64,000 nucleotides of DNA from Parvibaculum sp. Its GTDB lineage: Bacteria > Pseudomonadota > Alphaproteobacteria > Parvibaculales > Parvibaculaceae. Below, in pieces: positions 1 to 64,000 of this stretch. The stretch's first letter is position 1. The number at the start of each line of letters is the position of its first letter. The stretch spans positions 1-64,000 of the forward strand of contig JAUSLL010000058.1 of the NCBI GenBank assembly GCA_030649335.1, in the 5' to 3' direction. Made by a program: the position numbers and the translations under genes. The notes below the pieces were generated by a model. It did no database searches. It was not told the origin of the DNA and saw only the letters and a list, made by a program, of their open reading frames with translations.

Positions 1-64
1 AAGGGATTCGAACCCTCGACCCCAACCTTGGCAAGGTTGTGCTCTACCCCTGAGCTACGCCCGC
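1..64 (-). tRNA. tRNA-Gly (anticodon GCC), 3' end cut by window edge
   Basis: Read on the minus strand, the 5' acceptor strand GCGGGCG lies at 64-58, followed by the D-arm GTAGCTCAGGGGTAGAGC. The anticodon arm is CAACC-TTGCCAA-GGTTG, with the anticodon GCC complementary to 30-32. The T arm contains GGTTCGAATCC. The 3' acceptor strand and CCA position fall outside the window. GCC reads glycine GGC/GGU codons. Confidence 0.95.
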
Positions 65-235
65 ATCCGAAGGCGCGCTTTATCGCCTATAGACGAGACC
101 ATTGCAAGAGGGCTTGCACAAAGAAACTGCGGCAAAAATGGCGCGAAGCCCCGTACTTGCTCCAGAACAGGCCGGGGCTTGCCCGAGAGTTGCCCAAGAC
201 TTGAAAGACCCTTCGGCCTGTGCCAGTAAGACTTT

Positions 236-775
236 ATGCAAAACGCCCGCGTGACCACAAAGGAAGACTGCCTGCGATGGCTCGAAGCCCGCGGCATTGC
301 GATCGAAACGCGCGAGCATGACGCACTCCACACCGTCGAAGAAGCGCAAGCTGCCCGTGCCCTCTGGGGCCCACCGTGGGACCGCGGCGGCCATTGCAAG
401 AACCTCTTTCTCAAAGACAAGAAGGGCGCGCTCTTTCTCGTCGTAACGCTCGAGGCACGCGCCCTGAAGCTCAACCGGCTCGGCGGGCCCCTAGGCGCCG
501 CCCGCCTCTCCTTTGCGAGTGCTGACCTCCTCTGGGAGGTTCTGGGCGTACGTCCGGGCTCCGTCACCCCCTTTGCTCTCATCAATGACCATGCCCGCCT
601 CGTGACGCCCGTGTTCGACGCCCCCATGCTCGAACATGAACGCCTCCACTATCACCCGCTCGACAATCGCGCGACCTCAGCCATTTCGCGCGAAGGTCTG
701 ATGCATCTGATGACCGAAACAGGCCATACCCCCCGCATTATCGATCTCGAAGCTGCGGGCGGCCCGGAGACCTAA
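236..775 (+). CDS. proX: Prolyl-tRNA editing protein ProX/PrdX (YbaK/EbsC family)
   Basis: This 179-residue cytoplasmic protein belongs to the YbaK-like trans-editing deacylases, which hydrolyse mischarged aminoacyl-tRNAs such as Ala-tRNA(Pro). Family signatures visible are the HTVEEAQA segment near residue 31, GGHCKNLFLKDKKG near 51-64 where the editing pocket lysine sits, and LGVRPGSVTPFALIND near 102-117. Length matches free-standing ProX proteins. The gene begins about 170 bp from the tRNA-Gly, which is transcribed the other way. The exact substrate amino acid cannot be read from sequence. Confidence 0.9.
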   Translation: MQNARVTTKEDCLRWLEARGIAIETREHDALHTVEEAQAARALWGPPWDRGGHCKNLFLKDKKGALFLVVTLEARALKLNRLGGPLGAARLSFASADLLWEVLGVRPGSVTPFALINDHARLVTPVFDAPMLEHERLHYHPLDNRATSAISREGLMHLMTETGHTPRIIDLEAAGGPET

Positions 776-895
776 GCTGAAGCACCGCTCAAGGCAGGCC
801 TTGCGGGGGGTGCGACTGCGGGGCTAAACCATTGTTTCAAAAAGACGGCGACCCCACTTATGGGCAAGCCACAAGCGAACCAGGGCCTGAATTTG

Positions 896-1795
896 ATGGA
901 ACCGATCCTGCCGACCACGGGGCAAGCCACCCCTGCCGCGCTCATCTCCGACACAACGACGCAAACATTTGCCGCCGACGTGCTGGATGCGTCCTCGACT
1001 GTGCCCGTCATCGTCGATTTCTGGGCACCTTGGTGCGGCCCCTGCAAGCAGCTCACACCCATCCTCGAAAAAGTCGTGACCGCCGCCAAGGGTGCTGTGC
1101 GTCTCGTCAAAATGAACATCGACGATCACCCCGAAGTCGCCCAGCAACTGCGCGTGCAATCAATCCCCGCTGTCTTTGCCTTCAAGAACGGCCAGCCCGT
1201 CGATGGCTTCATGGGTGCTCTACCTGAAAGTCAGGTCCGCGCCTTCATCGAAAAACTCGCAGGCAGCGTCGGTCCGACACCGGTTGAAGAACTGATCACC
1301 GAAGGCCGCGCCGCCACCGATCTCGCGCTCGCTGCGCAAGCTTTCGCCCGCGCCATTCAGATCGAACCCGGCAATCCGGCAGCCGTCGCCGGTCTCGCAC
1401 GCTGCTACATCGAGAGCGGCGATTTCGAGCGCGCCCGCCAGACGCTCGGCCTTGTGCGTCCCGACGCCCGCAATGACGCGGAAATCAAGGCAGCCGAAGC
1501 TGCCTTGTCATTGGCCGAAAAATCCGCCGACCTTGGCGATACATCGGAATTTCTCACCCGCATCGAGAAAAACCCCAAAGACCACGACGCGCGTTTCAAT
1601 CTGGCGCTGGCGCTCAATGCGTCGGGCGACAAGGAAGGTGCCGTCGATCAATTGCTCATCAGCTTTGAGTATGACCGCAAGTGGAACGACGAAGCCGCGC
1701 GCAAACAACTCGTCGAATTTTTCGATGCTTACGGACCCAAAGACGAAGTGACCCTCTCGGGCCGCCGCCGTCTGTCGTCCATTCTCTTCAGTTGA
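896..1795 (+). CDS. cnoX: Thioredoxin-TPR co-chaperone CnoX (YbbN)
   Basis: The protein has an N-terminal thioredoxin fold with an intact WCGPC motif at about residues 46-50 and a C-terminal TPR region (TPR_19/TPR_20 type) from about residue 120. CnoX proteins hold unfolded or oxidised clients for GroEL/DnaK. The E. coli protein lacks the redox CXXC, while the Caulobacter protein keeps it and is an active thioredoxin, so the copy here should be redox-active. The start at 896 is preferred because AGGG precedes it; an in-frame ATG at 860 would add 12 residues. It heads a tight operon with the next three genes. Confidence 0.88.
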   Translation: MEPILPTTGQATPAALISDTTTQTFAADVLDASSTVPVIVDFWAPWCGPCKQLTPILEKVVTAAKGAVRLVKMNIDDHPEVAQQLRVQSIPAVFAFKNGQPVDGFMGALPESQVRAFIEKLAGSVGPTPVEELITEGRAATDLALAAQAFARAIQIEPGNPAAVAGLARCYIESGDFERARQTLGLVRPDARNDAEIKAAEAALSLAEKSADLGDTSEFLTRIEKNPKDHDARFNLALALNASGDKEGAVDQLLISFEYDRKWNDEAARKQLVEFFDAYGPKDEVTLSGRRRLSSILFS

Positions 1796-1810
1796 GGAAA
1801 GAATAATTTC

Positions 1811-2485
1811 ATGGGATCGACGGATCGCTATCAAAGCGTCGCGGACCTTCCCGCCACCATTCCGGTATTTCCGCTGTCTGGCGTCCTGCTCCTGCCACGC
1901 ACGCAATTGCCGCTCAATATTTTCGAGCCCCGCTATCTGCAGATGATCGACGACTGCCTGCGTGGCTCGCGCATCATCGGCCTCATCCAACCCGATGAAA
2001 TGGCAACCCCAGACGCAAGCGCCGACCGCCCTGCTCTACTACCCGTGGGCTGCGCCGGCCGCCTCACCTCCTACACCGAAACACCTGACGGGCGGCTTGT
2101 TATCACGCTCACCGGCATTGTGCGTTTCCGGATTGTCGAAGAACTTGAAACGCTGACGCCCTATCGTCAGGCGAACGTCGATTTCGCCGAATATATCGAC
2201 GATCTCACGCCCGAACTCGGCACCGAAAAGGTCAGCCGCGAGCGTCTGCTCGAAGTGCTGAAAGAATATCTCGAAACCAACGGGCTACAGGCCGACTGGC
2301 GCACGATCAAACTCTCGACCAATGAAACGCTCGTCAATTCGCTCTCGATCATCAGCCCCTACGGGCCACGCGAAAAACAGGCGCTTCTCGAAGCCAAAAC
2401 GCTTGAAGACCGCAACCAGATGCTGATCGCGCTCACCGAAGTTGCACTCCAGCAAAACGCTTCCAGCGAAACCACCGTTCAATAG
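1811..2485 (+). CDS. Lon N-terminal (LON substrate-binding) domain protein
   Basis: The 224 residues consist only of the LON N-terminal domain (PF02190), with no ATPase or protease part. The typical opening IPVFPLSGVLLLPRTQLPL occurs near residues 19-37 and IFEPRYLQMIDDCL follows. Stand-alone LonN proteins are thought to bind misfolded peptides, but the role in alphaproteobacteria is not established. A GAGGAAAG ribosome site lies 11 nt before the ATG, and the gene starts 15 bp after cnoX, an arrangement suggesting a shared proteostasis role. Confidence 0.88.
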   Translation: MGSTDRYQSVADLPATIPVFPLSGVLLLPRTQLPLNIFEPRYLQMIDDCLRGSRIIGLIQPDEMATPDASADRPALLPVGCAGRLTSYTETPDGRLVITLTGIVRFRIVEELETLTPYRQANVDFAEYIDDLTPELGTEKVSRERLLEVLKEYLETNGLQADWRTIKLSTNETLVNSLSIISPYGPREKQALLEAKTLEDRNQMLIALTEVALQQNASSETTVQ

Positions 2486-2506
2486 TTCCCGTGAAAGAAA
2501 CAGACC

Positions 2507-2698
2507 ATGCCCGATACACGCACCGAGGTTGATCCGAAGCTTCTGGAAATTCTCGTCTGCCCCGTGACCAAAACCACGCTGCGCTATGACCGCGAGCGTC
2601 AGGAATTGATTTCCGACAAGGCACGCCTTGCCTATCCGATCCGCGATGGCATTCCGATCATGCTGTCGGACGAAGCGCGTAACCTCGACGATGAGTGA
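2507..2698 (+). CDS. Trm112 family protein
   Basis: A 63-residue protein with the Trm112/UPF0434 signature: [14 protein letters not shown] near the N terminus and [11 protein letters not shown] near the C terminus. Eukaryotic Trm112 activates methyltransferases. Bacterial versions are small, often keep only part of the zinc cysteines (one Cys here, in VCPVT), and have no firmly assigned partner. It follows the LonN gene by 21 bp and overlaps the next gene by 8 bp, so translation is probably coupled. Confidence 0.9.
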
Positions 2699-3059
2699 GG
2701 CAAATGCGCGGCCCTGGCCAAGCGAACTCAAACTGAAAAAATCAGATCGCCGCCTCGAAGTTACATTCGACGACGGCGCACGCTTTGCGCTTGATGCCGA
2801 ATTTCTCCGCGTCGAAAGCCCGTCCGCTGAAGTGCAGGGCCACGGCACCGGCAATAAAACCATTGTGCCCGGCAAACGTCTTGTGACGATTGAGGCGCTT
2901 GAGCCCGTCGGCAATTATGCGGTGCGGATTGTTTTCGGCGACGGCCACGACAGCGGCCTCTTCACATGGGAAACGCTTTATCGCCTCGGTCGCGATCATG
3001 ATGAAATCTGGGCCGACTACATCGCCGCGCTGACCGACAAAGGCCTGACGCGCGATTAA
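2691..3059 (+). CDS. DUF971 (gamma-butyrobetaine hydroxylase-like N-terminal domain) protein
   Basis: The start ATG at 2691 gives 122 residues and overlaps the Trm112 stop; an open frame extends further upstream but would run through most of Trm112. Family features are [22 protein letters not shown] at the N terminus (in two parts) and [23 protein letters not shown] near residues 81-103. DUF971 is a small domain also found on Apd1/Mrp-type Fe-S ATPases and carnitine biosynthesis enzymes, where it binds metal or Fe-S partners. The free-standing function is unknown. It ends the cnoX operon and meets ubiH tail to tail with a 4-bp overlap. Confidence 0.85.
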
Positions 3060-4288
3060 ATCGCCTCGCCGCGCAGCAGACGCGGCAGATCGCCGACCGA
3101 GCCACCTGCATGACGCATGAACAAGCGCCGCGCCGGTCCCATCAGATTGACAAGCCCGAGCCCCATGTCGCGCACAAGTCTGAGCGGCGCGATATCGTTT
3201 GAGAAAAGCCGGTTCATTCCGTCCATCAGCAACGACAGCGTCACATTGTCAAAGCGCCGCCATTGCTGATAGCGCTCCAGCACATCAAGCGCTCCGATGT
3301 CCTGACCAAGCCGCGCTGCTTCGATCACCACCTCGGCCGCCGCCGCCACATCGCGCCATCCAAGATTAAGCCCCTGCCCTGCAATCGGATGAATGGCGTG
3401 GGCCGCGTCGCCGACAAGCGCGAGACGCGGTTTCACATAGTCGCGCGCCAGCTGCAGCGACAAAGGATAAGACCAGCGCGGACCGACCGGTGCGCACTCA
3501 CCGAGATAGTCACCAAAGCGCGCGCGCATCTCATTGGCAAAGTCGGCATCATCCATCGCGAGAATGGTTTTCGCCGCCTCGTGGCTTTCCGTCCAGACGA
3601 GCGAGGCGCGGTTGCCGACCATCGGCAAAATTGCGAAAGGCCCGCCGGGCAGAAAATACTCCTGCGCCACGCCGTCATGCGGGCGCGCATGTTCAACTGT
3701 TGTCACGATCCCCGTCTGGCCATAATCCCAGCCGATAGTCTTCAAACCCGCCGCCATCCGCGTCGGCGAATTGCGCCCGTCGGCAGCAAAACAAAGCCGC
3801 GCCCTGACAGTGGACCCGTCTTTCAACGTCGCGACAACGCCCGCGCCATACTCAATATGTGTAACGGCGTTCGGCGCGACCATGGTCACACCCGCCTGTT
3901 CCGTGACCGCCGCCTGCAGCGCGATACGCAAATGCCGGTTCTCGATCAGATGGCCCAAAGGCTCATCACCGATTTCCGTGTGATCGAAATGCAAAAAGAG
4001 CGACGAGCTTGGCCCCCGCACGCGACCGTCCGACACAATGATGTCATTGATCGGTTGCATCTGACCTTCAAGATATTTGAGCACACCAAGCTGACCGAGC
4101 ATGCGACATGACGAAAACGCGACCGCCGAGACGCGACCGTCAAAGCCCGCACCCGTTGCTGTGGCGGGATTAAGCGCGTCAACAAGTGTGACGCTCAGCC
4201 CCCCCTGTGCCAATGCCAGCGCCAGCGGCATACCCGCCAAACCGCCGCCGACGATCAGCACGTCGCTTTGATAGTCGCTCTTTGTCAT
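3056..4288 (-). CDS. UbiH/UbiF/Coq6-family FAD-dependent ubiquinone hydroxylase
   Basis: A 410-residue flavin monooxygenase of the ubiquinone biosynthesis family. The N-terminal Rossmann motif VLIVGGGLAGMPLALALA is at about residues 10-27, and the second FAD motif GDAAHAIHPIAGQGLNLGWRD is near 295-315. These enzymes hydroxylate the aromatic ring of the quinone precursor at the membrane surface. Which position (C1, C5 or C6) cannot be told from the sequence, since alphaproteobacterial UbiH/UbiL/UbiF paralogues overlap in specificity. It is transcribed divergently from the amidase gene across 113 bp. Confidence 0.9.
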   Translation of the reverse strand: MTKSDYQSDVLIVGGGLAGMPLALALAQGGLSVTLVDALNPATATGAGFDGRVSAVAFSSCRMLGQLGVLKYLEGQMQPINDIIVSDGRVRGPSSSLFLHFDHTEIGDEPLGHLIENRHLRIALQAAVTEQAGVTMVAPNAVTHIEYGAGVVATLKDGSTVRARLCFAADGRNSPTRMAAGLKTIGWDYGQTGIVTTVEHARPHDGVAQEYFLPGGPFAILPMVGNRASLVWTESHEAAKTILAMDDADFANEMRARFGDYLGECAPVGPRWSYPLSLQLARDYVKPRLALVGDAAHAIHPIAGQGLNLGWRDVAAAAEVVIEAARLGQDIGALDVLERYQQWRRFDNVTLSLLMDGMNRLFSNDIAPLRLVRDMGLGLVNLMGPARRLFMRHAGGSVGDLPRLLRGEAI

Positions 4289-4401
4289 GTGCTAAAGGTT
4301 CCGCCGGAAAGCACCCGATGTCCAGTCATCTTGCCTTGAGCATATAGACGCAGGCGGCAAGCCTGCCTAGTCTCAGAGCGCCTCATATCAGGAACAGACC
4401 C

Positions 4402-5763
4402 ATGACGAATTTTGACGCGCAGATATCCGCGCTGGCGCTTGGTCGCCTCATCGAGCGAGGTGATGTCACCCCGCGCGATGCGACGGAAACCTATCTCGCG
4501 CGCGCCAATGAGCTCGACCCCGACCACCGCATCTATGTGCGCCTGACGGAAGCCCGCGCCCGCGCGGAAGCCGACGCCGCCACTGACCGCGCCAAACGGG
4601 GTGTGCGCCTTCACCCTCTCGACGGTGTGCCGCTCTCATGGAAAGACCTTTTCGACAGTGCGGGCACGGTGACAGCGGCAGGTTCCAAAGCGCTCACCAA
4701 CCGCGTTCCGGCCCGTGACGCAGATGTTCTGGCGCGCGCCACGCGCGCGGGCAGCATTTGCCTTGGCAAAACCGCGATGACGGAAATTGCTTTCTCAGGC
4801 CTCGGTATCAATCCAACCTGCGGCACACCCGCCAATCCATTCGACACCAAAGCCGAACGCGCACCGGGCGGCTCATCTGCCGGTGCTGCGGTAGCACTCG
4901 CCCGCAACCTTTGCGCAGGTTCTTTGGGCACGGACACCGGCGGCTCGGTGCGCATTCCTGCTTCATGGAACGGGCTTGTCGGATTGAAGACGACAGCGGG
5001 CCGCGTCTCGCTCAAAGGCACCGTGCCCTTGTCACCGAGCTTCGACACTATCGGCCCCATCGCGCGCGATGTCGCCGACGCCAACGCACTTTTCTCGCTC
5101 TTGACCGGCGACGCACCCGCCGACCTCGCCGACACATCACTCCGCCATATCACACTCGCTCTGCCCGGCGGCACGGGCTGGAGCGGGCTTGACGCTGGCA
5201 TAGCCGAAGCGGTGGACGCCGCATTGCGCAAATTGCTGCACGCGGGCGTCCGCCTTGTTGAGCGCCCCGTCGCTGCCCTCGAAGCGATCAACGCGCTGGC
5301 GTGGAGCAGCGGTGCAAGCCGGATCGTTGCGGAAGCCCATGCGCTCTGGGCCGAAACACTTAAGGCCAACAAGTCTGATATCTACCCACCGGTCTTCGAC
5401 CGCGTTATGGCAGGTGCCTCACTCACCGCGCGTGATTTGTTGGAGGCCGACCGCAAACGCATCGCTATTGCAAAAGATTATCTTGCAGAAACGGCAGGCG
5501 TTGACGCCGTGCTCATGCCGACAGTTGCCATCTCGCCGCCGCTCATTGGGCAGATAGCCGATGGTGGTCCTGAGTATTTCAATGCCAACGGCATGGCATT
5601 GCGAAACACCACAATGGGCAATCAGCTCGGGCTTTGCGCCATCACCCTGCCCGTCGGCTTTGATGCACTCGGCATGCCCGTTGGCATAATGCTGCAAGCC
5701 CATCCGGGTACAGAGGGGAAGCTCCTGCGCATCGCCGCCGCGATTGAAAAAACCCTCAACTGA
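4402..5763 (+). CDS. Amidase (amidase signature family)
   Basis: The 453-residue protein carries the complete Ser-cisSer-Lys triad of the amidase signature family: Lys81 in LSWKDLFDSAG, cis-Ser158 in PGGSSAGAA, and nucleophile Ser182 in GTDTGGSVRIPASWNGL. The family includes GatA, allophanate hydrolases and many amide or carbamate hydrolases. No gatB/gatC neighbours exist here, so a catabolic or detoxifying amidase is more likely than the tRNA amidotransferase subunit. A strong bidirectional terminator follows the stop codon by 8 bp. Confidence 0.88.
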   Translation: MTNFDAQISALALGRLIERGDVTPRDATETYLARANELDPDHRIYVRLTEARARAEADAATDRAKRGVRLHPLDGVPLSWKDLFDSAGTVTAAGSKALTNRVPARDADVLARATRAGSICLGKTAMTEIAFSGLGINPTCGTPANPFDTKAERAPGGSSAGAAVALARNLCAGSLGTDTGGSVRIPASWNGLVGLKTTAGRVSLKGTVPLSPSFDTIGPIARDVADANALFSLLTGDAPADLADTSLRHITLALPGGTGWSGLDAGIAEAVDAALRKLLHAGVRLVERPVAALEAINALAWSSGASRIVAEAHALWAETLKANKSDIYPPVFDRVMAGASLTARDLLEADRKRIAIAKDYLAETAGVDAVLMPTVAISPPLIGQIADGGPEYFNANGMALRNTTMGNQLGLCAITLPVGFDALGMPVGIMLQAHPGTEGKLLRIAAAIEKTLN

Positions 5764-5771
5764 CCAGCAAC

Positions 5772-5802
5772 AAAAAAGGCGGACCATCAGGTCCGCCTTT
5801 TT
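5772..5802. terminator. Bidirectional intrinsic terminator between amidase and PQQ dehydrogenase genes
   Basis: The stem GGCGGACC-ATCA-GGTCCGCC is flanked by an A-run on the left and a T-run on the right, so it can terminate the convergent amidase (+) and alcohol dehydrogenase (-) transcripts. Confidence 0.9.
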
Positions 5803-5820
5803 CAATTCATGTCACCAAAT

Positions 5821-8055
5821 TTAGCGAACAGGTGCCTGACGCGCACGGTCTTCGATAGCGCGCTTCTGGATATAGGATTTAATCGCCTCGGCTTCTTCTT
5901 CTGTCAGAAGATCACCGAAACTGGCCATCCCGTTATCCTTCAGCATACCGCCGCGCACTATGTCCTGGAAATGCGAGCGGATATTCTCATCCATACGACG
6001 CAGGTCCGGCATCACGCCGGGGCTGATAGCACCCGAACCGTGGCAGAAGCCGCAATGACGCGCGTAAGAGACTTCACCCGTGCGGACGGTCGCTTCATCT
6101 GCCGTCAGAGCCGGCCATTCAGGGATCGACTGATCGCGGAGTTCAAGCTTTGCAAGTTCCTCCGTGCCGCCGATCTTATAGACGAGGAGCTTACCCTCAT
6201 TGCCGTATTTCGCAGCAGCAGATGTACGCGCATCACCCGACGTGATGTTGACGCCACCCCAGCCCGCGAGCACGGCCACATATTGAACGCCGTCCACCAA
6301 GTAGCTGACGGGCGGTGCAACAACGCCGGTCTGAATATCTTTCTCCCAGACTTTCTCACCCGTATCGGCCTTATAGGCATAAAGATGCCCGTCGGCGGTG
6401 CCCTGGAACACAAGGTTACCGGCCGTGGTCAACACGCCGCCATTGAGCGCGGCGGGATAAGCCACCTGCCATTTGATCGTACCGGTGACGGGGTCCCAGG
6501 CTTTCAGAAAACCTTCCGCTGGCGGAACATCACCGAAAGAGTTCACTGTGTCGACGAGGTCTTCGTAGGAGATGCCGAGATTCCACCAATTGGCTTCCGG
6601 CGTATAATGATTCTTTTCCTTCCACTCCTTGTCGAGCGAATAGGGGAAGGCGATATCCTGACCCGGAATATAGACAAGACCCGTATTGGGGTTGAAGGCC
6701 ATCGGATGCCAGTTATGCGCCCCGTTCGCCGACGGCATCACGAGCTCCGTCTTCGTGTCAAAGGCAAGAGCGGGGTCTTCGATCGGACGACCGGTCTTGA
6801 TATCGATGCCTTTCGCCCAAGTGACGATCGCATAGTTTTTCGCCGACAGAAGTTCACCGGTGACCGCATCAAGCACATAGAAGAAACCGTTCTTAGGCGC
6901 GTGCATCAGCACGTGACGGTCCTGACCGTCGAGCGTGAGATCGGCAATCATCAAAGGCTGTGTTGATGTGTAGTCCCAGTTATCGCCCGGTGTTTCCTGA
7001 TAGTACCACTTCATCTTGCCGGTATCGGGATCGAGCGCGATGATCGACGAGAGATAAAGATTGTCGCCGCCGCCGGGCGAGCGGATGGCACGCGTCCAGG
7101 GCGAGCCGTTGCCGGTGCCGATATAGACAGTGTTGGATTTCACGTCATAGACCATCGAGTCCCATGCCGTGCCGCCGCCGCCCATCTTCCACCATTCGCC
7201 GCCCTTCCAGGTCGGCATGGCTGCTTCAAGTTCGGGATGTTCGACAGGCAATGCCGGATCGCCGGGCACTGTATAAAAACGCCAGACCTGCGCACCTGTG
7301 TCGGCGTCATAGGCCGTTACATAACCGCGCACGCCATATTCCGCGCCGCCGTTACCGATCAGCACCTTGCCGTTGATAATGCGCGGCGCGCCCGTCGATG
7401 TGTAAGGCGAGCCGGGAATGGTTTTGACTTTCCAGACGACCGAACCGTCCCTGGCATCGAGCGCAAAAAGATTGCCGTCAAAGCTCGAGACGTAAACGCG
7501 ACCCTTCCAGACAGCGACGCCGCGGTTCACAACATCGCAGCAACCATAGCGGCCCCATTCGCCGGGCACTTCCGGATCAAAGCGCCAGAGCTCAGCGCCG
7601 GTGCGTGCATCGACCGCAATCGTCACACCCCATGTGAGCGACATGTACATCACACCATCGACAACAATGGGTGAGGCTTCAAGGCCGCGATGGGTGTCGG
7701 TATCGAGCGACCAGGCCAAGCCGAGCTGGCCAACGTTCTTGTCATTGATTTGGTCAAGCGGCGAGAAACGCTGTTCGCCGTAGGTGCGTCCATGCGCCAG
7801 CCAGTTACCGGGTTCACTATCGGCGTTGGCAATGCGCGCGCCGTCCACATCGGCGGGACCGCGTGCAGCCGCATCATCCGTGGACGGAGTAGCGGGATTG
7901 GGTTCACCAACCGCGATACTGGCCTCGTCGCCGGAAGCGGCGCTGTCGCTGCCTGAATTGTCAGAATTAATTGCCGCCACACCGACCCCGACCACGAGGA
8001 GGGCGCAAGCGGCCAGACTGGCCATACGCGGCCAGAAGTCTGCTGATTGAGCCAT
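5821..8055 (-). CDS. PQQ-dependent alcohol dehydrogenase with C-terminal cytochrome c domain (quinohemoprotein)
   Basis: The 744-residue protein oxidises alcohols in the periplasm with PQQ. It starts with one hydrophobic segment (ACALLVVGVGVAAI) that may act as an anchor or uncleaved signal, followed by an eight-bladed propeller with the adjacent-cysteine motif GCCDVV and the catalytic Asp in NWDYTSTQ. The residue two after that Asp is Thr, not Asp, which is typical of calcium rather than lanthanide (XoxF/ExaF) enzymes. A HCGFCHGSG haem c site lies about 80 residues before the end. AGGA precedes the ATG at 8055. No pqq or cytochrome genes lie nearby. Confidence 0.9.
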   Translation of the reverse strand: MAQSADFWPRMASLAACALLVVGVGVAAINSDNSGSDSAASGDEASIAVGEPNPATPSTDDAAARGPADVDGARIANADSEPGNWLAHGRTYGEQRFSPLDQINDKNVGQLGLAWSLDTDTHRGLEASPIVVDGVMYMSLTWGVTIAVDARTGAELWRFDPEVPGEWGRYGCCDVVNRGVAVWKGRVYVSSFDGNLFALDARDGSVVWKVKTIPGSPYTSTGAPRIINGKVLIGNGGAEYGVRGYVTAYDADTGAQVWRFYTVPGDPALPVEHPELEAAMPTWKGGEWWKMGGGGTAWDSMVYDVKSNTVYIGTGNGSPWTRAIRSPGGGDNLYLSSIIALDPDTGKMKWYYQETPGDNWDYTSTQPLMIADLTLDGQDRHVLMHAPKNGFFYVLDAVTGELLSAKNYAIVTWAKGIDIKTGRPIEDPALAFDTKTELVMPSANGAHNWHPMAFNPNTGLVYIPGQDIAFPYSLDKEWKEKNHYTPEANWWNLGISYEDLVDTVNSFGDVPPAEGFLKAWDPVTGTIKWQVAYPAALNGGVLTTAGNLVFQGTADGHLYAYKADTGEKVWEKDIQTGVVAPPVSYLVDGVQYVAVLAGWGGVNITSGDARTSAAAKYGNEGKLLVYKIGGTEELAKLELRDQSIPEWPALTADEATVRTGEVSYARHCGFCHGSGAISPGVMPDLRRMDENIRSHFQDIVRGGMLKDNGMASFGDLLTEEEAEAIKSYIQKRAIEDRARQAPVR

Positions 8056-8229
8056 AGATTTCCTGTTCCCTGTTCCCTTCAGAACACGGAGTGCTTCTCC
8101 GCACATCCCTGTCCTGCCCTCGGAAGCTCTTATGGCTCCCTGTTGCAGGCAAAGCTTAGCGGAAGCCTTTCCGGCTTGAAAGTCAGGGGTTGGCGGGCGC
8201 CACCCGTATCAAGTTCGATTAAATTGATT

Positions 8230-8265
8230 AAAAATTAGGCAAAAGGTTTATTGTGCCTATTTTTT
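8230..8265. repeat. Inverted repeat upstream of amt1, operator candidate
   Basis: The left arm AAAAATTAGGCA (8230-8241) and right arm TGCCTATTTTTT (8254-8265) match at 11 of 12 positions around a 12-bp spacer. No gene ends here, so it is more likely a protein-binding site than a terminator. Its core TAGGCA/TGCCTA recurs upstream of the second amt gene. Confidence 0.5.
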
Positions 8266-8356
8266 GACCTGTTTGAATCGAATTTGCGCAGAGCACATGT
8301 CCCGGATTTTTTGAAAACATGAACAAAAACAACGTAATGCCGAAAATCGCCCAGTC

Positions 8357-8371
8357 CGGCACGGTTCTTGA
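8357..8371 (+). promoter_or_regulatory. Sigma54-type -24/-12 promoter upstream of amt1
   Basis: CGGCACG-GTTC-TTGA matches the RpoN consensus TGGCACG-N4-TTGC with GG and TTG in register, 106 bp before the chosen start. Near-identical elements precede glnK and amt2, which makes chance unlikely and fits NtrC-dependent nitrogen control. Confidence 0.65.
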
Positions 8372-8477
8372 GAAAGGAAGACCCAAGTGCTGGCCTGCGC
8401 CCTCTCTGGTGCAAGTGACAAAGCGCTAATGCTTCGAAGCCGGGGGGCAATGTCCCGGCAGTCAAATGGAGAGACGG

Positions 8478-9818
8478 ATGACCGTGAAAGAAAACGAAAC
8501 GGGGGCTTGGTCCAAGCTTTCGTTGGGGGCCACAGCGGTAACGCTGGGGCTGCTTGCAACAATGGGCAGCGCGTTTGCTGACGACGTGCCGACACTCAAC
8601 AGCGGCGATACCGCATGGATGCTGACCTCAACGGCCCTGGTGCTGTTGATGACCATCCCCGGTCTTGCCCTTTTCTACGGCGGTATGGTCCGCAAAAAGA
8701 ACGTGGTCACGATCAGTGCGCAGAATTTCGCGATCGTCGGCCTGATGACTGTCCTCTGGATGGTAATCGGCTACTCACTTGCTTTCACGTCCAATGCCAG
8801 CGAAGGCATCAATGCCTATGTCGGCGGATTTGACCGCATGTTCCTGTCGGGTCTCGGCGTTGATGCGATCTCGGGCACCATCCCGGAAAGCCTGTTCATG
8901 GTTTTCCAGATGACCTTCGCGATCATCACACCGGCGCTCATCACGGGCGCTTTTGCTGACCGCATGAAGTTCTCTTCCCTGCTCGTCTTCATGTCGCTCT
9001 GGCTCGTCTTCATCTACGCACCGATCTGCCATTGGGTCTGGGGCGGCGGCTTCCTGTCGGCTGACGGCGTTCTCGATTTCGCCGGCGGCACGGTCGTTCA
9101 CATCAATGCCGGTATCGCTGGTCTTGTCGCTTGCCTCGTTCTCGGCCCGCGCAAAGGCTACGGCACCGAAAACATGGCACCCCACAACGTCGTGCTCACG
9201 ATGATCGGTGCCGCCCTTCTGTGGGTGGGCTGGTTCGGCTTCAATGCCGGTTCGGAACTCGCCGCTGACGGCCGCGCCGCCATGGCCATGGTCGTCACAC
9301 AGATCGCCACAGGCACAGCCGTTCTCGCTTGGATGTTTGCCGAATGGATCGTCCACAAGAAGCCGACGCTTCTGGGCATGTGCTCGGGTGCCGTTTCCGG
9401 CCTCGTCGCCATCACACCGGCCGCAGGCTTTGTCGATCCCATGGGCGCGCTCTGGATCGGTATGGCTGCTGGCGTCGTCTGCTTCATTGCCTCGACCAGC
9501 GTCAAGCGCGCCATCGGCTATGACGATGCACTCGATGTCTTCGGCGTCCATTGCATCGGCGGCATCGTCGGCGCCGTGCTCACCGGTGTCTTCGCCACTA
9601 TGGCCATCACGGGTGCGGATGCTCCGGTCGGCGGCATTGACGGCAACTGGGGTCAGGTCATGATCCAGATCAAAGGTATCGCCTGGACCCTCGTTTACTC
9701 CGGCGTCGGCACCTTCGTTCTGCTGATGGTCACCAAGATCTTCTTCGGTCTGCGTGTCTCCCCGCAGGAAGAAGTCGAAGGCCTCGACATCAACCTCCAC
9801 GGCGAAACAGTTCAGTAA
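8478..9818 (+). CDS. amtB: Ammonium transporter AmtB-type (amt1)
   Basis: A 446-residue inner-membrane channel for ammonium with an N-terminal signal-like segment and eleven predicted helices. Canonical features are GLALFYGGMVRKKN near helix 1, both pore histidines (in ICHWVWGGGF and in DVFGVHCIGG), and a short cytosolic tail LRVSPQEEVEGLDINLHGE that PII proteins contact in this family. The ATG at 8478 follows GGAGAGACGG; an in-frame ATG at 8466 is possible. It is followed by an intrinsic terminator, then glnK and a second amt, so each gene seems to have its own nitrogen-responsive promoter. Confidence 0.93.
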   Translation: MTVKENETGAWSKLSLGATAVTLGLLATMGSAFADDVPTLNSGDTAWMLTSTALVLLMTIPGLALFYGGMVRKKNVVTISAQNFAIVGLMTVLWMVIGYSLAFTSNASEGINAYVGGFDRMFLSGLGVDAISGTIPESLFMVFQMTFAIITPALITGAFADRMKFSSLLVFMSLWLVFIYAPICHWVWGGGFLSADGVLDFAGGTVVHINAGIAGLVACLVLGPRKGYGTENMAPHNVVLTMIGAALLWVGWFGFNAGSELAADGRAAMAMVVTQIATGTAVLAWMFAEWIVHKKPTLLGMCSGAVSGLVAITPAAGFVDPMGALWIGMAAGVVCFIASTSVKRAIGYDDALDVFGVHCIGGIVGAVLTGVFATMAITGADAPVGGIDGNWGQVMIQIKGIAWTLVYSGVGTFVLLMVTKIFFGLRVSPQEEVEGLDINLHGETVQ

Positions 9819-9837
9819 GCGCCGCCACATACTGATC

Positions 9838-9878
9838 AAAGGGCGCTCTATTCCTCCTCGAATGAGCGCCCTTTTTTT
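9838..9878 (+). terminator. Intrinsic terminator after amt1
   Basis: AAAGGGCGCTC (9838-9848) pairs with GAGCGCCC (9864-9871) and is followed by seven T residues. This uncouples amt1 from the downstream glnK gene. Confidence 0.88.
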
Positions 9879-10022
9879 GTGCGATGCGACATGCACAACA
9901 AACAAGCATATGCCTCAATATTCACAATATGGCGTGATGAGCTCTGCGGCATGGCTTGATGAATTCTCTGCGCAACCACGATTAAATCAATAAAACCAAC
10001 CGCTTATCTATTTAATTTCTGG

Positions 10023-10037
10023 CGGCATGGTTCTTGA
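10023..10037 (+). promoter_or_regulatory. Sigma54-type -24/-12 promoter upstream of glnK
   Basis: CGGCATG-GTTC-TTGA differs from the amt1 element at a single base (T for C) and has the same spacing. It lies 130 bp before the glnK start. Confidence 0.65.
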
Positions 10038-10116
10038 TTACTGAAGGTCAGAGGCAACGGAAATTCCGGAACAATCCGGCATCGTCCCCACCTGCCACTG
10101 ATAACTGAACCACTGA

Positions 10117-10506
<390 letters not shown>

Positions 10507-10718
10507 AACCTCTATCCGGTCTGAAGGGTGCAGGCGGCCCCCCCGCCCTGCCCCCCCTCTCCGGCGATACAACAACTCGGTTTGCATACAGTGTGTTTGA
10601 GGGGTGCCTTTGCGATAGGCCTCCCGGCCGGGCCTTGCACTTCCCCTGCAATGTCCGGCCCCCTCAACGCCGACCCGCCTGATGGACCTCCGCACAGGTG
10701 CCTTATTTTTTATCGTTT

Positions 10719-10746
10719 GCCTAAAATTCGTGTCCTTATTTTAGGC
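10719..10746. repeat. Perfect inverted repeat upstream of amt2
   Basis: GCCTAAAAT (10719-10727) and ATTTTAGGC (10738-10746) are exact complements around a 10-bp spacer. There is no following T-run, so an operator or an mRNA hairpin at the glnK 3' end are both possible. The arms share the TAGGC core with the repeat upstream of amt1. Confidence 0.5.
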
Positions 10747-10840
10747 TACGCGTGAGTCCGCTCGTCGGTCTTCCTCCTGCGAAATCGCAAAACCCGCCGA
10801 ATTCTCCCGTTTTGATCTGCTCTAATTCTGTGCATTGTGT

Positions 10841-10855
10841 TGGCATGACGCTTGA
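10841..10855 (+). promoter_or_regulatory. Sigma54-type -24/-12 promoter upstream of amt2
   Basis: TGGCATG-ACGC-TTGA has the best -24 box of the three (TGGCA) and the same TTGA -12 box, 87 bp before the amt2 ATG. Confidence 0.65.
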
Positions 10856-10942
10856 TTGGGCAATCAGCACAGCAAAGCGGCGGCTTGCGTCTGAAACAGC
10901 GGCCAGACGCCGGACCACCGCCACCGGACAGGGGAAACATCC

Positions 10943-12181
10943 ATGAACTCGGCCATTGCCGGCGCCACCAATGGCGCCGACGTTTTCTTCATTTTGATGG
11001 GGGGCATCCTCGTCTTCGCCATGCACTCGGGCTTCGCTTTTCTGGAAGTCGGCACGGTGCGCCACAAGAACCAGGTCAATGCGCTGGTCAAAATCCTCGT
11101 CGATTTTGCCATCTCGACCATCGCCTATTTCTTCATCGGCTACGGCGTCGCATACGGCGTGCATTTCTTCGTCAACGCCGCAACGCTCAACGGCAATGAG
11201 GGCGACCTCTTCGCGCCGCAAGGCCGCGACCTCGTCAAATTCTTCTTCCTCCTGACCTTTGCCGCCGCCATTCCGGCGATCATCTCGGGCGGCATCGCCG
11301 AACGCGCCCGTTTCTGGCCGCAAGCCATCGCCACCGCTGTCATCGTCGGCCTGATCTATCCCTTCTTTGAAGGCATCGTCTGGAACGGCAATTTCGGTAT
11401 TCAGGAACGCCTGACACTGGCCTTCGGTTTCCCTTTCCATGATTTCGCAGGTTCCATCGTCGTCCACGCGATCGGCGGCTGGCTCGCGCTCGGGGCTGTC
11501 ATCATGCTCGGCCGCCGCTTTGGTCGCTATTCCAAGGACGGCCGCCTCATGGCCTTCCCGCCGTCCTCGATCCCGTGGCTGGCGCTCGGCTCATGGCTCC
11601 TCTGCATCGGCTGGTTCGGCTTCAACGTCATGTCTGCCCAGTCGCTCGAAGCGATCTCGGGCCTCGTCGCCATGAATTCGCTGATGGCTATGGTCGGCGG
11701 CATCCTCGCCGCCCTCATTGTCGGTCGCAACGATCCGGGCTTCACCCACAACGGCGCTCTGGCGGGCCTCGTCGCCGTCTGCGCCGGTTCCGACCTCATG
11801 CACCCGTTGGGCGCGCTCATCACCGGCGGCGTCGCAGGCTCCCTCTTTGTTTTCATGTTCGACTGGAGCCAGTCCAAAGCCAAGATCGACGACGTGCTCG
11901 GCGTCTGGGCGCTTCACGGGCTTTGCGGCCTCTGGGGCGGCGTGGCCTGCGGCATCTTCGGCCTCACAACCCTCGGCGGCATCGGCGGCGTGAGCTTCAT
12001 GAGCCAACTCATCGGCTCACTCGGCGGCGCGACCTTCGCCCTCGTTGCGGGCTTCATCGTCTATGGCGGACTTGCGCGCACCATCGGCATCCGCCTCACA
12101 CAGGAAGAAGAACGCCGCGGCGCGGATCTCTCGATCCACAAAATCGGCGCGAACCCGGAATCCGATATTCCAGCGCGCTGA
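10943..12181 (+). CDS. amt: Ammonium transporter family protein, divergent paralogue (amt2)
   Basis: A 412-residue Amt/Mep/Rh-family membrane protein. Its first helix motif HSGFAFLEVGTVRHKNQVN resembles archaeal, plant and cyanobacterial Amt proteins rather than AmtB. The second pore histidine is kept in DDVLGVWALHGLCG, but the region equivalent to the first (CHWVW in amt1) reads EGIVWNGNFG at about residues 143-152, so the first twin histidine is replaced by Gly beside a Glu. Such changes can alter selectivity or make a sensor-like protein. Its C-terminal tail is a PII-contact candidate. It starts 436 bp after glnK behind its own sigma54-type promoter. Confidence 0.9.
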   Translation: MNSAIAGATNGADVFFILMGGILVFAMHSGFAFLEVGTVRHKNQVNALVKILVDFAISTIAYFFIGYGVAYGVHFFVNAATLNGNEGDLFAPQGRDLVKFFFLLTFAAAIPAIISGGIAERARFWPQAIATAVIVGLIYPFFEGIVWNGNFGIQERLTLAFGFPFHDFAGSIVVHAIGGWLALGAVIMLGRRFGRYSKDGRLMAFPPSSIPWLALGSWLLCIGWFGFNVMSAQSLEAISGLVAMNSLMAMVGGILAALIVGRNDPGFTHNGALAGLVAVCAGSDLMHPLGALITGGVAGSLFVFMFDWSQSKAKIDDVLGVWALHGLCGLWGGVACGIFGLTTLGGIGGVSFMSQLIGSLGGATFALVAGFIVYGGLARTIGIRLTQEEERRGADLSIHKIGANPESDIPAR

Positions 12182-12210
12182 TCACCTAAATGCGACGAGT
12201 GCGGGCATGG

Positions 12211-12225
12211 TTAACCACTGATTAA
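12211..12225. promoter_or_regulatory. Full CtrA-type site upstream of the aminotransferase-ftsK operon
   Basis: TTAACCACTGATTAA fits the CtrA consensus TTAA-N7-TTAA exactly, 167 bp before the start of the operon. A further TTTAACCAT half-site lies near 12340. This suggests cell-cycle control in a CtrA-containing alphaproteobacterium. Confidence 0.55.
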
Positions 12226-12242
12226 CGATTTACTTCCAATTG

Positions 12243-12251
12243 TGTGGATAA
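12243..12251 (-). promoter_or_regulatory. Perfect DnaA box upstream of the ftsK operon
   Basis: TGTGGATAA is the exact complement of the DnaA consensus TTATCCACA. It lies 17 bp from the CtrA-like site, the pairing seen at cell-cycle promoters in Caulobacter-type regulation. Confidence 0.5.
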
Positions 12252-12391
12252 GGCGCGGAGACTCCACAGGTTTTTCCACCGTTGCGACCTCTTGTGGCAT
12301 CTGGACCGGATCAAGCCCTGTCGGTACTATCGCGCCAGTTTAACCATGCCTGCCCTGATTTGCGGCGGGCCACCCAAAGGACGGCTGACGC

Positions 12392-13627
12392 TTGACTGCG
12401 CCTCACGCCATGCATTCCCGTTTCGACGGCCTGCCCGACAGCCCTTTCCCGCGCCTCAACGCGCTGATCGAAGGGGTGCAGCCGGGTATGGACCCCATCA
12501 TCATGTCCTTGGGCGAACCGCAGCACCCGTTCCCCGATTTCATCACCCGCACCATTGTCGAGAACGCCCAAAGTTTCGGCAAATACCCCCCGATCATCGG
12601 CACGCCGGAATTCCGCGCCGCCGTCGCCGGCTGGCTTGGTCGGCGCTATGACATGGCCGACGCCATCGGACCCGGAAAGCCGCTCGACCCCGACCACCAG
12701 ATCCTGCCCGTCAACGGCACCCGCGAGGCACTCTTCAACGCCGCCCTTGTCGCGACCCCGCCCATGAAAGCAGCGACACGGCCCGCAATCCTGATGCCGA
12801 ACCCGTTTTATCAATGCTATGCCGCCGCTGCGCTGGCCGCCGGTGCCGACCCCGTCTATATCGCCGCCACCGCCGAAAACGGCTTCATGCCGGATTTTGC
12901 AGGCCTGCATGACGCGCTTCTGGCCCGCACCGCCATGATCTATGTCTGCTCTCCGGCAAATCCTCAGGGCTCTGTCGCCAGCCTCGGCTACCTCAAGGAA
13001 CTGCTGACACTCGCCCGCCTCCACGGCATCCTGCTCGCGGTCGATGAGTGCTACGCCGACATCTACGACCGCGACAAGCCCGCCGGTGCGCTACAAGCCG
13101 CGCTTGAACTCGACGGCACGCTCGACAATCTCATTGTCTTTCATTCGCTCTCCAAGCGTTCAAGCTTGCCGGGCCTGCGCTCTGGTTTTTGTGCAGGCGA
13201 CAAAAGCTTCATGGCGCGGTTCAAAAATTTCCGCAATATCGCCGCCCCGCAAGTGCCGCTGCCGCTGATGGCGGCGTCTGCTGCCGCATGGTCAGAAGAC
13301 GATCACGCGAGCGACAACCGCGCGCTCTACCGCCGCAAGATCGACATGGCCGAACGCATACTCGGCAACCGCTTCGGCTTCTATCGTCCGGCGGGCGGTT
13401 TTTTTCTCTGGCTCGATGTCGGCAACGGCGAACGCGCGGCTTACGATCTTTGGGCCAAGGGCGGCGTCAAAGTGCTGCCCGGTGCCTATCTGTCGCGCGA
13501 CAACTCAGGCCTCGCAGGCGACACACATAACGCAAATAATCCGGGCACGTCCTATATCCGCGTCGCCCTTGTTGAAAGCGAAGCCAAAACACAAATCGCA
13601 TTGTCCCGTATGGCGGAAATCCTGTGA
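12392..13627 (+). CDS. Class I/II aminotransferase, probable succinyldiaminopimelate transaminase (DapC-like)
   Basis: A 411-residue fold-type I PLP enzyme. Visible features are [13 protein letters not shown] at the N terminus, [12 protein letters not shown], the [10 protein letters not shown] substrate-binding segment, and the PLP lysine in [17 protein letters not shown]. Alphaproteobacterial proteins of this type next to ftsK are usually annotated as DapC-like enzymes of lysine/meso-DAP synthesis, which would supply peptidoglycan, but the substrate is not provable here. TTG at 12392 follows AAAGGA; ATG at 12410 is the alternative. Its stop overlaps the GTG of ftsK. Confidence 0.82.
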
Positions 13628-16401
13628 TCGGCGGGACCACGCGTGGCAGAGCACCAAAGAAAAAATCAAAGCCCAAGGCAACAAATAAGGTGGCAAAAAA
13701 GGCGGTCCGCTTTGCCCCGCCCCCGCCACCCAGACCGAGCTGGAGGTTCCCTGTGAACGTGCCGAACCCGCTCAACTGGCTGCCGCTGTCGGTCCGCGAC
13801 TTTGTCGCCCGCCGCCTCGAGGAGGCGTTCGGCACAGTGCTCATCGCGCTCGGCCTCTTTAGCCTTTTGTCACTCGTCAGCTGGCACAGCACAGATAAAA
13901 GTTCGTCGGTCGCCTCATCATCCAACGCAGTCGAAAACTGGGGCGGCGAACCCGGTGCATGGATTGCCGATATTCTCTTTCAGACACTCGGTGTCGCCAG
14001 CATCCTGCTCATCATCCCGCCCGTCTTCTGGGGCCTGCGGCTTTTCATGCATACGCCGTCCAACGCGCCGATCCGCCGTGTCGCCGCATGGCTCGCGGCC
14101 ACCCTTTTTGCCGCGGCATTGTTTGCAACCTTCCCCAATGCGAAATTCTGGGCTTTGGCACCACGCGCGGGCTTCGGCGGTGTGCTGGGCGACATTCTCG
14201 CGGGCTTCGGCCAGGGTGCCTTCGCAGGCATCACAGGGCGCGGCCTTGCCTTCGCACTGACCGCTCTCATCACCGCACCCATTGCCGCATGGCTTTCACT
14301 CTTTGCGGCCGACATTGCCGTCGCCGACATCCGCGACGCGTTGGACCGCCTGCGCAATTGGCGTACCCGCGACGAAGAAGAAGAGCCCGAAGAACGCACT
14401 CTGAGCTATCCGCTGCGCCGCCGCCGCCGCGACGCTGAGGATGACGAGGATGACGACGATCCGCTGCCTGCGATCATTCGCGGCAAGCGCCCGCCCCGCC
14501 CCAACCGCCCCGACGTTGAACCGAGCCGTTTGCGCGTCGCCTATTGGGCGGTCGCTGACCGTGTCACCGACATCACCGACCGGCTTATGCACCGCGGCGT
14601 CTATGGAGCGCTGTCTGAAGAAGAAATCGCAGCAGCCCGTTTGGGCGGCGGCTTTGGTCGCCGCAGCGCCGCCTTGCGCGACGACGATGATGCTTATGAC
14701 GATGATGACAGCGACGACAATTACGAGGATGAAGACGAAGACGACGAAGATGAGGACGGACTGGGCACCTCCTCGCGCGGCACCCGCATTGAGCCGCGCC
14801 TCGGTGGTCGTTCCGGTCCGCGCATCTCGCGCTCGTCGCCGAAATCGAAAGCCTCCAAACGTGCCGCACGCGAAGCCCAGCCCCGCCTCGCACTCGAAGC
14901 CGCTGCCGATTATCAGCTGCCGCCACTAAGCCTGCTCGCCAAACCTAAAGCGCCGACGCAGGAAAAAATCGACGACGAGAGTTTTGAACAAAACGCACGA
15001 CTGCTTGAAACCGTGCTTGATGATTTCGGTATCCGCGGCGAGATCATCAATGTCCGTCCCGGCCCCGTTGTCACGCTCTACGAACTTGAACCCGCCGCCG
15101 GCATCAAATCATCCCGCGTCATTGCGCTGGCCGATGACATCGCCCGCTCCATGAGTGCGGTCTCCGCCCGCGTCGCCGTGGTGCCGGGCCGCAATGTGAT
15201 CGGCATTGAACTGCCGAACGCACGCCGCGAAATGGTATTCCTGCGCGAGCTTCTCGAAACCGCCGACTACGAAAGCTCATCGCAAAAACTGGCACTGGCA
15301 CTCGGCAAAAATATCGGCGGCGAACCCGTCATCTCCGACCTGTCGCGCATGCCGCATCTTCTGATCGCGGGCACAACGGGCTCGGGCAAATCGGTCGGCA
15401 TCAACACGATGATCCTGTCGATCCTCTATCGCCTCTCACCTGAGCAATGCAAGCTCATCATGATCGACCCCAAGATGCTTGAACTATCGGTTTACGATGG
15501 CATCCCGCATCTCCTCGCCCCCGTCGTCACCGAACCCAAAAAAGCCGTCGTCGCGCTCAAATGGGTTGTGAAGGAGATGGAAGACCGCTACCGCAAAATG
15601 TCAAAAGTCGGTGTACGGAATATCGACGGCTATAACACCCGTGTCGTTGACGCGAACGATAAAGGCGAAGTTCTGATCCGTACCGTGCAGACGGGCTTTG
15701 ACCGCGAGACGGGCAAGGCGATCTACGAAGAAGAGGAAATGGACCTCTCGCCGCTCCCGTTCATTGTCGTTATCGTCGATGAAATGGCCGACTTGATGAT
15801 GGTCGCGGGCAAGGAAATCGAAGCCGCCGTCCAGCGTCTCGCCCAAATGGCGCGCGCCGCCGGTATCCACATCATCACCGCGACACAGCGTCCCTCGGTC
15901 GACGTCATCACCGGCACGATCAAGGCGAACTTCCCGACACGCATTTCGTTTCAGGTCACCTCCAAAATCGACAGCCGCACCATTTTGGGCGAACAGGGTG
16001 CCGAGCAATTGCTCGGTCAGGGCGACATGCTCTACATGGCCGGTGGCGGCCGCATCCGCCGCGTCCACGGACCTTTCGTATCCGACGAGGAAGTCGAGAA
16101 GGTTGTGACCTTCCTGAAGCGTCAGGGCGTGCCGGAATATCTCGAAGCCATCACCGCCGAGCCAGACGAGGGCGGCGACATGACCGGCATGGACAGCGAA
16201 GGCGGTTCGGGTGACGAGCTATACGACAAGGCCGTTGCCATCGTCGCCCGCGACAAACGCGCCTCCACAAGCTACATCCAACGGCGTCTGCAAATCGGCT
16301 ACAACCGTGCCGCACGCCTGATGGAAATGATGGAAGAACAGGGCATCATCAGCGCCCCCAACCATCAGGGTAAACGCGAAATTTTAGTCGGTGATCACTG
16401 A
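13624..16401 (+). CDS. ftsK: DNA translocase FtsK
   Basis: This 925-residue septal DNA pump has four N-terminal membrane helices (residues about 60-240), a highly acidic linker, an alpha/beta RecA-like motor and a C-terminal gamma winged-helix that reads KOPS-type sequences. Walker A is [12 protein letters not shown] near 583-594 and Walker B is [12 protein letters not shown] near 712-723. Two Asp/Glu-rich runs occur in the linker, around 272-281 and 355-378. It begins with GTG inside the aminotransferase stop (4-nt overlap), so the two are translationally coupled. Upstream CtrA-like and DnaA sites suggest cell-cycle expression. Confidence 0.96.
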
Positions 16402-16488
16402 CGATGACTAAAACCAATATGCTGGGAAGTCATTAAAACACCTGAGCAAAGCCTTGCTTGCCACACGCTTTCGCCACAAAGGCAGCCC

Positions 16489-17190
16489 ATGATTTTCTTC
16501 ATGAGAAACCTCGATCACAAACACCGCATGCGCCAGATGACCCTCGTCGTCATGGCCGCCTTGGGCTTTGCCATCCTCGCCCTTGTCATGAGCAGCGCGG
16601 GCTCGACGCCAGCGCGTGCCGATACGTCGAAGCCTGCTGCCCTCACCGCCGAAGACCGCGCCGACCTCGACCGCGTCAGCACCTATCTGTCGAACCTCAC
16701 CGATATGCAGGGCAACTTCCTTCAGGTCGGACCCGACGGGTCGCTGGCCGAAGGTAAGTTCTATCTGCGCCGCCCCGGTCGACTGCGCTTTGAATATACC
16801 CCGCCTGAACAGATGCTCGTCGTCGCCGACGGCACATGGGTCGCGGTCAAAGACGGGTTCTCAGCGACCCAGCGTTATCCCATCGGCGCGACCCCGCTCG
16901 GCATCCTGCTCTCGCCCCATGTTGATCTCGCCAAGGAAGTGAACGTCCTCGCCGTCGAACATCAGGCAGGCGCGCTACGCGTCAAGCTGGCCGACAAAAG
17001 CGGCAATGCACCGGGCGACATCACGCTCGTTTTCGACGAACCCGCCCTGCAGCTTCGCCAATGGGTGGTGACGGACGCACAAGGTCTCCAGACGACACTG
17101 GCACTCCGCAATATCCAGACAGGTCTGCGTGCCGATAATGCCCTCTTCACCCTCAAAACCGAGCAACGCCCCGGCATCGGCAAGCCGTAA
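16489..17190 (+). CDS. lolA: Outer-membrane lipoprotein carrier LolA-family protein
   Basis: A 233-residue exported protein with a long N region and a signal peptide ending near PARAD. The mature part is LolA-like: YLSNLTDMQGNFLQ, GKFYLRRPGRLRFEY and VADGTWVAVKD are the usual opening strands. LolA shuttles lipoproteins across the periplasm from LolCDE to the outer membrane. ftsK-lolA is a common alphaproteobacterial gene order. The start is uncertain: ATG at 16489, 16501 and 16528 are in frame and all leave the signal intact. Confidence 0.88.
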   Translation: MIFFMRNLDHKHRMRQMTLVVMAALGFAILALVMSSAGSTPARADTSKPAALTAEDRADLDRVSTYLSNLTDMQGNFLQVGPDGSLAEGKFYLRRPGRLRFEYTPPEQMLVVADGTWVAVKDGFSATQRYPIGATPLGILLSPHVDLAKEVNVLAVEHQAGALRVKLADKSGNAPGDITLVFDEPALQLRQWVVTDAQGLQTTLALRNIQTGLRADNALFTLKTEQRPGIGKP

Positions 17191-17283
17191 GCCGGAAAAG
17201 CCCGCTTTAGCCTTGATTTAGCAGTTGGAGCCCCGCTCCCCCGCTTGACCATGCCGGGGGGGCTTGTGCTACCTCTGGGTGGC

Positions 17284-18114
17284 ATGAGCAAAACATCATC
17301 AAAACGCACCGGACCGAAACGTCCGGTTGTCGGCATCCCCTGCGACGTCAAAATGCTGGGGCCGCATCCCTTTCACGCGGTCGGCGAGAAATACATCGCC
17401 GCCGTCGAAGGAGGCGCGGGCACAAAACCGATCCTGCTGCCGGTGCCGCGCTTTGCCGCCGAGGCCGGTGCTTTTGATGTGGAAGCCGAAATAGACGAGA
17501 TCCTGTCACTCTGCGACGGCATCTTCCTCACCGGCTCCCATTCCAATGTTCACCCGAAACATTACGCAGGCCCCACTCCCCGCGACGGTGTACTGCTCGA
17601 CGAACAGCGCGACACGCTGACGCTCGATCTCATCCGCGCCTGTGTCGCCCGCGCTGTGCCCCTCTTTTGCGTCTGCCGCGGCTTTCAGGAGCTGAACGTC
17701 GCTTTCGGCGGCAGCCTCCATCAGCATATTTATGAAATACCCGCCGAGCCCGGCTACGCCCCGCGCTTTGATCACCGCGAGAACAAAAGCGCGGCCCTCG
17801 AAACGCAATATGGCTTTGCCCATTCTGTGACGCTCACATCGGGCGGCATATTTGAAAAGCTCCTCGGCACATCGGAAATTCAGGTGAACTCGCTCCACGG
17901 CCAAGGCATCGCTCAGCCTGGCCCCCGCTTTGTCGTCGAAGGCCGCGCCGCTGACGGCACGGCGGAAGCGGCCCATATCAAAGATGCGGCGGGCTTTGCA
18001 CTCGGCGTCCAATGGCATCCCGAGTGGCAATATTGGACCAACCCGGTCTCGCAAAAACTCTTTAAGGCCTTTGGCGACGCGGTGCGCGATGCCGCCTTGG
18101 CTCCCGCCCTCTAA
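17284..18114 (+). CDS. Gamma-glutamyl-gamma-aminobutyrate hydrolase family protein (PuuD/SpuA-like)
   Basis: A 276-residue class I glutamine-amidotransferase-fold hydrolase. The nucleophile Cys lies in FCVCRGFQELNVAFGG and the catalytic His in LGVQWHPEWQ. PuuD/SpuA enzymes split gamma-glutamyl-GABA or related glutamylated polyamine products. The next gene is a PuuA-like glutamine synthetase and a putrescine aminotransferase-like gene follows, which supports polyamine catabolism. The ATG at 17284 is used; a TTG at 17245 would add a proline/glycine-rich start with no family match. Confidence 0.88.
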   Translation: MSKTSSKRTGPKRPVVGIPCDVKMLGPHPFHAVGEKYIAAVEGGAGTKPILLPVPRFAAEAGAFDVEAEIDEILSLCDGIFLTGSHSNVHPKHYAGPTPRDGVLLDEQRDTLTLDLIRACVARAVPLFCVCRGFQELNVAFGGSLHQHIYEIPAEPGYAPRFDHRENKSAALETQYGFAHSVTLTSGGIFEKLLGTSEIQVNSLHGQGIAQPGPRFVVEGRAADGTAEAAHIKDAAGFALGVQWHPEWQYWTNPVSQKLFKAFGDAVRDAALAPAL

Positions 18115-18174
18115 GTCGCGCGAAAACCCAGGCGCGCACATTCGCGTTGCCGCCCAACAAAGTGATGGTGCCCC

Positions 18175-19542
18175 ATGACGGGCAACGTGGTGAAGAGCAA
18201 AGACGACCTCATTAAATGGCTGAAGGACCGGCGCATCACTGAAGTGGAAGTGATGGTGACCGATATGGCCGGCATCGCGCGGGGCAAGATCGTCCCGACA
18301 CGGAAGTTTATCTCCGGCCTCACCGAGCGCACGCTGCGCCTGCCGGAATCAATCTTCGGCCAAACGGTCACCGGCGACTTCATCGATTCAAACGCCCTGT
18401 CTGACACCGAGCCGGATATCGTGCTCGATCCCGATCCGACGACGGTGCGTGTTGTGCCCTGGTATGAAGAGCCCACCGCCCAGATCATCTGCGATGCCAA
18501 TCACCGCGACGGCTCACCCGTCACCATTGCCCCGCGCAATGTGCTGCGCCGTGTGCTCGCGCTTTATGAAGCGCGCGGCTGGCAGCCGGTCGTCGCGCCC
18601 GAAGTCGAATTTTTTCTTGCCGAGAAAAACATCGATCCTGATTATCCGCTTGAGCCGCCGATCGGCACCAACGGGCGACGCGAAAATGCGCGTCAAAGTT
18701 ACGGCATCGACGCGGTCAATGAATTCGATCCGATCTTTGAAGACATGTACGACTTCTGCGAAAAACAGGATCTCGACATCGACACGCTGATCCATGAATC
18801 GGGTGCCGCCCAAGTCGAAATCAATTTCGATCACGGCGACGCGCTCGAAATTGCCGATCAGGCATTTCTGTTCAAACGCACCATGCGTCAGGCGGCGATG
18901 AAACACGGCGTCTATGCAACCTTCATGGCCAAACCCTATGAAGGCGAACCGGGTTCCGCCATGCACATCCATCAGTCGCTGATCGATGTCGAGACGGGCG
19001 AAAACCTCTTCTCAACGAAACAAGGCCGCGACACGAAACTATTCCTCTCCTATATCGCGGGCCTGCAAAAACATCTGGCAGGCGCAATGGCGCTCATCGC
19101 CCCCAACGTCAATTCCTACCGCCGCATCGTCCGCGACCTCGCCGCCCCCATCAACACCCATTGGGGCCACGAGAACCGCACGGTGGGATTGCGCATCCCG
19201 GAATCCAAACGCGCCGCGCGGCGCGTCGAAAACCGCGTGCCGGGTGCCGACGCCAATCCCTATCTCGCCATCGCCGCTTCATTGGCTTGCGGCTACATCG
19301 GCATGGAAGCGGGTCTCACGCCGACCAAGGAAATGAAGGGCAATGCGTACGAGAGCAAACGCTACGGCCTGCCCCGCCATCTCCTTGACGCACTCGATCA
19401 TCTGCGTACTTCTTCCGACCTGAAGGAAGTACTCGGCCATGATTTCGTGACGGTCTATCTCGACGTCAAACACACCGAGCACGAAGCCTATCAGCAGGTG
19501 ATTTCGGCTTGGGAGCGCGAGCATTTGCTGCTGAACGTCTGA
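18175..19542 (+). CDS. Glutamine-synthetase-family gamma-glutamylpolyamine synthetase (PuuA/SpuB-like)
   Basis: The 455-residue protein has the GS fold but is the shorter catabolic type. Metal and glutamate-site motifs seen are VAPEVEFFL, ESGAAQVEINFDHGDALE (active-site Glu residues), GSAMHIHQSL and NSYRRI...GHENRTVGLRIP. Such enzymes ligate glutamate to putrescine or other amines instead of ammonia. The adenylylation-loop region of assimilatory GlnA is not evident. It begins 60 bp after the PuuD-like gene and is closed by a strong terminator. Confidence 0.87.
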   Translation: MTGNVVKSKDDLIKWLKDRRITEVEVMVTDMAGIARGKIVPTRKFISGLTERTLRLPESIFGQTVTGDFIDSNALSDTEPDIVLDPDPTTVRVVPWYEEPTAQIICDANHRDGSPVTIAPRNVLRRVLALYEARGWQPVVAPEVEFFLAEKNIDPDYPLEPPIGTNGRRENARQSYGIDAVNEFDPIFEDMYDFCEKQDLDIDTLIHESGAAQVEINFDHGDALEIADQAFLFKRTMRQAAMKHGVYATFMAKPYEGEPGSAMHIHQSLIDVETGENLFSTKQGRDTKLFLSYIAGLQKHLAGAMALIAPNVNSYRRIVRDLAAPINTHWGHENRTVGLRIPESKRAARRVENRVPGADANPYLAIAASLACGYIGMEAGLTPTKEMKGNAYESKRYGLPRHLLDALDHLRTSSDLKEVLGHDFVTVYLDVKHTEHEAYQQVISAWEREHLLLNV

Positions 19543-19564
19543 GCGGAAAATCACGCATTCAATC

Positions 19565-19601
19565 AGCGGCGGCCATTCTCAAGGCCGCCGCTTTTGCTTT
19601 T
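19565..19601 (+). terminator. Intrinsic terminator after the glutamine-synthetase-family gene
   Basis: AGCGGCGGCC (19565-19574) pairs perfectly with GGCCGCCGCT (19583-19592) around an 8-nt loop, followed by CTTTTGCTTTT. It splits the polyamine cluster into two transcription units. Confidence 0.9.
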
Positions 19602-19685
19602 GGTGGACAGACAACCCGCTTGACCCACGACCTGTAGTTGCGTAACGGCCTAGCCAGCACGCCCGTCCTTCGCTAGCATTGCCCC

Positions 19686-19769
19686 ATGTCCCTGACCGAT
19701 TTTCAAATGCTGCCCATGCGCAAACGCGATCTGCTGATCCTCTGCGCCCGCATCGGCTACAATCCCTAG
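19686..19769 (+). CDS. Possible 27-residue small ORF upstream of the putrescine aminotransferase
   Basis: ATG at 19686 opens a 27-codon frame (starting MSLTDFQMLPMRKR and ending IGYNP) that stops 78 bp before the aminotransferase gene. No clear ribosome site is seen, but the position between a terminator and a catabolic gene would suit a leader peptide or a decayed coding fragment. No homologue is recognised. The rest of the 305-bp gap (19543-19847) holds only the terminator at 19565. Confidence 0.2.
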   Translation: MSLTDFQMLPMRKRDLLILCARIGYNP

Positions 19770-19847
19770 GTCCCGCTCCGGCGCTGCCACACGCACGCGC
19801 CTCTTTCCGATCCAAAAGATTCATCACGGAAAATCAGGAGCTTCCTC

Positions 19848-21230
19848 ATGGCCGATACACTCGCCAAATCAAATCAGACCAAACGCTGGCAGGAGATGGA
19901 TGCCGCCCATCATCTCCATCCCTTCACCCAGCACGATGAACTCGCCGCCATGGGCGCGCGCGTCATCACCAAAGCCAAGGGCGTCTACATCTACGACAGC
20001 GAAGGCAAGCGCCTCATCGACGGCATGGCCGGTCTTTGGTGTGTGCAGGTCGGCTACGGCCGCGAGGAACTCGCCGAAGCCGGATACAAGGCGCTGCAGG
20101 AACTCCCCTTCTACAACACCTTCTTCCAGACGACCCATCCCTACGTCGCAGAGCTTTCGCAGAAACTGTCCGAAGTCACACCCAAAGGCATCGACCGTTT
20201 CTTCTTTGCCAATTCGGGCTCCGAAGGCAATGACAGTGCGGTCAAGATCATCCGCTACTACTGGAACCTGAAGAAGCAGCCGAAGAAGAAGATCATCATC
20301 TCGCGCGAGAAGGGCTACCACGGCGTCACCATGGCGGCGGCCTCGCTGTCAGGCCTCACCTCCATGCACCCGCAGGCCGATCTGCCGCTGCCGGGCTTTG
20401 TGCACATCGTCTGCCCCGACTGGTACGGCCAGGGCGGCACCATGAGCCCCGATGATTTCGGCATTAAAACAGCGCGTGCGCTCGAAGATAAAATCCTCGA
20501 ACTCGGCGCGGATAATGTTGCGGCCTTTGTCGCCGAACCCATTCAGGGTGCCGGTGGCCTCATCATCCCGCCCGCCACCTATTGGCCCGAGATCAACCGC
20601 ATCTGCAAAAAATACGATGTGCTGCTGCATGTGGACGAAGTGATCTGCGGCTTCGGGCGCACAGGCAAATGGTTCGGCTCCGACACTTATGGCATCGAAG
20701 GCGACATGATGAACATGGCCAAGGGCCTGTCATCGGGCTACCAGCCGATTGCCGCCGTCGGCATCGGCCCCAAAATCGGTGACGTGCTGTTCAATGCGGG
20801 CGAAGAATGGTCGCACGGATTTACGTACTCCGGCCATCCCGTCGCCGCCGCCGTGGCGCTCGCCAATATCGAAGTCCTTCAGAAGGACAAGCTCGTCGAA
20901 AAATCAGGCGGCACAACAGGCGACTATTTCCAGAAAAAACTGGCAAGCCTCAACGACCACCCGCTGGTCGGCGAAACGCGTGGCACCGGCCTCATCGGTG
21001 CCATCGAACTCGTCAAAAACAAGAGGACGCGCGAGCGTTTCGACGAGGCGATGAATATCGGCTACCGCTGCCGGTTGCATTGCTTTGCCAACGGGCTTGT
21101 CATGCGCGCCATCGGCGACACGATGGTCTTGAGCCCGCCGCTCGTCATCACAGAAGCTGAAATCGACGAGCTGATCGGGCTGGCGCGCCTCTGCATCGAC
21201 CTCATCGCCAAGGATATCGGCGTGAGCTAA
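19848..21230 (+). CDS. Class III aminotransferase, putrescine-pyruvate aminotransferase-like (SpuC)
   Basis: The 460-residue PLP enzyme has the omega-aminotransferase signatures GMAGLWCVQVGYGR, FFANSGSEGNDSAVKI, LLHVDEVICGFGRTGKWFG and the PLP lysine in MNMAKGLSSGYQPIAA. Close relatives (SpuC, YgjG-like, beta-alanine-pyruvate transaminases) move amino groups from putrescine, cadaverine or beta-alanine. The neighbouring PuuD- and PuuA-like genes favour putrescine. AGGAGC precedes the ATG. An imperfectly understood palindrome pair and a terminator follow. Confidence 0.9.
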   Translation: MADTLAKSNQTKRWQEMDAAHHLHPFTQHDELAAMGARVITKAKGVYIYDSEGKRLIDGMAGLWCVQVGYGREELAEAGYKALQELPFYNTFFQTTHPYVAELSQKLSEVTPKGIDRFFFANSGSEGNDSAVKIIRYYWNLKKQPKKKIIISREKGYHGVTMAAASLSGLTSMHPQADLPLPGFVHIVCPDWYGQGGTMSPDDFGIKTARALEDKILELGADNVAAFVAEPIQGAGGLIIPPATYWPEINRICKKYDVLLHVDEVICGFGRTGKWFGSDTYGIEGDMMNMAKGLSSGYQPIAAVGIGPKIGDVLFNAGEEWSHGFTYSGHPVAAAVALANIEVLQKDKLVEKSGGTTGDYFQKKLASLNDHPLVGETRGTGLIGAIELVKNKRTRERFDEAMNIGYRCRLHCFANGLVMRAIGDTMVLSPPLVITEAEIDELIGLARLCIDLIAKDIGVS

Positions 21231-21248
21231 ACGCCCCCGCCAAAGCTT

Positions 21249-21289
21249 AACAGGCCTGTTTTTGAACCTTTTGTAAGGACAGGCCTGTT
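21249..21289. repeat. Two copies of an ACAGGCCTGTT palindrome after spuC
   Basis: AACAGGCCTGTT (21249-21260) and ACAGGCCTGTT (21279-21289) are each self-complementary and 30 bp apart. As RNA they could also form an 11-bp stem with an 18-nt loop. They may be a mRNA 3' hairpin or a paired protein-binding site. Confidence 0.5.
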
Positions 21290-21339
21290 GACATGCTTGG
21301 TTGCGAATCAGCCCGTAACTATTTGAAAAATATGATAAA

Positions 21340-21370
21340 AACGGCGGAATCCTGCCGTTCACAGTTTTTT
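21340..21370 (+). terminator. Probable intrinsic terminator downstream of spuC
   Basis: AACGGC and GCCGTT form a stem around GGAATCCT, followed by CACAGTTTTTT. It would end the aminotransferase transcript before the structured region at 21372-21625. Confidence 0.6.
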
Positions 21371-21542
21371 AAAAGAACCTAACAGACCCATTGAAGAGCG
21401 TGGCCGACAAGCCTATCTCTTATCCATGAGGGCTGAGCGAGTTAAGCCGTCGGAGACAACCTGCCCCCCGCTTGTCCCGTCGGTGCCCATCCCCGAGACG
21501 TCGGAAGTCCCCTCCCGATGTCAGCGCACATAGTGCGCCGCC

Positions 21543-21580
21543 ACGCCCCGTCGCCCCCCCCGACGGGGCGTTGGCTTTTT
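21543..21580 (+). terminator. Intrinsic terminator 1 of the candidate RNA
   Basis: ACGCCCCGTCG (21543-21553) and CGACGGGGCGT (21561-21571) form a perfect 11-bp stem with a loop of seven C, followed by TGGCTTTTT. Confidence 0.9.
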
Positions 21581-21583
21581 CAG

Positions 21584-21625
21584 CGCCCCGTCATAATCAT
21601 ACCATGTCGGGGCGTTGGCTTTTTT
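21584..21625 (+). terminator. Intrinsic terminator 2, near-duplicate of terminator 1
   Basis: CGCCCCG (21584-21590) and CGGGGCG (21608-21614) pair around a 17-nt loop and are followed by TTGGCTTTTTT. The right half and tail (CGGGGCGTTGGCTTTTT) are identical to terminator 1, indicating a local duplication. Confidence 0.8.
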
Positions 21626-21677
21626 AAAGCCCTGAAATTTTTTCCCATCCCCCGCCTGCCCTGCGTATAAGCATCCC

Positions 21678-22295
21678 ATGCATGATGAAGATGAAGACCC
21701 CGATCATATCGTCCTGAGCGACGACGACCTCGACGCGCTGGAGGAAGAGATCCCGCTGCTACGCGGTGTGCGCGCCTTTGCCGAAGAGGCGGCGCTCATG
21801 CCCTGGTTTGCCAATCTCGGCCGCCCGCTCGACAAAGAGGTAAGAGCGCTCTCGCGCGCCTATCTTGACGGGCTGGGTTTTCCCGACGCCGAGGTTGCCC
21901 GCATCACCGAATGGGAAGACGCGCTTGATGCCGCCAGCGGTCTCGATTTCGACAATCCCCAATGGGAAGCTGAAGAGGGTTTGCGCGCGGCGCTCGCCAC
22001 CGAAGCCCTAGAGCGTCTCTCCGAACACGGGCTTACGATTGCACTCACGCATGTATCAGCCGTTCTGGGCGAGCGCATCGGCGCGGCGGTCCGGGAGGCC
22101 GCAAGCTTTGCCGAAATCGACGATGACGAACTTTTGAATTCCGCCGCCGGGGCCGCCATTCAAGCCGCGCACAATGCGGTCCTCGCCCTCATCGCCGAGG
22201 AAGACGCTGACCATCCGTTCCACCGCAAGTTCGCGCTCTTCACGCATGGCCGCTGGCCCATCGGCCTTGCCGGTCTGAGCTTCAATCTGTTCTGA
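21678..22295 (+). CDS. Conserved hypothetical protein, acidic, alpha-helical
   Basis: No function is recognised. The 205 residues start with a very acidic segment (Asp/Glu in about 15 of the first 25 positions) and continue as amphipathic helices rich in Ala/Glu/Leu, with GLTIALTHVSAVLGERIGAA near 116-135 and a C-terminal HGRWPIGLAGLSFNLF. No signal peptide or membrane helix is evident. It sits between the double terminator and xthA (50-bp gap) and probably shares a transcript with xthA. Confidence 0.75.
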   Translation: MHDEDEDPDHIVLSDDDLDALEEEIPLLRGVRAFAEEAALMPWFANLGRPLDKEVRALSRAYLDGLGFPDAEVARITEWEDALDAASGLDFDNPQWEAEEGLRAALATEALERLSEHGLTIALTHVSAVLGERIGAAVREAASFAEIDDDELLNSAAGAAIQAAHNAVLALIAEEDADHPFHRKFALFTHGRWPIGLAGLSFNLF

Positions 22296-22345
22296 TCTCC
22301 CGTTCTGATCCATCTGCCCGCAAGAGAAAAAGCCAGAGTCAAAAA

Positions 22346-23161
22346 ATGCCCAAACGCATCGTCAAGATCGCCACATGGAACATCAACTCCGTTCGCCTGC
22401 GCATCGAGCTTGCCAAGCAACTGCTCACCAACGAAACGCCGGACGTTTTATGCCTGCAGGAAATCAAATGTGTGGACGATGCCTTTCCGCTGAAGGACTT
22501 CCAGAAGGCGGGATATGAACACATCGCCATCAACGGCCAGAAGGGTTATCACGGCGTCGCCATCGTGAGCCGCATTCCCTTTCTCAAAACCAGCAAGAAA
22601 GAGTTCTGCGCCAAGGGCGACGCGCGCCACATCTCGGTCGATCTCGATATTCCCGGCGGCCTCACCGTGCATAATTTCTATGTGCCCGCAGGCGGCGACG
22701 AGCCAGATCCCGTCATCAATGAGAAATTCGCGCACAAGCTCGCTTTCCTCACCGAAATGACGGATTGGTACAAGGGCCACAAAAAGAAAGCCGACGCCCG
22801 CATGGTCTTGGTCGGCGATCTGAACATTGCACCGCTTGAACACGATGTCTGGTCGCACAAGGCGCTGCTCAAAATCGTGAGCCACACACCGCTCGAAGTC
22901 GAGATGATGAACAAGCTCATCGCGTCGCACGACTGGATTGATGTCATGCGCACATTCGTTGATCCGGCGGAAAAGCTCTATTCGTGGTGGAGCTACCGCG
23001 CCAAGGATTGGAACGCCGCCGACAAAGGCCGTCGTCTCGACCATGTCTGGGTGACACCGGCGCTGGCTGATGCGCCCAAATCCATGAAGGTGCTTCGTGA
23101 GGCGAGGGGATGGGAGCGGGCCTCCGACCACGTTCCCGTGATCGTCGCCTTGGCACTCTGA
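22346..23161 (+). CDS. xthA: Exodeoxyribonuclease III
   Basis: A 271-residue AP endonuclease/3'-5' exonuclease of base excision repair. EEP-family motifs are ATWNINSVR at the N terminus, LCLQEIKC with the metal-binding Glu, GYHGVAIVSR, VGDLNIAP with the catalytic Asp/Asn pair, and RLDHVWVT plus SDHVPVIVAL with the catalytic His near the C terminus. In many alphaproteobacteria xthA follows lolA closely; here the polyamine cluster lies between. Confidence 0.95.
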   Translation: MPKRIVKIATWNINSVRLRIELAKQLLTNETPDVLCLQEIKCVDDAFPLKDFQKAGYEHIAINGQKGYHGVAIVSRIPFLKTSKKEFCAKGDARHISVDLDIPGGLTVHNFYVPAGGDEPDPVINEKFAHKLAFLTEMTDWYKGHKKKADARMVLVGDLNIAPLEHDVWSHKALLKIVSHTPLEVEMMNKLIASHDWIDVMRTFVDPAEKLYSWWSYRAKDWNAADKGRRLDHVWVTPALADAPKSMKVLREARGWERASDHVPVIVALAL

Positions 23162-23336
23162 GCCGGGGGAGGCTCATTGTTCCGGCACCTTGGGGGAGGC
23201 ACCATCGGGGGCAGCGCCATCGGCTTTGCGCACCCGCTCCTTCTTGAGTTTCGCTCTCGGCCTCAACTTTTTTTATTCTGGGCTGCGGTTCAAACGGGGG
23301 TTGTCCGCAGCTTCCGTCGTGAGGTCATAAACTCAA

Positions 23337-23356
23337 TCTAGGGTATTGACCCTAGA
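23337..23356. promoter_or_regulatory. Perfect palindrome, probable TetR-regulator operator
   Basis: TCTAGGGT-ATTG-ACCCTAGA is an exact 8-bp inverted repeat with a 4-bp centre, 86 bp before the TetR gene start. TetR-family regulators commonly repress their own promoter through such 15-20 bp palindromes. Confidence 0.65.
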
Positions 23357-23442
23357 ACCGCAAGAGCCCTAAGTTGGGACCCGCGACCCCGTTAAAATTC
23401 CGGCGTTTCCGCGACGCCAATTCGAAAGCGACACGCCCCGTC

Positions 23443-24066
23443 ATGGCCTCCAAAACCAAGGACCGAATTCTCGTGGCGAGCCTCCGTCTCTTCAACGAGA
23501 ACGGCTATGACACGGTGACGACGGCGCGTATCTCCGAAGAGGTCGGCATTTCCGAGGGCAATCTTTGGTACCATTTCCGCACCAAGAAAGACCTCGTCAA
23601 AACCCACCAGCACGCCCTCATCCGGCGCATCGACACGCGGCTCGCCGTCCAGTCAACACCCGCGACGGTGCTCGACGCTTACGCACATTTCAACCGGCTG
23701 ATGTTTGAGGAAGTTTGGGAATACCAGTTTCTCTACCGCGACCAGGCGGAATTCGGCCGCACCGATTCAGAGCTCGAAACCAAAGTGACCCACGTCTACG
23801 AACAGACGACCACCATTTTGCAAAAAATGTTTCGCCACATGATCGAGGCAAAACACCTCTCGATCCCTGAAGACGAGATCACGCCGCTCGCCGACAATGT
23901 CTGGATGGTCATCCGCTACTGGCCGAGTTTCCTGCGCGAGACGCGCCATGTGGTGAAGCTCGACCGGATGACACTCAACGCCGGCATCCGCCATCATTTC
24001 GCGCTGTTTGAAACCCATCTCACGCAAAGAGCCCGCGCCTATTTCGAAGCGCACGCTTACGCGTGA
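23443..24066 (+). CDS. TetR-family transcriptional regulator
   Basis: The 207-residue protein opens with a TetR helix-turn-helix: KDRILVASLRLFNENGYDTVT followed, after a short gap, by ISEEVGISEGNLWYHFRTKKDLV (about residues 5-52). The C-terminal part is a TetR_C-like ligand/dimer domain with the segment FEEVWEYQFLYRDQAEF. ATG at 23443 is chosen because the HTH begins immediately; a longer frame from 23374 adds an unrelated basic stretch. It runs convergently into a hotdog thioesterase gene with no gap. Ligand unknown. Confidence 0.85.
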   Translation: MASKTKDRILVASLRLFNENGYDTVTTARISEEVGISEGNLWYHFRTKKDLVKTHQHALIRRIDTRLAVQSTPATVLDAYAHFNRLMFEEVWEYQFLYRDQAEFGRTDSELETKVTHVYEQTTTILQKMFRHMIEAKHLSIPEDEITPLADNVWMVIRYWPSFLRETRHVVKLDRMTLNAGIRHHFALFETHLTQRARAYFEAHAYA

Positions 24067-24546
24067 TTATTCAGCCGCTGGTTTTTCCTTGCGCTTCAGC
24101 GTGACAAAGGTAGCTGTTGAACTGGCCGTCGCCAGTAGCGCGCCTTCTGCGTCCAGCAACTCGCCTTCAATAAAGCCTACGGATTTGCCGCGCTTGATAA
24201 CGCGGCCACGGCCTGTGATCCGGCCCGGACGGCAAGGCGCAAGCATCGATACTTTCAATTCAAGCGTCGGGCTAATCTGACCCCATTCAAGGTCAAGCCC
24301 CACCGCAAGGCTCATCACATCGTCGAGCATGGCCGCAACCATGCCGCCCTGAATACCACCCCACATATTGCAAAGCTCGGGGCCCGCGTTGAAGGCAACC
24401 TCAACGGCACGCGTCGCCGCATCGGCTGAAATAATTTCAAGCCCCAGATATTTGCTCGCCGGTGCCATACGTTTGAACACGGCCTGAATATTCGGCGGCC
24501 AATTGCCTTCAGGGATTACGGCAGCAGGCGGATTTGTCTCGCTCAT
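24067..24546 (-). CDS. PaaI-family hotdog thioesterase
   Basis: The 159-residue single hotdog domain resembles PaaI/YigI acyl-CoA thioesterases. The segment NMWGGIQGGMVAAMLDDVMSLA is the helix that normally carries HGG; here the His position is Gln (IQGG), which also occurs in some active relatives. Acceptor size cannot be predicted. It overlaps the upstream cyclic-nucleotide protein gene by 4 bp (ATGA), so the two are one operon. Confidence 0.85.
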   Translation of the reverse strand: MSETNPPAAVIPEGNWPPNIQAVFKRMAPASKYLGLEIISADAATRAVEVAFNAGPELCNMWGGIQGGMVAAMLDDVMSLAVGLDLEWGQISPTLELKVSMLAPCRPGRITGRGRVIKRGKSVGFIEGELLDAEGALLATASSTATFVTLKRKEKPAAE

Positions 24547-25031
24547 CTTTTTATTCCGTCTTTTTGCGCGCCCAGTGTGCCCGCCAGATTTCTCATTTCG
24601 CCGATCGTATCCGCCAGACGCCGCGTCATCGCGCCCGCCACGGCACCCGCCATTTCAGGAAATTCCTGCATCAGGCGTTGAAAGAGATAGCGGCTAATGA
24701 CGAGCGCCTCAATGCGCGAAATCACCCGCACATCAGCATGCCGAAGTCCTGCCTGAGGTCCGACCGTCAGCAGCGCCATTTCGCCGATCAGATCTCCCTC
24801 GCCGATCGCATGTTCGCGCCGGTCGGCCACCCCCGCTTCCGCAACCATCGTCGCCGCCCCAGACAGGATCAGATAGGCGTCATGCGCCTCCTCGCCTGCC
24901 TCAAACAGCATATCGCCCGCGTCAAAGACAGCGCGTTCCGCTGTAAAGGCAATGACCTCAAGCCGAGCATTGGCAAGACCGGCAAAAAGATCATGTTGGC
25001 GCAACAGGGTGATGGTGGCTTTAAGGCTCAT
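24543..25031 (-). CDS. Cyclic nucleotide-binding domain protein without HTH
   Basis: The 162 residues contain one CRP-type cNMP-binding domain: LRQHDLFAGLANARLEVIA at the N terminus, FEAGEEAHDAYLILSGAA, and IGEGDLIGEMALLTVGPQ, where the phosphate-binding cassette Glu is kept but the usual Arg-Ser/Thr is replaced by VGPQ. A short C-terminal helix bundle follows but no DNA-binding HTH. The start at MSLKATIT is used because upstream codons do not match the family. It may sense a nucleotide or simply act as a scaffold for the coupled thioesterase. Confidence 0.75.
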   Translation of the reverse strand: MSLKATITLLRQHDLFAGLANARLEVIAFTAERAVFDAGDMLFEAGEEAHDAYLILSGAATMVAEAGVADRREHAIGEGDLIGEMALLTVGPQAGLRHADVRVISRIEALVISRYLFQRLMQEFPEMAGAVAGAMTRRLADTIGEMRNLAGTLGAQKDGIKR

Positions 25032-25131
25032 GGGCCAAGCATAACCCAGACAAATTCGCCGCGCCATTGCGAGGAGCCTGCCCAAAGGCTAAGACTTTGG
25101 ACCATAGTTTCTGCGCCTCAAAGGTTCGCCC

Positions 25132-25584
25132 ATGCCCGACATCATCTGGGACCATCCCAATCCGTTCATCCATGAGGTCAGCATCGAGGCCCAGCACATT
25201 GATGATTTTCAGCACACGAACAATGTTGTCTATTTAAGCTTCATGGCCAAAACCGCCTGGGAACATTCAAAGGCGCTGGGTCTCGATTTTGCGGCTTACG
25301 GAAAGCTCAACCGCGGCATGGTCGTGCGCCGCCACGAGATGGATTATCTCGCGCCCTCCCATCAGGGCGACCGCATTCTCTGTGCCACATGGATCACAGG
25401 CAATGATCAGCGTCTGCGCCTGCGCCGCCGCTTTCAATTTGTGAAAGCCGCAACCGGCGCAACGCTGCTGCGCGGCATGAGCGAATTTGTCTGCATCGAC
25501 ATTGAAAGCGGCAAGCCCAAACGCATGCCACCGGAATTTTTAACGGCCTACAAACTCACCGCCCATGTCGAGGGCGATGCTTAA
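25132..25584 (+). CDS. Acyl-CoA thioesterase (4HBT/YbgC-like hotdog protein)
   Basis: A 150-residue hotdog domain with the 4HBT-type motif: IDDFQHTNNVVYLSFM, in which Asp/His-Asn-Asn align with the D..GH.NN..Y pattern of 4-hydroxybenzoyl-CoA and YbgC thioesterases. HEMDYLAPSHQGDRI follows. It is divergent from the cyclic-nucleotide protein gene across 100 bp and convergent with the next gene (4-bp overlap). Confidence 0.85.
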   Translation: MPDIIWDHPNPFIHEVSIEAQHIDDFQHTNNVVYLSFMAKTAWEHSKALGLDFAAYGKLNRGMVVRRHEMDYLAPSHQGDRILCATWITGNDQRLRLRRRFQFVKAATGATLLRGMSEFVCIDIESGKPKRMPPEFLTAYKLTAHVEGDA

Positions 25585-25952
25585 GCTCTGAGTGCCGCCG
25601 CCTGCCCCACGTCGAGATATTCCTCAAGCCGCGTGATCCGGCCATCAGCCACCTGCACGACGAGGCACGCAGGCATCGAGAACGGCGCACCGCTTTTCAA
25701 TTTACCGTGCAACACATGCTGCTGCAGATAACCGCCGGGAATTTCGACGCGGCGCGAAATATCATAGCGCCGCTCGCTCAGCACACCCGACATCCAGCGG
25801 AGCACTTTGAGATTATCCGTGACGCTCTGATTGATGTCATCGAAATTATGCCAGATCTGCGCGTCACTCGCGTAGCACGCCTTCACCGCTTCAATGTCAC
25901 CTGCCTCGATGGCGGCCACAAATTTTTCCGCCAATGCCAATACCGTGCTCAT
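25581..25952 (-). CDS. NTF2-like (SnoaL-type) protein
   Basis: A 123-residue protein of the nuclear-transport-factor-2-like superfamily, recognised by AEKFVAAIEAGDIEAVKACYASDAQIWHNFDD at the N terminus (two segments) and GRITRLEEYLDVGQAAAL at the end. Members range from ketosteroid-isomerase-like enzymes to ligand binders, and no substrate can be named. It lies 27 bp downstream of the response-regulator gene and is probably co-transcribed. Confidence 0.8.
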   Translation of the reverse strand: MSTVLALAEKFVAAIEAGDIEAVKACYASDAQIWHNFDDINQSVTDNLKVLRWMSGVLSERRYDISRRVEIPGGYLQQHVLHGKLKSGAPFSMPACLVVQVADGRITRLEEYLDVGQAAALRA

Positions 25953-25979
25953 GGTACCATCCCCGTTTATCTTATTTTG

Positions 25980-26663
25980 TTACGGCATCAAACGATAACC
26001 GCCCGCATCTGTCACCAGCATGACAGCATTTGACGGATCGCGTTCAATCTTTTGCCGCAGTCGATAGATATGCGTTTCGAGCGTATGTGTCGTGACGCCG
26101 GAATTATATCCCCAGACTTCGGTGAGCAATTCCTCGCGGCTCACGACATTTGTTTCCGCACGTAAAAGATATTTCAAAATATTGGTTTCTTTTTCCGTGA
26201 GCCGGATACGCGCATCATCTGCATCCGTCAGCGTCTTGGCCGACGGCCGGAACGCATAAGGCCCGATCTTGAAATCCGCATCCTCGCTTTGCTCATGCGC
26301 GCGCAGCTGTGCGCGAATGCGCGCAAGCAACACACCGATACGGAAAGGTTTGACGACATAATCATTCGCGCCGCTGTCAGACGCGGGTATCGCCTCATCA
26401 TCCCCCGTCTCATCAGCCAGCATGATGATCGGCACAGTGAATCCAGCCCCGCGCAGCTTTGCGCAAAAAACCCCGCCGTCCATATCGGGCAGCCCCCCAT
26501 CAAGCAGCACCAGATCGAAAGGGCGACCGCTCAATTGCGTTTCCGCAAGCGCCGTATCCGCCACCCCGACCACGACATATTCACCCTGCGCCGACAATTG
26601 CTCGCTCAGCGTTTCAGAGAGCGCCGTATCATCAGAAACAATCAGGATGGATTTACCGGACAT
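25980..26663 (-). CDS. OmpR/PhoB-family response regulator, no adjacent kinase
   Basis: The 227-residue protein has an N-terminal receiver (SILIVSDDTALSETL; phospho-acceptor Asp near residue 55 in LVLLDGGLPDMDGG; switch Lys in DYVVKPFRIG) and a C-terminal winged helix (RLTEKETNILKYLLRA, TVWGYNS-like segment, THIYRLRQKIE). One of the N-terminal acidic residues is retained (SDD). No histidine kinase gene is present within the window nearby, so it is an orphan. It sits 11 bp after the TPR-sulfotransferase gene in one transcription unit. Confidence 0.9.
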   Translation of the reverse strand: MSGKSILIVSDDTALSETLSEQLSAQGEYVVVGVADTALAETQLSGRPFDLVLLDGGLPDMDGGVFCAKLRGAGFTVPIIMLADETGDDEAIPASDSGANDYVVKPFRIGVLLARIRAQLRAHEQSEDADFKIGPYAFRPSAKTLTDADDARIRLTEKETNILKYLLRAETNVVSREELLTEVWGYNSGVTTHTLETHIYRLRQKIERDPSNAVMLVTDAGGYRLMP

Positions 26664-26674
26664 GGGTTTGACAC

Positions 26675-28564
26675 TCAGTCCGCATAGCCAAAATAGGCGA
26701 CGTGCTTGTCAAGCACCGGCAGTTCCTCGGCAATGAAAGGCGCATAGCGCCGCCAGCGGTCAGTCGCGCTTTTATAAATCGGCTGCGTCACCTGCGCATA
26801 AGACGGCGTGCGGATCGTTCCGCGCGCCATCGCATGGGCTGCCGGATCGCTCACCGCCTCGTCCCAGTCGAGCCCGAGAAAATCAAGCACGGGGCTTACT
26901 TCCGCGCGCAGATCGGCCACGAGATTTTCATAGCGCACGCGCTGTACTTTCAAATCGAGATGCGCCTCATAGCGTTGCCACAGGCCCATCACCAAATCAT
27001 AAAGCCGCACCGTGCTTGCCATGCTGGTGAAATTCATCATCGCGCTGTTCAGTACAAAATCCTGCATGAAGCACGACAGGCAACTGTCTGCGGGATGACG
27101 CAACGCCAGAATAATTTTTGCATCCGGAAAGACTGCGGCAATAATCGCGACATGGACAATGTTGAGCGGCATCTTGTCGATGATGATCCGCTTGGAAAAA
27201 TCCGCACCGTTCTTTTCCAATTCACGCCGGTACATATCGCGCAAACGTTTAACCTGCGGTGCGCGCATATTTTGCAGCGCCTTATCAAAGCCACCGGGCA
27301 AAGCCTCGATCGCACGACGCAGCACATTGATCATGGGGCGTTCCTCGATCACCTGCACATCCTTATGCGCGTCCATGATCTGATCAAGCAGCGTTGTACC
27401 CGAACGCGGGAAGCCGATAATGAACACAGGCGCCGGACCGGCGCCATCTTGCGCAAGCGCCGCGCTATTTGCTTTCACCTTCTGCAACAGCGCAGGTGTC
27501 ATCCCCGCATTGAGCGTCTCAACATACCGGCGGTAGCCCGTTTCATTGAGTTGAATTTCGGCGATCACCTTGCTGCGTGAACCATTGAGCTTCTGAAAAT
27601 AGCCATATGCCGCTTCATACTCGCCCAGCTCATCACAGATATGCGCAAGTTCCGAATAAACGACACTCGCATCTTCAGAGCTTACCGCCACGGCATCGAC
27701 CGCTTCCAGACGGCGCTTCAGCGCCACCAGCACGTCTTTGTTGCCTTTGTTCTGACGCCGCTGCGCTTTCGTCAGCACGCGCAGACAGGCGACGTGATCC
27801 GGCACAAGCGCGAGCACTTTTTCAGCCGCCTCAATCGCTGCATCCAGTTCGCTCAGACGTTCAGTCGAGACCGCAATCATCGCCATCATTTCAATGACGG
27901 GCTCAGAGCTCTGCGCCAGTCCGGCTTCGCAATAAGTGATCGACTTGCGAAACTGACCAAGCTCGGAAGCGACATGCGCGGCGCCCGAGTAAGCCGCCAC
28001 GTTGGTCGGATTGAGCGCAATGGCCTGATCGAAAGTGGCCGCTGCTTCCGCATAGCGCAAATTCGTTGTCAGCAGAATGCCGCGCTCGATATAGATGTCC
28101 TCGTGGTTCGGATTGAGGGCTTCCGCCTGATCGTAATATTTAAGCGCCTTTTCCACCTTCTTTTGCGCCCGCGCCGCATTGCCGAGATTGACGAGCAACA
28201 CGACATGCGGGCCGGATTTTTTCAGCGCCTGCAACATCAGCCGCTCAGCCTCAGCCGCCTTCCCTCCCGCCATCACAACAAGCCCCAAGAGATGCAGCGC
28301 ATCCGGCTGTTGTGGCTCGAACCGCAGCACGAGCCGGGCCATCTCCTCGGCTTCCTTGAAGCGTCGAGCGGCAAAATGCGCGCCGCCCCGATGCAATGCC
28401 GCCGCAATATCGGCGGATGTCGGCCCGCGCTGACCGGCACCGGCCTGCGGCACAGCACCACCGGGAACGCGCACCGTTGCCATGGGCCCGCCGACAGTCG
28501 GTTGCGGAGCAGAGATTGGGCGCGGGCTGACCGTCGGGGCGGGCCGGGGCGGAGTTTTGGACAT
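26675..28564 (-). CDS. TPR-repeat sulfotransferase
   Basis: The 629-residue protein fuses about six to eight TPR units (residues about 45-330) to a sulfotransferase domain. The PAPS 5'-phosphosulfate loop is FIIGFPRSGTTLLDQIM near residue 380, and the 3'-phosphate segment is ALRHPADSCLSCFMQ near 480. A Pro-rich, low-complexity N terminus precedes the repeats. Proteins of this kind sulfate protein, lipid or glycan acceptors, with TPRs probably choosing the acceptor. No membrane segment is visible. It heads an operon with the response regulator. Confidence 0.88.
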   Translation of the reverse strand: MSKTPPRPAPTVSPRPISAPQPTVGGPMATVRVPGGAVPQAGAGQRGPTSADIAAALHRGGAHFAARRFKEAEEMARLVLRFEPQQPDALHLLGLVVMAGGKAAEAERLMLQALKKSGPHVVLLVNLGNAARAQKKVEKALKYYDQAEALNPNHEDIYIERGILLTTNLRYAEAAATFDQAIALNPTNVAAYSGAAHVASELGQFRKSITYCEAGLAQSSEPVIEMMAMIAVSTERLSELDAAIEAAEKVLALVPDHVACLRVLTKAQRRQNKGNKDVLVALKRRLEAVDAVAVSSEDASVVYSELAHICDELGEYEAAYGYFQKLNGSRSKVIAEIQLNETGYRRYVETLNAGMTPALLQKVKANSAALAQDGAGPAPVFIIGFPRSGTTLLDQIMDAHKDVQVIEERPMINVLRRAIEALPGGFDKALQNMRAPQVKRLRDMYRRELEKNGADFSKRIIIDKMPLNIVHVAIIAAVFPDAKIILALRHPADSCLSCFMQDFVLNSAMMNFTSMASTVRLYDLVMGLWQRYEAHLDLKVQRVRYENLVADLRAEVSPVLDFLGLDWDEAVSDPAAHAMARGTIRTPSYAQVTQPIYKSATDRWRRYAPFIAEELPVLDKHVAYFGYAD

Positions 28565-28820
28565 CAGAACAATACGCTTTCAAACCGGAAATCAGGGTCA
28601 GGGCCTACCGAGGGCACAGGGCCAAGGCTCAGGGGGGCTCAGTTTGCCATAGCTCACCACGATGACCAATTCGCAAAACCGTCGCGACAGTCGGGCGCTG
28701 ATGCCCCGGCGGTTCTTTCCCCGAGGCATATTTTGCCTGCGGCAGCCGGTCCTTCAGGTCCCAAAACCGGCGGCTTTCGGCGTATCCCGCTCTGGCCCGG
28801 CCCTTGCTCCCTAAAATACC
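28565..28820. other. Divergent gap between TPR-sulfotransferase and hypothetical gene
   Basis: The 256-bp gap has an open minus-strand frame (28629-28850, 73 codons) overlapping the next gene's start, but no ribosome site or family match was found. No promoter or terminator can be named with confidence. Confidence 0.4.
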
Positions 28821-29720
28821 ATGACCGATTTCGCCGCCCCCGCGCCCCATGCCCTGTCAGGCAAGCACAATATGGCCAGCGACGCCTTCCAGGCGTTGCG
28901 GACCGCCCGTGCGGAAGGCCGTGTGGACACGGACAAGGTCAGCTTTGCCGACCTCATCGATACCGTGAACCCGCTCCAGCACATTCCTGTCGTCAGCACT
29001 CTTTACCGCGACCTCACCGGCGACAAGATTTCCGCACAGGCGCGCATGGCCGGCGGCGCGCTTTATGGCGGCCCGATCGGCCTTGTTGCCTCCATGGTCG
29101 ATAGCGCCATCAAAACGGTCACGGGCAATGATTTCGGCGGCCATGTCATTGCCACCCTCTTCGGCTCAGACGAGGCTCCGAAAGGAACCGGCGAGACAAC
29201 GAAGCTCGCCGCCAACACGCCACAAGCCAACGGCAAGGACGCTGACCTGATCACCGCCTCGCTCGCGGCAACGCCCGCCCTGCCCGTCAGCGCTCCAAAG
29301 CAGCCTGAGCGCCTGCCCGAGCTCCTGTCAGCCTCCGCAGGCGCCGCCGCTCTGCCGAAATCCGCCACACCACCCAAACCCCTGCCGGAACTGAGCCCCG
29401 AAGCTTTCGGCGCATTGCTCAATTCCTTTGCCAACCCCAAAGCCGCTGAGGCCGCAAACGCCGGTCTGGCCGCCAAACTGGCTGTTGAACCTGCACCGGG
29501 AACCGCCTCAGACAAAACCGCCACCCTGACAGCAGAAGCCGCCCCCGCGCCGCTACCGCGCACACCCGCCACACCGGTCGCCTCCGCTGTCACCCGCCCT
29601 GCAGGCACGCCCGTGAACCTCTTCAGCAACGTGCAATCGGGCCTCGACAAGCTTGAGGCGCTGAAAGCCGCCAATGCCAAAAGCCTTTCGCTGAACGCGA
29701 CATCCGCCACCGGCTTCTGA
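28821..29720 (+). CDS. Conserved hypothetical protein with Ala/Pro-rich C terminus
   Basis: No function is recognised in these 299 residues. The first 115 look folded and conserved in character: VSFADLIDTVNPLQHIPVVS, LYRDLTGDKISAQARMAGG and ALYGGPIGLVASMVDSAIK (glycine-rich, possibly membrane-associated helix). Residues 120-270 are Ala/Pro/Thr/Lys-rich low complexity, and the end has VNLFSNVQSGLDKLEALK, a potential coiled helix. It lies 48 bp before the L,D-transpeptidase gene, hinting at an envelope role. Confidence 0.65.
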   Translation: MTDFAAPAPHALSGKHNMASDAFQALRTARAEGRVDTDKVSFADLIDTVNPLQHIPVVSTLYRDLTGDKISAQARMAGGALYGGPIGLVASMVDSAIKTVTGNDFGGHVIATLFGSDEAPKGTGETTKLAANTPQANGKDADLITASLAATPALPVSAPKQPERLPELLSASAGAAALPKSATPPKPLPELSPEAFGALLNSFANPKAAEAANAGLAAKLAVEPAPGTASDKTATLTAEAAPAPLPRTPATPVASAVTRPAGTPVNLFSNVQSGLDKLEALKAANAKSLSLNATSATGF

Positions 29721-29768
29721 ACCGCGCCGCGCTTTGCGCCTCGGGAGCCCTGCGTTTAAACTCCGGCC

Positions 29769-30347
29769 ATGCGCCCGAACCCCGACACCTCTCGCCCCTC
29801 ATCTGACACGCAAGACCTGATTGTCGTCCGCGCCGCCCGCGGCGCAACGCGGGGCACTTTGCACTTCGGCGCGCTCCGTTTTCCCTGCGCCCTCGGCCGC
29901 AGCGGTATTGTGAGTGAAAAGCGCGAAGGCGACGGCGGCACACCGGCAGGCCTCTGGCCCTTGCGCGATCTGCGCTACCGCCCCGACCGTGTCACCGCGC
30001 CCGAAACATGCCTCGCCTCCGCACCGACAGTTGAGAACGACGGCTGGTGCGATGCGCCGGGCGACTCCGCCTATAATCTCTTCGTAACGCGTCCCTATCC
30101 CGCCAGCAGCGAAACGCTTTGGCGCGAGGATCACCTCTACGACATTGTCGTGATGCTCGGCTACAATGACGCGCCGGTCATTGACGGCGCAGGCAGCGCC
30201 ATCTTCTTTCATCTCGCCAAGGAAAAAGAAGGGCTCCTTCAGCCAACCGAAGGCTGCGTGGCCTTGGCCCTTGATGACATGCGAGCGGTCCTGACAAAAG
30301 TGACGCCGCACACGCGTATGCAAATTGAGTTCAGCGACGTGGACTAG
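29769..30347 (+). CDS. L,D-transpeptidase (YkuD) family protein
   Basis: The 192-residue protein contains the YkuD catalytic motif: His in FFHLAKEKEG and the HXX14-17-SHGC-like end read as PTEGCVAL, with Cys near residue 163. Such enzymes form 3-3 peptidoglycan links or attach lipoproteins. No signal peptide is present, which is usual for this short alphaproteobacterial subgroup (DUF-like L,D-transpeptidase catalytic domain), so location and substrate are uncertain. It overlaps the convergent yggS stop by 4 bp. Confidence 0.83.
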   Translation: MRPNPDTSRPSSDTQDLIVVRAARGATRGTLHFGALRFPCALGRSGIVSEKREGDGGTPAGLWPLRDLRYRPDRVTAPETCLASAPTVENDGWCDAPGDSAYNLFVTRPYPASSETLWREDHLYDIVVMLGYNDAPVIDGAGSAIFFHLAKEKEGLLQPTEGCVALALDDMRAVLTKVTPHTRMQIEFSDVD

Positions 30348-31012
30348 TCGCGCGCACCAAAGAGCGCGCTACCGACACGGACATGGCTCGCCCCCTCGGC
30401 AATCGCCGCTTCAAAATCACCGCTCATCCCCATCGACAATTGCGAGAGCCCGTGGGCCGACGCGATTGCGGCAAGCCTGTCAAAATACGGTCCGGGCACT
30501 TCATCCGCAGGCGGAATACACATGAGACCGATAACCGGCAAATTCCATTCATTGAGACATTGCTCGATAAAGGCATCAGCCTCATCCGGCATCACGCCCG
30601 CCTTTTGCGCCTCTGCTCCGATATTGACCTGAACAAAAAGATCCGGCAGTGCGATGCCATTGTCACGCGCGGCAATCAGGGCACTGGCAAGCCGTGGCCG
30701 GTCAAGCGTATGGATCACATCAAACAGCGTAAGCGCCTGCGTCACTTTGTTGGTTTGCAAAGGCCCAATCAGATGAAGTTCGAGTCCCTCATGGACCGCC
30801 TTAAGCGCCGGCCATTTCCCCGCCGCCTCCTGCACGCGGTTCTCCCCAAAGACACGTTGGCCCGCCTCGATCAGCGGCACAATCTCGTCGGCAGATTTGG
30901 TCTTCGAGACCGCGATCAACTCAACAGGCGCTGACCCGCCACGAAGCGCACGCGCCGCCGCAATGCGCGCCCGCACCGATTGAAGCCGTTCCTTGGGATT
31001 TGCCGCCGACAT
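30344..31012 (-). CDS. yggS: YggS-family PLP-binding protein (PLP homeostasis protein)
   Basis: A 222-residue single-domain alanine-racemase-fold protein. The PLP lysine is in ELIAVSKTKSADEI near residue 36, and FGENRVQEAAGKW, LHLIGPLQTNK, LSMGMSGDFEAAI and VRVGSALFG are diagnostic. YggS/PLPBP has no known enzyme activity and balances free PLP and amino-acid pools. Length and motifs match the family. Confidence 0.93.
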   Translation of the reverse strand: MSAANPKERLQSVRARIAAARALRGGSAPVELIAVSKTKSADEIVPLIEAGQRVFGENRVQEAAGKWPALKAVHEGLELHLIGPLQTNKVTQALTLFDVIHTLDRPRLASALIAARDNGIALPDLFVQVNIGAEAQKAGVMPDEADAFIEQCLNEWNLPVIGLMCIPPADEVPGPYFDRLAAIASAHGLSQLSMGMSGDFEAAIAEGASHVRVGSALFGARD

Positions 31013-31051
31013 AACTATGCTGGGCCTCGTGAAAACATTTTGCGCAAGAAC

Positions 31052-31681
31052 ATGAACCTACTGATGCGGGTAAAGCGTGGCAAGTCAGGCGGGACGGCGG
31101 CAACAGCCCGCCCGCGTTTCATCGCCTTGAGCGATCCCACCCGGGCGCCTGACCCTCAGACGATGCTCTCAAAACTGCCCAGAGGATCCGCGCTCATCTG
31201 GCGGGCCTATAATGTGACCCCCTCGCGGGCCGCGTTGGCAAATCTCGCGCGCGCCGCCCGTCAGCACCATGTGACGCTTCTTGTCGCCACCGCGCACCGC
31301 ACAAATATTCGCCCTGCCAGCACCAGCTTGCATCTCGCAGGCTTCAAACTCAAAACACCGCATACGGATAAAATCCATGCCCCCGCGCGACGCAGGTCAC
31401 CTGCCGCCCTTGTGACCGCCGCCGCCCATTCGGAGGCAGGCATCATCGCGGCGGCGCGCGCGCATGTTGACGCTGTGCTGATCTCGCCGGTCTTTGCGAC
31501 CGCAAGCCATGTGGAGGCCCACCCGCTCGGCGTCACACGCTTTGCGCGCCTCGCCACACTCGCCCGCGCCCACGGACTCGGCGTCTATGCGCTCGGCGGC
31601 ATTACGGACAAGACGCGAATGCGCCGCCTCAAAGGAAGTTCTCCCTCAGGCTTTGCCGGTATCGGCTTTTTTAAATCGTGA
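31052..31681 (+). CDS. Thiamine phosphate synthase / TenI-like protein
   Basis: The 209-residue TIM-barrel protein resembles TMP synthases of the degenerate TenI type. Visible pieces are RFIALSDPTRAPDP, AAHSEAGIIAAARAHVDAVL, SPVFATASH (the SPxF phosphate-binding segment) and YALGGITDKTRM. Some substrate residues of true ThiE are not obvious and no other thi gene is nearby, so TenI-like regulation or a divergent ThiE are both possible. The start at 31052 gives the family N terminus; it is divergent from yggS across 39 bp. Confidence 0.7.
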   Translation: MNLLMRVKRGKSGGTAATARPRFIALSDPTRAPDPQTMLSKLPRGSALIWRAYNVTPSRAALANLARAARQHHVTLLVATAHRTNIRPASTSLHLAGFKLKTPHTDKIHAPARRRSPAALVTAAAHSEAGIIAAARAHVDAVLISPVFATASHVEAHPLGVTRFARLATLARAHGLGVYALGGITDKTRMRRLKGSSPSGFAGIGFFKS

Positions 31682-31684
31682 GAT

Positions 31685-32527
31685 CTAGGCGTAGTCCGCA
31701 GGGATATAGTTGAAGCGTTCCATCTGAACACGGTGGTCGGCGATGATCCGGCGCACCTGATCCGGCGTCAGTTTCTCGCGCCATTGTTCGGCGCGCCCTT
31801 CACGGAAAAACGCCGCCGTCGCTCCCTTTGGTCGTTCGGTAAAGCCCGCAGCATCTTCTTGCGCCTTTAGCACTTTGAAAGACGAAAAACGGATGGCGCG
31901 ATCGATCCTTTCGCGCGGCGGCGTAATACCCAGAAATTGTGCCGTGCGCGCAAAATGTATCTCGGGCGCGGCCAGCAAATCCTCATAGCGCAGCACCAGC
32001 AATTGCGGATTGGGGTGCCCGGTCCAGCTCTCGACATGATGTGACCAGGAGGAATGAACTTCGGGCACATGACCTTCGCCAGTGGCGGTGCCGATACCGA
32101 TCTGGGCCATCCGCGTGATGGCCTCATCCAGCGTGAGCGCATAGTGATTTTGCAGTGACAACACGACATCAAGCGGATTGCGCAGGATGTAAATGCCGCC
32201 CGCCGTCACATCCATATTGTGCATCGGCTGATCGTACCAAGTGCCCATGTAATTATGCGTTTTGACGAAAACACTGTCAGGCGACACTTTTGTAAATTCG
32301 CGATGGACCTGCGGGCGCAGCCGCGCGATCTCTTCCGGTGTCATATCTGCGACTGGTTTTTTTGCCAGATATTCGTATGGGCGGGCGCTGGATTCACCGA
32401 CACAGAACTGCGTCAATTGATTAATCGCCACCGGTTCGGGGGCGTTCGTCAAAAGATTATGCAGAAAGGAACGCATCCAGGTGTTGCCGGATTTCGGATA
32501 GGAGGCAAGCCAGATCAACGCGCCCAT
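31685..32527 (-). CDS. Sulfotransferase family protein
   Basis: The 280-residue cytosolic sulfotransferase has the PAPS motifs ASYPKSGNTWMRSFL at residues 7-21 and GIYILRNPLDVVLSLQNHY near 115-135, plus SFKVLKAQE and a C-terminal FFREGRAEQWREKLT that matches the sulfotransferase region-IV loop. This is the SULT1-like fold (PF00685). AGGGAGAA precedes the ATG at 32527; a longer frame upstream is unlikely. It is convergent with the TMP-synthase-like gene with a 3-bp gap. Acceptor unknown. Confidence 0.88.
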   Translation of the reverse strand: MGALIWLASYPKSGNTWMRSFLHNLLTNAPEPVAINQLTQFCVGESSARPYEYLAKKPVADMTPEEIARLRPQVHREFTKVSPDSVFVKTHNYMGTWYDQPMHNMDVTAGGIYILRNPLDVVLSLQNHYALTLDEAITRMAQIGIGTATGEGHVPEVHSSWSHHVESWTGHPNPQLLVLRYEDLLAAPEIHFARTAQFLGITPPRERIDRAIRFSSFKVLKAQEDAAGFTERPKGATAAFFREGRAEQWREKLTPDQVRRIIADHRVQMERFNYIPADYA

Positions 32528-32616
32528 GTCGGTAGGTTCTCCCTGTTGCTGATGTCCTCTTCTAGCAACTCGCGACTGCACACGGCACAAAAAAAGAGGG
32601 GCGGGAAAAAGAAGCA

Positions 32617-32649
32617 CAAAAAAAGAGAGCGGACCGAAGTCCGCTCTCT
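32617..32649 (-). terminator. Intrinsic terminator after the porin gene
   Basis: On the minus strand AGAGAGCGGAC-TTCG-GTCCGCTCTCT forms a perfect 11-bp UUCG hairpin (32624-32649) followed by a T-run, 25 bp past the porin stop. Confidence 0.9.
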
Positions 32650-32673
32650 CTCATTGGATATTCGCAGTTGCGA

Positions 32674-33777
32674 TTAGAACGCGACGGCGAGAACCAGACC
32701 GGCAGACTTCGCGTCATAAGTGACGACGCCTGTGTCAACCGACTGCATCTGAAGGTCGAGACCGATGTCCACACCCGAACCGAGGTTGTAGCCACCACCG
32801 ACCTGCCAGCTGTCGTTCGAACGCACACCACCTGTCGACGTGTCTTCCGCGTCGAGGTAGGCAACACCGACCGTCCAGGGGCCAGTCGCGTAGCTCAGAC
32901 CAGCAGTCCAGACTTCCGTCGAAGCACCGGATGTGCCACCACCGAGGGTGGCGAAGTCATCCGACTGGTACCAGGCACCACCGAGGGTGAAGCCCGAGAA
33001 GCCGATGTTCGCACCGAAACCGTATTCGGTCGGATCTGTGTTGGCAGGAACGCCCGAACCAGCTGTGTAGAAGCCGTCGAGGCCGAGATCAACGCCACCG
33101 AACGAACCGGCATAGTTGAGGGCCACTTCGTAAACTTCGCTCGCGCCACCAGCGGGATTGGCAAGAAGGCCAAGACCGTTTGCGTGCACGTTGTTACGTG
33201 TCGCGTCAGGTGTGTACGAAGCGCCGAGCTGGAAGCCGGCGAGACGCGGTGTGAAGTAGCTGACTTTGTTTGCATCAGTCGCCATGAGCGAGAATGTCGA
33301 CGTACGAACCGGCGATGTCTGGCCGTTGTAGACGTTCGGGCTGTCGACGCCGTTGCCCGGAACGAACCAAGGCGACGTGTAATGCATTTTGTAGGAAGCG
33401 CCGTCCGTGCCACCGATTTCGAAACGACCGAAGCCGCCTTCGAGGTAAGCAAAGAGCTGACGGAAAGTCGCGAAACCATTGTTATTGGCAGTGGTTGTCG
33501 CGGCTGAGAAGTCCGAGCCGAGCATGAGCTTGGCGTTCACACCGGCGGTCAGGCCGTTGTCGAGTGTGCCTTCGGCAATGATGTCGATGTTACGTGCAAC
33601 CACGGCCACTTTCGTGTCCTGATAGGACGTGGCGCCGATATTATCGGCGTCAACAACGTAGAAGCCTGTGACGACGTTACCGCCGACTGTAACCTTCAGC
33701 GGGTCGCTCGCGAGCGCCGGGCCGGCAAGAAGGCCGACGGCGACAAGAGCGGTCGTGCCAAGGAGTGTCTTTTTCAT
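32674..33777 (-). CDS. Outer-membrane porin (Gram-negative general porin type)
   Basis: The 367-residue precursor has a classic signal peptide (MKKTLLGTTALVAVGLLAGPALAS). Mature beta-strands alternate Gly/aromatic residues, e.g. GNVVTGFYVVDAD, FGRFEIGGTDGASYKMHY and LGLDGFYTAGSG. The C-terminal AGLVLAVAF ends in Phe, the BamA-recognition signal. Porin family PF13609/PF00267-like; a 16-strand trimer is expected. GAGGAA lies just before the start. High Ala/Gly/Thr codon bias suggests strong expression, and it has its own terminator. Confidence 0.9.
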   Translation of the reverse strand: MKKTLLGTTALVAVGLLAGPALASDPLKVTVGGNVVTGFYVVDADNIGATSYQDTKVAVVARNIDIIAEGTLDNGLTAGVNAKLMLGSDFSAATTTANNNGFATFRQLFAYLEGGFGRFEIGGTDGASYKMHYTSPWFVPGNGVDSPNVYNGQTSPVRTSTFSLMATDANKVSYFTPRLAGFQLGASYTPDATRNNVHANGLGLLANPAGGASEVYEVALNYAGSFGGVDLGLDGFYTAGSGVPANTDPTEYGFGANIGFSGFTLGGAWYQSDDFATLGGGTSGASTEVWTAGLSYATGPWTVGVAYLDAEDTSTGGVRSNDSWQVGGGYNLGSGVDIGLDLQMQSVDTGVVTYDAKSAGLVLAVAF

Positions 33778-34010
33778 ATGTTCCTCGCAAAGTCAGCGTT
33801 AGCTGTTCAATTTTACGATCCAGTCGCCGGTGGTTTCATCCGAAGAAAAAAGCCGGTTCGTGTTCGCGTCCATCGCCGGGCATAAGAAAAATCTATCCCC
33901 CCGAGCGCATGGTTAGATTAATCGGGTGATAAGCCTGTTGCGTCAAGTGAACTCAGCCCCCAAACTGCCTGAAAGTCGCCACATGTTGCGCAAAGGGCAC
34001 AAGTCAATAA

Positions 34011-34171
34011 TTGGGGCCTCGCAAGACGTTACAGCCCGTGTCCGATACAGTCTGAGAGGACCGGCAGACTTGTTTCTGCCATATCGGTATCAATTCGGGG
34101 CAAGTTTGAACTTTGTTTGTGGCTTCGCAGTCACAGAGCCATTTTGCGCCTCGGGCACCTCTGAGGCCCAA
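34011..34171 (+). ncRNA. Candidate 6S-like structured RNA
   Basis: A closing stem TTGGGGCCTC (34011-34020) with GAGGCCCAA (34163-34171) encloses about 160 nt, the usual size of 6S RNA. Inside it, GCAAGA (34021-34026) pairs with TTTTGC (34142-34147), TGGCT with AGCCA forms a 3' side hairpin (34120-34141), and an apical arm CCGATA/TATCGG (34052-34087) carries GGCAGA-CTTGTT-TCTGCC. A large open middle remains, as in the 6S bubble. The segment TCGCAAGACG resembles the conserved 5' part of 6S. The identity is inferred by eye, and no promoter was identified. Confidence 0.4.
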
Positions 34172-34185
34172 CCCGCATTGCAGTC

Positions 34186-34222
34186 CGCCCCGCCTCTCCG
34201 CTATAAGGCAGGGCGCTTTTTT
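34186..34222 (+). terminator. Intrinsic terminator in a region without a coding gene
   Basis: CGCCCCGCCT (34186-34195) pairs with AGGCAGGGCG (34206-34215), one mismatch in ten, then CTTTTTT. It terminates a plus-strand transcript that contains no convincing CDS, which supports the RNA candidate just upstream. Confidence 0.8.
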
Positions 34223-34413
34223 GCGGGTTTTGTGCTGATTTGATCCGGCTTGCCATTGCGGTTTGCGTGAAATCTGCTGAAACTCTCTTGCGCGCCGCCG
34301 AGCTTGGCGCAATACCCTATAAAAAGGGGCTGTTTCGACCGGATTCCGGGCCAAAATCAACGGCTTCGGGGCGGGTCTATTGGGGCGTAATGCGAAGGGA
34401 CTGCCGAAAAGCG

Positions 34414-35007
34414 ATGATGTATGAATTTTCCAAACGCCGGCCCGTCAACAAAAGCCGGGCTGTCAAAATGGCACTGGCCGCAGGCCTGCTGGCCGGCTTC
34501 ACGGGGCTGAGCGGCTGCGGCATGTTTTCCGGCGGCGAACAGAACTATCCCTCGACCACAGGATCCGGTCCGACCAATCCCAATCCGCAAGGCGAGCGCC
34601 AGACGGTTTTCGGCGAGGACGGCATCACCCTTTTCGGCGGCAAGGACAACAACGCCGGTTCGGGTCAGGGCATCGGCGTCAACAGCTTCCTGTGGCGCGC
34701 CTCCCTCGACACAATCTCCTTTATGCCGCTGGCCTCTGCCGATCCTTTCGGCGGCGTCATCATCACGGACTGGTATCAGGACCCCGCCGCGACTGGCGAG
34801 CGTTTCAAGCTGACCGTCTACATCATGGACCGTCGCCTGCGCGCTGACGGCGTGAAAGTGGCTGTTTTCCGCCAGAAAAATGACACGAAAAACGGCTGGA
34901 TCGATAGCGCCGGCGATCCGTCGACCAGCACCAAGATCGAGAATGCCATTCTCGTGCGGGCCCGCCAGCTTCACATCGACAGCGTCGAATCCGGCGAAGT
35001 CAAATAA
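34414..35007 (+). CDS. DUF3576 lipoprotein
   Basis: The protein (197 residues from 34414) has a short basic N terminus, a hydrophobic segment and a lipobox LSGC, so it should be a lipoprotein of the cell envelope. The rest contains GIGVNSFLWRASLDTISFMPLAS and ADPFGGVIITDWYQDP, matching the DUF3576 family that stands just before leuS in many alphaproteobacteria. Function is unknown. The start is uncertain (ATG at 34390, 34414, 34417); each keeps the lipobox. Confidence 0.85.
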   Translation: MMYEFSKRRPVNKSRAVKMALAAGLLAGFTGLSGCGMFSGGEQNYPSTTGSGPTNPNPQGERQTVFGEDGITLFGGKDNNAGSGQGIGVNSFLWRASLDTISFMPLASADPFGGVIITDWYQDPAATGERFKLTVYIMDRRLRADGVKVAVFRQKNDTKNGWIDSAGDPSTSTKIENAILVRARQLHIDSVESGEVK

Positions 35008-35128
35008 TTCTGCCCCGGGCCGGATACACGGCCCGTACAGTATCAACGAGGGCCGGAGTGGTTGACCGCTCCGGCCCTTACGCTTAATCCCCGTACCGCA
35101 TTTCCGCAGAGCCAGAGCCCGCAAGATC

Positions 35129-37735
35129 ATGTCGACACGCTACAATGCCCGCGCCAGTGAACCGAAATGGCAGGATGTCTGGAAAACCGCAGGCAGTTTC
35201 CGCACCCGTGACGAGGCCGAGGCACAGGGCAAGCCCAAATATTACGTGCTCGAGATGTTCCCCTACCCGTCCGGCAAGATCCACATGGGGCACGTCCGCA
35301 ATTACACAATCGGCGACATCACGGCGCGCTTCAAACGCGCCCGCGGCTTCAATGTACTGCACCCGATGGGCTGGGACGCTTTCGGCATGCCGGCTGAAAA
35401 CGCCGCCATCGAACACAACACGCATCCCGCCAAATGGACCTACGAAAACATCGCCACCATGCGCACCCAGCTCAAAGGCATGGGTCTGGCCATCGATTGG
35501 GAGCGTGAATTCGCGACCTGCGATCCTGAGTATTACTGGCACGAACAAGAGTTGTTTCTTGATTTCTTGAGTAAAGGCTACGTCACCCGCAAGAAATCCT
35601 ATGTAAACTGGGATCCGGTCGACAATACAGTACTGGCCAATGAACAGGTCATCGACGGACGCGGCTGGCGCTCCGGGGCGCTTGTCGAGCGCCGAGAACT
35701 CACGCAATGGTTCCTCAAAATCACCGACATGGCCGACGAACTTCTCGCCGGTCTCGAAACACTCGACCGCTGGCCCGAAAAAGTCCGGCTGATGCAGAAG
35801 AACTGGATCGGCCGTTCCGAAGGCGCGCGCGTCTTCTTCCCGCTGACAGGGGCCGCTGATACCAACGCAACGCTCGAAGTCTTCACAACACGACCCGACA
35901 CGCTGTTTGGCGCGTCCTTCTGCGCCATCTCGCCGGGCCATCCTCAGGCCGTTGAACTAGCCGCTAAAAACCCTGCCATCGACGCCTTCCTCAAGGAAGC
36001 CGCGCTGACCGGCACGACGGAAGCCGCGCTCGAAAAAGTCGAGAAAAAGGGCATCGATACAGGCCTCACAGCCCGCCACCCTTTCATCGACGGCCACACG
36101 CTTCCTGTTTACGTCGCCAATTTCGTGCTGATGGATTACGGCACGGGTGCCATTTTCGGCTGCCCCGCGCATGACCAGCGTGACATCGATTTCGCCCGCA
36201 AATACGCGCTCAAAGTCATTCCCGTCGTCGCTCCCAAAGACCAGACCGACTCCGAGCGCAAAGACTTTGTCGAAACCCTCAGCCAGAGCGCCGAAGCTTT
36301 CTCCGGCGACGGCGTCGCCATCAATTCAGGCTTCCTCGACGGTCTCGATGTGACGGCCGCCAAACGCGCCGCCATCGAAAGGCTCGAAAGCCTCAAGCTC
36401 GGCGAAGGCACGGTCAATTACCGCCTGCGCGACTGGGGCATTTCGCGCCAGCGCTATTGGGGCTGCCCGATCCCTGTCATCCATTGCGTGGATTGCGGCG
36501 TGGTGCCTGTGCCCGCCGCCGACCTGCCCGTGCGCCTGCCCGAAGATGTCACCTTCGACAAGCCCGGCAATCCGCTCGACCATCACCCGACATGGAAACA
36601 CGTCACCTGCCCGACCTGCGCCAAGCCCGCGCTGCGCGAAACCGACACATTCGACACATTCGTCGATTCAAGCTGGTATTTCGCGCGCTTCTGCTCGCCC
36701 AAAGCCGCCAAGCCGACAGACCGTTCAGCGGTCGATTACTGGCTGCCGGTGGACCAATACACAGGCGGCGTCGAACACGCGATCCTGCATCTTCTCTATT
36801 CGCGCTACTTCACCCGCGCCATGGCCGGCACCGGCCATCTGAGTGTGGCCGAACCCTTCGCGGGTCTCTTCACGCAAGGCATGGTCACGCATGAAACCTA
36901 TAAGGGCGAAGACGGTCGCTGGCTGTTCCCCGAGGAAGTAAAGTTCACCAACGGCAAAGCCGTGCATGTCGAAACCGGCGAACTCGTCACCGTCGGCCCC
37001 ATCGAATCCATGTCCAAATCGAAGCGCAATGTGGTCAACCCCACAGCGATCATTGAGGAATATGGCGCCGACACCGCCCGCTGGTTCATCCTGTCCGACA
37101 GCCCGCCCGAGCGCGACGTGCAATGGTCGGATGCCGGCGCCGAAGGCGCCTGGCGTTTCACCCAGCGTTTCTGGCGTCTGGTCACAGGCGATCTGGAGGT
37201 GCTTTGCCCCGTCGGCACGGCCATGCCCAAGCTCGACGAACCTTCAATGGCACTTCACCGCGCCGTCCATCGCACACTTGCTGCCTTCACCGATGATCTC
37301 GAAGGCCTGCGCTTCAACCGTGCGGTCGCCCGCATGTATGAACTGGCCAATGTCATCTCCGCCTTCGAGGAAGGCCATGACAAAGCCGCCGCCGGCTGGG
37401 CGCGCCGCGAGGCGCTAGAGGTCATGGTGCTGGCCGTTGCCCCCATGATCCCGCATATCGCGGAAGAAAGCTGGGCCGCCCTCGGCCATACGACACTTGT
37501 CGTGGATACGCCCTGGCCGGTTGCGGACCTGAGCCTGCTGGTAGAAGATACGGTCACAATCGCGGTTCAGGTCAATGGCAAGCGGCGCGACGAGCTCACC
37601 ATTGCCACCGACGCGGATAACAAGACAATCGAGACCGCAGCCCTTGCGCTCGAAAAAGTGGAGAAGGCGATCGATGGCAAAGCTGTCCGCAAGGTCATCG
37701 TGGTCCCCGGCAAGATCATCAACATCGTTGTCTGA
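35129..37735 (+). CDS. leuS: Leucyl-tRNA synthetase
   Basis: The 868-residue class Ia synthetase is complete. The HIGH motif appears as [11 protein letters not shown] near residue 50 and KMSKS as [10 protein letters not shown] near 630. The CP1 editing domain ([31 protein letters not shown]) is present, as are two zinc-binding Cys pairs ([17 protein letters not shown]) and a C-terminal domain with [12 protein letters not shown]. It leads a leuS-lptE-holA operon with tiny gaps, an order widely conserved in alphaproteobacteria. Confidence 0.97.
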
Positions 37736-37739
37736 ACCA

Positions 37740-38273
37740 ATGGGCCCGCGTCTTTCACTGATCGTCGTCATCGGCTTGAGCCTCATGCTCTCAGCCTGCG
37801 GATTCCGCCCGCTCTACGGCGACCGCGGCGTTGAAGCCTCGACCTACGGCGACCTCTCCGGTGTGACCGTCTCATCACCGGACACCACCATCGGCCGTGC
37901 GCTGAAATTTGATTTGCTCGACACGCTCAACGACAGCGGCGATCAACCTGCGACCCCGCTCTATAAATTGACGCTCCACCCCAGAAACTATTCCCTCAAC
38001 GTCGCCGTGCAACAGGACGCCACCGTCACCCGCCGGAACTTCGTTCTCGTCGTGACCTACACATTGCGCGACATCGGCACAGGCAAGATTATCTATAATT
38101 CAACGGCCCGCGCGCGCTCGTCCTATAACCGCGTCGATAGTGAATTTGCCAATCTGAGTGCCGCCGCCGACGCTGAAAAACGCACCGCCAAAGCAGTTGC
38201 CGCCGACATCAAAACGCAAGTCAGTGTCTTTTTTGACCGCCGCGCCCGCGACGGCAAAACAGCGATGAAATAA
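37740..38273 (+). CDS. lptE: LPS assembly lipoprotein LptE
   Basis: The 177-residue lipoprotein starts 4 bp after leuS. Its signal is RLSLIVVIGLSLMLSACGF with a LSAC lipobox, and the mature end begins GFRPLYG, the hallmark of LptE. Secondary features YKLTLHPRNYSLNVAVQ and NFVLVVTYTLRD fit the alpha/beta plug that sits inside LptD at the outer membrane. ATG at 37740 is clear; an upstream in-frame extension lies inside leuS. Confidence 0.92.
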   Translation: MGPRLSLIVVIGLSLMLSACGFRPLYGDRGVEASTYGDLSGVTVSSPDTTIGRALKFDLLDTLNDSGDQPATPLYKLTLHPRNYSLNVAVQQDATVTRRNFVLVVTYTLRDIGTGKIIYNSTARARSSYNRVDSEFANLSAAADAEKRTAKAVAADIKTQVSVFFDRRARDGKTAMK

Positions 38274-38281
38274 CGGCTTCC

Positions 38282-39325
38282 ATGAAGATTTCGCCGCGCG
38301 AAGCCGATCCTTTCTGCCGCCAGCCCAATCCGAAAATCCGCGCCGTCCTCGTCTATGGTCCCGACAGCGGATTAATCCGTGAACGGATGAATGCACTCCT
38401 GCGCAGCGTCGTCGAAGATGCAAACGATCCGTTTCGCATTTCAGAACTCACAGACGCCGATCTGAAATCGGACCCCGCCCGCCTTGCCGACGAAGCCGCC
38501 GCCATCGCCATGCTCGGCGGCCGACGCGTCGTGCGCATACGCGGAGCAGGCGATGCCTCCGCCAAAATTCTCGACGGGTTTTTGGCCGATCCCGTCGGCG
38601 ATGCGCTCATCATTGTCGAAACCGGCGAACTCACCCCGCGCTCAGCCTTGCGCAAACTTTTTGAAGACCGCCCGACCGCCGCAGCCGTCCCCTGCTACGC
38701 CGACGATGCGGCAACACTTGGCGACACGATCCGCAAACGCCTCGCTTCCGAAAATCTCACGCTCGAACAAGCCGCCCTTCATTATCTCACCTCGCATCTC
38801 GGCAGCGACCGCGGTGTGACCATGAACGAGCTTGAAAAACTGTCTCTCTACATGGGAGCCGGCACAAAAGCCGAAAAGCGCGAGATCTCGCTCGATGATG
38901 TTCGCGCCTGCGTCGGCGATAATGTGGAAAGCGGGCTCGATGCCGTGGTCGATGCCGCAACCGGCGGCGATCTCGGCGCCCTCGATGTAGCACTCGCGAG
39001 GTCCCGCAGCGCCGATGTAAGTCCGGTCGCTCTCCTGAATGCTCTTTCGCGGCACCTGATGCTTTTGCACCTGTCGATGGATGCCGTAGAAAACGGCGCG
39101 TCACCCGACAGCGTCGTCGAGAGCATGCGACCGCCTGTGCATTTCTCGCGCAAGCCCACCGTCAAACGGCAAATGATGCTGTGGAACCGGCGTCGTCTCG
39201 ACCGCGCGCTCGCCATCGTCGCGGAAGCCGACGCCCAGTGCAAAACGACCGGCCTGCCCGACCGAGCCGTCTGCGGCCAGACCCTGATGCGCATTGCTCA
39301 GGCGGCAAACGCCGCCCGACGCTGA
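38282..39325 (+). CDS. holA: DNA polymerase III delta subunit
   Basis: A 347-residue clamp-loader subunit with the HolA arrangement: VLVYGPDSGLIRERMNALL at the start, SELTDADLKSDPARLADEA, IVETGELTPRSALRKLF, LTSHLGSDRGVTMNELEKLSLY and the C-terminal helical collar. It opens the sliding clamp within the DnaX complex. It lies 8 bp after lptE. The end faces parB convergently with an 85-bp gap. Confidence 0.93.
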   Translation: MKISPREADPFCRQPNPKIRAVLVYGPDSGLIRERMNALLRSVVEDANDPFRISELTDADLKSDPARLADEAAAIAMLGGRRVVRIRGAGDASAKILDGFLADPVGDALIIVETGELTPRSALRKLFEDRPTAAAVPCYADDAATLGDTIRKRLASENLTLEQAALHYLTSHLGSDRGVTMNELEKLSLYMGAGTKAEKREISLDDVRACVGDNVESGLDAVVDAATGGDLGALDVALARSRSADVSPVALLNALSRHLMLLHLSMDAVENGASPDSVVESMRPPVHFSRKPTVKRQMMLWNRRRLDRALAIVAEADAQCKTTGLPDRAVCGQTLMRIAQAANAARR

Positions 39326-39410
39326 AGCGTCAAAACGTCATGTCGCTGAGGCGTCAGACTGCGAATTCAGATTTCGCCGCTTTGGGAAAACGAATCAGTG
39401 ATTCGCGGTT

Positions 39411-40328
39411 CTAGTTCGGACGCGGCGCACCGCGACCGGCCAGACGGCGGCAAACCTCGTCAAGCTGTTCGAGCGATTTGTAGGTGACGCGCACTTCGCC
39501 GCCCTCGCCGCCCGTATGATGCACTTCGACTTTGAGGCCGAGCTGTTCGGAAATGCTTTTTTCCAGAGCCGCCGTGTCTGCGTCTTTTTCAGCCCGCACC
39601 GTGGAGCTCGCCCCTTTAGTGCGCGGCTCGGCACTGCCCGTGCTTGTCTTGCGCGCCAAAGCTTCGGCTTCGCGCACGCTCATTTTCTTGGAGACGATTT
39701 CACGCGCCAGTTCTTCTGCGCGCTCAAGTCCGATCAACGGACGAGCATGACCGGCGGTCAGGGTCCCCTCCTCGATCAGATTGCGCACCGAGACCGGCAG
39801 GCTCAGAAGCCGCATCGTGTTGGCGACATGGCTGCGGCTCTTGCCGATGAACTTTGAAACCTTGTCCTGCGTGTAATCGAACTGCTGCATCAGCCGGTCA
39901 TAGCCCGCGGCTTCTTCAACCGCATTGAGATCAGCGCGCTGGACGTTTTCGATGATGGCAATTTCAAGCGACTGCGCGTCGGTCAGTTCCTTGACCAGGA
40001 TCGGCACCTGATGCAGCTGCGCCTTTTGCGCCGCCCGCCAGCGCCGCTCGCCCGCAACAATTTCATAAGCGTCCGGCACATCCTTCACCGGCCGCACAAC
40101 GATCGGCTGCAGGATGCCCTGCTCGCGGATCGAGTTGGCGAGGTCGGTCAGTTCCTCTTCGCGGAATGTGTGACGCGGCTGGAACGGATTGGCGCGCAGA
40201 AATTCAATCGGCACTTCGCGCACGCCGCGCGGCGCCGGTGCCTGCTCATCGCCAAGCGCGAAAGCGGCGTCATCGCCGATCAGGGCAGCAAGGCCTCGTC
40301 CAAGGCGGCTCGGGCTTTCATCGGCCAT
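39411..40328 (-). CDS. parB: Chromosome-partitioning protein ParB
   Basis: The CTPase clamp protein has the ParB/Srx domain with PNPFQPRHTF-like ANPFQPRHTF, the CTP-binding GERRWRAAQKA, ENVQRADLNAVEEAAGY, a KSRSHVANTMRLLSLP HTH that reads parS, and a C-terminal dimer region LEQLDEVCRRLAGRG. The start MADESPSRLGRGLAALIGDD follows GGGG by nine bases and contains the ParA-interacting LGRGLAALIGD segment; in-frame ATGs up to 40460 lie upstream. Two perfect parS sites lie 1.8 and 3.9 kb away. Confidence 0.95.
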   Translation of the reverse strand: MADESPSRLGRGLAALIGDDAAFALGDEQAPAPRGVREVPIEFLRANPFQPRHTFREEELTDLANSIREQGILQPIVVRPVKDVPDAYEIVAGERRWRAAQKAQLHQVPILVKELTDAQSLEIAIIENVQRADLNAVEEAAGYDRLMQQFDYTQDKVSKFIGKSRSHVANTMRLLSLPVSVRNLIEEGTLTAGHARPLIGLERAEELAREIVSKKMSVREAEALARKTSTGSAEPRTKGASSTVRAEKDADTAALEKSISEQLGLKVEVHHTGGEGGEVRVTYKSLEQLDEVCRRLAGRGAPRPN

Positions 40329-40416
40329 TGTCATCATCCCCATCTGTTTCGCCTGTCTCTCATTTATGACCGGAGCCGCATGTCGCCACCGCCCCGTCGC
40401 ACCCACATCACGCATC

Positions 40417-40434
40417 TGATCCGTTAACGGATCA
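40417..40434. promoter_or_regulatory. 18-bp perfect palindrome upstream of parB
   Basis: TGATCCGTTAACGGATCA is exactly self-complementary and lies 89 bp before the ParB start. It may be an operator for parB expression, but the binding protein is unknown. Half of it (TTAACGGATCA) also occurs at 55361-55371. Confidence 0.5.
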
Positions 40435-40491
40435 ATAACCTTTGGCCCTATCGCCCGCACCGGCTAAGGCCTTGGGTAGAACCCGCCAAGC

Positions 40492-40530
40492 CCGCAGCTT
40501 CTGCGGCTTTAGTCCCTGTGCCGCAGGCAC
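40492..40530 (-). repeat. Two small hairpins between parA and parB
   Basis: CCGCAG-CTT-CTGCGG (40492-40506) and GTGCC-GCA-GGCAC (40518-40530) stand in the parA 3' region. They may slow or end parA transcription or form a processing site, as no T-run makes either a clear terminator. Confidence 0.4.
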
Positions 40531-40625
40531 TACTTTGCTTGTAGGGCCGAATTTCGATTGTTTACAGCGCGTTAACTTGCGTTCTTAAAGCACCGCAAAC
40601 AGGTGTTTTTCAAGCCGCAGCCTCT

Positions 40626-41555
40626 TCAAGCTGCGGTCTGGCGCAGGATCCGCTCGCGCCGGATCAGTTCGGACGCCAGCTTCATGTAAGCCTTGCTGCC
40701 CGCACAGCGATGATCATAGACCAGCGCCGGTTTGCCGTAGGACGGCGCTTCCGATAGGCGCACATTGCGCGGAATGACGGTCCGGTAAACCTTGTCGCCG
40801 AGATGCTGGCGCACGTCGCTCGCCACCTGGTCCGACAATTTATTGCGCTGGTCGAACATAGTCAGCACCACGCCCTGAATTTCAAGACGCGGGTTGAGGC
40901 TCGTCTTGACGCGTTCGACCGTGCGCAGCAACTGGCTCAGACCTTCGAGCGCAAAGAACTCGCATTGCAACGGCACGAGGATCGCGTCAGCCGCTGTCAT
41001 CGCATTGATGGTCAGCAGGTTGAGCGACGGCGGGCAATCGATAAGCAGATATGTGTAAGGGCGCTTTGTCATCTCGCGCTCCTTGTCGCTGTCCTCGCGG
41101 ACAACGCCACTGCGCGGCATACGCGCCAGCGCATCGCGCAAGCGATGCGAACGACGCGGCACCGAAGCCAACTCCAGTTCCGCGCCGAGCAAATCCATCG
41201 TGGACGGAACAATATCAAGCCCCGGCACTTTCGTCGGCACAACCGCATCTTCGATCAGCGCCGAACCGATCAGCACGTCATAGGCCGACACTTTACGTTC
41301 AGCGCGCGAGATGCCGAGACCCGTACTGGCATTGCCCTGCGGATCAAGATCGACAATCAGTACGCGCTCACCGACTGCCGCAAGCGCCGTACCCAGATTA
41401 ATTGCTGTGGTGGTTTTACCCACGCCGCCCTTCTGGTTGGCCAGCACCAGAATGCGCGGACGCGGCAGCGACGGCTCGATGCGCATAGGCGCAGCCGCTG
41501 CAGGCATTGTCGGTGTGCCGTTTACAGGATCAGTCTTCGCGTCGGAGATTTGCAT
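40626..41555 (-). CDS. parA: Chromosome-partitioning ATPase ParA
   Basis: The 309-residue Walker-type partition ATPase has the deviant P-loop ANQKGGVGKTTTAINLG near residues 38-54, the Walker A' VLIVDLDPQGNAST, and Walker B YLLIDCPPSL. An unusual 30-residue Pro/Ala-rich N extension precedes the fold. It moves ParB-parS complexes toward the pole. It overlaps rsmG by 26 bp and precedes parB by about 300 bp, so these form the conserved mnmG-rsmG-parA-parB block. Confidence 0.96.
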   Translation of the reverse strand: MQISDAKTDPVNGTPTMPAAAAPMRIEPSLPRPRILVLANQKGGVGKTTTAINLGTALAAVGERVLIVDLDPQGNASTGLGISRAERKVSAYDVLIGSALIEDAVVPTKVPGLDIVPSTMDLLGAELELASVPRRSHRLRDALARMPRSGVVREDSDKEREMTKRPYTYLLIDCPPSLNLLTINAMTAADAILVPLQCEFFALEGLSQLLRTVERVKTSLNPRLEIQGVVLTMFDQRNKLSDQVASDVRQHLGDKVYRTVIPRNVRLSEAPSYGKPALVYDHRCAGSKAYMKLASELIRRERILRQTAA

Positions 41556-42183
41556 GTTTGAGCCCCCAGAGCTTCAGCACCGTACCGGACCCGTCCGATT
41601 GGCTGGCCTTGGCTTCTGTCTCAAATATCCAATCTTTCCGCGATTGCGTCAATTCTTCCTTGACGCTGGCCCCCTTGGGGAAGAGCCCAATCGTCTGTTT
41701 TCCCCAGAAAGGTGATGTCCAGACGAGTATTTTGTCCAAACTGGCCAAAGCCCGCGCACTAATAATGTCAGGCGTCACCCCGTCCGGCATCTGCCAGTCT
41801 TCGATCCGGCAGGTGTGAACCGTCACCGGTAGGTCCATAATCCGCGCCGCCTCACGCAAAAATATGCCCTTGCGCTGATCGCTTTCCACCAGATGCATCC
41901 GGAATCCGGGCCTGTCGCGCAACATCGCCGCCGCCACAATCCCGGGAAACCCCGCCCCGCTCCCGACATCGAGCCAAAGCCGCGCTTCATCGGGCACAAG
42001 GGGCAAAAGCTGAGCAGAATCCCAGATATGCCGCGGCCAAATTTGAGTCAGTGTCGCTGACGAGATCAAATTGATGCTCTTTTGCCACTTCAGAAGCAGA
42101 GCTTCAAAAGCGCGAAGCCGCTCCATTGTTTCACGTGAAACACCGGAAACGGCTAAAAAGGATTCCGCATCAATGACTTGCAT
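41530..42183 (-). CDS. rsmG: 16S rRNA (guanine527-N7)-methyltransferase RsmG
   Basis: The 217-residue SAM-dependent methyltransferase modifies G527 in the 16S decoding region. Signatures are NLISSATLTQIWPRHIWDSAQLL, WLDVGSGAGFPGIV (SAM loop) and VHTCRIEDWQ. The start MQVIDAESF is preferred on length; an ATG at 42243 overlaps the mnmG stop and would add 20 atypical residues. The coding sequence for GVSRETMERL contains a perfect parS site, a known constraint on this gene in alphaproteobacteria. Confidence 0.94.
   Translation of the reverse strand: MQVIDAESFLAVSGVSRETMERLRAFEALLLKWQKSINLISSATLTQIWPRHIWDSAQLLPLVPDEARLWLDVGSGAGFPGIVAAAMLRDRPGFRMHLVESDQRKGIFLREAARIMDLPVTVHTCRIEDWQMPDGVTPDIISARALASLDKILVWTSPFWGKQTIGLFPKGASVKEELTQSRKDWIFETEAKASQSDGSGTVLKLWGLKHANLRRED
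42127..42142. promoter_or_regulatory. parS: parS site 1 (ParB-binding centromere), inside rsmG
   Basis: TGTTTCACGTGAAACA is the exact 16-bp parS consensus. It encodes the VSRET part of RsmG, so amino-acid and DNA-binding constraints coincide. Confidence 0.97.
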
Positions 42184-42242
42184 CGTTCCAAACACTACAT
42201 CTTGGGTCTGACCGGGTCGTACTACCCAAGAGCCGCGACGCA

Positions 42243-44120
42243 TCAGGCCGTCCGGCGGGCATTCTGTTTGATATGGACGAGCAGCGACGTCAGCGCCGCA
42301 GGCGTTACCCCATCCACCCGCGCCGCCTGCCCCAGTGTCGCCGGGCGCGCCTTGCCCAGCTTCAAACGGGCTTCCGACGACAGCCCGTGAACCGCATCAA
42401 AATCAAGCCCGTCCGGAATGGCGAGTCCCTCGTCCTTGCGGAACGCGTTGATGTCCGAAAGCTGGCGGGACAGATATCCCGAATACTGCGCCTCGATCTC
42501 CAACTGCTCAGAGACCTCAGGAGCCAGCGAAGACAGTTCCGGCCAGACACCGACCAGCTGCACCATGTCGATTTCTGGTATGGACAGGAGATCGCTGACA
42601 CTCCGCGCCACCCCGTCCTGATTGACTTTAAAGCCGCGCTTGTTGAGTTCGCTCGGCGACATCTTCAGACCCGAGGCCATCTCCTTCGCCGCCGCCAGAG
42701 CAATCGCCTTCGCGCCGAATGTATCCGCGCGTGTCTCACCGACAATCCCGAGCTCCACACCCAAAGGCGTCAAACGCTGATCGGCATTGTCGGCGCGAAG
42801 CGTGAGGCGATATTCGGCGCGTGATGTAAACATCCGATAGGGTTCGCTGACGCCGCGCGTGATGAGGTCATCGACCAACACACCGATATAGGCCTGCGCC
42901 CTGTCGAGAACCAAAGGCGCATCGCCCCGCTCCGCCAGCGCCGCATTGAGACCGGCCATAAGTCCCTGTGCCGCAGCCTCTTCGTAGCCTGTCGTGCCAT
43001 TGATCTGACCGGCGAGATACAATCCCGGCAGACGTTTGGTTTCGAGCGTCGGGCGCAATTCGCGCGGATCGATATAATCATACTCGATGGCATAACCGGC
43101 GCGCCGCATCACCACATTCTCAAGACCCGGAATGGTCTTCAGGAAAGCGAGCTGAACGTCTTCCGGCAGCGCCGTCGAAATCCCGTTGGGATAGATCGTG
43201 TCGTCATCCAGTCCTTCTGGCTCTAAGAAGATTTGGTGACTGTCGCGTTCTTTGAAGCGCACCACCTTGTCTTCAATCGACGGACAATAGCGCGGCCCCA
43301 CCCCTTCGATCTGACCGGAATAGACCGGCGAGAATTTGAGGTTGTCTTCGATGATCTTGTGACCGGCTTCCGTCGTCCGCGTGATGTGGCAATTGATCTG
43401 CGGCGTCGTGATCTCTGTCGTCAGAAACGAGAACGGCACCGGCGGCGTATCGCCCGGCTGAACCGTAAGTCCCGACCAATCAATACTGTCTCCGGTAAGC
43501 CGCGCGGGCGTCCCCGTCTTCAAACGGCCAAGCTGAAAGCCCAGCGCGTAAAGCCGGTCTGACAAACCCAGCGCCGGCGCTTCCCCCACCCGTCCGGCGG
43601 GAATGCGCTTTGTGCCAATATGAATCATTCCACGAAGGAACGTCCCTGTCGTCAGGACCACACGAGCGGTCTTAAACCGGCGTCCGTCTTCGGTGATGAC
43701 ACCGGCAACGCGGTCGCCTTCGACGATCAGATCATTGACCCCGCCCTCGATCACGGTGAGGTTCGGCTGAGCCTCAATCGCGGCCTGCATCGCGTTGCGA
43801 TAAAGCTTCCGGTCGGCCTGCGCCCTCGGCCCCCGAACAGCCGGACCCTTGCGCCGGTTGAGAAGCCGGAACTGAATACCGGCGGCATCCGCGACGCGGC
43901 CCATCAGCCCGTCCAACGCATCGATCTCACGTACCAGATGGCCTTTGCCCAGACCGCCAATCGCGGGATTGCAGGACATCTCGCCAATCGTGTCATAGCG
44001 ATGGGTGATGAGGGCCGTTCGGGCACCGGCGCGCGCGGCCGCAGACGCGGCTTCGCAGCCCGCGTGTCCGCCGCCAATCACAATCACATCAAAATCAGAA
44101 ATGCTCACCAGCCGCCTCAT
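42243..44120 (-). CDS. mnmG: tRNA uridine-5-carboxymethylaminomethyl modification enzyme MnmG (GidA)
   Basis: A 625-residue FAD enzyme that with MnmE makes cmnm5U34 on tRNAs. The N-terminal FAD motif [22 protein letters not shown] is at about 10-31. MnmG signatures [22 protein letters not shown] and [12 protein letters not shown] follow, with [18 protein letters not shown] near 380. The tail contains the MnmE-binding helical domain. ATG at 44120 is used, but a GTG at 44108 is also possible. The gene lies 110 bp after mnmE with a parS in between. Confidence 0.96.
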
Positions 44121-44214
44121 CTCGCCCGAAAGGGGGGAATGCCGCCCTGCTTTAATCCGCTCCCGCCATTGCGGTCAAAGGGTTTCGCCAAAACCGTCAA
44201 TCCAAAGTTGACTC

Positions 44215-44230
44215 TGTTTCACGTGAAACA
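44215..44230. promoter_or_regulatory. parS: parS site 2, between mnmE and mnmG
   Basis: A second exact TGTTTCACGTGAAACA, immediately next to the mnmE stop codon at 44231. Confidence 0.97.
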
Positions 44231-45556
44231 TTATTTGCCGATGCAGAAGTCGCGGAACACAACATCTAGCAGGTCCTCGACATCGACCCGACCCGTGATC
44301 CGGCCCAAAGCGCGCATCGCCAAACGCAGATCCTCCGCCACAAGCGCATGATCCAGACCCGTTTCCAGCCCCGCCAAACCCCGCGCCAGAGAGGCCTGAC
44401 AGTCCTCAAGCCCCTCGCGGTGCCGCGCCCGTGTAATCACCGGATGTTCGCTCGCCCCGTAAAGCGCCAGGACCCGTTCCGTGAGGGCCTGAACAAGAGT
44501 TTCGATCCCCGCCCCTGTGAGAGCCGAGATAGCCAGAACCCCCTCCAGCGACGATCTGGAGTCCGCCGCGGCCCCTGCCGACCCGTCCACCTTGTTCACG
44601 ATCCGGAAATCACCCTCGCGGGCGAGTTCAAAATCTCCCGCCCCCTCTGCAACCATGACGAGTCTGAGGTCGGCAGCACCCGCTCTCACGAGTCCCCGCC
44701 GGATGCCCTCTTTCTCGATCAGTCCCTCGGCTTCGCGAAGCCCGGCCGTGTCGGCGAGCGTCACCGGCACCCCGCCCAGATCAAGCTGCACCTCCAACAC
44801 ATCCCGCGTCGTCCCCGCCTCGTCCGAGACAATCGCCGCATCGCGTCCGGCCAGCCGATTCAACAAACTTGATTTGCCGACATTGGGCGGCCCGACAATC
44901 GCCACCTCCACCCCGTCGCGCAACCGCTCGCCGCGATGCCCGTCATCGAGATGGGATTGAATCTCATCCGCAAGCCCGCGAATCTGCGGCCCGAGCTTCT
45001 CCATCAGATCGTCGGGCAGGTCCTCGTCCGCAAAATCAATATCGGCCTCGGCATAGGCGAGCACCCTCAGGAGCCTCCCCCGCCAGCCTTCGTAAATCTG
45101 ACCGAGCGCCCCTTCCATCTGGCGCAACGCCTGCCGTCTCTGGGCCTCAGTCTCCGCGTCGATCAGATCAGCCAGCCCCTCGGCCTCGGTCAGATCGAGT
45201 TTGCCATTTTCAAAAGCACGCCGCGTGAACTCACCGGCCACCGCCGCCCGCACGCCGTCAAAACCGCCGATCGCGTCGAGCACACCGGCGACCACGGCCC
45301 TGCCCCCGTGGACATGGAACTCGGCCACATCCTCACCGGTAAAACTCTGCGGCGTTTTGAAATATAAAACGAGCGCCCGGTCGAGCCCCACCCCGTCACG
45401 AGGGTTCGTCAGGCGGCGCAAAGCCGCCTCGCGCACCTTCGGCAAAGGCCCGCCCGTCAGCTCTTCAATGATGAATGTGCACAGCGGTCCCGACACGCGG
45501 ATCACCGCCACACCGGCGCGACCTCCCGCACTCGACAACGCATAAATCGTTTCCAA
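44231..45556 (-). CDS. mnmE: tRNA modification GTPase MnmE (TrmE)
   Basis: A 441-residue protein with an N-terminal formyl-THF-binding domain (TIYALSSAGGRAGVAVIRVSG), a helical domain carrying the G domain, and the MnmE C-terminal cysteine tail FCIGK. GTPase motifs are G1 GPPNVGKSSLLN, G2/G3 DEAGTTRD and DTAGLREAEG, and G4 as VNKVD. It partners with MnmG. The stop is followed at once by parS. Confidence 0.96.
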   Translation of the reverse strand: METIYALSSAGGRAGVAVIRVSGPLCTFIIEELTGGPLPKVREAALRRLTNPRDGVGLDRALVLYFKTPQSFTGEDVAEFHVHGGRAVVAGVLDAIGGFDGVRAAVAGEFTRRAFENGKLDLTEAEGLADLIDAETEAQRRQALRQMEGALGQIYEGWRGRLLRVLAYAEADIDFADEDLPDDLMEKLGPQIRGLADEIQSHLDDGHRGERLRDGVEVAIVGPPNVGKSSLLNRLAGRDAAIVSDEAGTTRDVLEVQLDLGGVPVTLADTAGLREAEGLIEKEGIRRGLVRAGAADLRLVMVAEGAGDFELAREGDFRIVNKVDGSAGAAADSRSSLEGVLAISALTGAGIETLVQALTERVLALYGASEHPVITRARHREGLEDCQASLARGLAGLETGLDHALVAEDLRLAMRALGRITGRVDVEDLLDVVFRDFCIGK

Positions 45557-45659
45557 ACCGAATCGATCTCCCGAATAGCGGAATCAAAAACACCACTGCG
45601 GCAGTAGCATCATTTGCATCGGTTGACAGAAAAATATGAGAGAAAAAACGAAGCGAAAA

Positions 45660-45944
45660 TCACGCGCCCTTATCGGACTTCTTCGTCGTCTTCGTGCCGG
45701 CCTTGCCGCCACCCGTCGCAGATTTGGCGAGGTTCCAGAGCAGGCTTTGAAAGTTTTCCAGCCCCTGCGCGCCCACCGGCAAAATCGTCTTCACCAGCAT
45801 TTCAGGATCGATATAGGAGAGGTTCGACGCGAGCTGCTTTTCAAGTTGCCCGAGCAATCGCTGCTGCATGGCTTCAAGGTCCGGCAGGCCCATCAGGCGA
45901 CGCGCCTCCTCGGGTGAAAGATCAACATCAATAGTCACTTTCAT
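45660..45944 (-). CDS. DUF6489 family small protein
   Basis: The 94-residue protein [19 protein letters not shown]... is a typical short alphaproteobacterial hypothetical (DUF6489-like), with a helical middle ([17 protein letters not shown]) and a Lys/Thr/Gly-rich tail [14 protein letters not shown]. It resembles the poly-3-hydroxyalkanoate-associated DUF6489 proteins but no function is established. It lies between mnmE and the divergent yyaL-like gene. Confidence 0.8.
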
Positions 45945-46043
45945 AGCCGGTTCTCTTTCCCATTCATCGCGCGCCGTGCCCTATATAGGACACAGCAAAT
46001 CACTAAACTGCAATCACCCGAAGTGAACCGCCCGGAAGCCTTG

Positions 46044-48071
46044 ATGTCACGCAACTTTTTAAGCGACGAAACCTCCCCCTATCTCCTGCAGCACAAGGAC
46101 AACCCTGTCCATTGGCGACCCTGGGGGGCAAAGGCTCTGGCCGAGGCCGAGGCACTTAACAAACCGATCCTTCTGTCGGTCGGTTACGCCGCCTGCCATT
46201 GGTGCCATGTCATGGCGCATGAGAGTTTCGAGGACGCCGAAGTCGCCGCCGTCATGAACGAATTGTTCGTGCCGGTGAAAGTCGACCGCGAAGAGCGACC
46301 GGACATCGACACGATCTATATGAACGCGCTCCATATGCTCGGCGAGCAAGGCGGCTGGCCGCTCACCATGTTCCTCACTCCCAAGGGCGAACCCTTCTGG
46401 GGCGGCACTTACTTTCCGAAAGAACCAAAATTCGGCCGTCCAGGTTTCATCCCCCTGATGCAGGAAGTCGCCCGCCTCTTCCACGACGAGCCCGACAAGA
46501 TCGAACAGAACCGCGCAGGGCTTTTGAAGGCGTTGGCCGATCAGGCGAGCCACGATCACCCCGGCGAACCCACCGGCGCCATGCTCGAGATCGTCGCCGA
46601 CAAATTGCTCGACCTGCTCGACCCCGTTCACGGCGGCATCAAGGGCGCACCAAAATTCCCGCAAACGCCACTCATCAATTTCCTCTGGCGCATGGCAATA
46701 CGCACAGGCCGCGCCGACATTCGCGATGCCATCGGCAAAGCACTCGATCACATCTGCGAAGGCGGCATTTACGATCATTTAGGCGGCGGCTTTGCCCGCT
46801 ATTCGGTCGATGAACGCTGGCTCGCCCCGCATTTTGAAAAAATGCTCTACGACAACGCTCAGCTCCTGCGGCTTCTCACATCCGCCTATGCCGAAACCGG
46901 CAAACAGCTTTACGCGCGCCGCGCCCGTGAAACCATCGACTGGACCTTGCGCGAAATGACTGTCGACGGTGCCTTCGCCGCTTCGCTCGACGCCGACAGC
47001 GAAGGCGTCGAAGGCAAATTCTATGTCTGGTCCGAAGCCGAAATCGACACGCTGCTCGGCAAAGACGCCATGCTCTTCAAATCCGTCTATGACGTCTCGG
47101 CCCACGGCAATTGGGAGGAAGTAAACATCCTCAACCGCCTCGCCCGCGCCGACGAGCCTTTCACCGAAGCAGAAGAAGAAACGCTCGCACCGCTCCGCGC
47201 CAAACTCTTTGCCGCCCGCGCGCCCCGCATCCGTCCGGGCTTCGACGACAAGATCCTCGCCGACTGGAACGGCTTGATGATCGCAAGCCTCGCCGAAGCC
47301 GGCGCCACCTTTGGTGAACCGTCGTGGATTGCAGCGGCCGAAAAAGCCTGGGGCTTCGTCACCACCCATATGATGCAAAAGGGCCGCCTCCACCACGCAT
47401 GGCGCTCCGACAAATTGCAGCACAAAGCCATGTCGGATGATCTCGCCAATATGCTCGATGCAGCATTGACGCTTTCCGAAGTCACCGGCAAAACGAGCTA
47501 CATCATTACGGCTGAACGTTTCGCCAAAGACCTCGACGCGCACTATCACGACGACACATTAGGCGGCTATTTCTTCACCGCCGACGATGCCGAAGCTCTC
47601 ATCGTCCGTACACGAAGCGTTGCCGATAATGCAACGCCCGCCGCCAACGGAACCCTGCCGGGCCTCTTCACCAAACTCGGCTTCCTCACCGGCAATGCCC
47701 ATTGGCACAACCGCGCCGACGAGCTGATCCGCTCCTTCGCAGGCGAACTCAATCACAACATCTTCCCGCTCGGCTCGTACCTCTCAAGCTTCGAGACGCG
47801 GCTTCAGCCTTTGCAAGTGATCCTCATCGGCAGCACCATCGAAACAGCAGAGCTGGCGCAAGTCGCACTCAAACTGGCACTCCCCACCCGCGTCCTCATG
47901 CGCGTTCAGGACGGACGACTTCTGCCCCAAACCCACCCCGCGCACGGCAAGACCAAGCGCGACGAGTTGCCGACCGCTTACGTCTGCGTCGGCCAGACCT
48001 GCTCTCTGCCGGTGACGGATACCAATTGGCTGAAAGAGGAACTTTTACGCGCACGAAGTTCAACCGCCTGA
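46044..48071 (+). CDS. Thioredoxin-domain protein of the YyaL/SSP411 (DUF255) family
   Basis: A 675-residue protein with an N-terminal thioredoxin-like DUF255 domain ([33 protein letters not shown]) and a following (alpha/alpha)6 glycosidase-like fold ([35 protein letters not shown] in parts). The CHWCH motif is family-specific. Function is not proven; homologues are linked to spermatogenesis in animals and to carbohydrate or thiol chemistry by fold only. GGAAG precedes ATG 46044; a GTG at 46023 is possible. Confidence 0.88.
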
Positions 48072-48656
48072 TGCAGCCCGCCATTTGGCTTCATCAAACA
48101 ACATCTTGTTGATAGGCGCAGGCAAAGCTGGCGCGCAAGGGGCGGCAAGATCAAGCCCCCACCAGCCGACACTGTGCCATTGGCCGAATTTAAAGCCGAC
48201 CCCGTCATAGGTCCCGATGGGTTTGAAACCGCAAGCCTCGTGCAATCCCACACTCGCCACATTGGGCAGCGTGATGCCCCCATAGACGCGGTGATAGCCC
48301 TGTAGTGTCAGCACGGCGAAAAGCAGATTGTAAAGCGCGCGCCCCACGCCGCGTCGATGCACTTTCGGTCCGATATAAATCCCGGCATCCACCGCCCATC
48401 GATAGGCCGCTCGGTCACGATGAGGGCCCGCATAGGCATAACCCAGCACCTCGCCGTCATCCTCCAACACAAGCCACGGCAACCCCGCCCCCTGCACCTT
48501 GGCGATGCGTGCTGCCATCTCCACTTCGTCCGGCACGACATACTCAAACGAAATCACAGTGTCGCGCACATAGGGCGCATAAATTTCGGCAATGGCTTTG
48601 GCATCGTCTGGCCGCGCCACACGCACACGCTCATAAACGCCAATCCGGTCAGCCAT
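48060..48656 (-). CDS. GNAT acetyltransferase, phosphinothricin acetyltransferase-like
   Basis: The 198-residue protein belongs to the Pat/Bar/MnaT acetyltransferases. Motifs are [44 protein letters not shown] and [13 protein letters not shown] (acetyl-CoA loop). Relatives N-acetylate phosphinothricin, methionine sulfoximine or free amino acids. GGAGAACC precedes ATG at 48656. Its end overlaps the convergent yyaL-like gene by 12 bp. It is divergent from the cupin regulator across 60 bp. Confidence 0.87.
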
Positions 48657-48680
48657 CTGGTTCTCCCGCAACAACAGCAA

Positions 48681-48711
48681 TTGACAGGGCCCAATATATC
48701 CATGATATAAG
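48681..48711 (+). promoter_or_regulatory. Sigma70-type promoter with inverted repeat, possible leaderless start
   Basis: TTGACA (48681-48686) and TATAAG (48706-48711) are good -35/-10 boxes with 19 bp between; TATATC-CAT-GATATA (48695-48709) is a perfect inverted repeat overlapping the -10 box. The -10 box ends 5 nt before the ATG at 48717, so the transcript may be leaderless and autorepressed. Confidence 0.55.
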
Positions 48712-48716
48712 ACTAA

Positions 48717-49283
48717 ATGTCAAATATAATGGATAACAGCAGCGAGGCGATTTCGCGCCGCATATCAGGCGAGCGAAAAACGCTCGGCTGGTCGCTGGCG
48801 GAGCTTGCCACCCGCTCTGGCGTCTCCAAAGCCATGCTCAGCAAGATCGAACGCTGCGAGGTCAGCCCCACCGCGCAAGTCTTGCTGCGCATCGCCACGG
48901 CTTTCGACATGACGCTCGCCGAACTTCTGACCGAGGTGTCGGACGAACCGCATTTTCAAGCCCAAGCCGATCAGCCCTTATGGATTGATCCGTCCACAAA
49001 CTATCACCGCCGACAGGTCTATCTCGCTTCTCGATTGCCGCTAGAGCTTGTTGAAGTTGTGCTGCCACCGCAAACCTCTGTCGCCATTCCGGCCTCAAGC
49101 TATGCCCATATCCGGCAGGTGGTCTGGGTCATCGACGGCACGCTGACGGTGGTCGAAGGAGACACATCCACAACCCTTGCCGCAGGCGATCGCCTCGAAT
49201 TCGGCCCACCCGCCGACAGCGCCTTCCGCAATGGCACGGACACACCCTGCCGCTATCTGGTGGCCGTGTTGCGACAGCGTTGA
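48717..49283 (+). CDS. XRE-family regulator with C-terminal cupin sensor
   Basis: The 188-residue regulator has a HTH_3 domain (ISGERKTLGWSLAELATRSGVSKAMLSKIER at about 15-48 in two segments) and a cupin_2 domain (PPQTSVAIPASSYAHIRQVVWVIDGTLTVVEGD). PuuR-like members sense amines, amino acids or cofactors. No Shine-Dalgarno is evident, and the promoter abuts the start. It is divergent from a GNAT gene that is its likely target. Confidence 0.88.
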   Translation: MSNIMDNSSEAISRRISGERKTLGWSLAELATRSGVSKAMLSKIERCEVSPTAQVLLRIATAFDMTLAELLTEVSDEPHFQAQADQPLWIDPSTNYHRRQVYLASRLPLELVEVVLPPQTSVAIPASSYAHIRQVVWVIDGTLTVVEGDTSTTLAAGDRLEFGPPADSAFRNGTDTPCRYLVAVLRQR

Positions 49284-49448
49284 CGATCAGCCTTGGCGCT
49301 TAAGCAATGAGCGACCTAAACTAGCTCTGCGACAGAGGGCTTGCCTATCAGGGCGATCCGGCGCGCAAATATCCGCTCTGCGCCAAAAGCGATCTTTCCC
49401 CCTTGCGGGCCGAGGCCTAAACTCTTCGTCACACAAAGGATGAAAACG

Positions 49449-49721
49449 ATGAGCGACGCAGTCGGCCCCGGCGATCTTGTTCTATGCGTCAATGCCGCCC
49501 CGAACCATGTGACGGGCAGGCCGGTGCCTCTGGTGGCCGGAGAGACATACGTTGTTTCCGCCGTCATGGAATTTGCCTGCCCCTGCGGGCGATCCGATGC
49601 GCTGCTGGATGTCGGCGTTGATTGGGCATGGTGCCAGTCCCGTTTCCGTCTCCTGCCCAAGCCCAAAATGGAGACAAAACCCCGCCGCGTTTCGGCACCC
49701 AAGGAAAAAGAGAAGGTTTGA
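49449..49721 (+). CDS. Hypothetical protein
   Basis: No family is recognised. The 90-residue protein has a small beta-rich core (GDLVLCVNAAPNHVTGRPVP, LVAGETYVVSAVMEFA), a CPCG motif near residue 47, one more Cys in WAWCQSRFRLLP and a Lys-rich tail. The CPC plus Cys pattern could bind a metal. AAAGGA lies 8 nt before ATG 49449. The gene is convergent with the LysR gene (3-bp gap). Confidence 0.6.
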   Translation: MSDAVGPGDLVLCVNAAPNHVTGRPVPLVAGETYVVSAVMEFACPCGRSDALLDVGVDWAWCQSRFRLLPKPKMETKPRRVSAPKEKEKV

Positions 49722-49724
49722 CGC

Positions 49725-50714
49725 TTAGGCCGACTTCGCACCTTGCCTGCCCGACCCCGACTTCATCTTCGCTTTAGCAGGCCGTTTGCCCTTGAGGCTT
49801 TCGATCTCGGCGGGCAACAGCCCTGCCTCTTCGCGGATCCAGTTACGGAACGCCTGCACCTTGGCTTTGCGCGCGCTGCGTTCGGGATAGACAAGCCAAT
49901 AGGCTTCATCATCCGGCGTTTCCAAATCAAAGAGCCGCACCAGCCGCCCGTCGGTGAGATCGGACGCCGCCAGCGGATCATTGCCCAGCGCCACACCTTG
50001 ATTGGCCGCAGCCGCCTGCAAAGCGAGCGAGGCTTCTTCAAACAGCGGCCCGCGCGCCGTCCAGGGCGCGTCAGCCACACCTGCCGCTTTCAGCCAGTCC
50101 TGCCAATGGCCGACCGTCTCTTCATGCAGCAACGTGTGATAGCGCAGATCATCGGGCGTATTCAGCGGTCGCCCGATGCTGGCCGCCCATTTCAGAAAAT
50201 CCGGCGCACAAACGGGATAGACGGTTGCCTCAAACAGACGCTCGCAGGTCACGCCCTCCCAGTCCCCGTGGCCGTAGCGGATGCCGAGATCAACATCCTG
50301 CCGGTCGAAATCGACAATCTCGCCCGATGGCATCAGGCGCAGGCCGAAATCAGGATAAGCGCGGTTAAAGCGCCCGAGCCGCAGCACCAGCCAACGCGCG
50401 GCAAAGGACGGTTCAACCGAGACGGTCACAGGCCCGCCCACCTCGCCCCGCGTCTGGGCCCAGCCTTCTGCCATCAGGTCAAAGGCCGATGTAAGAAGAG
50501 GTAGCAGTGAGCGTCCGGCGTCGGTGAGTTCGACAGCGCGCCCCGTGCGGTGAAATAGCGCAACCCCCGCCCCCTCTTCCAATGCCTTCACCTGATGAGA
50601 AATGGCCGCATGGGTGACATTAAGCTCTGCTGCGGCGCGGGAGAAATTCCCGTGGCGGGCTGCGGCTTCAAAGGCCCTGAGGGCGTTGAGAGGCGGTAGT
50701 TTACGGATGCTCAT
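49725..50714 (-). CDS. LysR-family transcriptional regulator (GcvA-like)
   Basis: The 329-residue regulator has the LysR HTH PPLNALRAFEAAARHGNFSRAAAELNVTHAAISHQ (in two parts, residues 6-41) typical of GcvA-type proteins, and a substrate-binding domain with VSVEPSFAARWLVLRLG and LGIRYGHGDWEG. A Lys/Ala-rich C-terminal extension (about 25 residues) is unusual. A TTCAC-N7-GTGAA element lies just upstream. Confidence 0.92.
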   Translation of the reverse strand: MSIRKLPPLNALRAFEAAARHGNFSRAAAELNVTHAAISHQVKALEEGAGVALFHRTGRAVELTDAGRSLLPLLTSAFDLMAEGWAQTRGEVGGPVTVSVEPSFAARWLVLRLGRFNRAYPDFGLRLMPSGEIVDFDRQDVDLGIRYGHGDWEGVTCERLFEATVYPVCAPDFLKWAASIGRPLNTPDDLRYHTLLHEETVGHWQDWLKAAGVADAPWTARGPLFEEASLALQAAAANQGVALGNDPLAASDLTDGRLVRLFDLETPDDEAYWLVYPERSARKAKVQAFRNWIREEAGLLPAEIESLKGKRPAKAKMKSGSGRQGAKSA

Positions 50715-50726
50715 TGTTAGATTTAT

Positions 50727-50743
50727 TCACAACTGCGGTGAAA
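50727..50743. promoter_or_regulatory. LysR-type inverted repeat (T-N11-A class)
   Basis: TTCAC-AACTGCG-GTGAA is a perfect 5-bp inverted repeat 13 bp before the LysR gene start, in the spacing seen for LysR autoregulation and a divergent target promoter. Confidence 0.5.
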
Positions 50744-50820
50744 AGTCATCATTTGATCCCATGGTCCGAACCCCCTATGTCACGCTCAGCTTCCACTACC
50801 GATCAACAACAGTGACTAAA

Positions 50821-50976
50821 ATGAACATCATCGGCTTTTATGCCCGCTCCTATATCGACGCTCTGACCATCGCCTTCGCGCCGCTGACGCAATCGGCCAA
50901 AGCCGACACGCGCCTCCGCGACAACCGTTTCACTGCCGCCAACAGCCGCGCGCAAACGCTGCCCCGCGCCGCTTAA
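50821..50976 (+). CDS. Possible small protein divergent from the LysR gene
   Basis: ATG at 50821 opens a 51-residue frame (MNIIGFYARSYIDALTIAFA...TLPRAA). An earlier ATG at 50761 would give 71 residues. The first 20 residues could form an amphipathic or membrane helix, the rest is basic and polar. No good ribosome site or family match was seen. Divergent position and the LysR-type box favour a real regulated gene, weakly. Confidence 0.35.
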   Translation: MNIIGFYARSYIDALTIAFAPLTQSAKADTRLRDNRFTAANSRAQTLPRAA

Positions 50977-51059
50977 AAAACCCGTTTCACGCCTCGCAAG
51001 CCGGTCGATCCGCCGCTACAGTCCCCGCATCCATTTTAAGGTTGCGGAGGACCATGCGT

Positions 51060-51764
51060 ATGAGCGGCAAAACCATCACCATCAAAGGCCCTGACGGCGA
51101 ATTTTCAGGCTATCTGGCGACACCGGCTTCGGGCACAGGCCCGGGCGTCGTCGTCATTCAGGAAATTTTCGGCGTCAACAAAGTCATCCGCGATGTCTGC
51201 GATCAGCTCGCGGCCGAAGGCTTCATGGCGCTCGCGCCCGATCTCTTCTGGCGCATCGAACCCGGCATCGACATCACCGATCAGACAGATGCCGAATGGG
51301 CCAAGGCTTTTGAGCTCTTCGGCAAATTCATGGACGGCAAAGGTTCGGCCAATGGTCTGAAAGACATCCAGACCACCATCGACACGCTTCGCCCCATGAC
51401 CACCGGCAAGGTCGGCGCGGTCGGCTATTGCCTCGGCGGCTTCATGGCCTATCTCACCGGCTGCCACACCAATGCCGACGCCTCAGTCGGCTTCTACGGT
51501 GTCGCCATCAACACGCGCCTCGATGATGCGAAGTCGATCAAAAAACCCGTCATGCTCCACATCGCGGGCAAGGACGAATTCGTGAATGCGGACGCACAAA
51601 AAGAAATGCACGCAGGCCTCACCGGCAATGCCCATATGACGCTGCATGATTATCCCGCCTGCGATCACGCCTTCGCACGCGTGGGCGGCAAGCATTACGA
51701 CAAGCAGGCCGCCACCGACGCCAATGCCCGTACACTCGCCTTCTTCAAAAAACATCTGGGCTGA
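51060..51764 (+). CDS. Dienelactone hydrolase family protein
   Basis: The 234-residue alpha/beta hydrolase has the DLH nucleophile Cys in GAVGYCLGGFMAY near residue 121-133, acid in GKDEFVNAD and His in YPACDHAFAR near the end, i.e. the Cys-Asp-His triad of PF01738. Most family members hydrolyse lactones or related esters. GGAGG lies nine bases before ATG 51060. It opens a four-gene run with LysE, quinone oxidoreductase and GFA genes. Confidence 0.9.
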   Translation: MSGKTITIKGPDGEFSGYLATPASGTGPGVVVIQEIFGVNKVIRDVCDQLAAEGFMALAPDLFWRIEPGIDITDQTDAEWAKAFELFGKFMDGKGSANGLKDIQTTIDTLRPMTTGKVGAVGYCLGGFMAYLTGCHTNADASVGFYGVAINTRLDDAKSIKKPVMLHIAGKDEFVNADAQKEMHAGLTGNAHMTLHDYPACDHAFARVGGKHYDKQAATDANARTLAFFKKHLG

Positions 51765-51773
51765 GCGACCACC

Positions 51774-52397
51774 ATGGCGACGCATCTCTACCTCGCCTTC
51801 ATCGCTGCCACTTTTGTCCTCTGCATCGTACCGGGGCCGGTCGTCACTTATCTTGTGGCGACCGGCATCGCGCAGGGCCCGCGCGCCGCACTGACAGGAT
51901 TGGCCGGATCAACCTCCGCGCTTATCCTCCACATGATCCTGCTCGTCGCGGGGCTTGCCCCCCTGCTTGCCGCAATGGGCGTCTGGGCCGATGTGCTGAA
52001 ATTTATCGGCGCGCTTTATCTCGTCTGGCTCGGCGTGCAGGCCTGGCGCACGCCGATCGAAAATCCCGACGACGCGCTGCCGCGTGCCAAACCCCATAGC
52101 GCGACGACGCTCTACACCCGCGGCCTTTTCATCTCGCTCACCAATCCCAAGACACTCGCCTTCTACGCGGCTTTCTTCCCGCAATTCATCGACGCGTCAA
52201 AACCGCAAATGCCGCAGATGCTCTTGCTCGCCGTCACCTTCGTCGGCTTAGGTGCTGTGTCCGACGGCACTTACGCCGTAGCGAGCGGCCATCTCGCGCC
52301 CTTCGTCAAAAGCATGCGCGCCCAAAAAATCCGCAACCGCGTCACGGGCGGCGTGTTGGCGCTTGCCGGCATCGGCCTCGCCCTCACCCGCCGCTGA
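51774..52397 (+). CDS. LysE/RhtB-family amino-acid exporter
   Basis: A 207-residue membrane protein with six hydrophobic segments. The N-terminal VLCIVPGPVVTYLVATGIAQGPRAAL matches the LysE signature (split by the first helix), and GLFISLTNPKTLAFYAAFFPQF is the conserved second-repeat segment. It exports amino acids or related metabolites; substrate unknown. It begins 9 bp after the hydrolase gene. Confidence 0.9.
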   Translation: MATHLYLAFIAATFVLCIVPGPVVTYLVATGIAQGPRAALTGLAGSTSALILHMILLVAGLAPLLAAMGVWADVLKFIGALYLVWLGVQAWRTPIENPDDALPRAKPHSATTLYTRGLFISLTNPKTLAFYAAFFPQFIDASKPQMPQMLLLAVTFVGLGAVSDGTYAVASGHLAPFVKSMRAQKIRNRVTGGVLALAGIGLALTRR

Positions 52398-52414
52398 ACC
52401 AAAGGACCACCAAT

Positions 52415-53392
52415 ATGAAAATCAAAGCCATCCAGATCGACGCACAAGGCGGCCCCGAAGTCATGCAATATCGTGACGCGGAACTGGCGGCCCCCGCCGC
52501 GCATGAAATCACCATCCGCCACAAAGCCATCGGCATCAATTACATCGACACCTATCACCGGTCGGGCCTCTATCCGGTCAAGCTCCCTTCCGGCCTCGGC
52601 ATGGAAGCAGCAGGTACCGTCGAAGCCGTCGGCGCGGATGTGAAAACATTCAAAGTCGGCGACCGCGCCGCCTACGGCTCCGGCCCCATCGGCGCTTATG
52701 CCGACGCCAATAATGTCGCCGCCTCGCGCGCGGTAAAAATTCCCGACGGCGTCAGCGACGAAGCTGCCGCCGCCATGATGCTCAAAGGCATGACGGCGCA
52801 GTTTCTGTTGCGCCAGACCTTCGTCGTCAAAGCGGGTGACACGATCCTCTATCACGCAGCCGCCGGTGGCGTCGGCCTCATCGCCACGCAATGGGCAAAG
52901 CATCTCGGTGCCACCGTCATCGGCACAGTCGGCTCCGACGACAAAGCCAAAATCGCTAAGGCCCACGGCTGCGATCACGTGATCAATTACCGCACCGAAA
53001 ATGTCCCCGAGCGCGTCAAAGAAATCACCGGCGGCAAAAAACTCCCGGTGGTTTACGACGGCGTCGGCAAGGACACATTCATGATGTCGCTGGATTGTCT
53101 CGCCCCGCGCGGCTTGCTCGTCAGCTTCGGCAATGCGTCGGGCCCCGTCACCGGCGTTGATCTCGGCATACTCGCGGCCAAAGGCTCGCTCTTCGTCACG
53201 CGCCCCACCATGTTCCACTACGCCGCAACAGACGCGGAATTTCAGGCCGTCGCCAAAGACCTCTTCGACGTCGTCGCCACCGGCAAAGTCAAAATCGAAA
53301 TCGGCCAGCGTTACAAACTCGCCGACGCCCAACAGGCGCATCGTGACCTCGAAGGCCGCAAGACCACCGGCGCCACCGTCCTCATCCCGTGA
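52415..53392 (+). CDS. Quinone oxidoreductase (zinc-independent MDR family)
   Basis: The 325-residue NADPH-dependent medium-chain reductase has the QOR features GINYIDTYHRSGLYPVKLP, LGMEAAGTVEAVGADVK and the nucleotide motif YHAAAGGVGLIATQWAKHLGATVIGTVGS (in parts). No zinc ligands are evident, as expected for zeta-crystallin-type QOR. It overlaps the following GFA gene by 4 bp. Confidence 0.92.
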   Translation: MKIKAIQIDAQGGPEVMQYRDAELAAPAAHEITIRHKAIGINYIDTYHRSGLYPVKLPSGLGMEAAGTVEAVGADVKTFKVGDRAAYGSGPIGAYADANNVAASRAVKIPDGVSDEAAAAMMLKGMTAQFLLRQTFVVKAGDTILYHAAAGGVGLIATQWAKHLGATVIGTVGSDDKAKIAKAHGCDHVINYRTENVPERVKEITGGKKLPVVYDGVGKDTFMMSLDCLAPRGLLVSFGNASGPVTGVDLGILAAKGSLFVTRPTMFHYAATDAEFQAVAKDLFDVVATGKVKIEIGQRYKLADAQQAHRDLEGRKTTGATVLIP

Positions 53393-53829
53393 GCGATCCT
53401 GTCACCAATCCGATCAACGGGCGCTGCCTCTGCGGCAGCGTCCGCTTTTCGGTCACAGGCCCGCTCAGCGGCATCGTCATTTGCCATTGCTCCATGTGCC
53501 GCCGCGCCTCCGGCGGTGCCTATGGCACTTTCTTCGTTGCCCGCCGCGCGCAAGTGACATGGACCGGCGAGACACATCTCACCTCATACGAAAGTTCGCC
53601 GGGTCTCATCCGTTCGTTTTGCGGTCAATGCGGCAGCGCCGCCACGGGTGCCAATCTCGCCACGCCCGACGACACGATCATCCTCGCCGCCAATATGCTC
53701 GACGTGAGCGTAGCGCTCCCCGTCATCGCCGTTGAATATACAGGTGACAAAGTTCCGTGGACGGAACATGAAAAAAGCACCCCGCATTTCAAGGGCGCTT
53801 TTCCGGGCTGGTCAAATCTGAAACCCTGA
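53389..53829 (+). CDS. GFA-family (glutathione-dependent formaldehyde-activating) protein
   Basis: A 146-residue CENP-V/GFA fold protein with zinc cysteines in GRCLCGSVRFSV, CHCSMCRRASGG and FCGQCGSAA. Despite the family name, most members lack proven GSH/formaldehyde activity and their roles are unknown. The GTG start at 53389 overlaps the QOR stop. Confidence 0.88.
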   Translation: MSDPVTNPINGRCLCGSVRFSVTGPLSGIVICHCSMCRRASGGAYGTFFVARRAQVTWTGETHLTSYESSPGLIRSFCGQCGSAATGANLATPDDTIILAANMLDVSVALPVIAVEYTGDKVPWTEHEKSTPHFKGAFPGWSNLKP

Positions 53830-53834
53830 AATTT

Positions 53835-54539
53835 TCAGACGCTCAGGCGTTTTGCTTCTTCCGGCAGCCCGCAACCAATATCGATAAACACCGCGCGCCG
53901 CACGGTCAGTGCCGTCTGCAATGAAAAATCAAGCTTGCGTTCATCCACCGCCGCACAAGGCGTGATGGTCCCCACAATCCGGTTCATACCTTCCGTACCG
54001 CCCGTCAGCGGCAGGTTCAGGAATTCGCACATATAGACCGATCCGTCCGGCCGCGTCAGATCACGATGCAACAGCAATCCGCAAGGATGGCTGTGCATCA
54101 GTTTCAGCCGCGCAATATCATCTGCTTTGCCGGTATAGTCGAAAGGCGCAAGACTGTTCATGCCGGTGAGGTCGATGCCCGTGGTCTCGCTCAGCGCACT
54201 GCCGAAAATCCGGAACATCAGTTGTTCCTCGCCTTCCCAGCGCAACATGCGGAAATAAGGCAGCAGCTCGACAAGCGCCCGCGGGTCCACATCTTCCGGT
54301 TCCGGCATGATGCGCGTGATGCGCGCTTCAAGCCACCAGGCGAGCAACTCACGACTGAGGGACTGCAATTCAATGTCGCCGATATGAGACGGCGCATCCT
54401 CGATCGTGCCTTTCAGCCGTGCCCGAGCCTTATTGATCGCTGCCCAGGACATGGACGCAGCAACCCAGGCGCTGCGGGTATCGTCCGTGCTGCGATCGTC
54501 GTCCGTACTGTGACTTTCGTCCCTGCTATCCGAATTCAT
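53835..54539 (-). CDS. PAS_5 domain protein (paralogue 1)
   Basis: The 234-residue protein has a Ser/Asp-rich N-terminal 20 residues and one PAS_5 domain (PF07310 type), marked by WLEARITRIMPEPEDVDPRALVELLPYFRML (two segments), MFRIFGSALSETTGIDLTG and the terminal TVRRAVFIDIGCGLPEEAKRL. Function is unknown; PAS folds usually sense ligands or mediate contacts. It is a tandem paralogue of the next gene and lies convergent to GFA with a 5-bp gap. Confidence 0.78.
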   Translation of the reverse strand: MNSDSRDESHSTDDDRSTDDTRSAWVAASMSWAAINKARARLKGTIEDAPSHIGDIELQSLSRELLAWWLEARITRIMPEPEDVDPRALVELLPYFRMLRWEGEEQLMFRIFGSALSETTGIDLTGMNSLAPFDYTGKADDIARLKLMHSHPCGLLLHRDLTRPDGSVYMCEFLNLPLTGGTEGMNRIVGTITPCAAVDERKLDFSLQTALTVRRAVFIDIGCGLPEEAKRLSV

Positions 54540-54629
54540 CTGCCCGCCTGCCCGAAATTTCACCTGTATCAAAAGCTAGAGGAAGCGCCCGCTTCCACCA
54601 AGCCCCCTGCCCCAGAATTCAGAACTCCG

Positions 54630-55298
54630 TCAGACGCTCAGACGTGCCGCCTCGTCCGGCACACCGAACCCCAGATCAATGAAGACCGCGCGACGCAGCG
54701 TCAACGGCGGCGAAAGTTTGAAATCGAGGTCAGCCGCATCGACCGCCTGCCGCGTCACCACCGTGCCGGCAATTCTGTTCTTGCCGTCTACGCCACCCGA
54801 CACCGGCAGGTTGATCAACTCGCACAGATAAGGCACGCCGTCCGGCCCGCGCAATTCGCGCAGCGTCAGAAGACCGCAAGGATGGGAATGCATGAGTTTC
54901 AGACGGGCAATATCGTCGGCCTTGCCCTCGTAATCCACACCACCGAATGTGCAAAAACCGGTGAGGTCAAACCCCGTGGTCTCGACAAGCGCGCTGCCAA
55001 AAATACGAAAGACGAGGCTCGTCTCGCTTTCCCAGCACAGCAAACGGAAATAGGGAAGCAGTTCAACCAGCGCCTTGGGGCTGACGTCGTCAGGCTCAGG
55101 CATCGGACTGGCCCCGCGCGCCTCAAGCCACCAGGCGAAGAATTCACGGGTCATGGAGCTGAGTTCAATATCACCCGCATGGGTCGGCGCCTCAGGTCCG
55201 GTACCGGCGAGCCGCGCTTTGACCCCGCTGATGGTGGACCAGGCCAGCGCCGGCCAGACCCACGCAGTCCGCTGCTTCTCGGCTTGCTCACCCGACAT
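54630..55298 (-). CDS. PAS_5 domain protein (paralogue 2)
   Basis: A 222-residue PAS_5 protein sharing most motifs with its neighbour: WLEARGASPMPEPDDVSPKALVELLPYFRLL, VFRIFGSALVETTGFDLTGF and LTLRRAVFIDLGFGVPDEA. It differs at the loop with VDYEGKADDIARLKLMHSHPCGLL, which both keep. The pair is a likely local duplication with divergence at the N termini. Confidence 0.78.
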   Translation of the reverse strand: MSGEQAEKQRTAWVWPALAWSTISGVKARLAGTGPEAPTHAGDIELSSMTREFFAWWLEARGASPMPEPDDVSPKALVELLPYFRLLCWESETSLVFRIFGSALVETTGFDLTGFCTFGGVDYEGKADDIARLKLMHSHPCGLLTLRELRGPDGVPYLCELINLPVSGGVDGKNRIAGTVVTRQAVDAADLDFKLSPPLTLRRAVFIDLGFGVPDEAARLSV

Positions 55299-55416
55299 AA
55301 GACTTCCTCGTACTCAAACTGTGTATGACGAAAGAGTAAACCGCCCGGTCTTAACAAAGCTTAACGGATCAGTATTTTTACGGATGCTTTTCGCCATCCA
55401 CGTCTTGAGGCGCGCC

Positions 55417-55896
55417 TTACAAATATTTCCGCAGCTCCGCCGTATAGGGCTGAAAACCGGCGCGCTCATAAATATCCGCCGTGCGCTTATTGGCGCTCAA
55501 CACCCCGATCACAATCTGTTTGAGCCCGCACCGCCGCGCTTCCGCCTCACAAGCCGACATCAGCGCTTGGCCAACGCCGCTACCCCGCGCATCCGCCGTC
55601 ACAAATAACTCGGTGATATATCCATAGCTGCGCGCCGCCTCGACAACGAACACCGGATTTTGCTCCTGCGTGATCGCCGCCCAGCCAATGACCGACCCGT
55701 CCCGCTCAGCCACAAAAATCCGCCCGCGTCTGGCCGCCACCTCAGCGAGCAACACCGGCAGATAATCATCCGCCACCCTGTCGTCCAACCGCCGATTAGG
55801 CTCGATCTCATGCTCATAGGCCTGCGATCCCCGAATGAAGGAAAGCGCAGCAGCTCTGTCGCGTGCGGGATCAAAATCGCGAATGAGAAATGTCAT
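55417..55896 (-). CDS. GNAT N-acetyltransferase
   Basis: The 159-residue protein has the GNAT fold: FLIRDFDPARDRAAALSFI at the start, YITELFVTADARGSGVGQALMSACEAEA with the acetyl-CoA loop (RGSGVGQ), and IGVLSANKRTADIYERAGFQPY at the end. The acceptor is not predictable. It is followed by the palindromic element at 55960. Confidence 0.88.
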   Translation of the reverse strand: MTFLIRDFDPARDRAAALSFIRGSQAYEHEIEPNRRLDDRVADDYLPVLLAEVAARRGRIFVAERDGSVIGWAAITQEQNPVFVVEAARSYGYITELFVTADARGSGVGQALMSACEAEARRCGLKQIVIGVLSANKRTADIYERAGFQPYTAELRKYL

Positions 55897-55959
55897 GGGT
55901 AAATCCTAGCACACCATTTTTCCAATCATGTCGTCCCGGGACTTGATAGGCAGCAAAAA

Positions 55960-56105
55960 GCCCTCTCCCGCTGGGAGAGGGTTGGGTGAGGGCCTTCATG
56001 GACGCACCATTGTAAACTAATCAAGCCCCTCACCCTCCCGCCTCCGGCGGGCCCCTCCCTCTCCCCCGCCTTGCTTTTTGCGCCTACGCGCAAATGGGAG
56101 AGGGC
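55960..56105. repeat. MITE/REP-like palindromic element
   Basis: A 146-bp element with 10-bp terminal inverted repeats GCCCTCTCCC (55960) and GGGAGAGGGC (56096-56105). It begins with hairpin CCCTCTCCC-GCT-GGGAGAGGG, and internal inverted GGGTTGGGTGAGGG / CCCCTCACCCTCCC arms follow. Such C/T- and G/A-rich palindromes are common dispersed repeats in Rhizobiales-type genomes. It occupies most of the 303-bp gap between the GNAT and rho genes. Confidence 0.7.
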
Positions 56106-56112
56106 ACTTAAC

Positions 56113-56143
56113 AAAAAAGGGCGGACCCAACCGGACCCGCCCC
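56113..56143 (-). terminator. Intrinsic terminator after rho
   Basis: On the minus strand the stem GGGCGG/CCGCCC (56119-56143) is followed by TTTTTT (complement of 56113-56118), 56 bp past the rho stop. Confidence 0.75.
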
Positions 56144-56170
56144 TCTCAAATATCAAACCCGCAAAAAACC

Positions 56171-56217
56171 TTACGTATTCATCGAGTCCCCGAACACGTT
56201 TACGTGTTCATCGAGTC
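56171..56217 (-). repeat. Direct repeat of the rho 3' end
   Basis: The last 18 bp of rho, encoding Asp-Ser-Met-Asn-Thr-stop (56200-56217), are repeated at 56171-56188 with one mismatch, 11 bp beyond the stop codon. Confidence 0.8.
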
Positions 56218-57465
56218 AAAGAACTCGCCGTTGCTCTTCGTCTGCTTCAGCTTATCGAGCAGGAACTCGACCGCATCGACCGTGCCCATCGGGTTGAGAA
56301 TACGACGCAGCACATACATCTTCGACAACGTGCCCTTATCAACGAGCAGCTCTTCCTTACGCGTGCCGGACTTGAGAATGTCCATCGCGGGGAAGACGCG
56401 CTTATCGGCGATCTTGCGATCGAGCACGATTTCGGAGTTACCCGTGCCCTTGAATTCTTCAAAGATCACTTCGTCCATGCGCGAGCCGGTATCGATCAAC
56501 GCGGTCGCAATGATCGTCAGCGAGCCGCCCTCCTCGATGTTACGCGCCGCACCGAAGAAACGCTTGGGGCGCTGCAACGCATTGGCGTCCACACCACCGG
56601 TCAGCACCTTGCCCGAAGACGGCACGACCGTGTTGTAAGCGCGACCAAGACGTGTGATCGAGTCGAGCAGGATCACGACGTCACGGCCATGTTCGACAAG
56701 ACGCTTGGCCTTTTCGATGACCATTTCAGCGACCTGAACGTGGCGCACAGCCGGTTCATCGAAGGTGGAGGAAATGACTTCGCCCTTCACCGAACGCTGC
56801 ATGTCCGTCACTTCTTCAGGACGTTCATCGATCAGCAGCACGATCAGATAGCATTCAGGATGATTGGTCGTGATCGAATGGGCGATGTTCTGGAGAAGAA
56901 CCGTCTTACCCGTGCGCGGCGGCGCGACGATGAGGCCACGCTGACCTTTGCCGAGCGGCGCCACAATGTCGATGAGGCGCGACGAGCGATCCTTCAAAGT
57001 CGGATCGGCCACTTCCATCTCGAGTTTTTCGTCAGGATAAAGCGGCGTCAGATTATCAAAGTGGACCTTGTGGCGCGCCTTGTCGGGGCTCTCGAAATTA
57101 ACCGTCGAAACCTTCAGCAGCGCGAAATAGCGTTCACCGTCTTTCGGCGAGCGGATCTCGCCTTCCACCGTGTCGCCTGTGCGCAGCGAAAAGCGCCGGA
57201 TCTGCGTCGGGGAGACATAGATATCGTCGGGACCCGGCAGATAGTTTGCTTCCGGCGAACGCAGGAAGCCGAAACCGTCCGACAGCACTTCAACGACGCC
57301 TTCGCCGATAATGTCGATGCCCTGCTCGGCATATTGTTTGAGGATCGCGAACATCATGTCCTGGGTGCGGAGCGTCGAAGCGTTTTCCACTTCAAGCTCT
57401 TCGGCAATCGCCAGAAGTTCGGTCGGCCCTTTGGCCTTGAGGTCCTGCAGTTTGATCTGCGGCAT
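56200..57465 (-). CDS. rho: Transcription termination factor Rho
   Basis: The 421-residue hexameric helicase has an N-terminal RNA-binding domain ([52 protein letters not shown]), P-loop [20 protein letters not shown] near residue 175, and the secondary RNA-binding Q/R loops. AGGTAG-like sequence is near the start. The gene is left of the hem genes, an order conserved in Caulobacter and many relatives (rho-hemJ-hemH-hemE). Its last five codons plus stop are duplicated just downstream. Confidence 0.97.
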
Positions 57466-57810
57466 GGGTAGTCTTTCTTTTGGAAATCAGACTTTTGGCT
57501 CGGGGCTCTCGCGACACTCAGGACACGGGCGGAGCAAAATCTGTGAAGAGGGAGAAACGCGGGTGGGATCAGATCTTAAAACGCGTCAAATTTGGGAAGG
57601 TGGAGTTCAGAAAACAATCGGGGAAAGCATTGGCTTTGCCTGTTCAGATCGCGTCTCGCGCTCCAAAGGGTGCCCGCCCTGCCGCTTTTCGCTCATCTCT
57701 TGAGCCGCGGTTCGGACCGTTCACATCAGCAAACCCGCCGGAAGAACTCCGGCTTGCCCCATTCCTATAGACCCGAGAAGGCTTCAGGGCAACGGGAAAT
57801 TGGGGGTGGC
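57466..57810. other. Intergenic leader between hemJ and rho
   Basis: A 345-bp minus-strand leader for rho without a credible gene. A hairpin GCCGGA-AGAAC-TCCGGC (57737-57753) near hemJ may terminate that transcript weakly. The long leader would allow rho autoregulation, which is only an inference. Confidence 0.5.
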
Positions 57811-58257
57811 TCAGAACGGCTTCACAATCACCAGAATGACGATGAAGACCACGAGCAGCGGCGGCACCTCGTTGACGATCCGGTAGAACTTCGTCGAGCG
57901 CGTGTTGCGGTCAGCGGCAAAGTCTTTGCGATATTTGGAATAAGCGCCATGCGCGCCGAACATCAGGAAGAGAAGCGCCAGCTTGGCGTGGAACCAGCCC
58001 TGTTTCATCAGGTCAGGGTTTGCCCAGATCATCAACAACCCGAAGACCAGAGTGGCGATCATCGCGGGGTTGATGATCCCGCGCAGGAGCAGCCGTTCCA
58101 TCACCTTGAAAGTTTCGGACTTGTCGGAACCGACCTCGGCCTGCGAATGATAGACGTAAAGCCGCGGCAGATAGGCCATGCCCGCCATCCAGAAGATGAC
58201 CGAGATCACATGCAAGGCTTTGATCCAGAGATAATAATCAGCGAGAAAATCACTCAT
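57811..58257 (-). CDS. hemJ: Protoporphyrinogen oxidase HemJ (CopD-like)
   Basis: The 148-residue integral membrane protein has the HemJ pattern: YLWIKALHVISVIFWMAGMAYLPRLYVYHSQ (two parts; the conserved His and the haem-binding region), FLMFGAHGAYSKYRKDF and a C-terminal hydrophobic helix. HemJ oxidises protoporphyrinogen IX in bacteria lacking HemG/HemY. It lies 10 bp downstream of hemH, consistent with a haem operon. Confidence 0.92.
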   Translation of the reverse strand: MSDFLADYYLWIKALHVISVIFWMAGMAYLPRLYVYHSQAEVGSDKSETFKVMERLLLRGIINPAMIATLVFGLLMIWANPDLMKQGWFHAKLALLFLMFGAHGAYSKYRKDFAADRNTRSTKFYRIVNEVPPLLVVFIVILVIVKPF

Positions 58258-58267
58258 CGTCAGGGTC

Positions 58268-59323
58268 CTATCTCACATCCGTGCCGCAATGCCGGCCGGC
58301 TGCCTCTTCAGGGCAAATCATCGAGCTGCTTTCGCGCGCTTCCATCACAAGACGGGCAAGGCCGCGAATGAAATCGGGGTGTGTGCCGAGCGCCGCGACG
58401 CGCAAATAACGCGGCACGCCCGCGTGTTTGGCAAGTTCGCCATATTCAAGATCGAGCTCAACGAGCGTTTCGGAATGTTCCGAGACAAAGGCAATCGGCA
58501 CCACGATCAGGCTCTTGCCTTCTTTGCCCGCCGCTTCAATTTCCTTATCCGTCGCAGGTCCGATCCATTCCATCGGCCCGACGCGGCTCTGAAAACACGT
58601 TCGCCAGTCAAACGGCCCGCCGCCGACACCGGCCATCACCGCCGCGCATGTCGCCTCGATCTGTGTCTGATAGGGGTCGCCGCCCGTAATCACGCTTTTG
58701 GGCAGACCATGCGCCGAGAACAGAATCCGGAACTCGTCACGTGTCGAGAAGGCGCCGATGGCGTCACGCAGCAGCGCCACATGGGCTGCCACGAAATCAG
58801 GGTCCAGAGGATAACAACAAATCGTCTTGGCACGGGTATGGAGGCCTGCCGCCTTGGCCGCACGGTCCCAATCTCTGAACGATGATTCAGTTGTTGTGGT
58901 CGAGAACTGGGGATAAAGCGGCAGCAGGACGATTTCATCCGGTGCCCAGGCCTTGATCTCGCGGGCCGTATCGCTCGCAAAAGGCTTCCAATAGCGCATC
59001 GCGGGAAAGGCTCGAACCTCGACAGGAATAGGCTCGGAACTGACAGGAAAAGCTCGGTTTTCGAGTTCACCCTCGAGGGCCCTCGCCTGTGCCTCGGTGA
59101 GTGGCAAAATGGGTGAGCGACCGCCCATCTGGGCATAGATTTCCTTCGCGATTGGCGCACGCCGTCTGGAGATGATCTTCGCGATCAGCCAACGAAACGG
59201 CTGCGGCACCCGAATAATGGCGCGATCATTGAACAAATTGAAGAGGAATGGCTCAACAGCCTCGGGCCCGTCAGGTCCCCCAAGGTTGAAAAGCACCACC
59301 GCCAGTTTCCGCGCCCGCTTCAA
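58268..59323 (-). CDS. hemH: Ferrochelatase
   Basis: A 351-residue ferrochelatase that inserts iron into protoporphyrin IX. Motifs: LFNLGGPDGPEAVEPFLFNLFND at the start, MRYWKPF, LFSAHGLPKSVITGGDPY (active-site His region), CFQSRVGPMEWIGP and VPIAFVSEHSETLVELDLEY (conserved His/Glu). It overlaps hemE by 4 bp. Confidence 0.96.
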   Translation of the reverse strand: MKRARKLAVVLFNLGGPDGPEAVEPFLFNLFNDRAIIRVPQPFRWLIAKIISRRRAPIAKEIYAQMGGRSPILPLTEAQARALEGELENRAFPVSSEPIPVEVRAFPAMRYWKPFASDTAREIKAWAPDEIVLLPLYPQFSTTTTESSFRDWDRAAKAAGLHTRAKTICCYPLDPDFVAAHVALLRDAIGAFSTRDEFRILFSAHGLPKSVITGGDPYQTQIEATCAAVMAGVGGGPFDWRTCFQSRVGPMEWIGPATDKEIEAAGKEGKSLIVVPIAFVSEHSETLVELDLEYGELAKHAGVPRYLRVAALGTHPDFIRGLARLVMEARESSSMICPEEAAGRHCGTDVR

Positions 59324-60390
59324 GCTTTAAAACCCCGCACCAGTTCGACAAGCTCACCGACATGATCCGGTGGCGTCTGCGGCACGATCCCATGCCCCAA
59401 ATTGAAAATAAATGGCTGATTTCCTAAGGTTTCCATGATGTACGCGACACCCGCCCGCATCTCTTTACCACCCGCAACAAGCAGCAGCGGATCAAGATTA
59501 CCCTGCAAAGGAACCATCGGCTGCACGTTATCCCGCGCCCAGTTCAGCGACATGCCGGTATCAAGACTAACCGCCTGAATACCAGTTTCGCGCACATAAT
59601 CCGTCACGAGCGGCCCCGCCCCGCGCGGAAATCCGATAATAGGAACAAGAGGATAGCGGGTTTTAAGCGCAGAAACGATCCGTTTGGCCGGCTCAATTGC
59701 AAAGCGCCTGAATGCCGGTTCCGGCAAGCTCCCAGCCCATGTATCAAATATCTGAAGGACTTCCGCGCCCGCCTCCACCTGTTCGGACAAATGCAGGATT
59801 GTAGCTTCGACAAGCAGATCAATAAGCTTCTGAAACTCGTCAGGTGCCCGGTAAGCCCATGATTTTGCGGCCCCTTGGTCGGGTGATCCTCGTCCGCCCA
59901 CCACATAGGTCGCCACCGTCCAGGGCGCACCCGCAAAACCGATCAACGTGGTTTCTTTAGGGAGGGATAGCTTCAGCCGCCGCACGGTCTCATAGACCGG
60001 CTGGAGGTGATCCGTGACGCGAGCCAGATCAAGCTTCGCAATCCCCGCCAAATCCGTAATGGGATCAAGGACCGGCCCCTCACCCTCCTTGAACCCGACC
60101 GTCTGCCCGAGAGCATCCGGCACCACCAGAATATCCGAGAACAGTATCGAGGCATCAAAACCGAACCGACGGATCGGCTGCAAAGTCACTTCCTCAGCCA
60201 GCTCCGGCGTATAACAGAGCGTGAGGAAACTCCCCGCTTCCGCTCTCACCTTCCGGTACTCCGGCAAATAGCGCCCAGCCTGACGCATCAGCCAGATCGG
60301 TGTCTGATCGCTACGTTCTTTAGCTAAAACCTGAAGGAGCCTTTTCGGTATCACTGCGGTCGCTTTGCTCACAGATTTCTTCTCTTCCAT
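59320..60390 (-). CDS. hemE: Uroporphyrinogen decarboxylase
   Basis: The 356-residue HemE makes coproporphyrinogen III. Signatures are WLMRQAGRYLPEYRKVRA near 33-50, ASILFSDILVVPDALG with the catalytic Asp, and FAGAPWTVATYVVGGRG. The C-terminal GNLDPLLL and HGIVPQTPPDHV are also diagnostic. It is the left border of the presumed origin gap, and hemE is also the left flank of Caulobacter oriC. Confidence 0.96.
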   Translation of the reverse strand: MEEKKSVSKATAVIPKRLLQVLAKERSDQTPIWLMRQAGRYLPEYRKVRAEAGSFLTLCYTPELAEEVTLQPIRRFGFDASILFSDILVVPDALGQTVGFKEGEGPVLDPITDLAGIAKLDLARVTDHLQPVYETVRRLKLSLPKETTLIGFAGAPWTVATYVVGGRGSPDQGAAKSWAYRAPDEFQKLIDLLVEATILHLSEQVEAGAEVLQIFDTWAGSLPEPAFRRFAIEPAKRIVSALKTRYPLVPIIGFPRGAGPLVTDYVRETGIQAVSLDTGMSLNWARDNVQPMVPLQGNLDPLLLVAGGKEMRAGVAYIMETLGNQPFIFNLGHGIVPQTPPDHVGELVELVRGFKA

Positions 60391-60930
60391 AAAGCTTAGT
60401 CTTTAGGTGGTGGTAGTTGAGGATGGCTGTGCGTCACGGGGATTAAAGGTTGAGGACCATTCCATCCACATTATCGCCATCGCCGCGGGCATCGTCCGTT
60501 CCGGGGTCCTTCTATCGCACGGCCTGTGCAAAATTTCAGCACCCGATCTCAAAAATCAACACAACCGGCAGCTTTGCCGCAGTCTCTCCGGCGTCCATAT
60601 GTTCGTGTTTTTCCTGTGGGCAAAAACAACAACGGGGATAGATGGTAGGGCCCGGCCTCAGGGTCCAAACGATCCCCAGAATTCAACGAGGCCTTCATGT
60701 TTTCTTCACCGCCTGATGGTTCGGGGGAGGGAAAACCAATCACGTGTATGGCTTGGTAGGGCTTTGGAAAATCAGGTCACTTGCCCCCGTTAATCACAGT
60801 TTTCCACAGACACATCCATATAATGTGACCGCGCAAGCAGATGGGCTCAATCCGCAAAAAGACTGGCAAGCACAAGGCGCGCTCGTTAGCTTGGCCGCCC
60901 GATCCCGCGCCAAAACACTCAAGGAACTCC
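60391..60930. other. oriC: Probable chromosomal replication origin (oriC), hemE-ppsR gap
   Basis: The 540-bp gap separates hemE (-) from ppsR (+), the same context as the Caulobacter and Rickettsia origins (hemE-RP001). DnaA-box-like sites matching TTWTNCACA are TGTGCAAAA at 60525-60533 (minus) and TTTTCCACA at 60800-60808. A TCCATCCACA near 60460 and a TCCCCA near 60673 resemble weak boxes. A-rich stretches (60530-60560, 60625-60640) could unwind. parS and ParA/ParB are 16-20 kb away. No coding gene is supported here. Identity is strong by context, moderate by sites. Confidence 0.65.
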
Positions 60931-61755
60931 ATGGCCTCCAGACGCGTCTTCCATCTGCATCTCGTCTCGGACGCCACCGGCGAAACCCTGAACGCTGTCG
61001 CGCGCGCCGCCTGCGCTCAATATGAAGACGCCCATCCCGTCGAGCATGTCTACGCGTTGGTGCGTGGTCCCAAGCAACTCGAGCGCGTGCTCGCCGAAAT
61101 TGAATCTGCTCCCGGCATCGTCATGTTCACGATGGTCAACGAAGAGCTTCGTCAGCGCCTCGAAGCGCGCTGTGTGGAATTGCAGACACCTTGTATCTCG
61201 GTCCTCGATCCGGTTATGGGTGCCCTCGGTCGCTATCTCGGCAAGGAAAGCTCGCACAAGCCCGGCTCCCAGCACACGATGAACGCGGAATATTTCGGCC
61301 GCATCGAAGCGCTGAACTACACGATGGCGCATGATGATGGTCAGTCGGCAGGTGATCTCAATGAGGCCGATGTCATTCTTGTCGGCGTCAGCCGGACATC
61401 GAAGACGCCAACCTGCATCTATCTCGCCAATCGCGGCATCAAAGCCGCTAATATTCCGATTGTCCCGGGCGTCGTGCTGCCGCCTGATCTCGAAACCGCC
61501 AAGCATCCGCTCATCGTCGGCCTCACCACCAGCCCCGACCGCCTCGTCCAGATCCGCAAGAACCGCTTGCTGTCGCTTCATGAAAACACACAGACAAGTT
61601 ATGTCGATCACGACGCGGTGGAAGAAGAAGTCGCGATTGCACGCAAACTCTGCGCCCGTCACGGTTGGCCGGTGATCGATGTCACGCGCCGCTCAATTGA
61701 AGAAACGGCCGCTGCTGTTCTCAACCTCTATAATGAACGCCAGAAAATAAGCTGA
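60931..61755 (+). CDS. ppsR: Pyruvate phosphate dikinase / PEP synthase regulatory protein (DUF299)
   Basis: A 274-residue bifunctional kinase/pyrophosphorylase that controls PPDK or PEP synthetase by ADP-dependent phosphorylation. P-loop-like [26 protein letters not shown] (two parts) near 150-175 and [16 protein letters not shown] at the start are diagnostic. AAGGAA precedes ATG 60931. It is the RP001-type gene that flanks the origin in other alphaproteobacteria. Confidence 0.93.
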
Positions 61756-61760
61756 ACTCT

Positions 61761-62363
61761 ATGGTCTTGTCGCATTCCCCTCTCCTTCTCGCCTCCGGCA
61801 GCCTGGTCCGCGCAAACCTGTTGCGCGGGGCCGGCGTGACATTCGAAATTCAAAATTCGCGTGTGGATGAAGACGCGATCAAAGAAAGATTCGCCGACAG
61901 CGATATTGATGCGCTGGCGATCCTTCTTGCTGAAGCCAAAGCATTGGCGGTCAGCAAGGAAAATCCGGCCGCTCTGGTCATAGGTGCAGATCAGATTCTA
62001 TCGTGCAACGGCGAACGTTTTGACAAACCGCATGACATGACCGAGGCCCGGTCAAATCTGCAAAAATTCCGCGGTACGTCGCACCGTCTCCACAGTGGTA
62101 TTGTCCTTGCTCAAGACGGGCGCATTGTCTGGCGTCATTCAGATCACGCTGATCTTACCATGCGTCCTTTTTCAGACTTATTTCTCGACGACTATCTGGC
62201 GCTGGTGGACGACAAGGTGCTGACAAGCGTCGGCTGCTATCAGCTCGAAGGTGCAGGTATTCAGTTGTTTGAAAAAATCACTGGCGACTATTTCACAATT
62301 CTTGGTTTGCCACTGTTGCCGCTATTGGCGGAACTGCGTGCACGCGGTGTGGTGGGCACATGA
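61761..62363 (+). CDS. maf: Maf-family nucleoside triphosphate pyrophosphatase
   Basis: A 200-residue Maf/HAM1-like protein that hydrolyses non-canonical or excess nucleotides. Family points are [18 protein letters not shown] (in place of the usual ASGSPRRRELL), [27 protein letters not shown] and [21 protein letters not shown]. The opening SGS is kept but P-R-R is altered to L-V-R, so metal/phosphate contacts may differ. It overlaps aroE by 4 bp. Confidence 0.9.
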
Positions 62364-63211
62364 TTTCCAAAGTCTGTGTCATGGGCTGGCCGATCGCGCA
62401 TTCGCGCTCGCCGCTCATTCACAATTTCTGGATCCATCAGCTCGGCATCAAGGATGCGGTCTATGAACGCTTGCCCGTAGCACCGAAAGATCTCGTCGAC
62501 ACATTGCGCCATTTGCGCGACTGGGGTTTCGTCGGCGCGAATGTCACCGTGCCTCACAAAGAGGCGGTCTACGCGAGCCTCATGCGTCATGACGCGCTTG
62601 CGCATCGGTTGAAAGCGGTCAACACGATTGTGATGACTGAACATGGATTGGAAGGCCGCAACACAGATGGCTATGGGTTCATGGCCAACCTTGCAGACCG
62701 TGCGCCGAACTGGCGGGCGGCTGCCGGCCCCGCCGTTATGCTCGGCGCGGGTGGTGCTGCCCGCGCTGTTGCCGCCGCTTTGGATGATGCCGGCGTGCCA
62801 GAGCTTCGCATCGTCAACCGCACGGCCGCGCGCGCGCAAACACTGATCAGCGATCTGGCACTTAAGTGCGCAAAGTTTTTCCATTGGGACGATATGGCGT
62901 CAGCGCTCAACGGCGCCAATCTTCTCGTCAATACGACCAGCCTCGGCATGGCGGGTGAGCGCGACCTAGAAATCGATCTCACGCCATTGCCGTCAACGGC
63001 ACTTGTCACAGACATTGTCTATACGCCGCTCGAAACCGGATTGCTCACGGCAGCGCAGGCTCGCGGCCTCAAAACGGTTGATGGTCTCGGCATGTTGCTG
63101 CATCAGGCCGTGCCGGGTTTCGAAGCCTGGTTCGGCAAACGCCCGCAGGTAACGCATGCCTTGCGCAAGCTTGTGCTCGCTGACATGGGAATTACGGAGG
63201 ATAGCGCCTGA
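62360..63211 (+). CDS. aroE: Shikimate dehydrogenase (NADP+)
   Basis: The 283-residue enzyme reduces 3-dehydroshikimate. Signatures are [18 protein letters not shown] at the N terminus (shikimate-binding SRS), [16 protein letters not shown] with the catalytic Lys-Asp area, [20 protein letters not shown], and the nucleotide motif [16 protein letters not shown]. It overlaps maf by 4 bp and coaE by 1 bp. Confidence 0.95.
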
Positions 63212-63831
63212 TGCTTCTGATCGGTCTCACCGGCTCCATCGGCATGGGAAAATCCGAAACCGCCAAAATGTTCTCCCGTCTCGGCGTGCCGGTCTATGAT
63301 GCGGACGCTGCCGTGCACGCGTTATATGCCAAAGGCGGTGCCGCAGTCGCGCCTATGGCTGACGCCTTCCCGCATGTCATCGTTGACGGAGCGGTCGACC
63401 GTCAGGCTTTGTCGCGTGCCGTGCTCGGCTTGCCTGATGAAATGAAAAAACTCGAAGCCATCGTGCATCCGCTTGTCGGTAATGCGCAGCTTGAATTTTT
63501 GAAAGACGCAAAAGCAGCGGGTCACGAAGCAGTGCTGCTCGACATTCCGCTGCTTTATGAAACCGGCGGCGAGAACCGCGTCGATGTTGTCGTTGTGGTG
63601 AGCGCACCTTTTCACATTCAGGAACAGCGCGTGCTGGCGCGACCCAATATGGACATGGCAAAATTTGCCGCGATCCACGCCAAGCAAGTCCCTGACGCCG
63701 AAAAGCGCCGTCGCGCCGATTTCGTCATCGACACGGACAAAGGTCTTGAACATGCTTTCGAAGCGGTCAAAGCCGTTGTCGCCGCACTCAAAGGCCGCGA
63801 AGGCAAAGTGCTCGCCGCCCGTCTTCTCTGA
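63211..63831 (+). CDS. coaE: Dephospho-CoA kinase
   Basis: The 206-residue kinase finishes CoA synthesis. P-loop [17 protein letters not shown] sits at residues 5-21, [11 protein letters not shown] contains the conserved Asp, and [26 protein letters not shown] and RVLARP cover the lid. The order aroE-coaE-dnaQ is conserved right of the origin in alphaproteobacteria. Confidence 0.95.
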
Positions 63832-63865
63832 TGTGTCGGCTGCGCTGAAAAATTAGGATCAAAAC

Positions 63866-64000
63866 ATGCGGCAGATAGTTCTCGATACTGAAACGACAGG
63901 TCTCTCACCTCAGGGTGGTGACCGGCTTGTTGAAATCGGCTGTCTGGAAATTGTCAATCAGGTGGCGACCGGTGCGACCTTCCACAAATATATCAACCCC
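63866..64000 (+). CDS. dnaQ: DNA polymerase III epsilon subunit (5' part, cut by window edge)
   Basis: Only 45 codons are visible: [21 protein letters not shown] then [11 protein letters not shown]. The ExoI motif DTETTGL contains the catalytic Asp-Glu pair of DnaQ proofreading exonucleases. TTAGGA lies before the start. The C-terminal HolE/alpha-binding part is beyond the window. Confidence 0.9.

Follow-up and report, generated by a model that had tools for sequence, protein, structure and literature searches.

The divergent hemE-ppsR spacer as the predicted chromosome origin of Parvibaculum

The chromosome origin of Parvibaculum very probably lies in the divergent spacer between hemE and ppsR. 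The window analyzed here comprises bases 1-64000 (64,000 nucleotides) of contig C62 (126,198 bp), which belongs to a 3.54 Mb draft genome of 135 contigs (G000), and it was compared with the Parvibaculum relatives G001, G002, G006, G013 and G024. Judging from these comparisons, positions 60391-60930 are very likely to represent a bidirectional origin of the hemE-RP001 (DUF299) class of Caulobacter and Rickettsia, as a first-pass annotation had presumed from the window alone. The polarity of FtsK-orienting octamers (KOPS) reverses at the spacer in four relatives, the window's own contig shows a step in skew and the AT skew changes sign, while the proximity of parS, conserved box-like blocks and class-wide synteny point to the same place. 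An earlier prediction of a Parvibaculum origin was not found in the literature that we searched. It is well supported that the Parvibaculum spacer is an ordinary and unsurprising alphaproteobacterial origin at the standard site of the class, and the oddities in its vicinity are secondary. The assignment would fix the origin and the arm layout for a genus that is used in surfactant-degradation work.

The gene order around the spacer is the one that had been claimed, with haem genes to the left and ppsR-maf-aroE-coaE-dnaQ to the right, as assigned by Pfam:

60391..60930, no strand, predicted chromosome origin, divergent hemE-ppsR spacer of 540 bp with 53.5% GC
59320..60390, minus strand, hemE, uroporphyrinogen decarboxylase, left boundary (PF01208, E=1.3e-117)
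60931..61755, plus strand, ppsR, kinase/pyrophosphorylase (DUF299/COG1806), RP001 homologue, right boundary (PF03618, E=1.1e-94)
58268-59323, minus strand, hemH (Pfam)
57811-58257, minus strand, hemJ/UPF0093 (Pfam)
56200-57465, minus strand, rho (Pfam)
61761-62363, ppsR side, maf (Pfam)
62360-63211, ppsR side, aroE (Pfam)
63211-63831, ppsR side, coaE (Pfam)
63866-64549, ppsR side, dnaQ-type exonuclease (Pfam)

The closest named matches of ppsR stem from a Parvibaculum MAG (95% identity) and from P. sedimenti HXT-9 (91%), and a second in-frame ATG is located upstream at 60841, outside the conserved start. All 25 of 25 distinct Parvibaculum sequences contain the divergent hemE-ppsR spacer with a measured size of 474-564 bp. 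It is also present in the other alphaproteobacterial loci examined, with the two genes 3.9 kb apart on draft contig L100, and no hemE match was found beside ppsR in three betaproteobacterial loci. The sole match in an Rfam search of the spacer was a snoRNA below threshold that we attribute to chance.

The octamer GGGCAGGG, which orients FtsK, flips its polarity at the spacer in G001, G002, G024 and G006. In G001 it is the most polarized of all octamers between the putative origin and terminus, its counts on the ppsR strand and the other strand being 2:38 on the hemE arm and 45:8 on the ppsR arm (Fisher p = 9e-16). The best change point in this genome is at 2.007 Mb and the spacer at 2.0173-2.0178 Mb; the 2-unit support of the change point is scattered, comprising 13 grid values that begin at 2.005 Mb and reach up to 2.535 Mb. 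A second reversal between 65,173 and 70,607 lies about 1.95 Mb from the spacer at the putative terminus of G001. Neither a search for an E. coli-like dif pattern (G013 and G001) nor a scan of G001 50-70 kb for dif-like palindromes gave anything convincing. In G024 (spacer at about 532 kb, ppsR at 533 kb), the forward strand carries few copies of the octamer as far as 486 kb and many from 571 kb onward, and G002 has only 3 forward copies up to 445 kb before they become dense from 522 kb (spacer at about 484 kb, ppsR at 485 kb). The closest relative, G006, shows 1:7 versus 16:4 (p = 0.002). On the window's own contig the counts are 0:6 on the hemE side and 2:2 on the ppsR side, the latter being too low to reveal a polarity.

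On the own contig (126 kb), the gene-corrected GC skew at 4-fold sites (GC4) is close to 0 on the ppsR side and between -0.17 and -0.30 on the hemE side. The best change point of this step is 61,811 with a 5-log-unit support of 60,289-62,539, which places the step about 1 kb or less from the spacer. Its log-likelihood gain is 186, and 1000 gene shuffles reached 77 at most. The corresponding AT4 skew flips its sign at the spacer from +0.111 to -0.045 in G001 and from +0.170 to -0.057 in G006. The first-pass annotation had seen a hint of a skew switch in hand counts, which are exact (18 G and 23 C at 9241-9300, 19 G and 12 C at 61321-61380), but two 60-bp samples prove nothing. Its suggestion to look for the minimum of the cumulative GC skew is misleading: G001 is negative on both arms with the uncorrected minimum at the contig end, and GC4 keeps its sign across the spacer in both G001 and G013. 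Raw cumulative GC skew was rejected as an origin marker in G013 and G001, where it is noisy or offset and its minimum uninformative. On both arms of G001, C outnumbers G at the 4-fold sites of the strand encoding ppsR (p = 9e-10 and 6e-14 at the gene level), and G013 shows the same after undoing the inversion described below, so that GC skew does not track leading and lagging strands in these genomes. A strand bias of the gene-corrected method was considered and dismissed, as the mirror test was exact and the arms of an E. coli control give opposite GC4 signs. Overall, plain cumulative GC skew is misleading in Parvibaculum, and the markers that carry information are KOPS and AT skew. An analysis based on GC skew only would put the origin in the wrong place or miss it, but the FtsK octamer and AT skew find it.

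The presence of parABS near the spacer, which had also been claimed, was confirmed by locating parB, parA and two perfect parS sites:

39411..40460, minus strand, parB (PF02195, HTH_ParB and ParB_C)
40626..41555, minus strand, parA (AAA_31/CbiA)
42127..42142, no strand, first perfect parS, TGTTTCACGTGAAACA, within the 5' end of rsmG
44215..44230, no strand, second perfect parS, in the gap between mnmG and mnmE

These two perfect parS are the only ones of the genome and lie 16-18 kb from the spacer. Every genome of the genus with at least 90% completeness contains parS, usually two, and in species with one contig spanning both, parS is found 13-18 kb from the spacer on the hemE side. The dnaA gene is located about 118-127 kb from the spacer or ppsR on the ppsR side (G001, G002, G006, G024). 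As in many bacteria, the origin could adjoin dnaA and the hemE-ppsR spacer could be a mere divergent promoter region. The numbering of the published DS-1 chromosome (G013, 3,914,745 bp) indeed starts at dnaA and the spacer does contain promoter-like elements. However, GGGCAGGG is found on the forward strand on either side of dnaA in G001 (2.1446 Mb) and reverses about 100 kb away near hemE-ppsR, the dnaA contig of the window's own genome (C117) does not exceed 2 boxes per 540 bp, and the parS sites are near hemE instead of dnaA. We thus regard an origin at dnaA as highly improbable.

An origin elsewhere within a few tens of kb, in the parAB-mnmG region or inside ppsR-maf, would make the hemE-ppsR spacer a merely close neighbor. 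Such a shift would agree with the resolution of KOPS, which is no finer than some tens of kb, and with the GC4 change point of the own contig, which is best at the ppsR/maf junction, about 3 log units ahead of the spacer. Still, the deficit relative to this best position is 3.3 log units at 60,400 compared to 45 at 55,000 and 26 at 70,000, and the conserved box-like blocks reside in the hemE-ppsR spacer. Moreover, the alphaproteobacterial origins proven or predicted in PMC1914354 and PMC2443382 sit at the hemE-ppsR cluster. Hence, there is very little chance that one of these neighboring positions is the origin, and we favor the hemE-ppsR spacer itself.

G013 is very probably P. lavamentivorans DS-1. 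Compared to G001, G013:C1 contains an inverted block of about 1.3 Mb that starts at dnaA (position about 0) and reaches about 1.30 Mb, and the KOPS octamers in this block mostly point away from the terminus (17:5). Such an orientation fits a recent inversion or an assembly error in the published chromosome. The arm inversion in the DS-1 reference needs checking before this chromosome is used to define origin or terminus.

Alignment of the spacers of 25 species (17 once near-duplicates were dropped) together with a box scan revealed the following elements:

60414..60449, no strand, conserved block tagtnnngGATgnCTGTGnatgnCGGGGATcAaa, degenerate DnaA-like box followed by TCCCCG
60462..60470, plus strand, DnaA-box-like CCATCCACA, TCCACA core near-invariant across the genus
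60525..60533, minus strand, DnaA box TTTTGCACA, exact TTWTNCACA, adjoining gccTGT conserved
60615..60625, minus strand, overlapping weak box-like TTTTGCCCA and TTGCCCACA (box scan)
60628..60643, no strand, conserved block with TCCCCG, W-box-like AAnancGgGGAcAa (alignment)
60667..60684, no strand, conserved block with W-box-like TCCCCA, CGATCCCCA in the window and GTCATACCCGTTTT in most other Parvibaculum
60739..60756, no strand, conserved block, inverted partner of 60667-60684, ACGGGTATGACC in most relatives and degenerate in the window
60780..60813, plus strand, conserved block ctTacncCCGTTaatCACAgcttTCCACAggc with tandem box-like sites
60863..60892, plus strand, conserved promoter-like tTGGC ... 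CGaTAnnTT (alignment)

The strongest two blocks inside the spacer are 60414-60449 and 60780-60813. The former has the top mean information content within the spacer (1.44), exceeded only by the ppsR coding start, and its consensus combines a box-like TGTG(G/A)AT with CGGGGATCAAA. Its box reads TGACGCACA on the minus strand with 2 mismatches in the window and TCATCCACA in several relatives. The latter block contains TTAATCACA (60790-60798, 1 mismatch) and TTTTCCACA (60800-60808, exact) in a register of 10 bp and is part of the spacer's least stable 50-mer. By its sequence, the element at 60863-60892 is probably the ppsR promoter. The inverted pair GTCATACCCGTTTT ... ACGGGTATGACC is conserved in most Parvibaculum spacers (L014-L032), degenerate in the clade of the window and rare outside the spacer in the sampled genomes.

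Both TTWTNCACA sites reported by the first-pass annotation, 60525-60533 and 60800-60808, are present. As the 64-kb window contains 5 such sites versus 2.1 expected, the Poisson probability of two within 540 bp is about 2e-4; the two exact sites are unlikely to occur by chance but are weak evidence alone. At up to one mismatch, the window spacer holds 5 boxes, including the 2 exact ones, and the spacers of the different species hold 3-8, whereas 540 bp of genome sequence contain 0.23-0.56 on average. About 0.4% of the 540-bp windows of the own contig equal the box richness of the spacer, which counts against the origin reading. The earlier statement that the DnaA boxes are few and degenerate is roughly correct for the window sequence but misleading, since the relatives align more conserved box-like blocks. 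W-boxes have the form TCCCC, and 3 such motifs, which are predicted to be W-box-like, lie in blocks of the window spacer that are conserved across relatives. With 46.5% AT, the spacer exceeds the contig around it by a few points, and its predicted least stable 50-mers belong to the lowest 1.6-1.8% of the contig; where they lie differs between species.

CtrA sites of the form TTAA-N7-TTAA were not found in the spacers of 25 species even when one mismatch was allowed, and the implied role of CtrA is thus left without sequence support. According to a review (PMC4468827), such sites are not seen in most other alphaproteobacterial origins, and their absence from the Parvibaculum spacers is therefore expected. 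The IHF consensus WATCAANNNNTTR, in its strict form only, gave no match in the same 25 spacers. A mechanism relying on other proteins, which the first-pass annotation had considered, does not have to be invoked because the DnaA sites of Caulobacter Cori are typically weak and few as well, and its W-boxes are very weak DnaA sites, as stated in that review (PMC4468827).

DnaA could bind to a few weak sites in the spacer, namely TTTTGCACA, the tandem TTAATCACA/TTTTCCACA and the degenerate TCCACA and TCCCC sites, before it would oligomerize and open an adjoining less stable stretch, for which 60597-60647 or 60779-60829 are candidates. After helicase loading, forks would depart toward hemE and toward ppsR, and ParAB might segregate the newly copied origin via parS 16-18 kb away. 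The location, the synteny, the reversal of polarity and the conserved box-like blocks were observed directly, and DnaA binding, the opening site and bidirectionality in living cells are what we infer for this origin.

The origin of Caulobacter crescentus, Cori, has been proven to lie between hemE and COG1806 (PMC1914354). It shares with the Parvibaculum spacer the same divergent flanking genes and a similar size, weak and sparse DnaA sites and TCCCC W-box-like motifs (PMC1914354, PMC4468827). Unlike Cori, the 25 Parvibaculum spacers are devoid of TTAA-N7-TTAA CtrA sites and of the strict IHF consensus, and the best boxes in the window are of the TTWTNCACA type instead of the TGATCCACA type. 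The hemE-RP001 origin of Rickettsia has the same flanking pair with a spacer of about 380-400 bp (PMC1914354), but Rickettsia spacers contain about 82% AT versus 46.5% in the window spacer, whose predicted least stable stretches reach no further than the bottom 2% of the contig. The origin of Azorhizobium caulinodans was placed via the alphaproteobacterial origin gene cluster and the polarized GGGNAGGG (PMC2443382). GC skew matched KOPS in Azorhizobium, whereas GC4 does not reverse at the origin in Parvibaculum G001 and G013.

In the P. sedimenti-like clade, which comprises the species of the window and G006, a strong one-sided GC4 patch is restricted to the hemE arm (C62 1-60390 and G006:C58 1,660,000-1,790,000), with the ppsR arm near zero. 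The patch has a sharp edge at the origin. Its size on the hemE side is 0.17-0.30 over 60 kb in G000, and in G006 it declines along 130 kb from 0.29 to 0.08. At 4-fold sites it reflects mainly the replacement of C by G rather than of C by T. It is conceivable, though unlikely, that the two forks leave the spacer origin under different conditions. The forks could then start unequally, perhaps with a delay or in part in one direction only; alternatively, the asymmetry could be a slow-fading memory of an older arm arrangement. In several Rhodospirillales/Kiloniellales (L103, L105, L107 and L108), whose skews are not independent because the same orthologous genes are involved, the hemE side has a stronger GC4 skew within 10 kb than the ppsR side.
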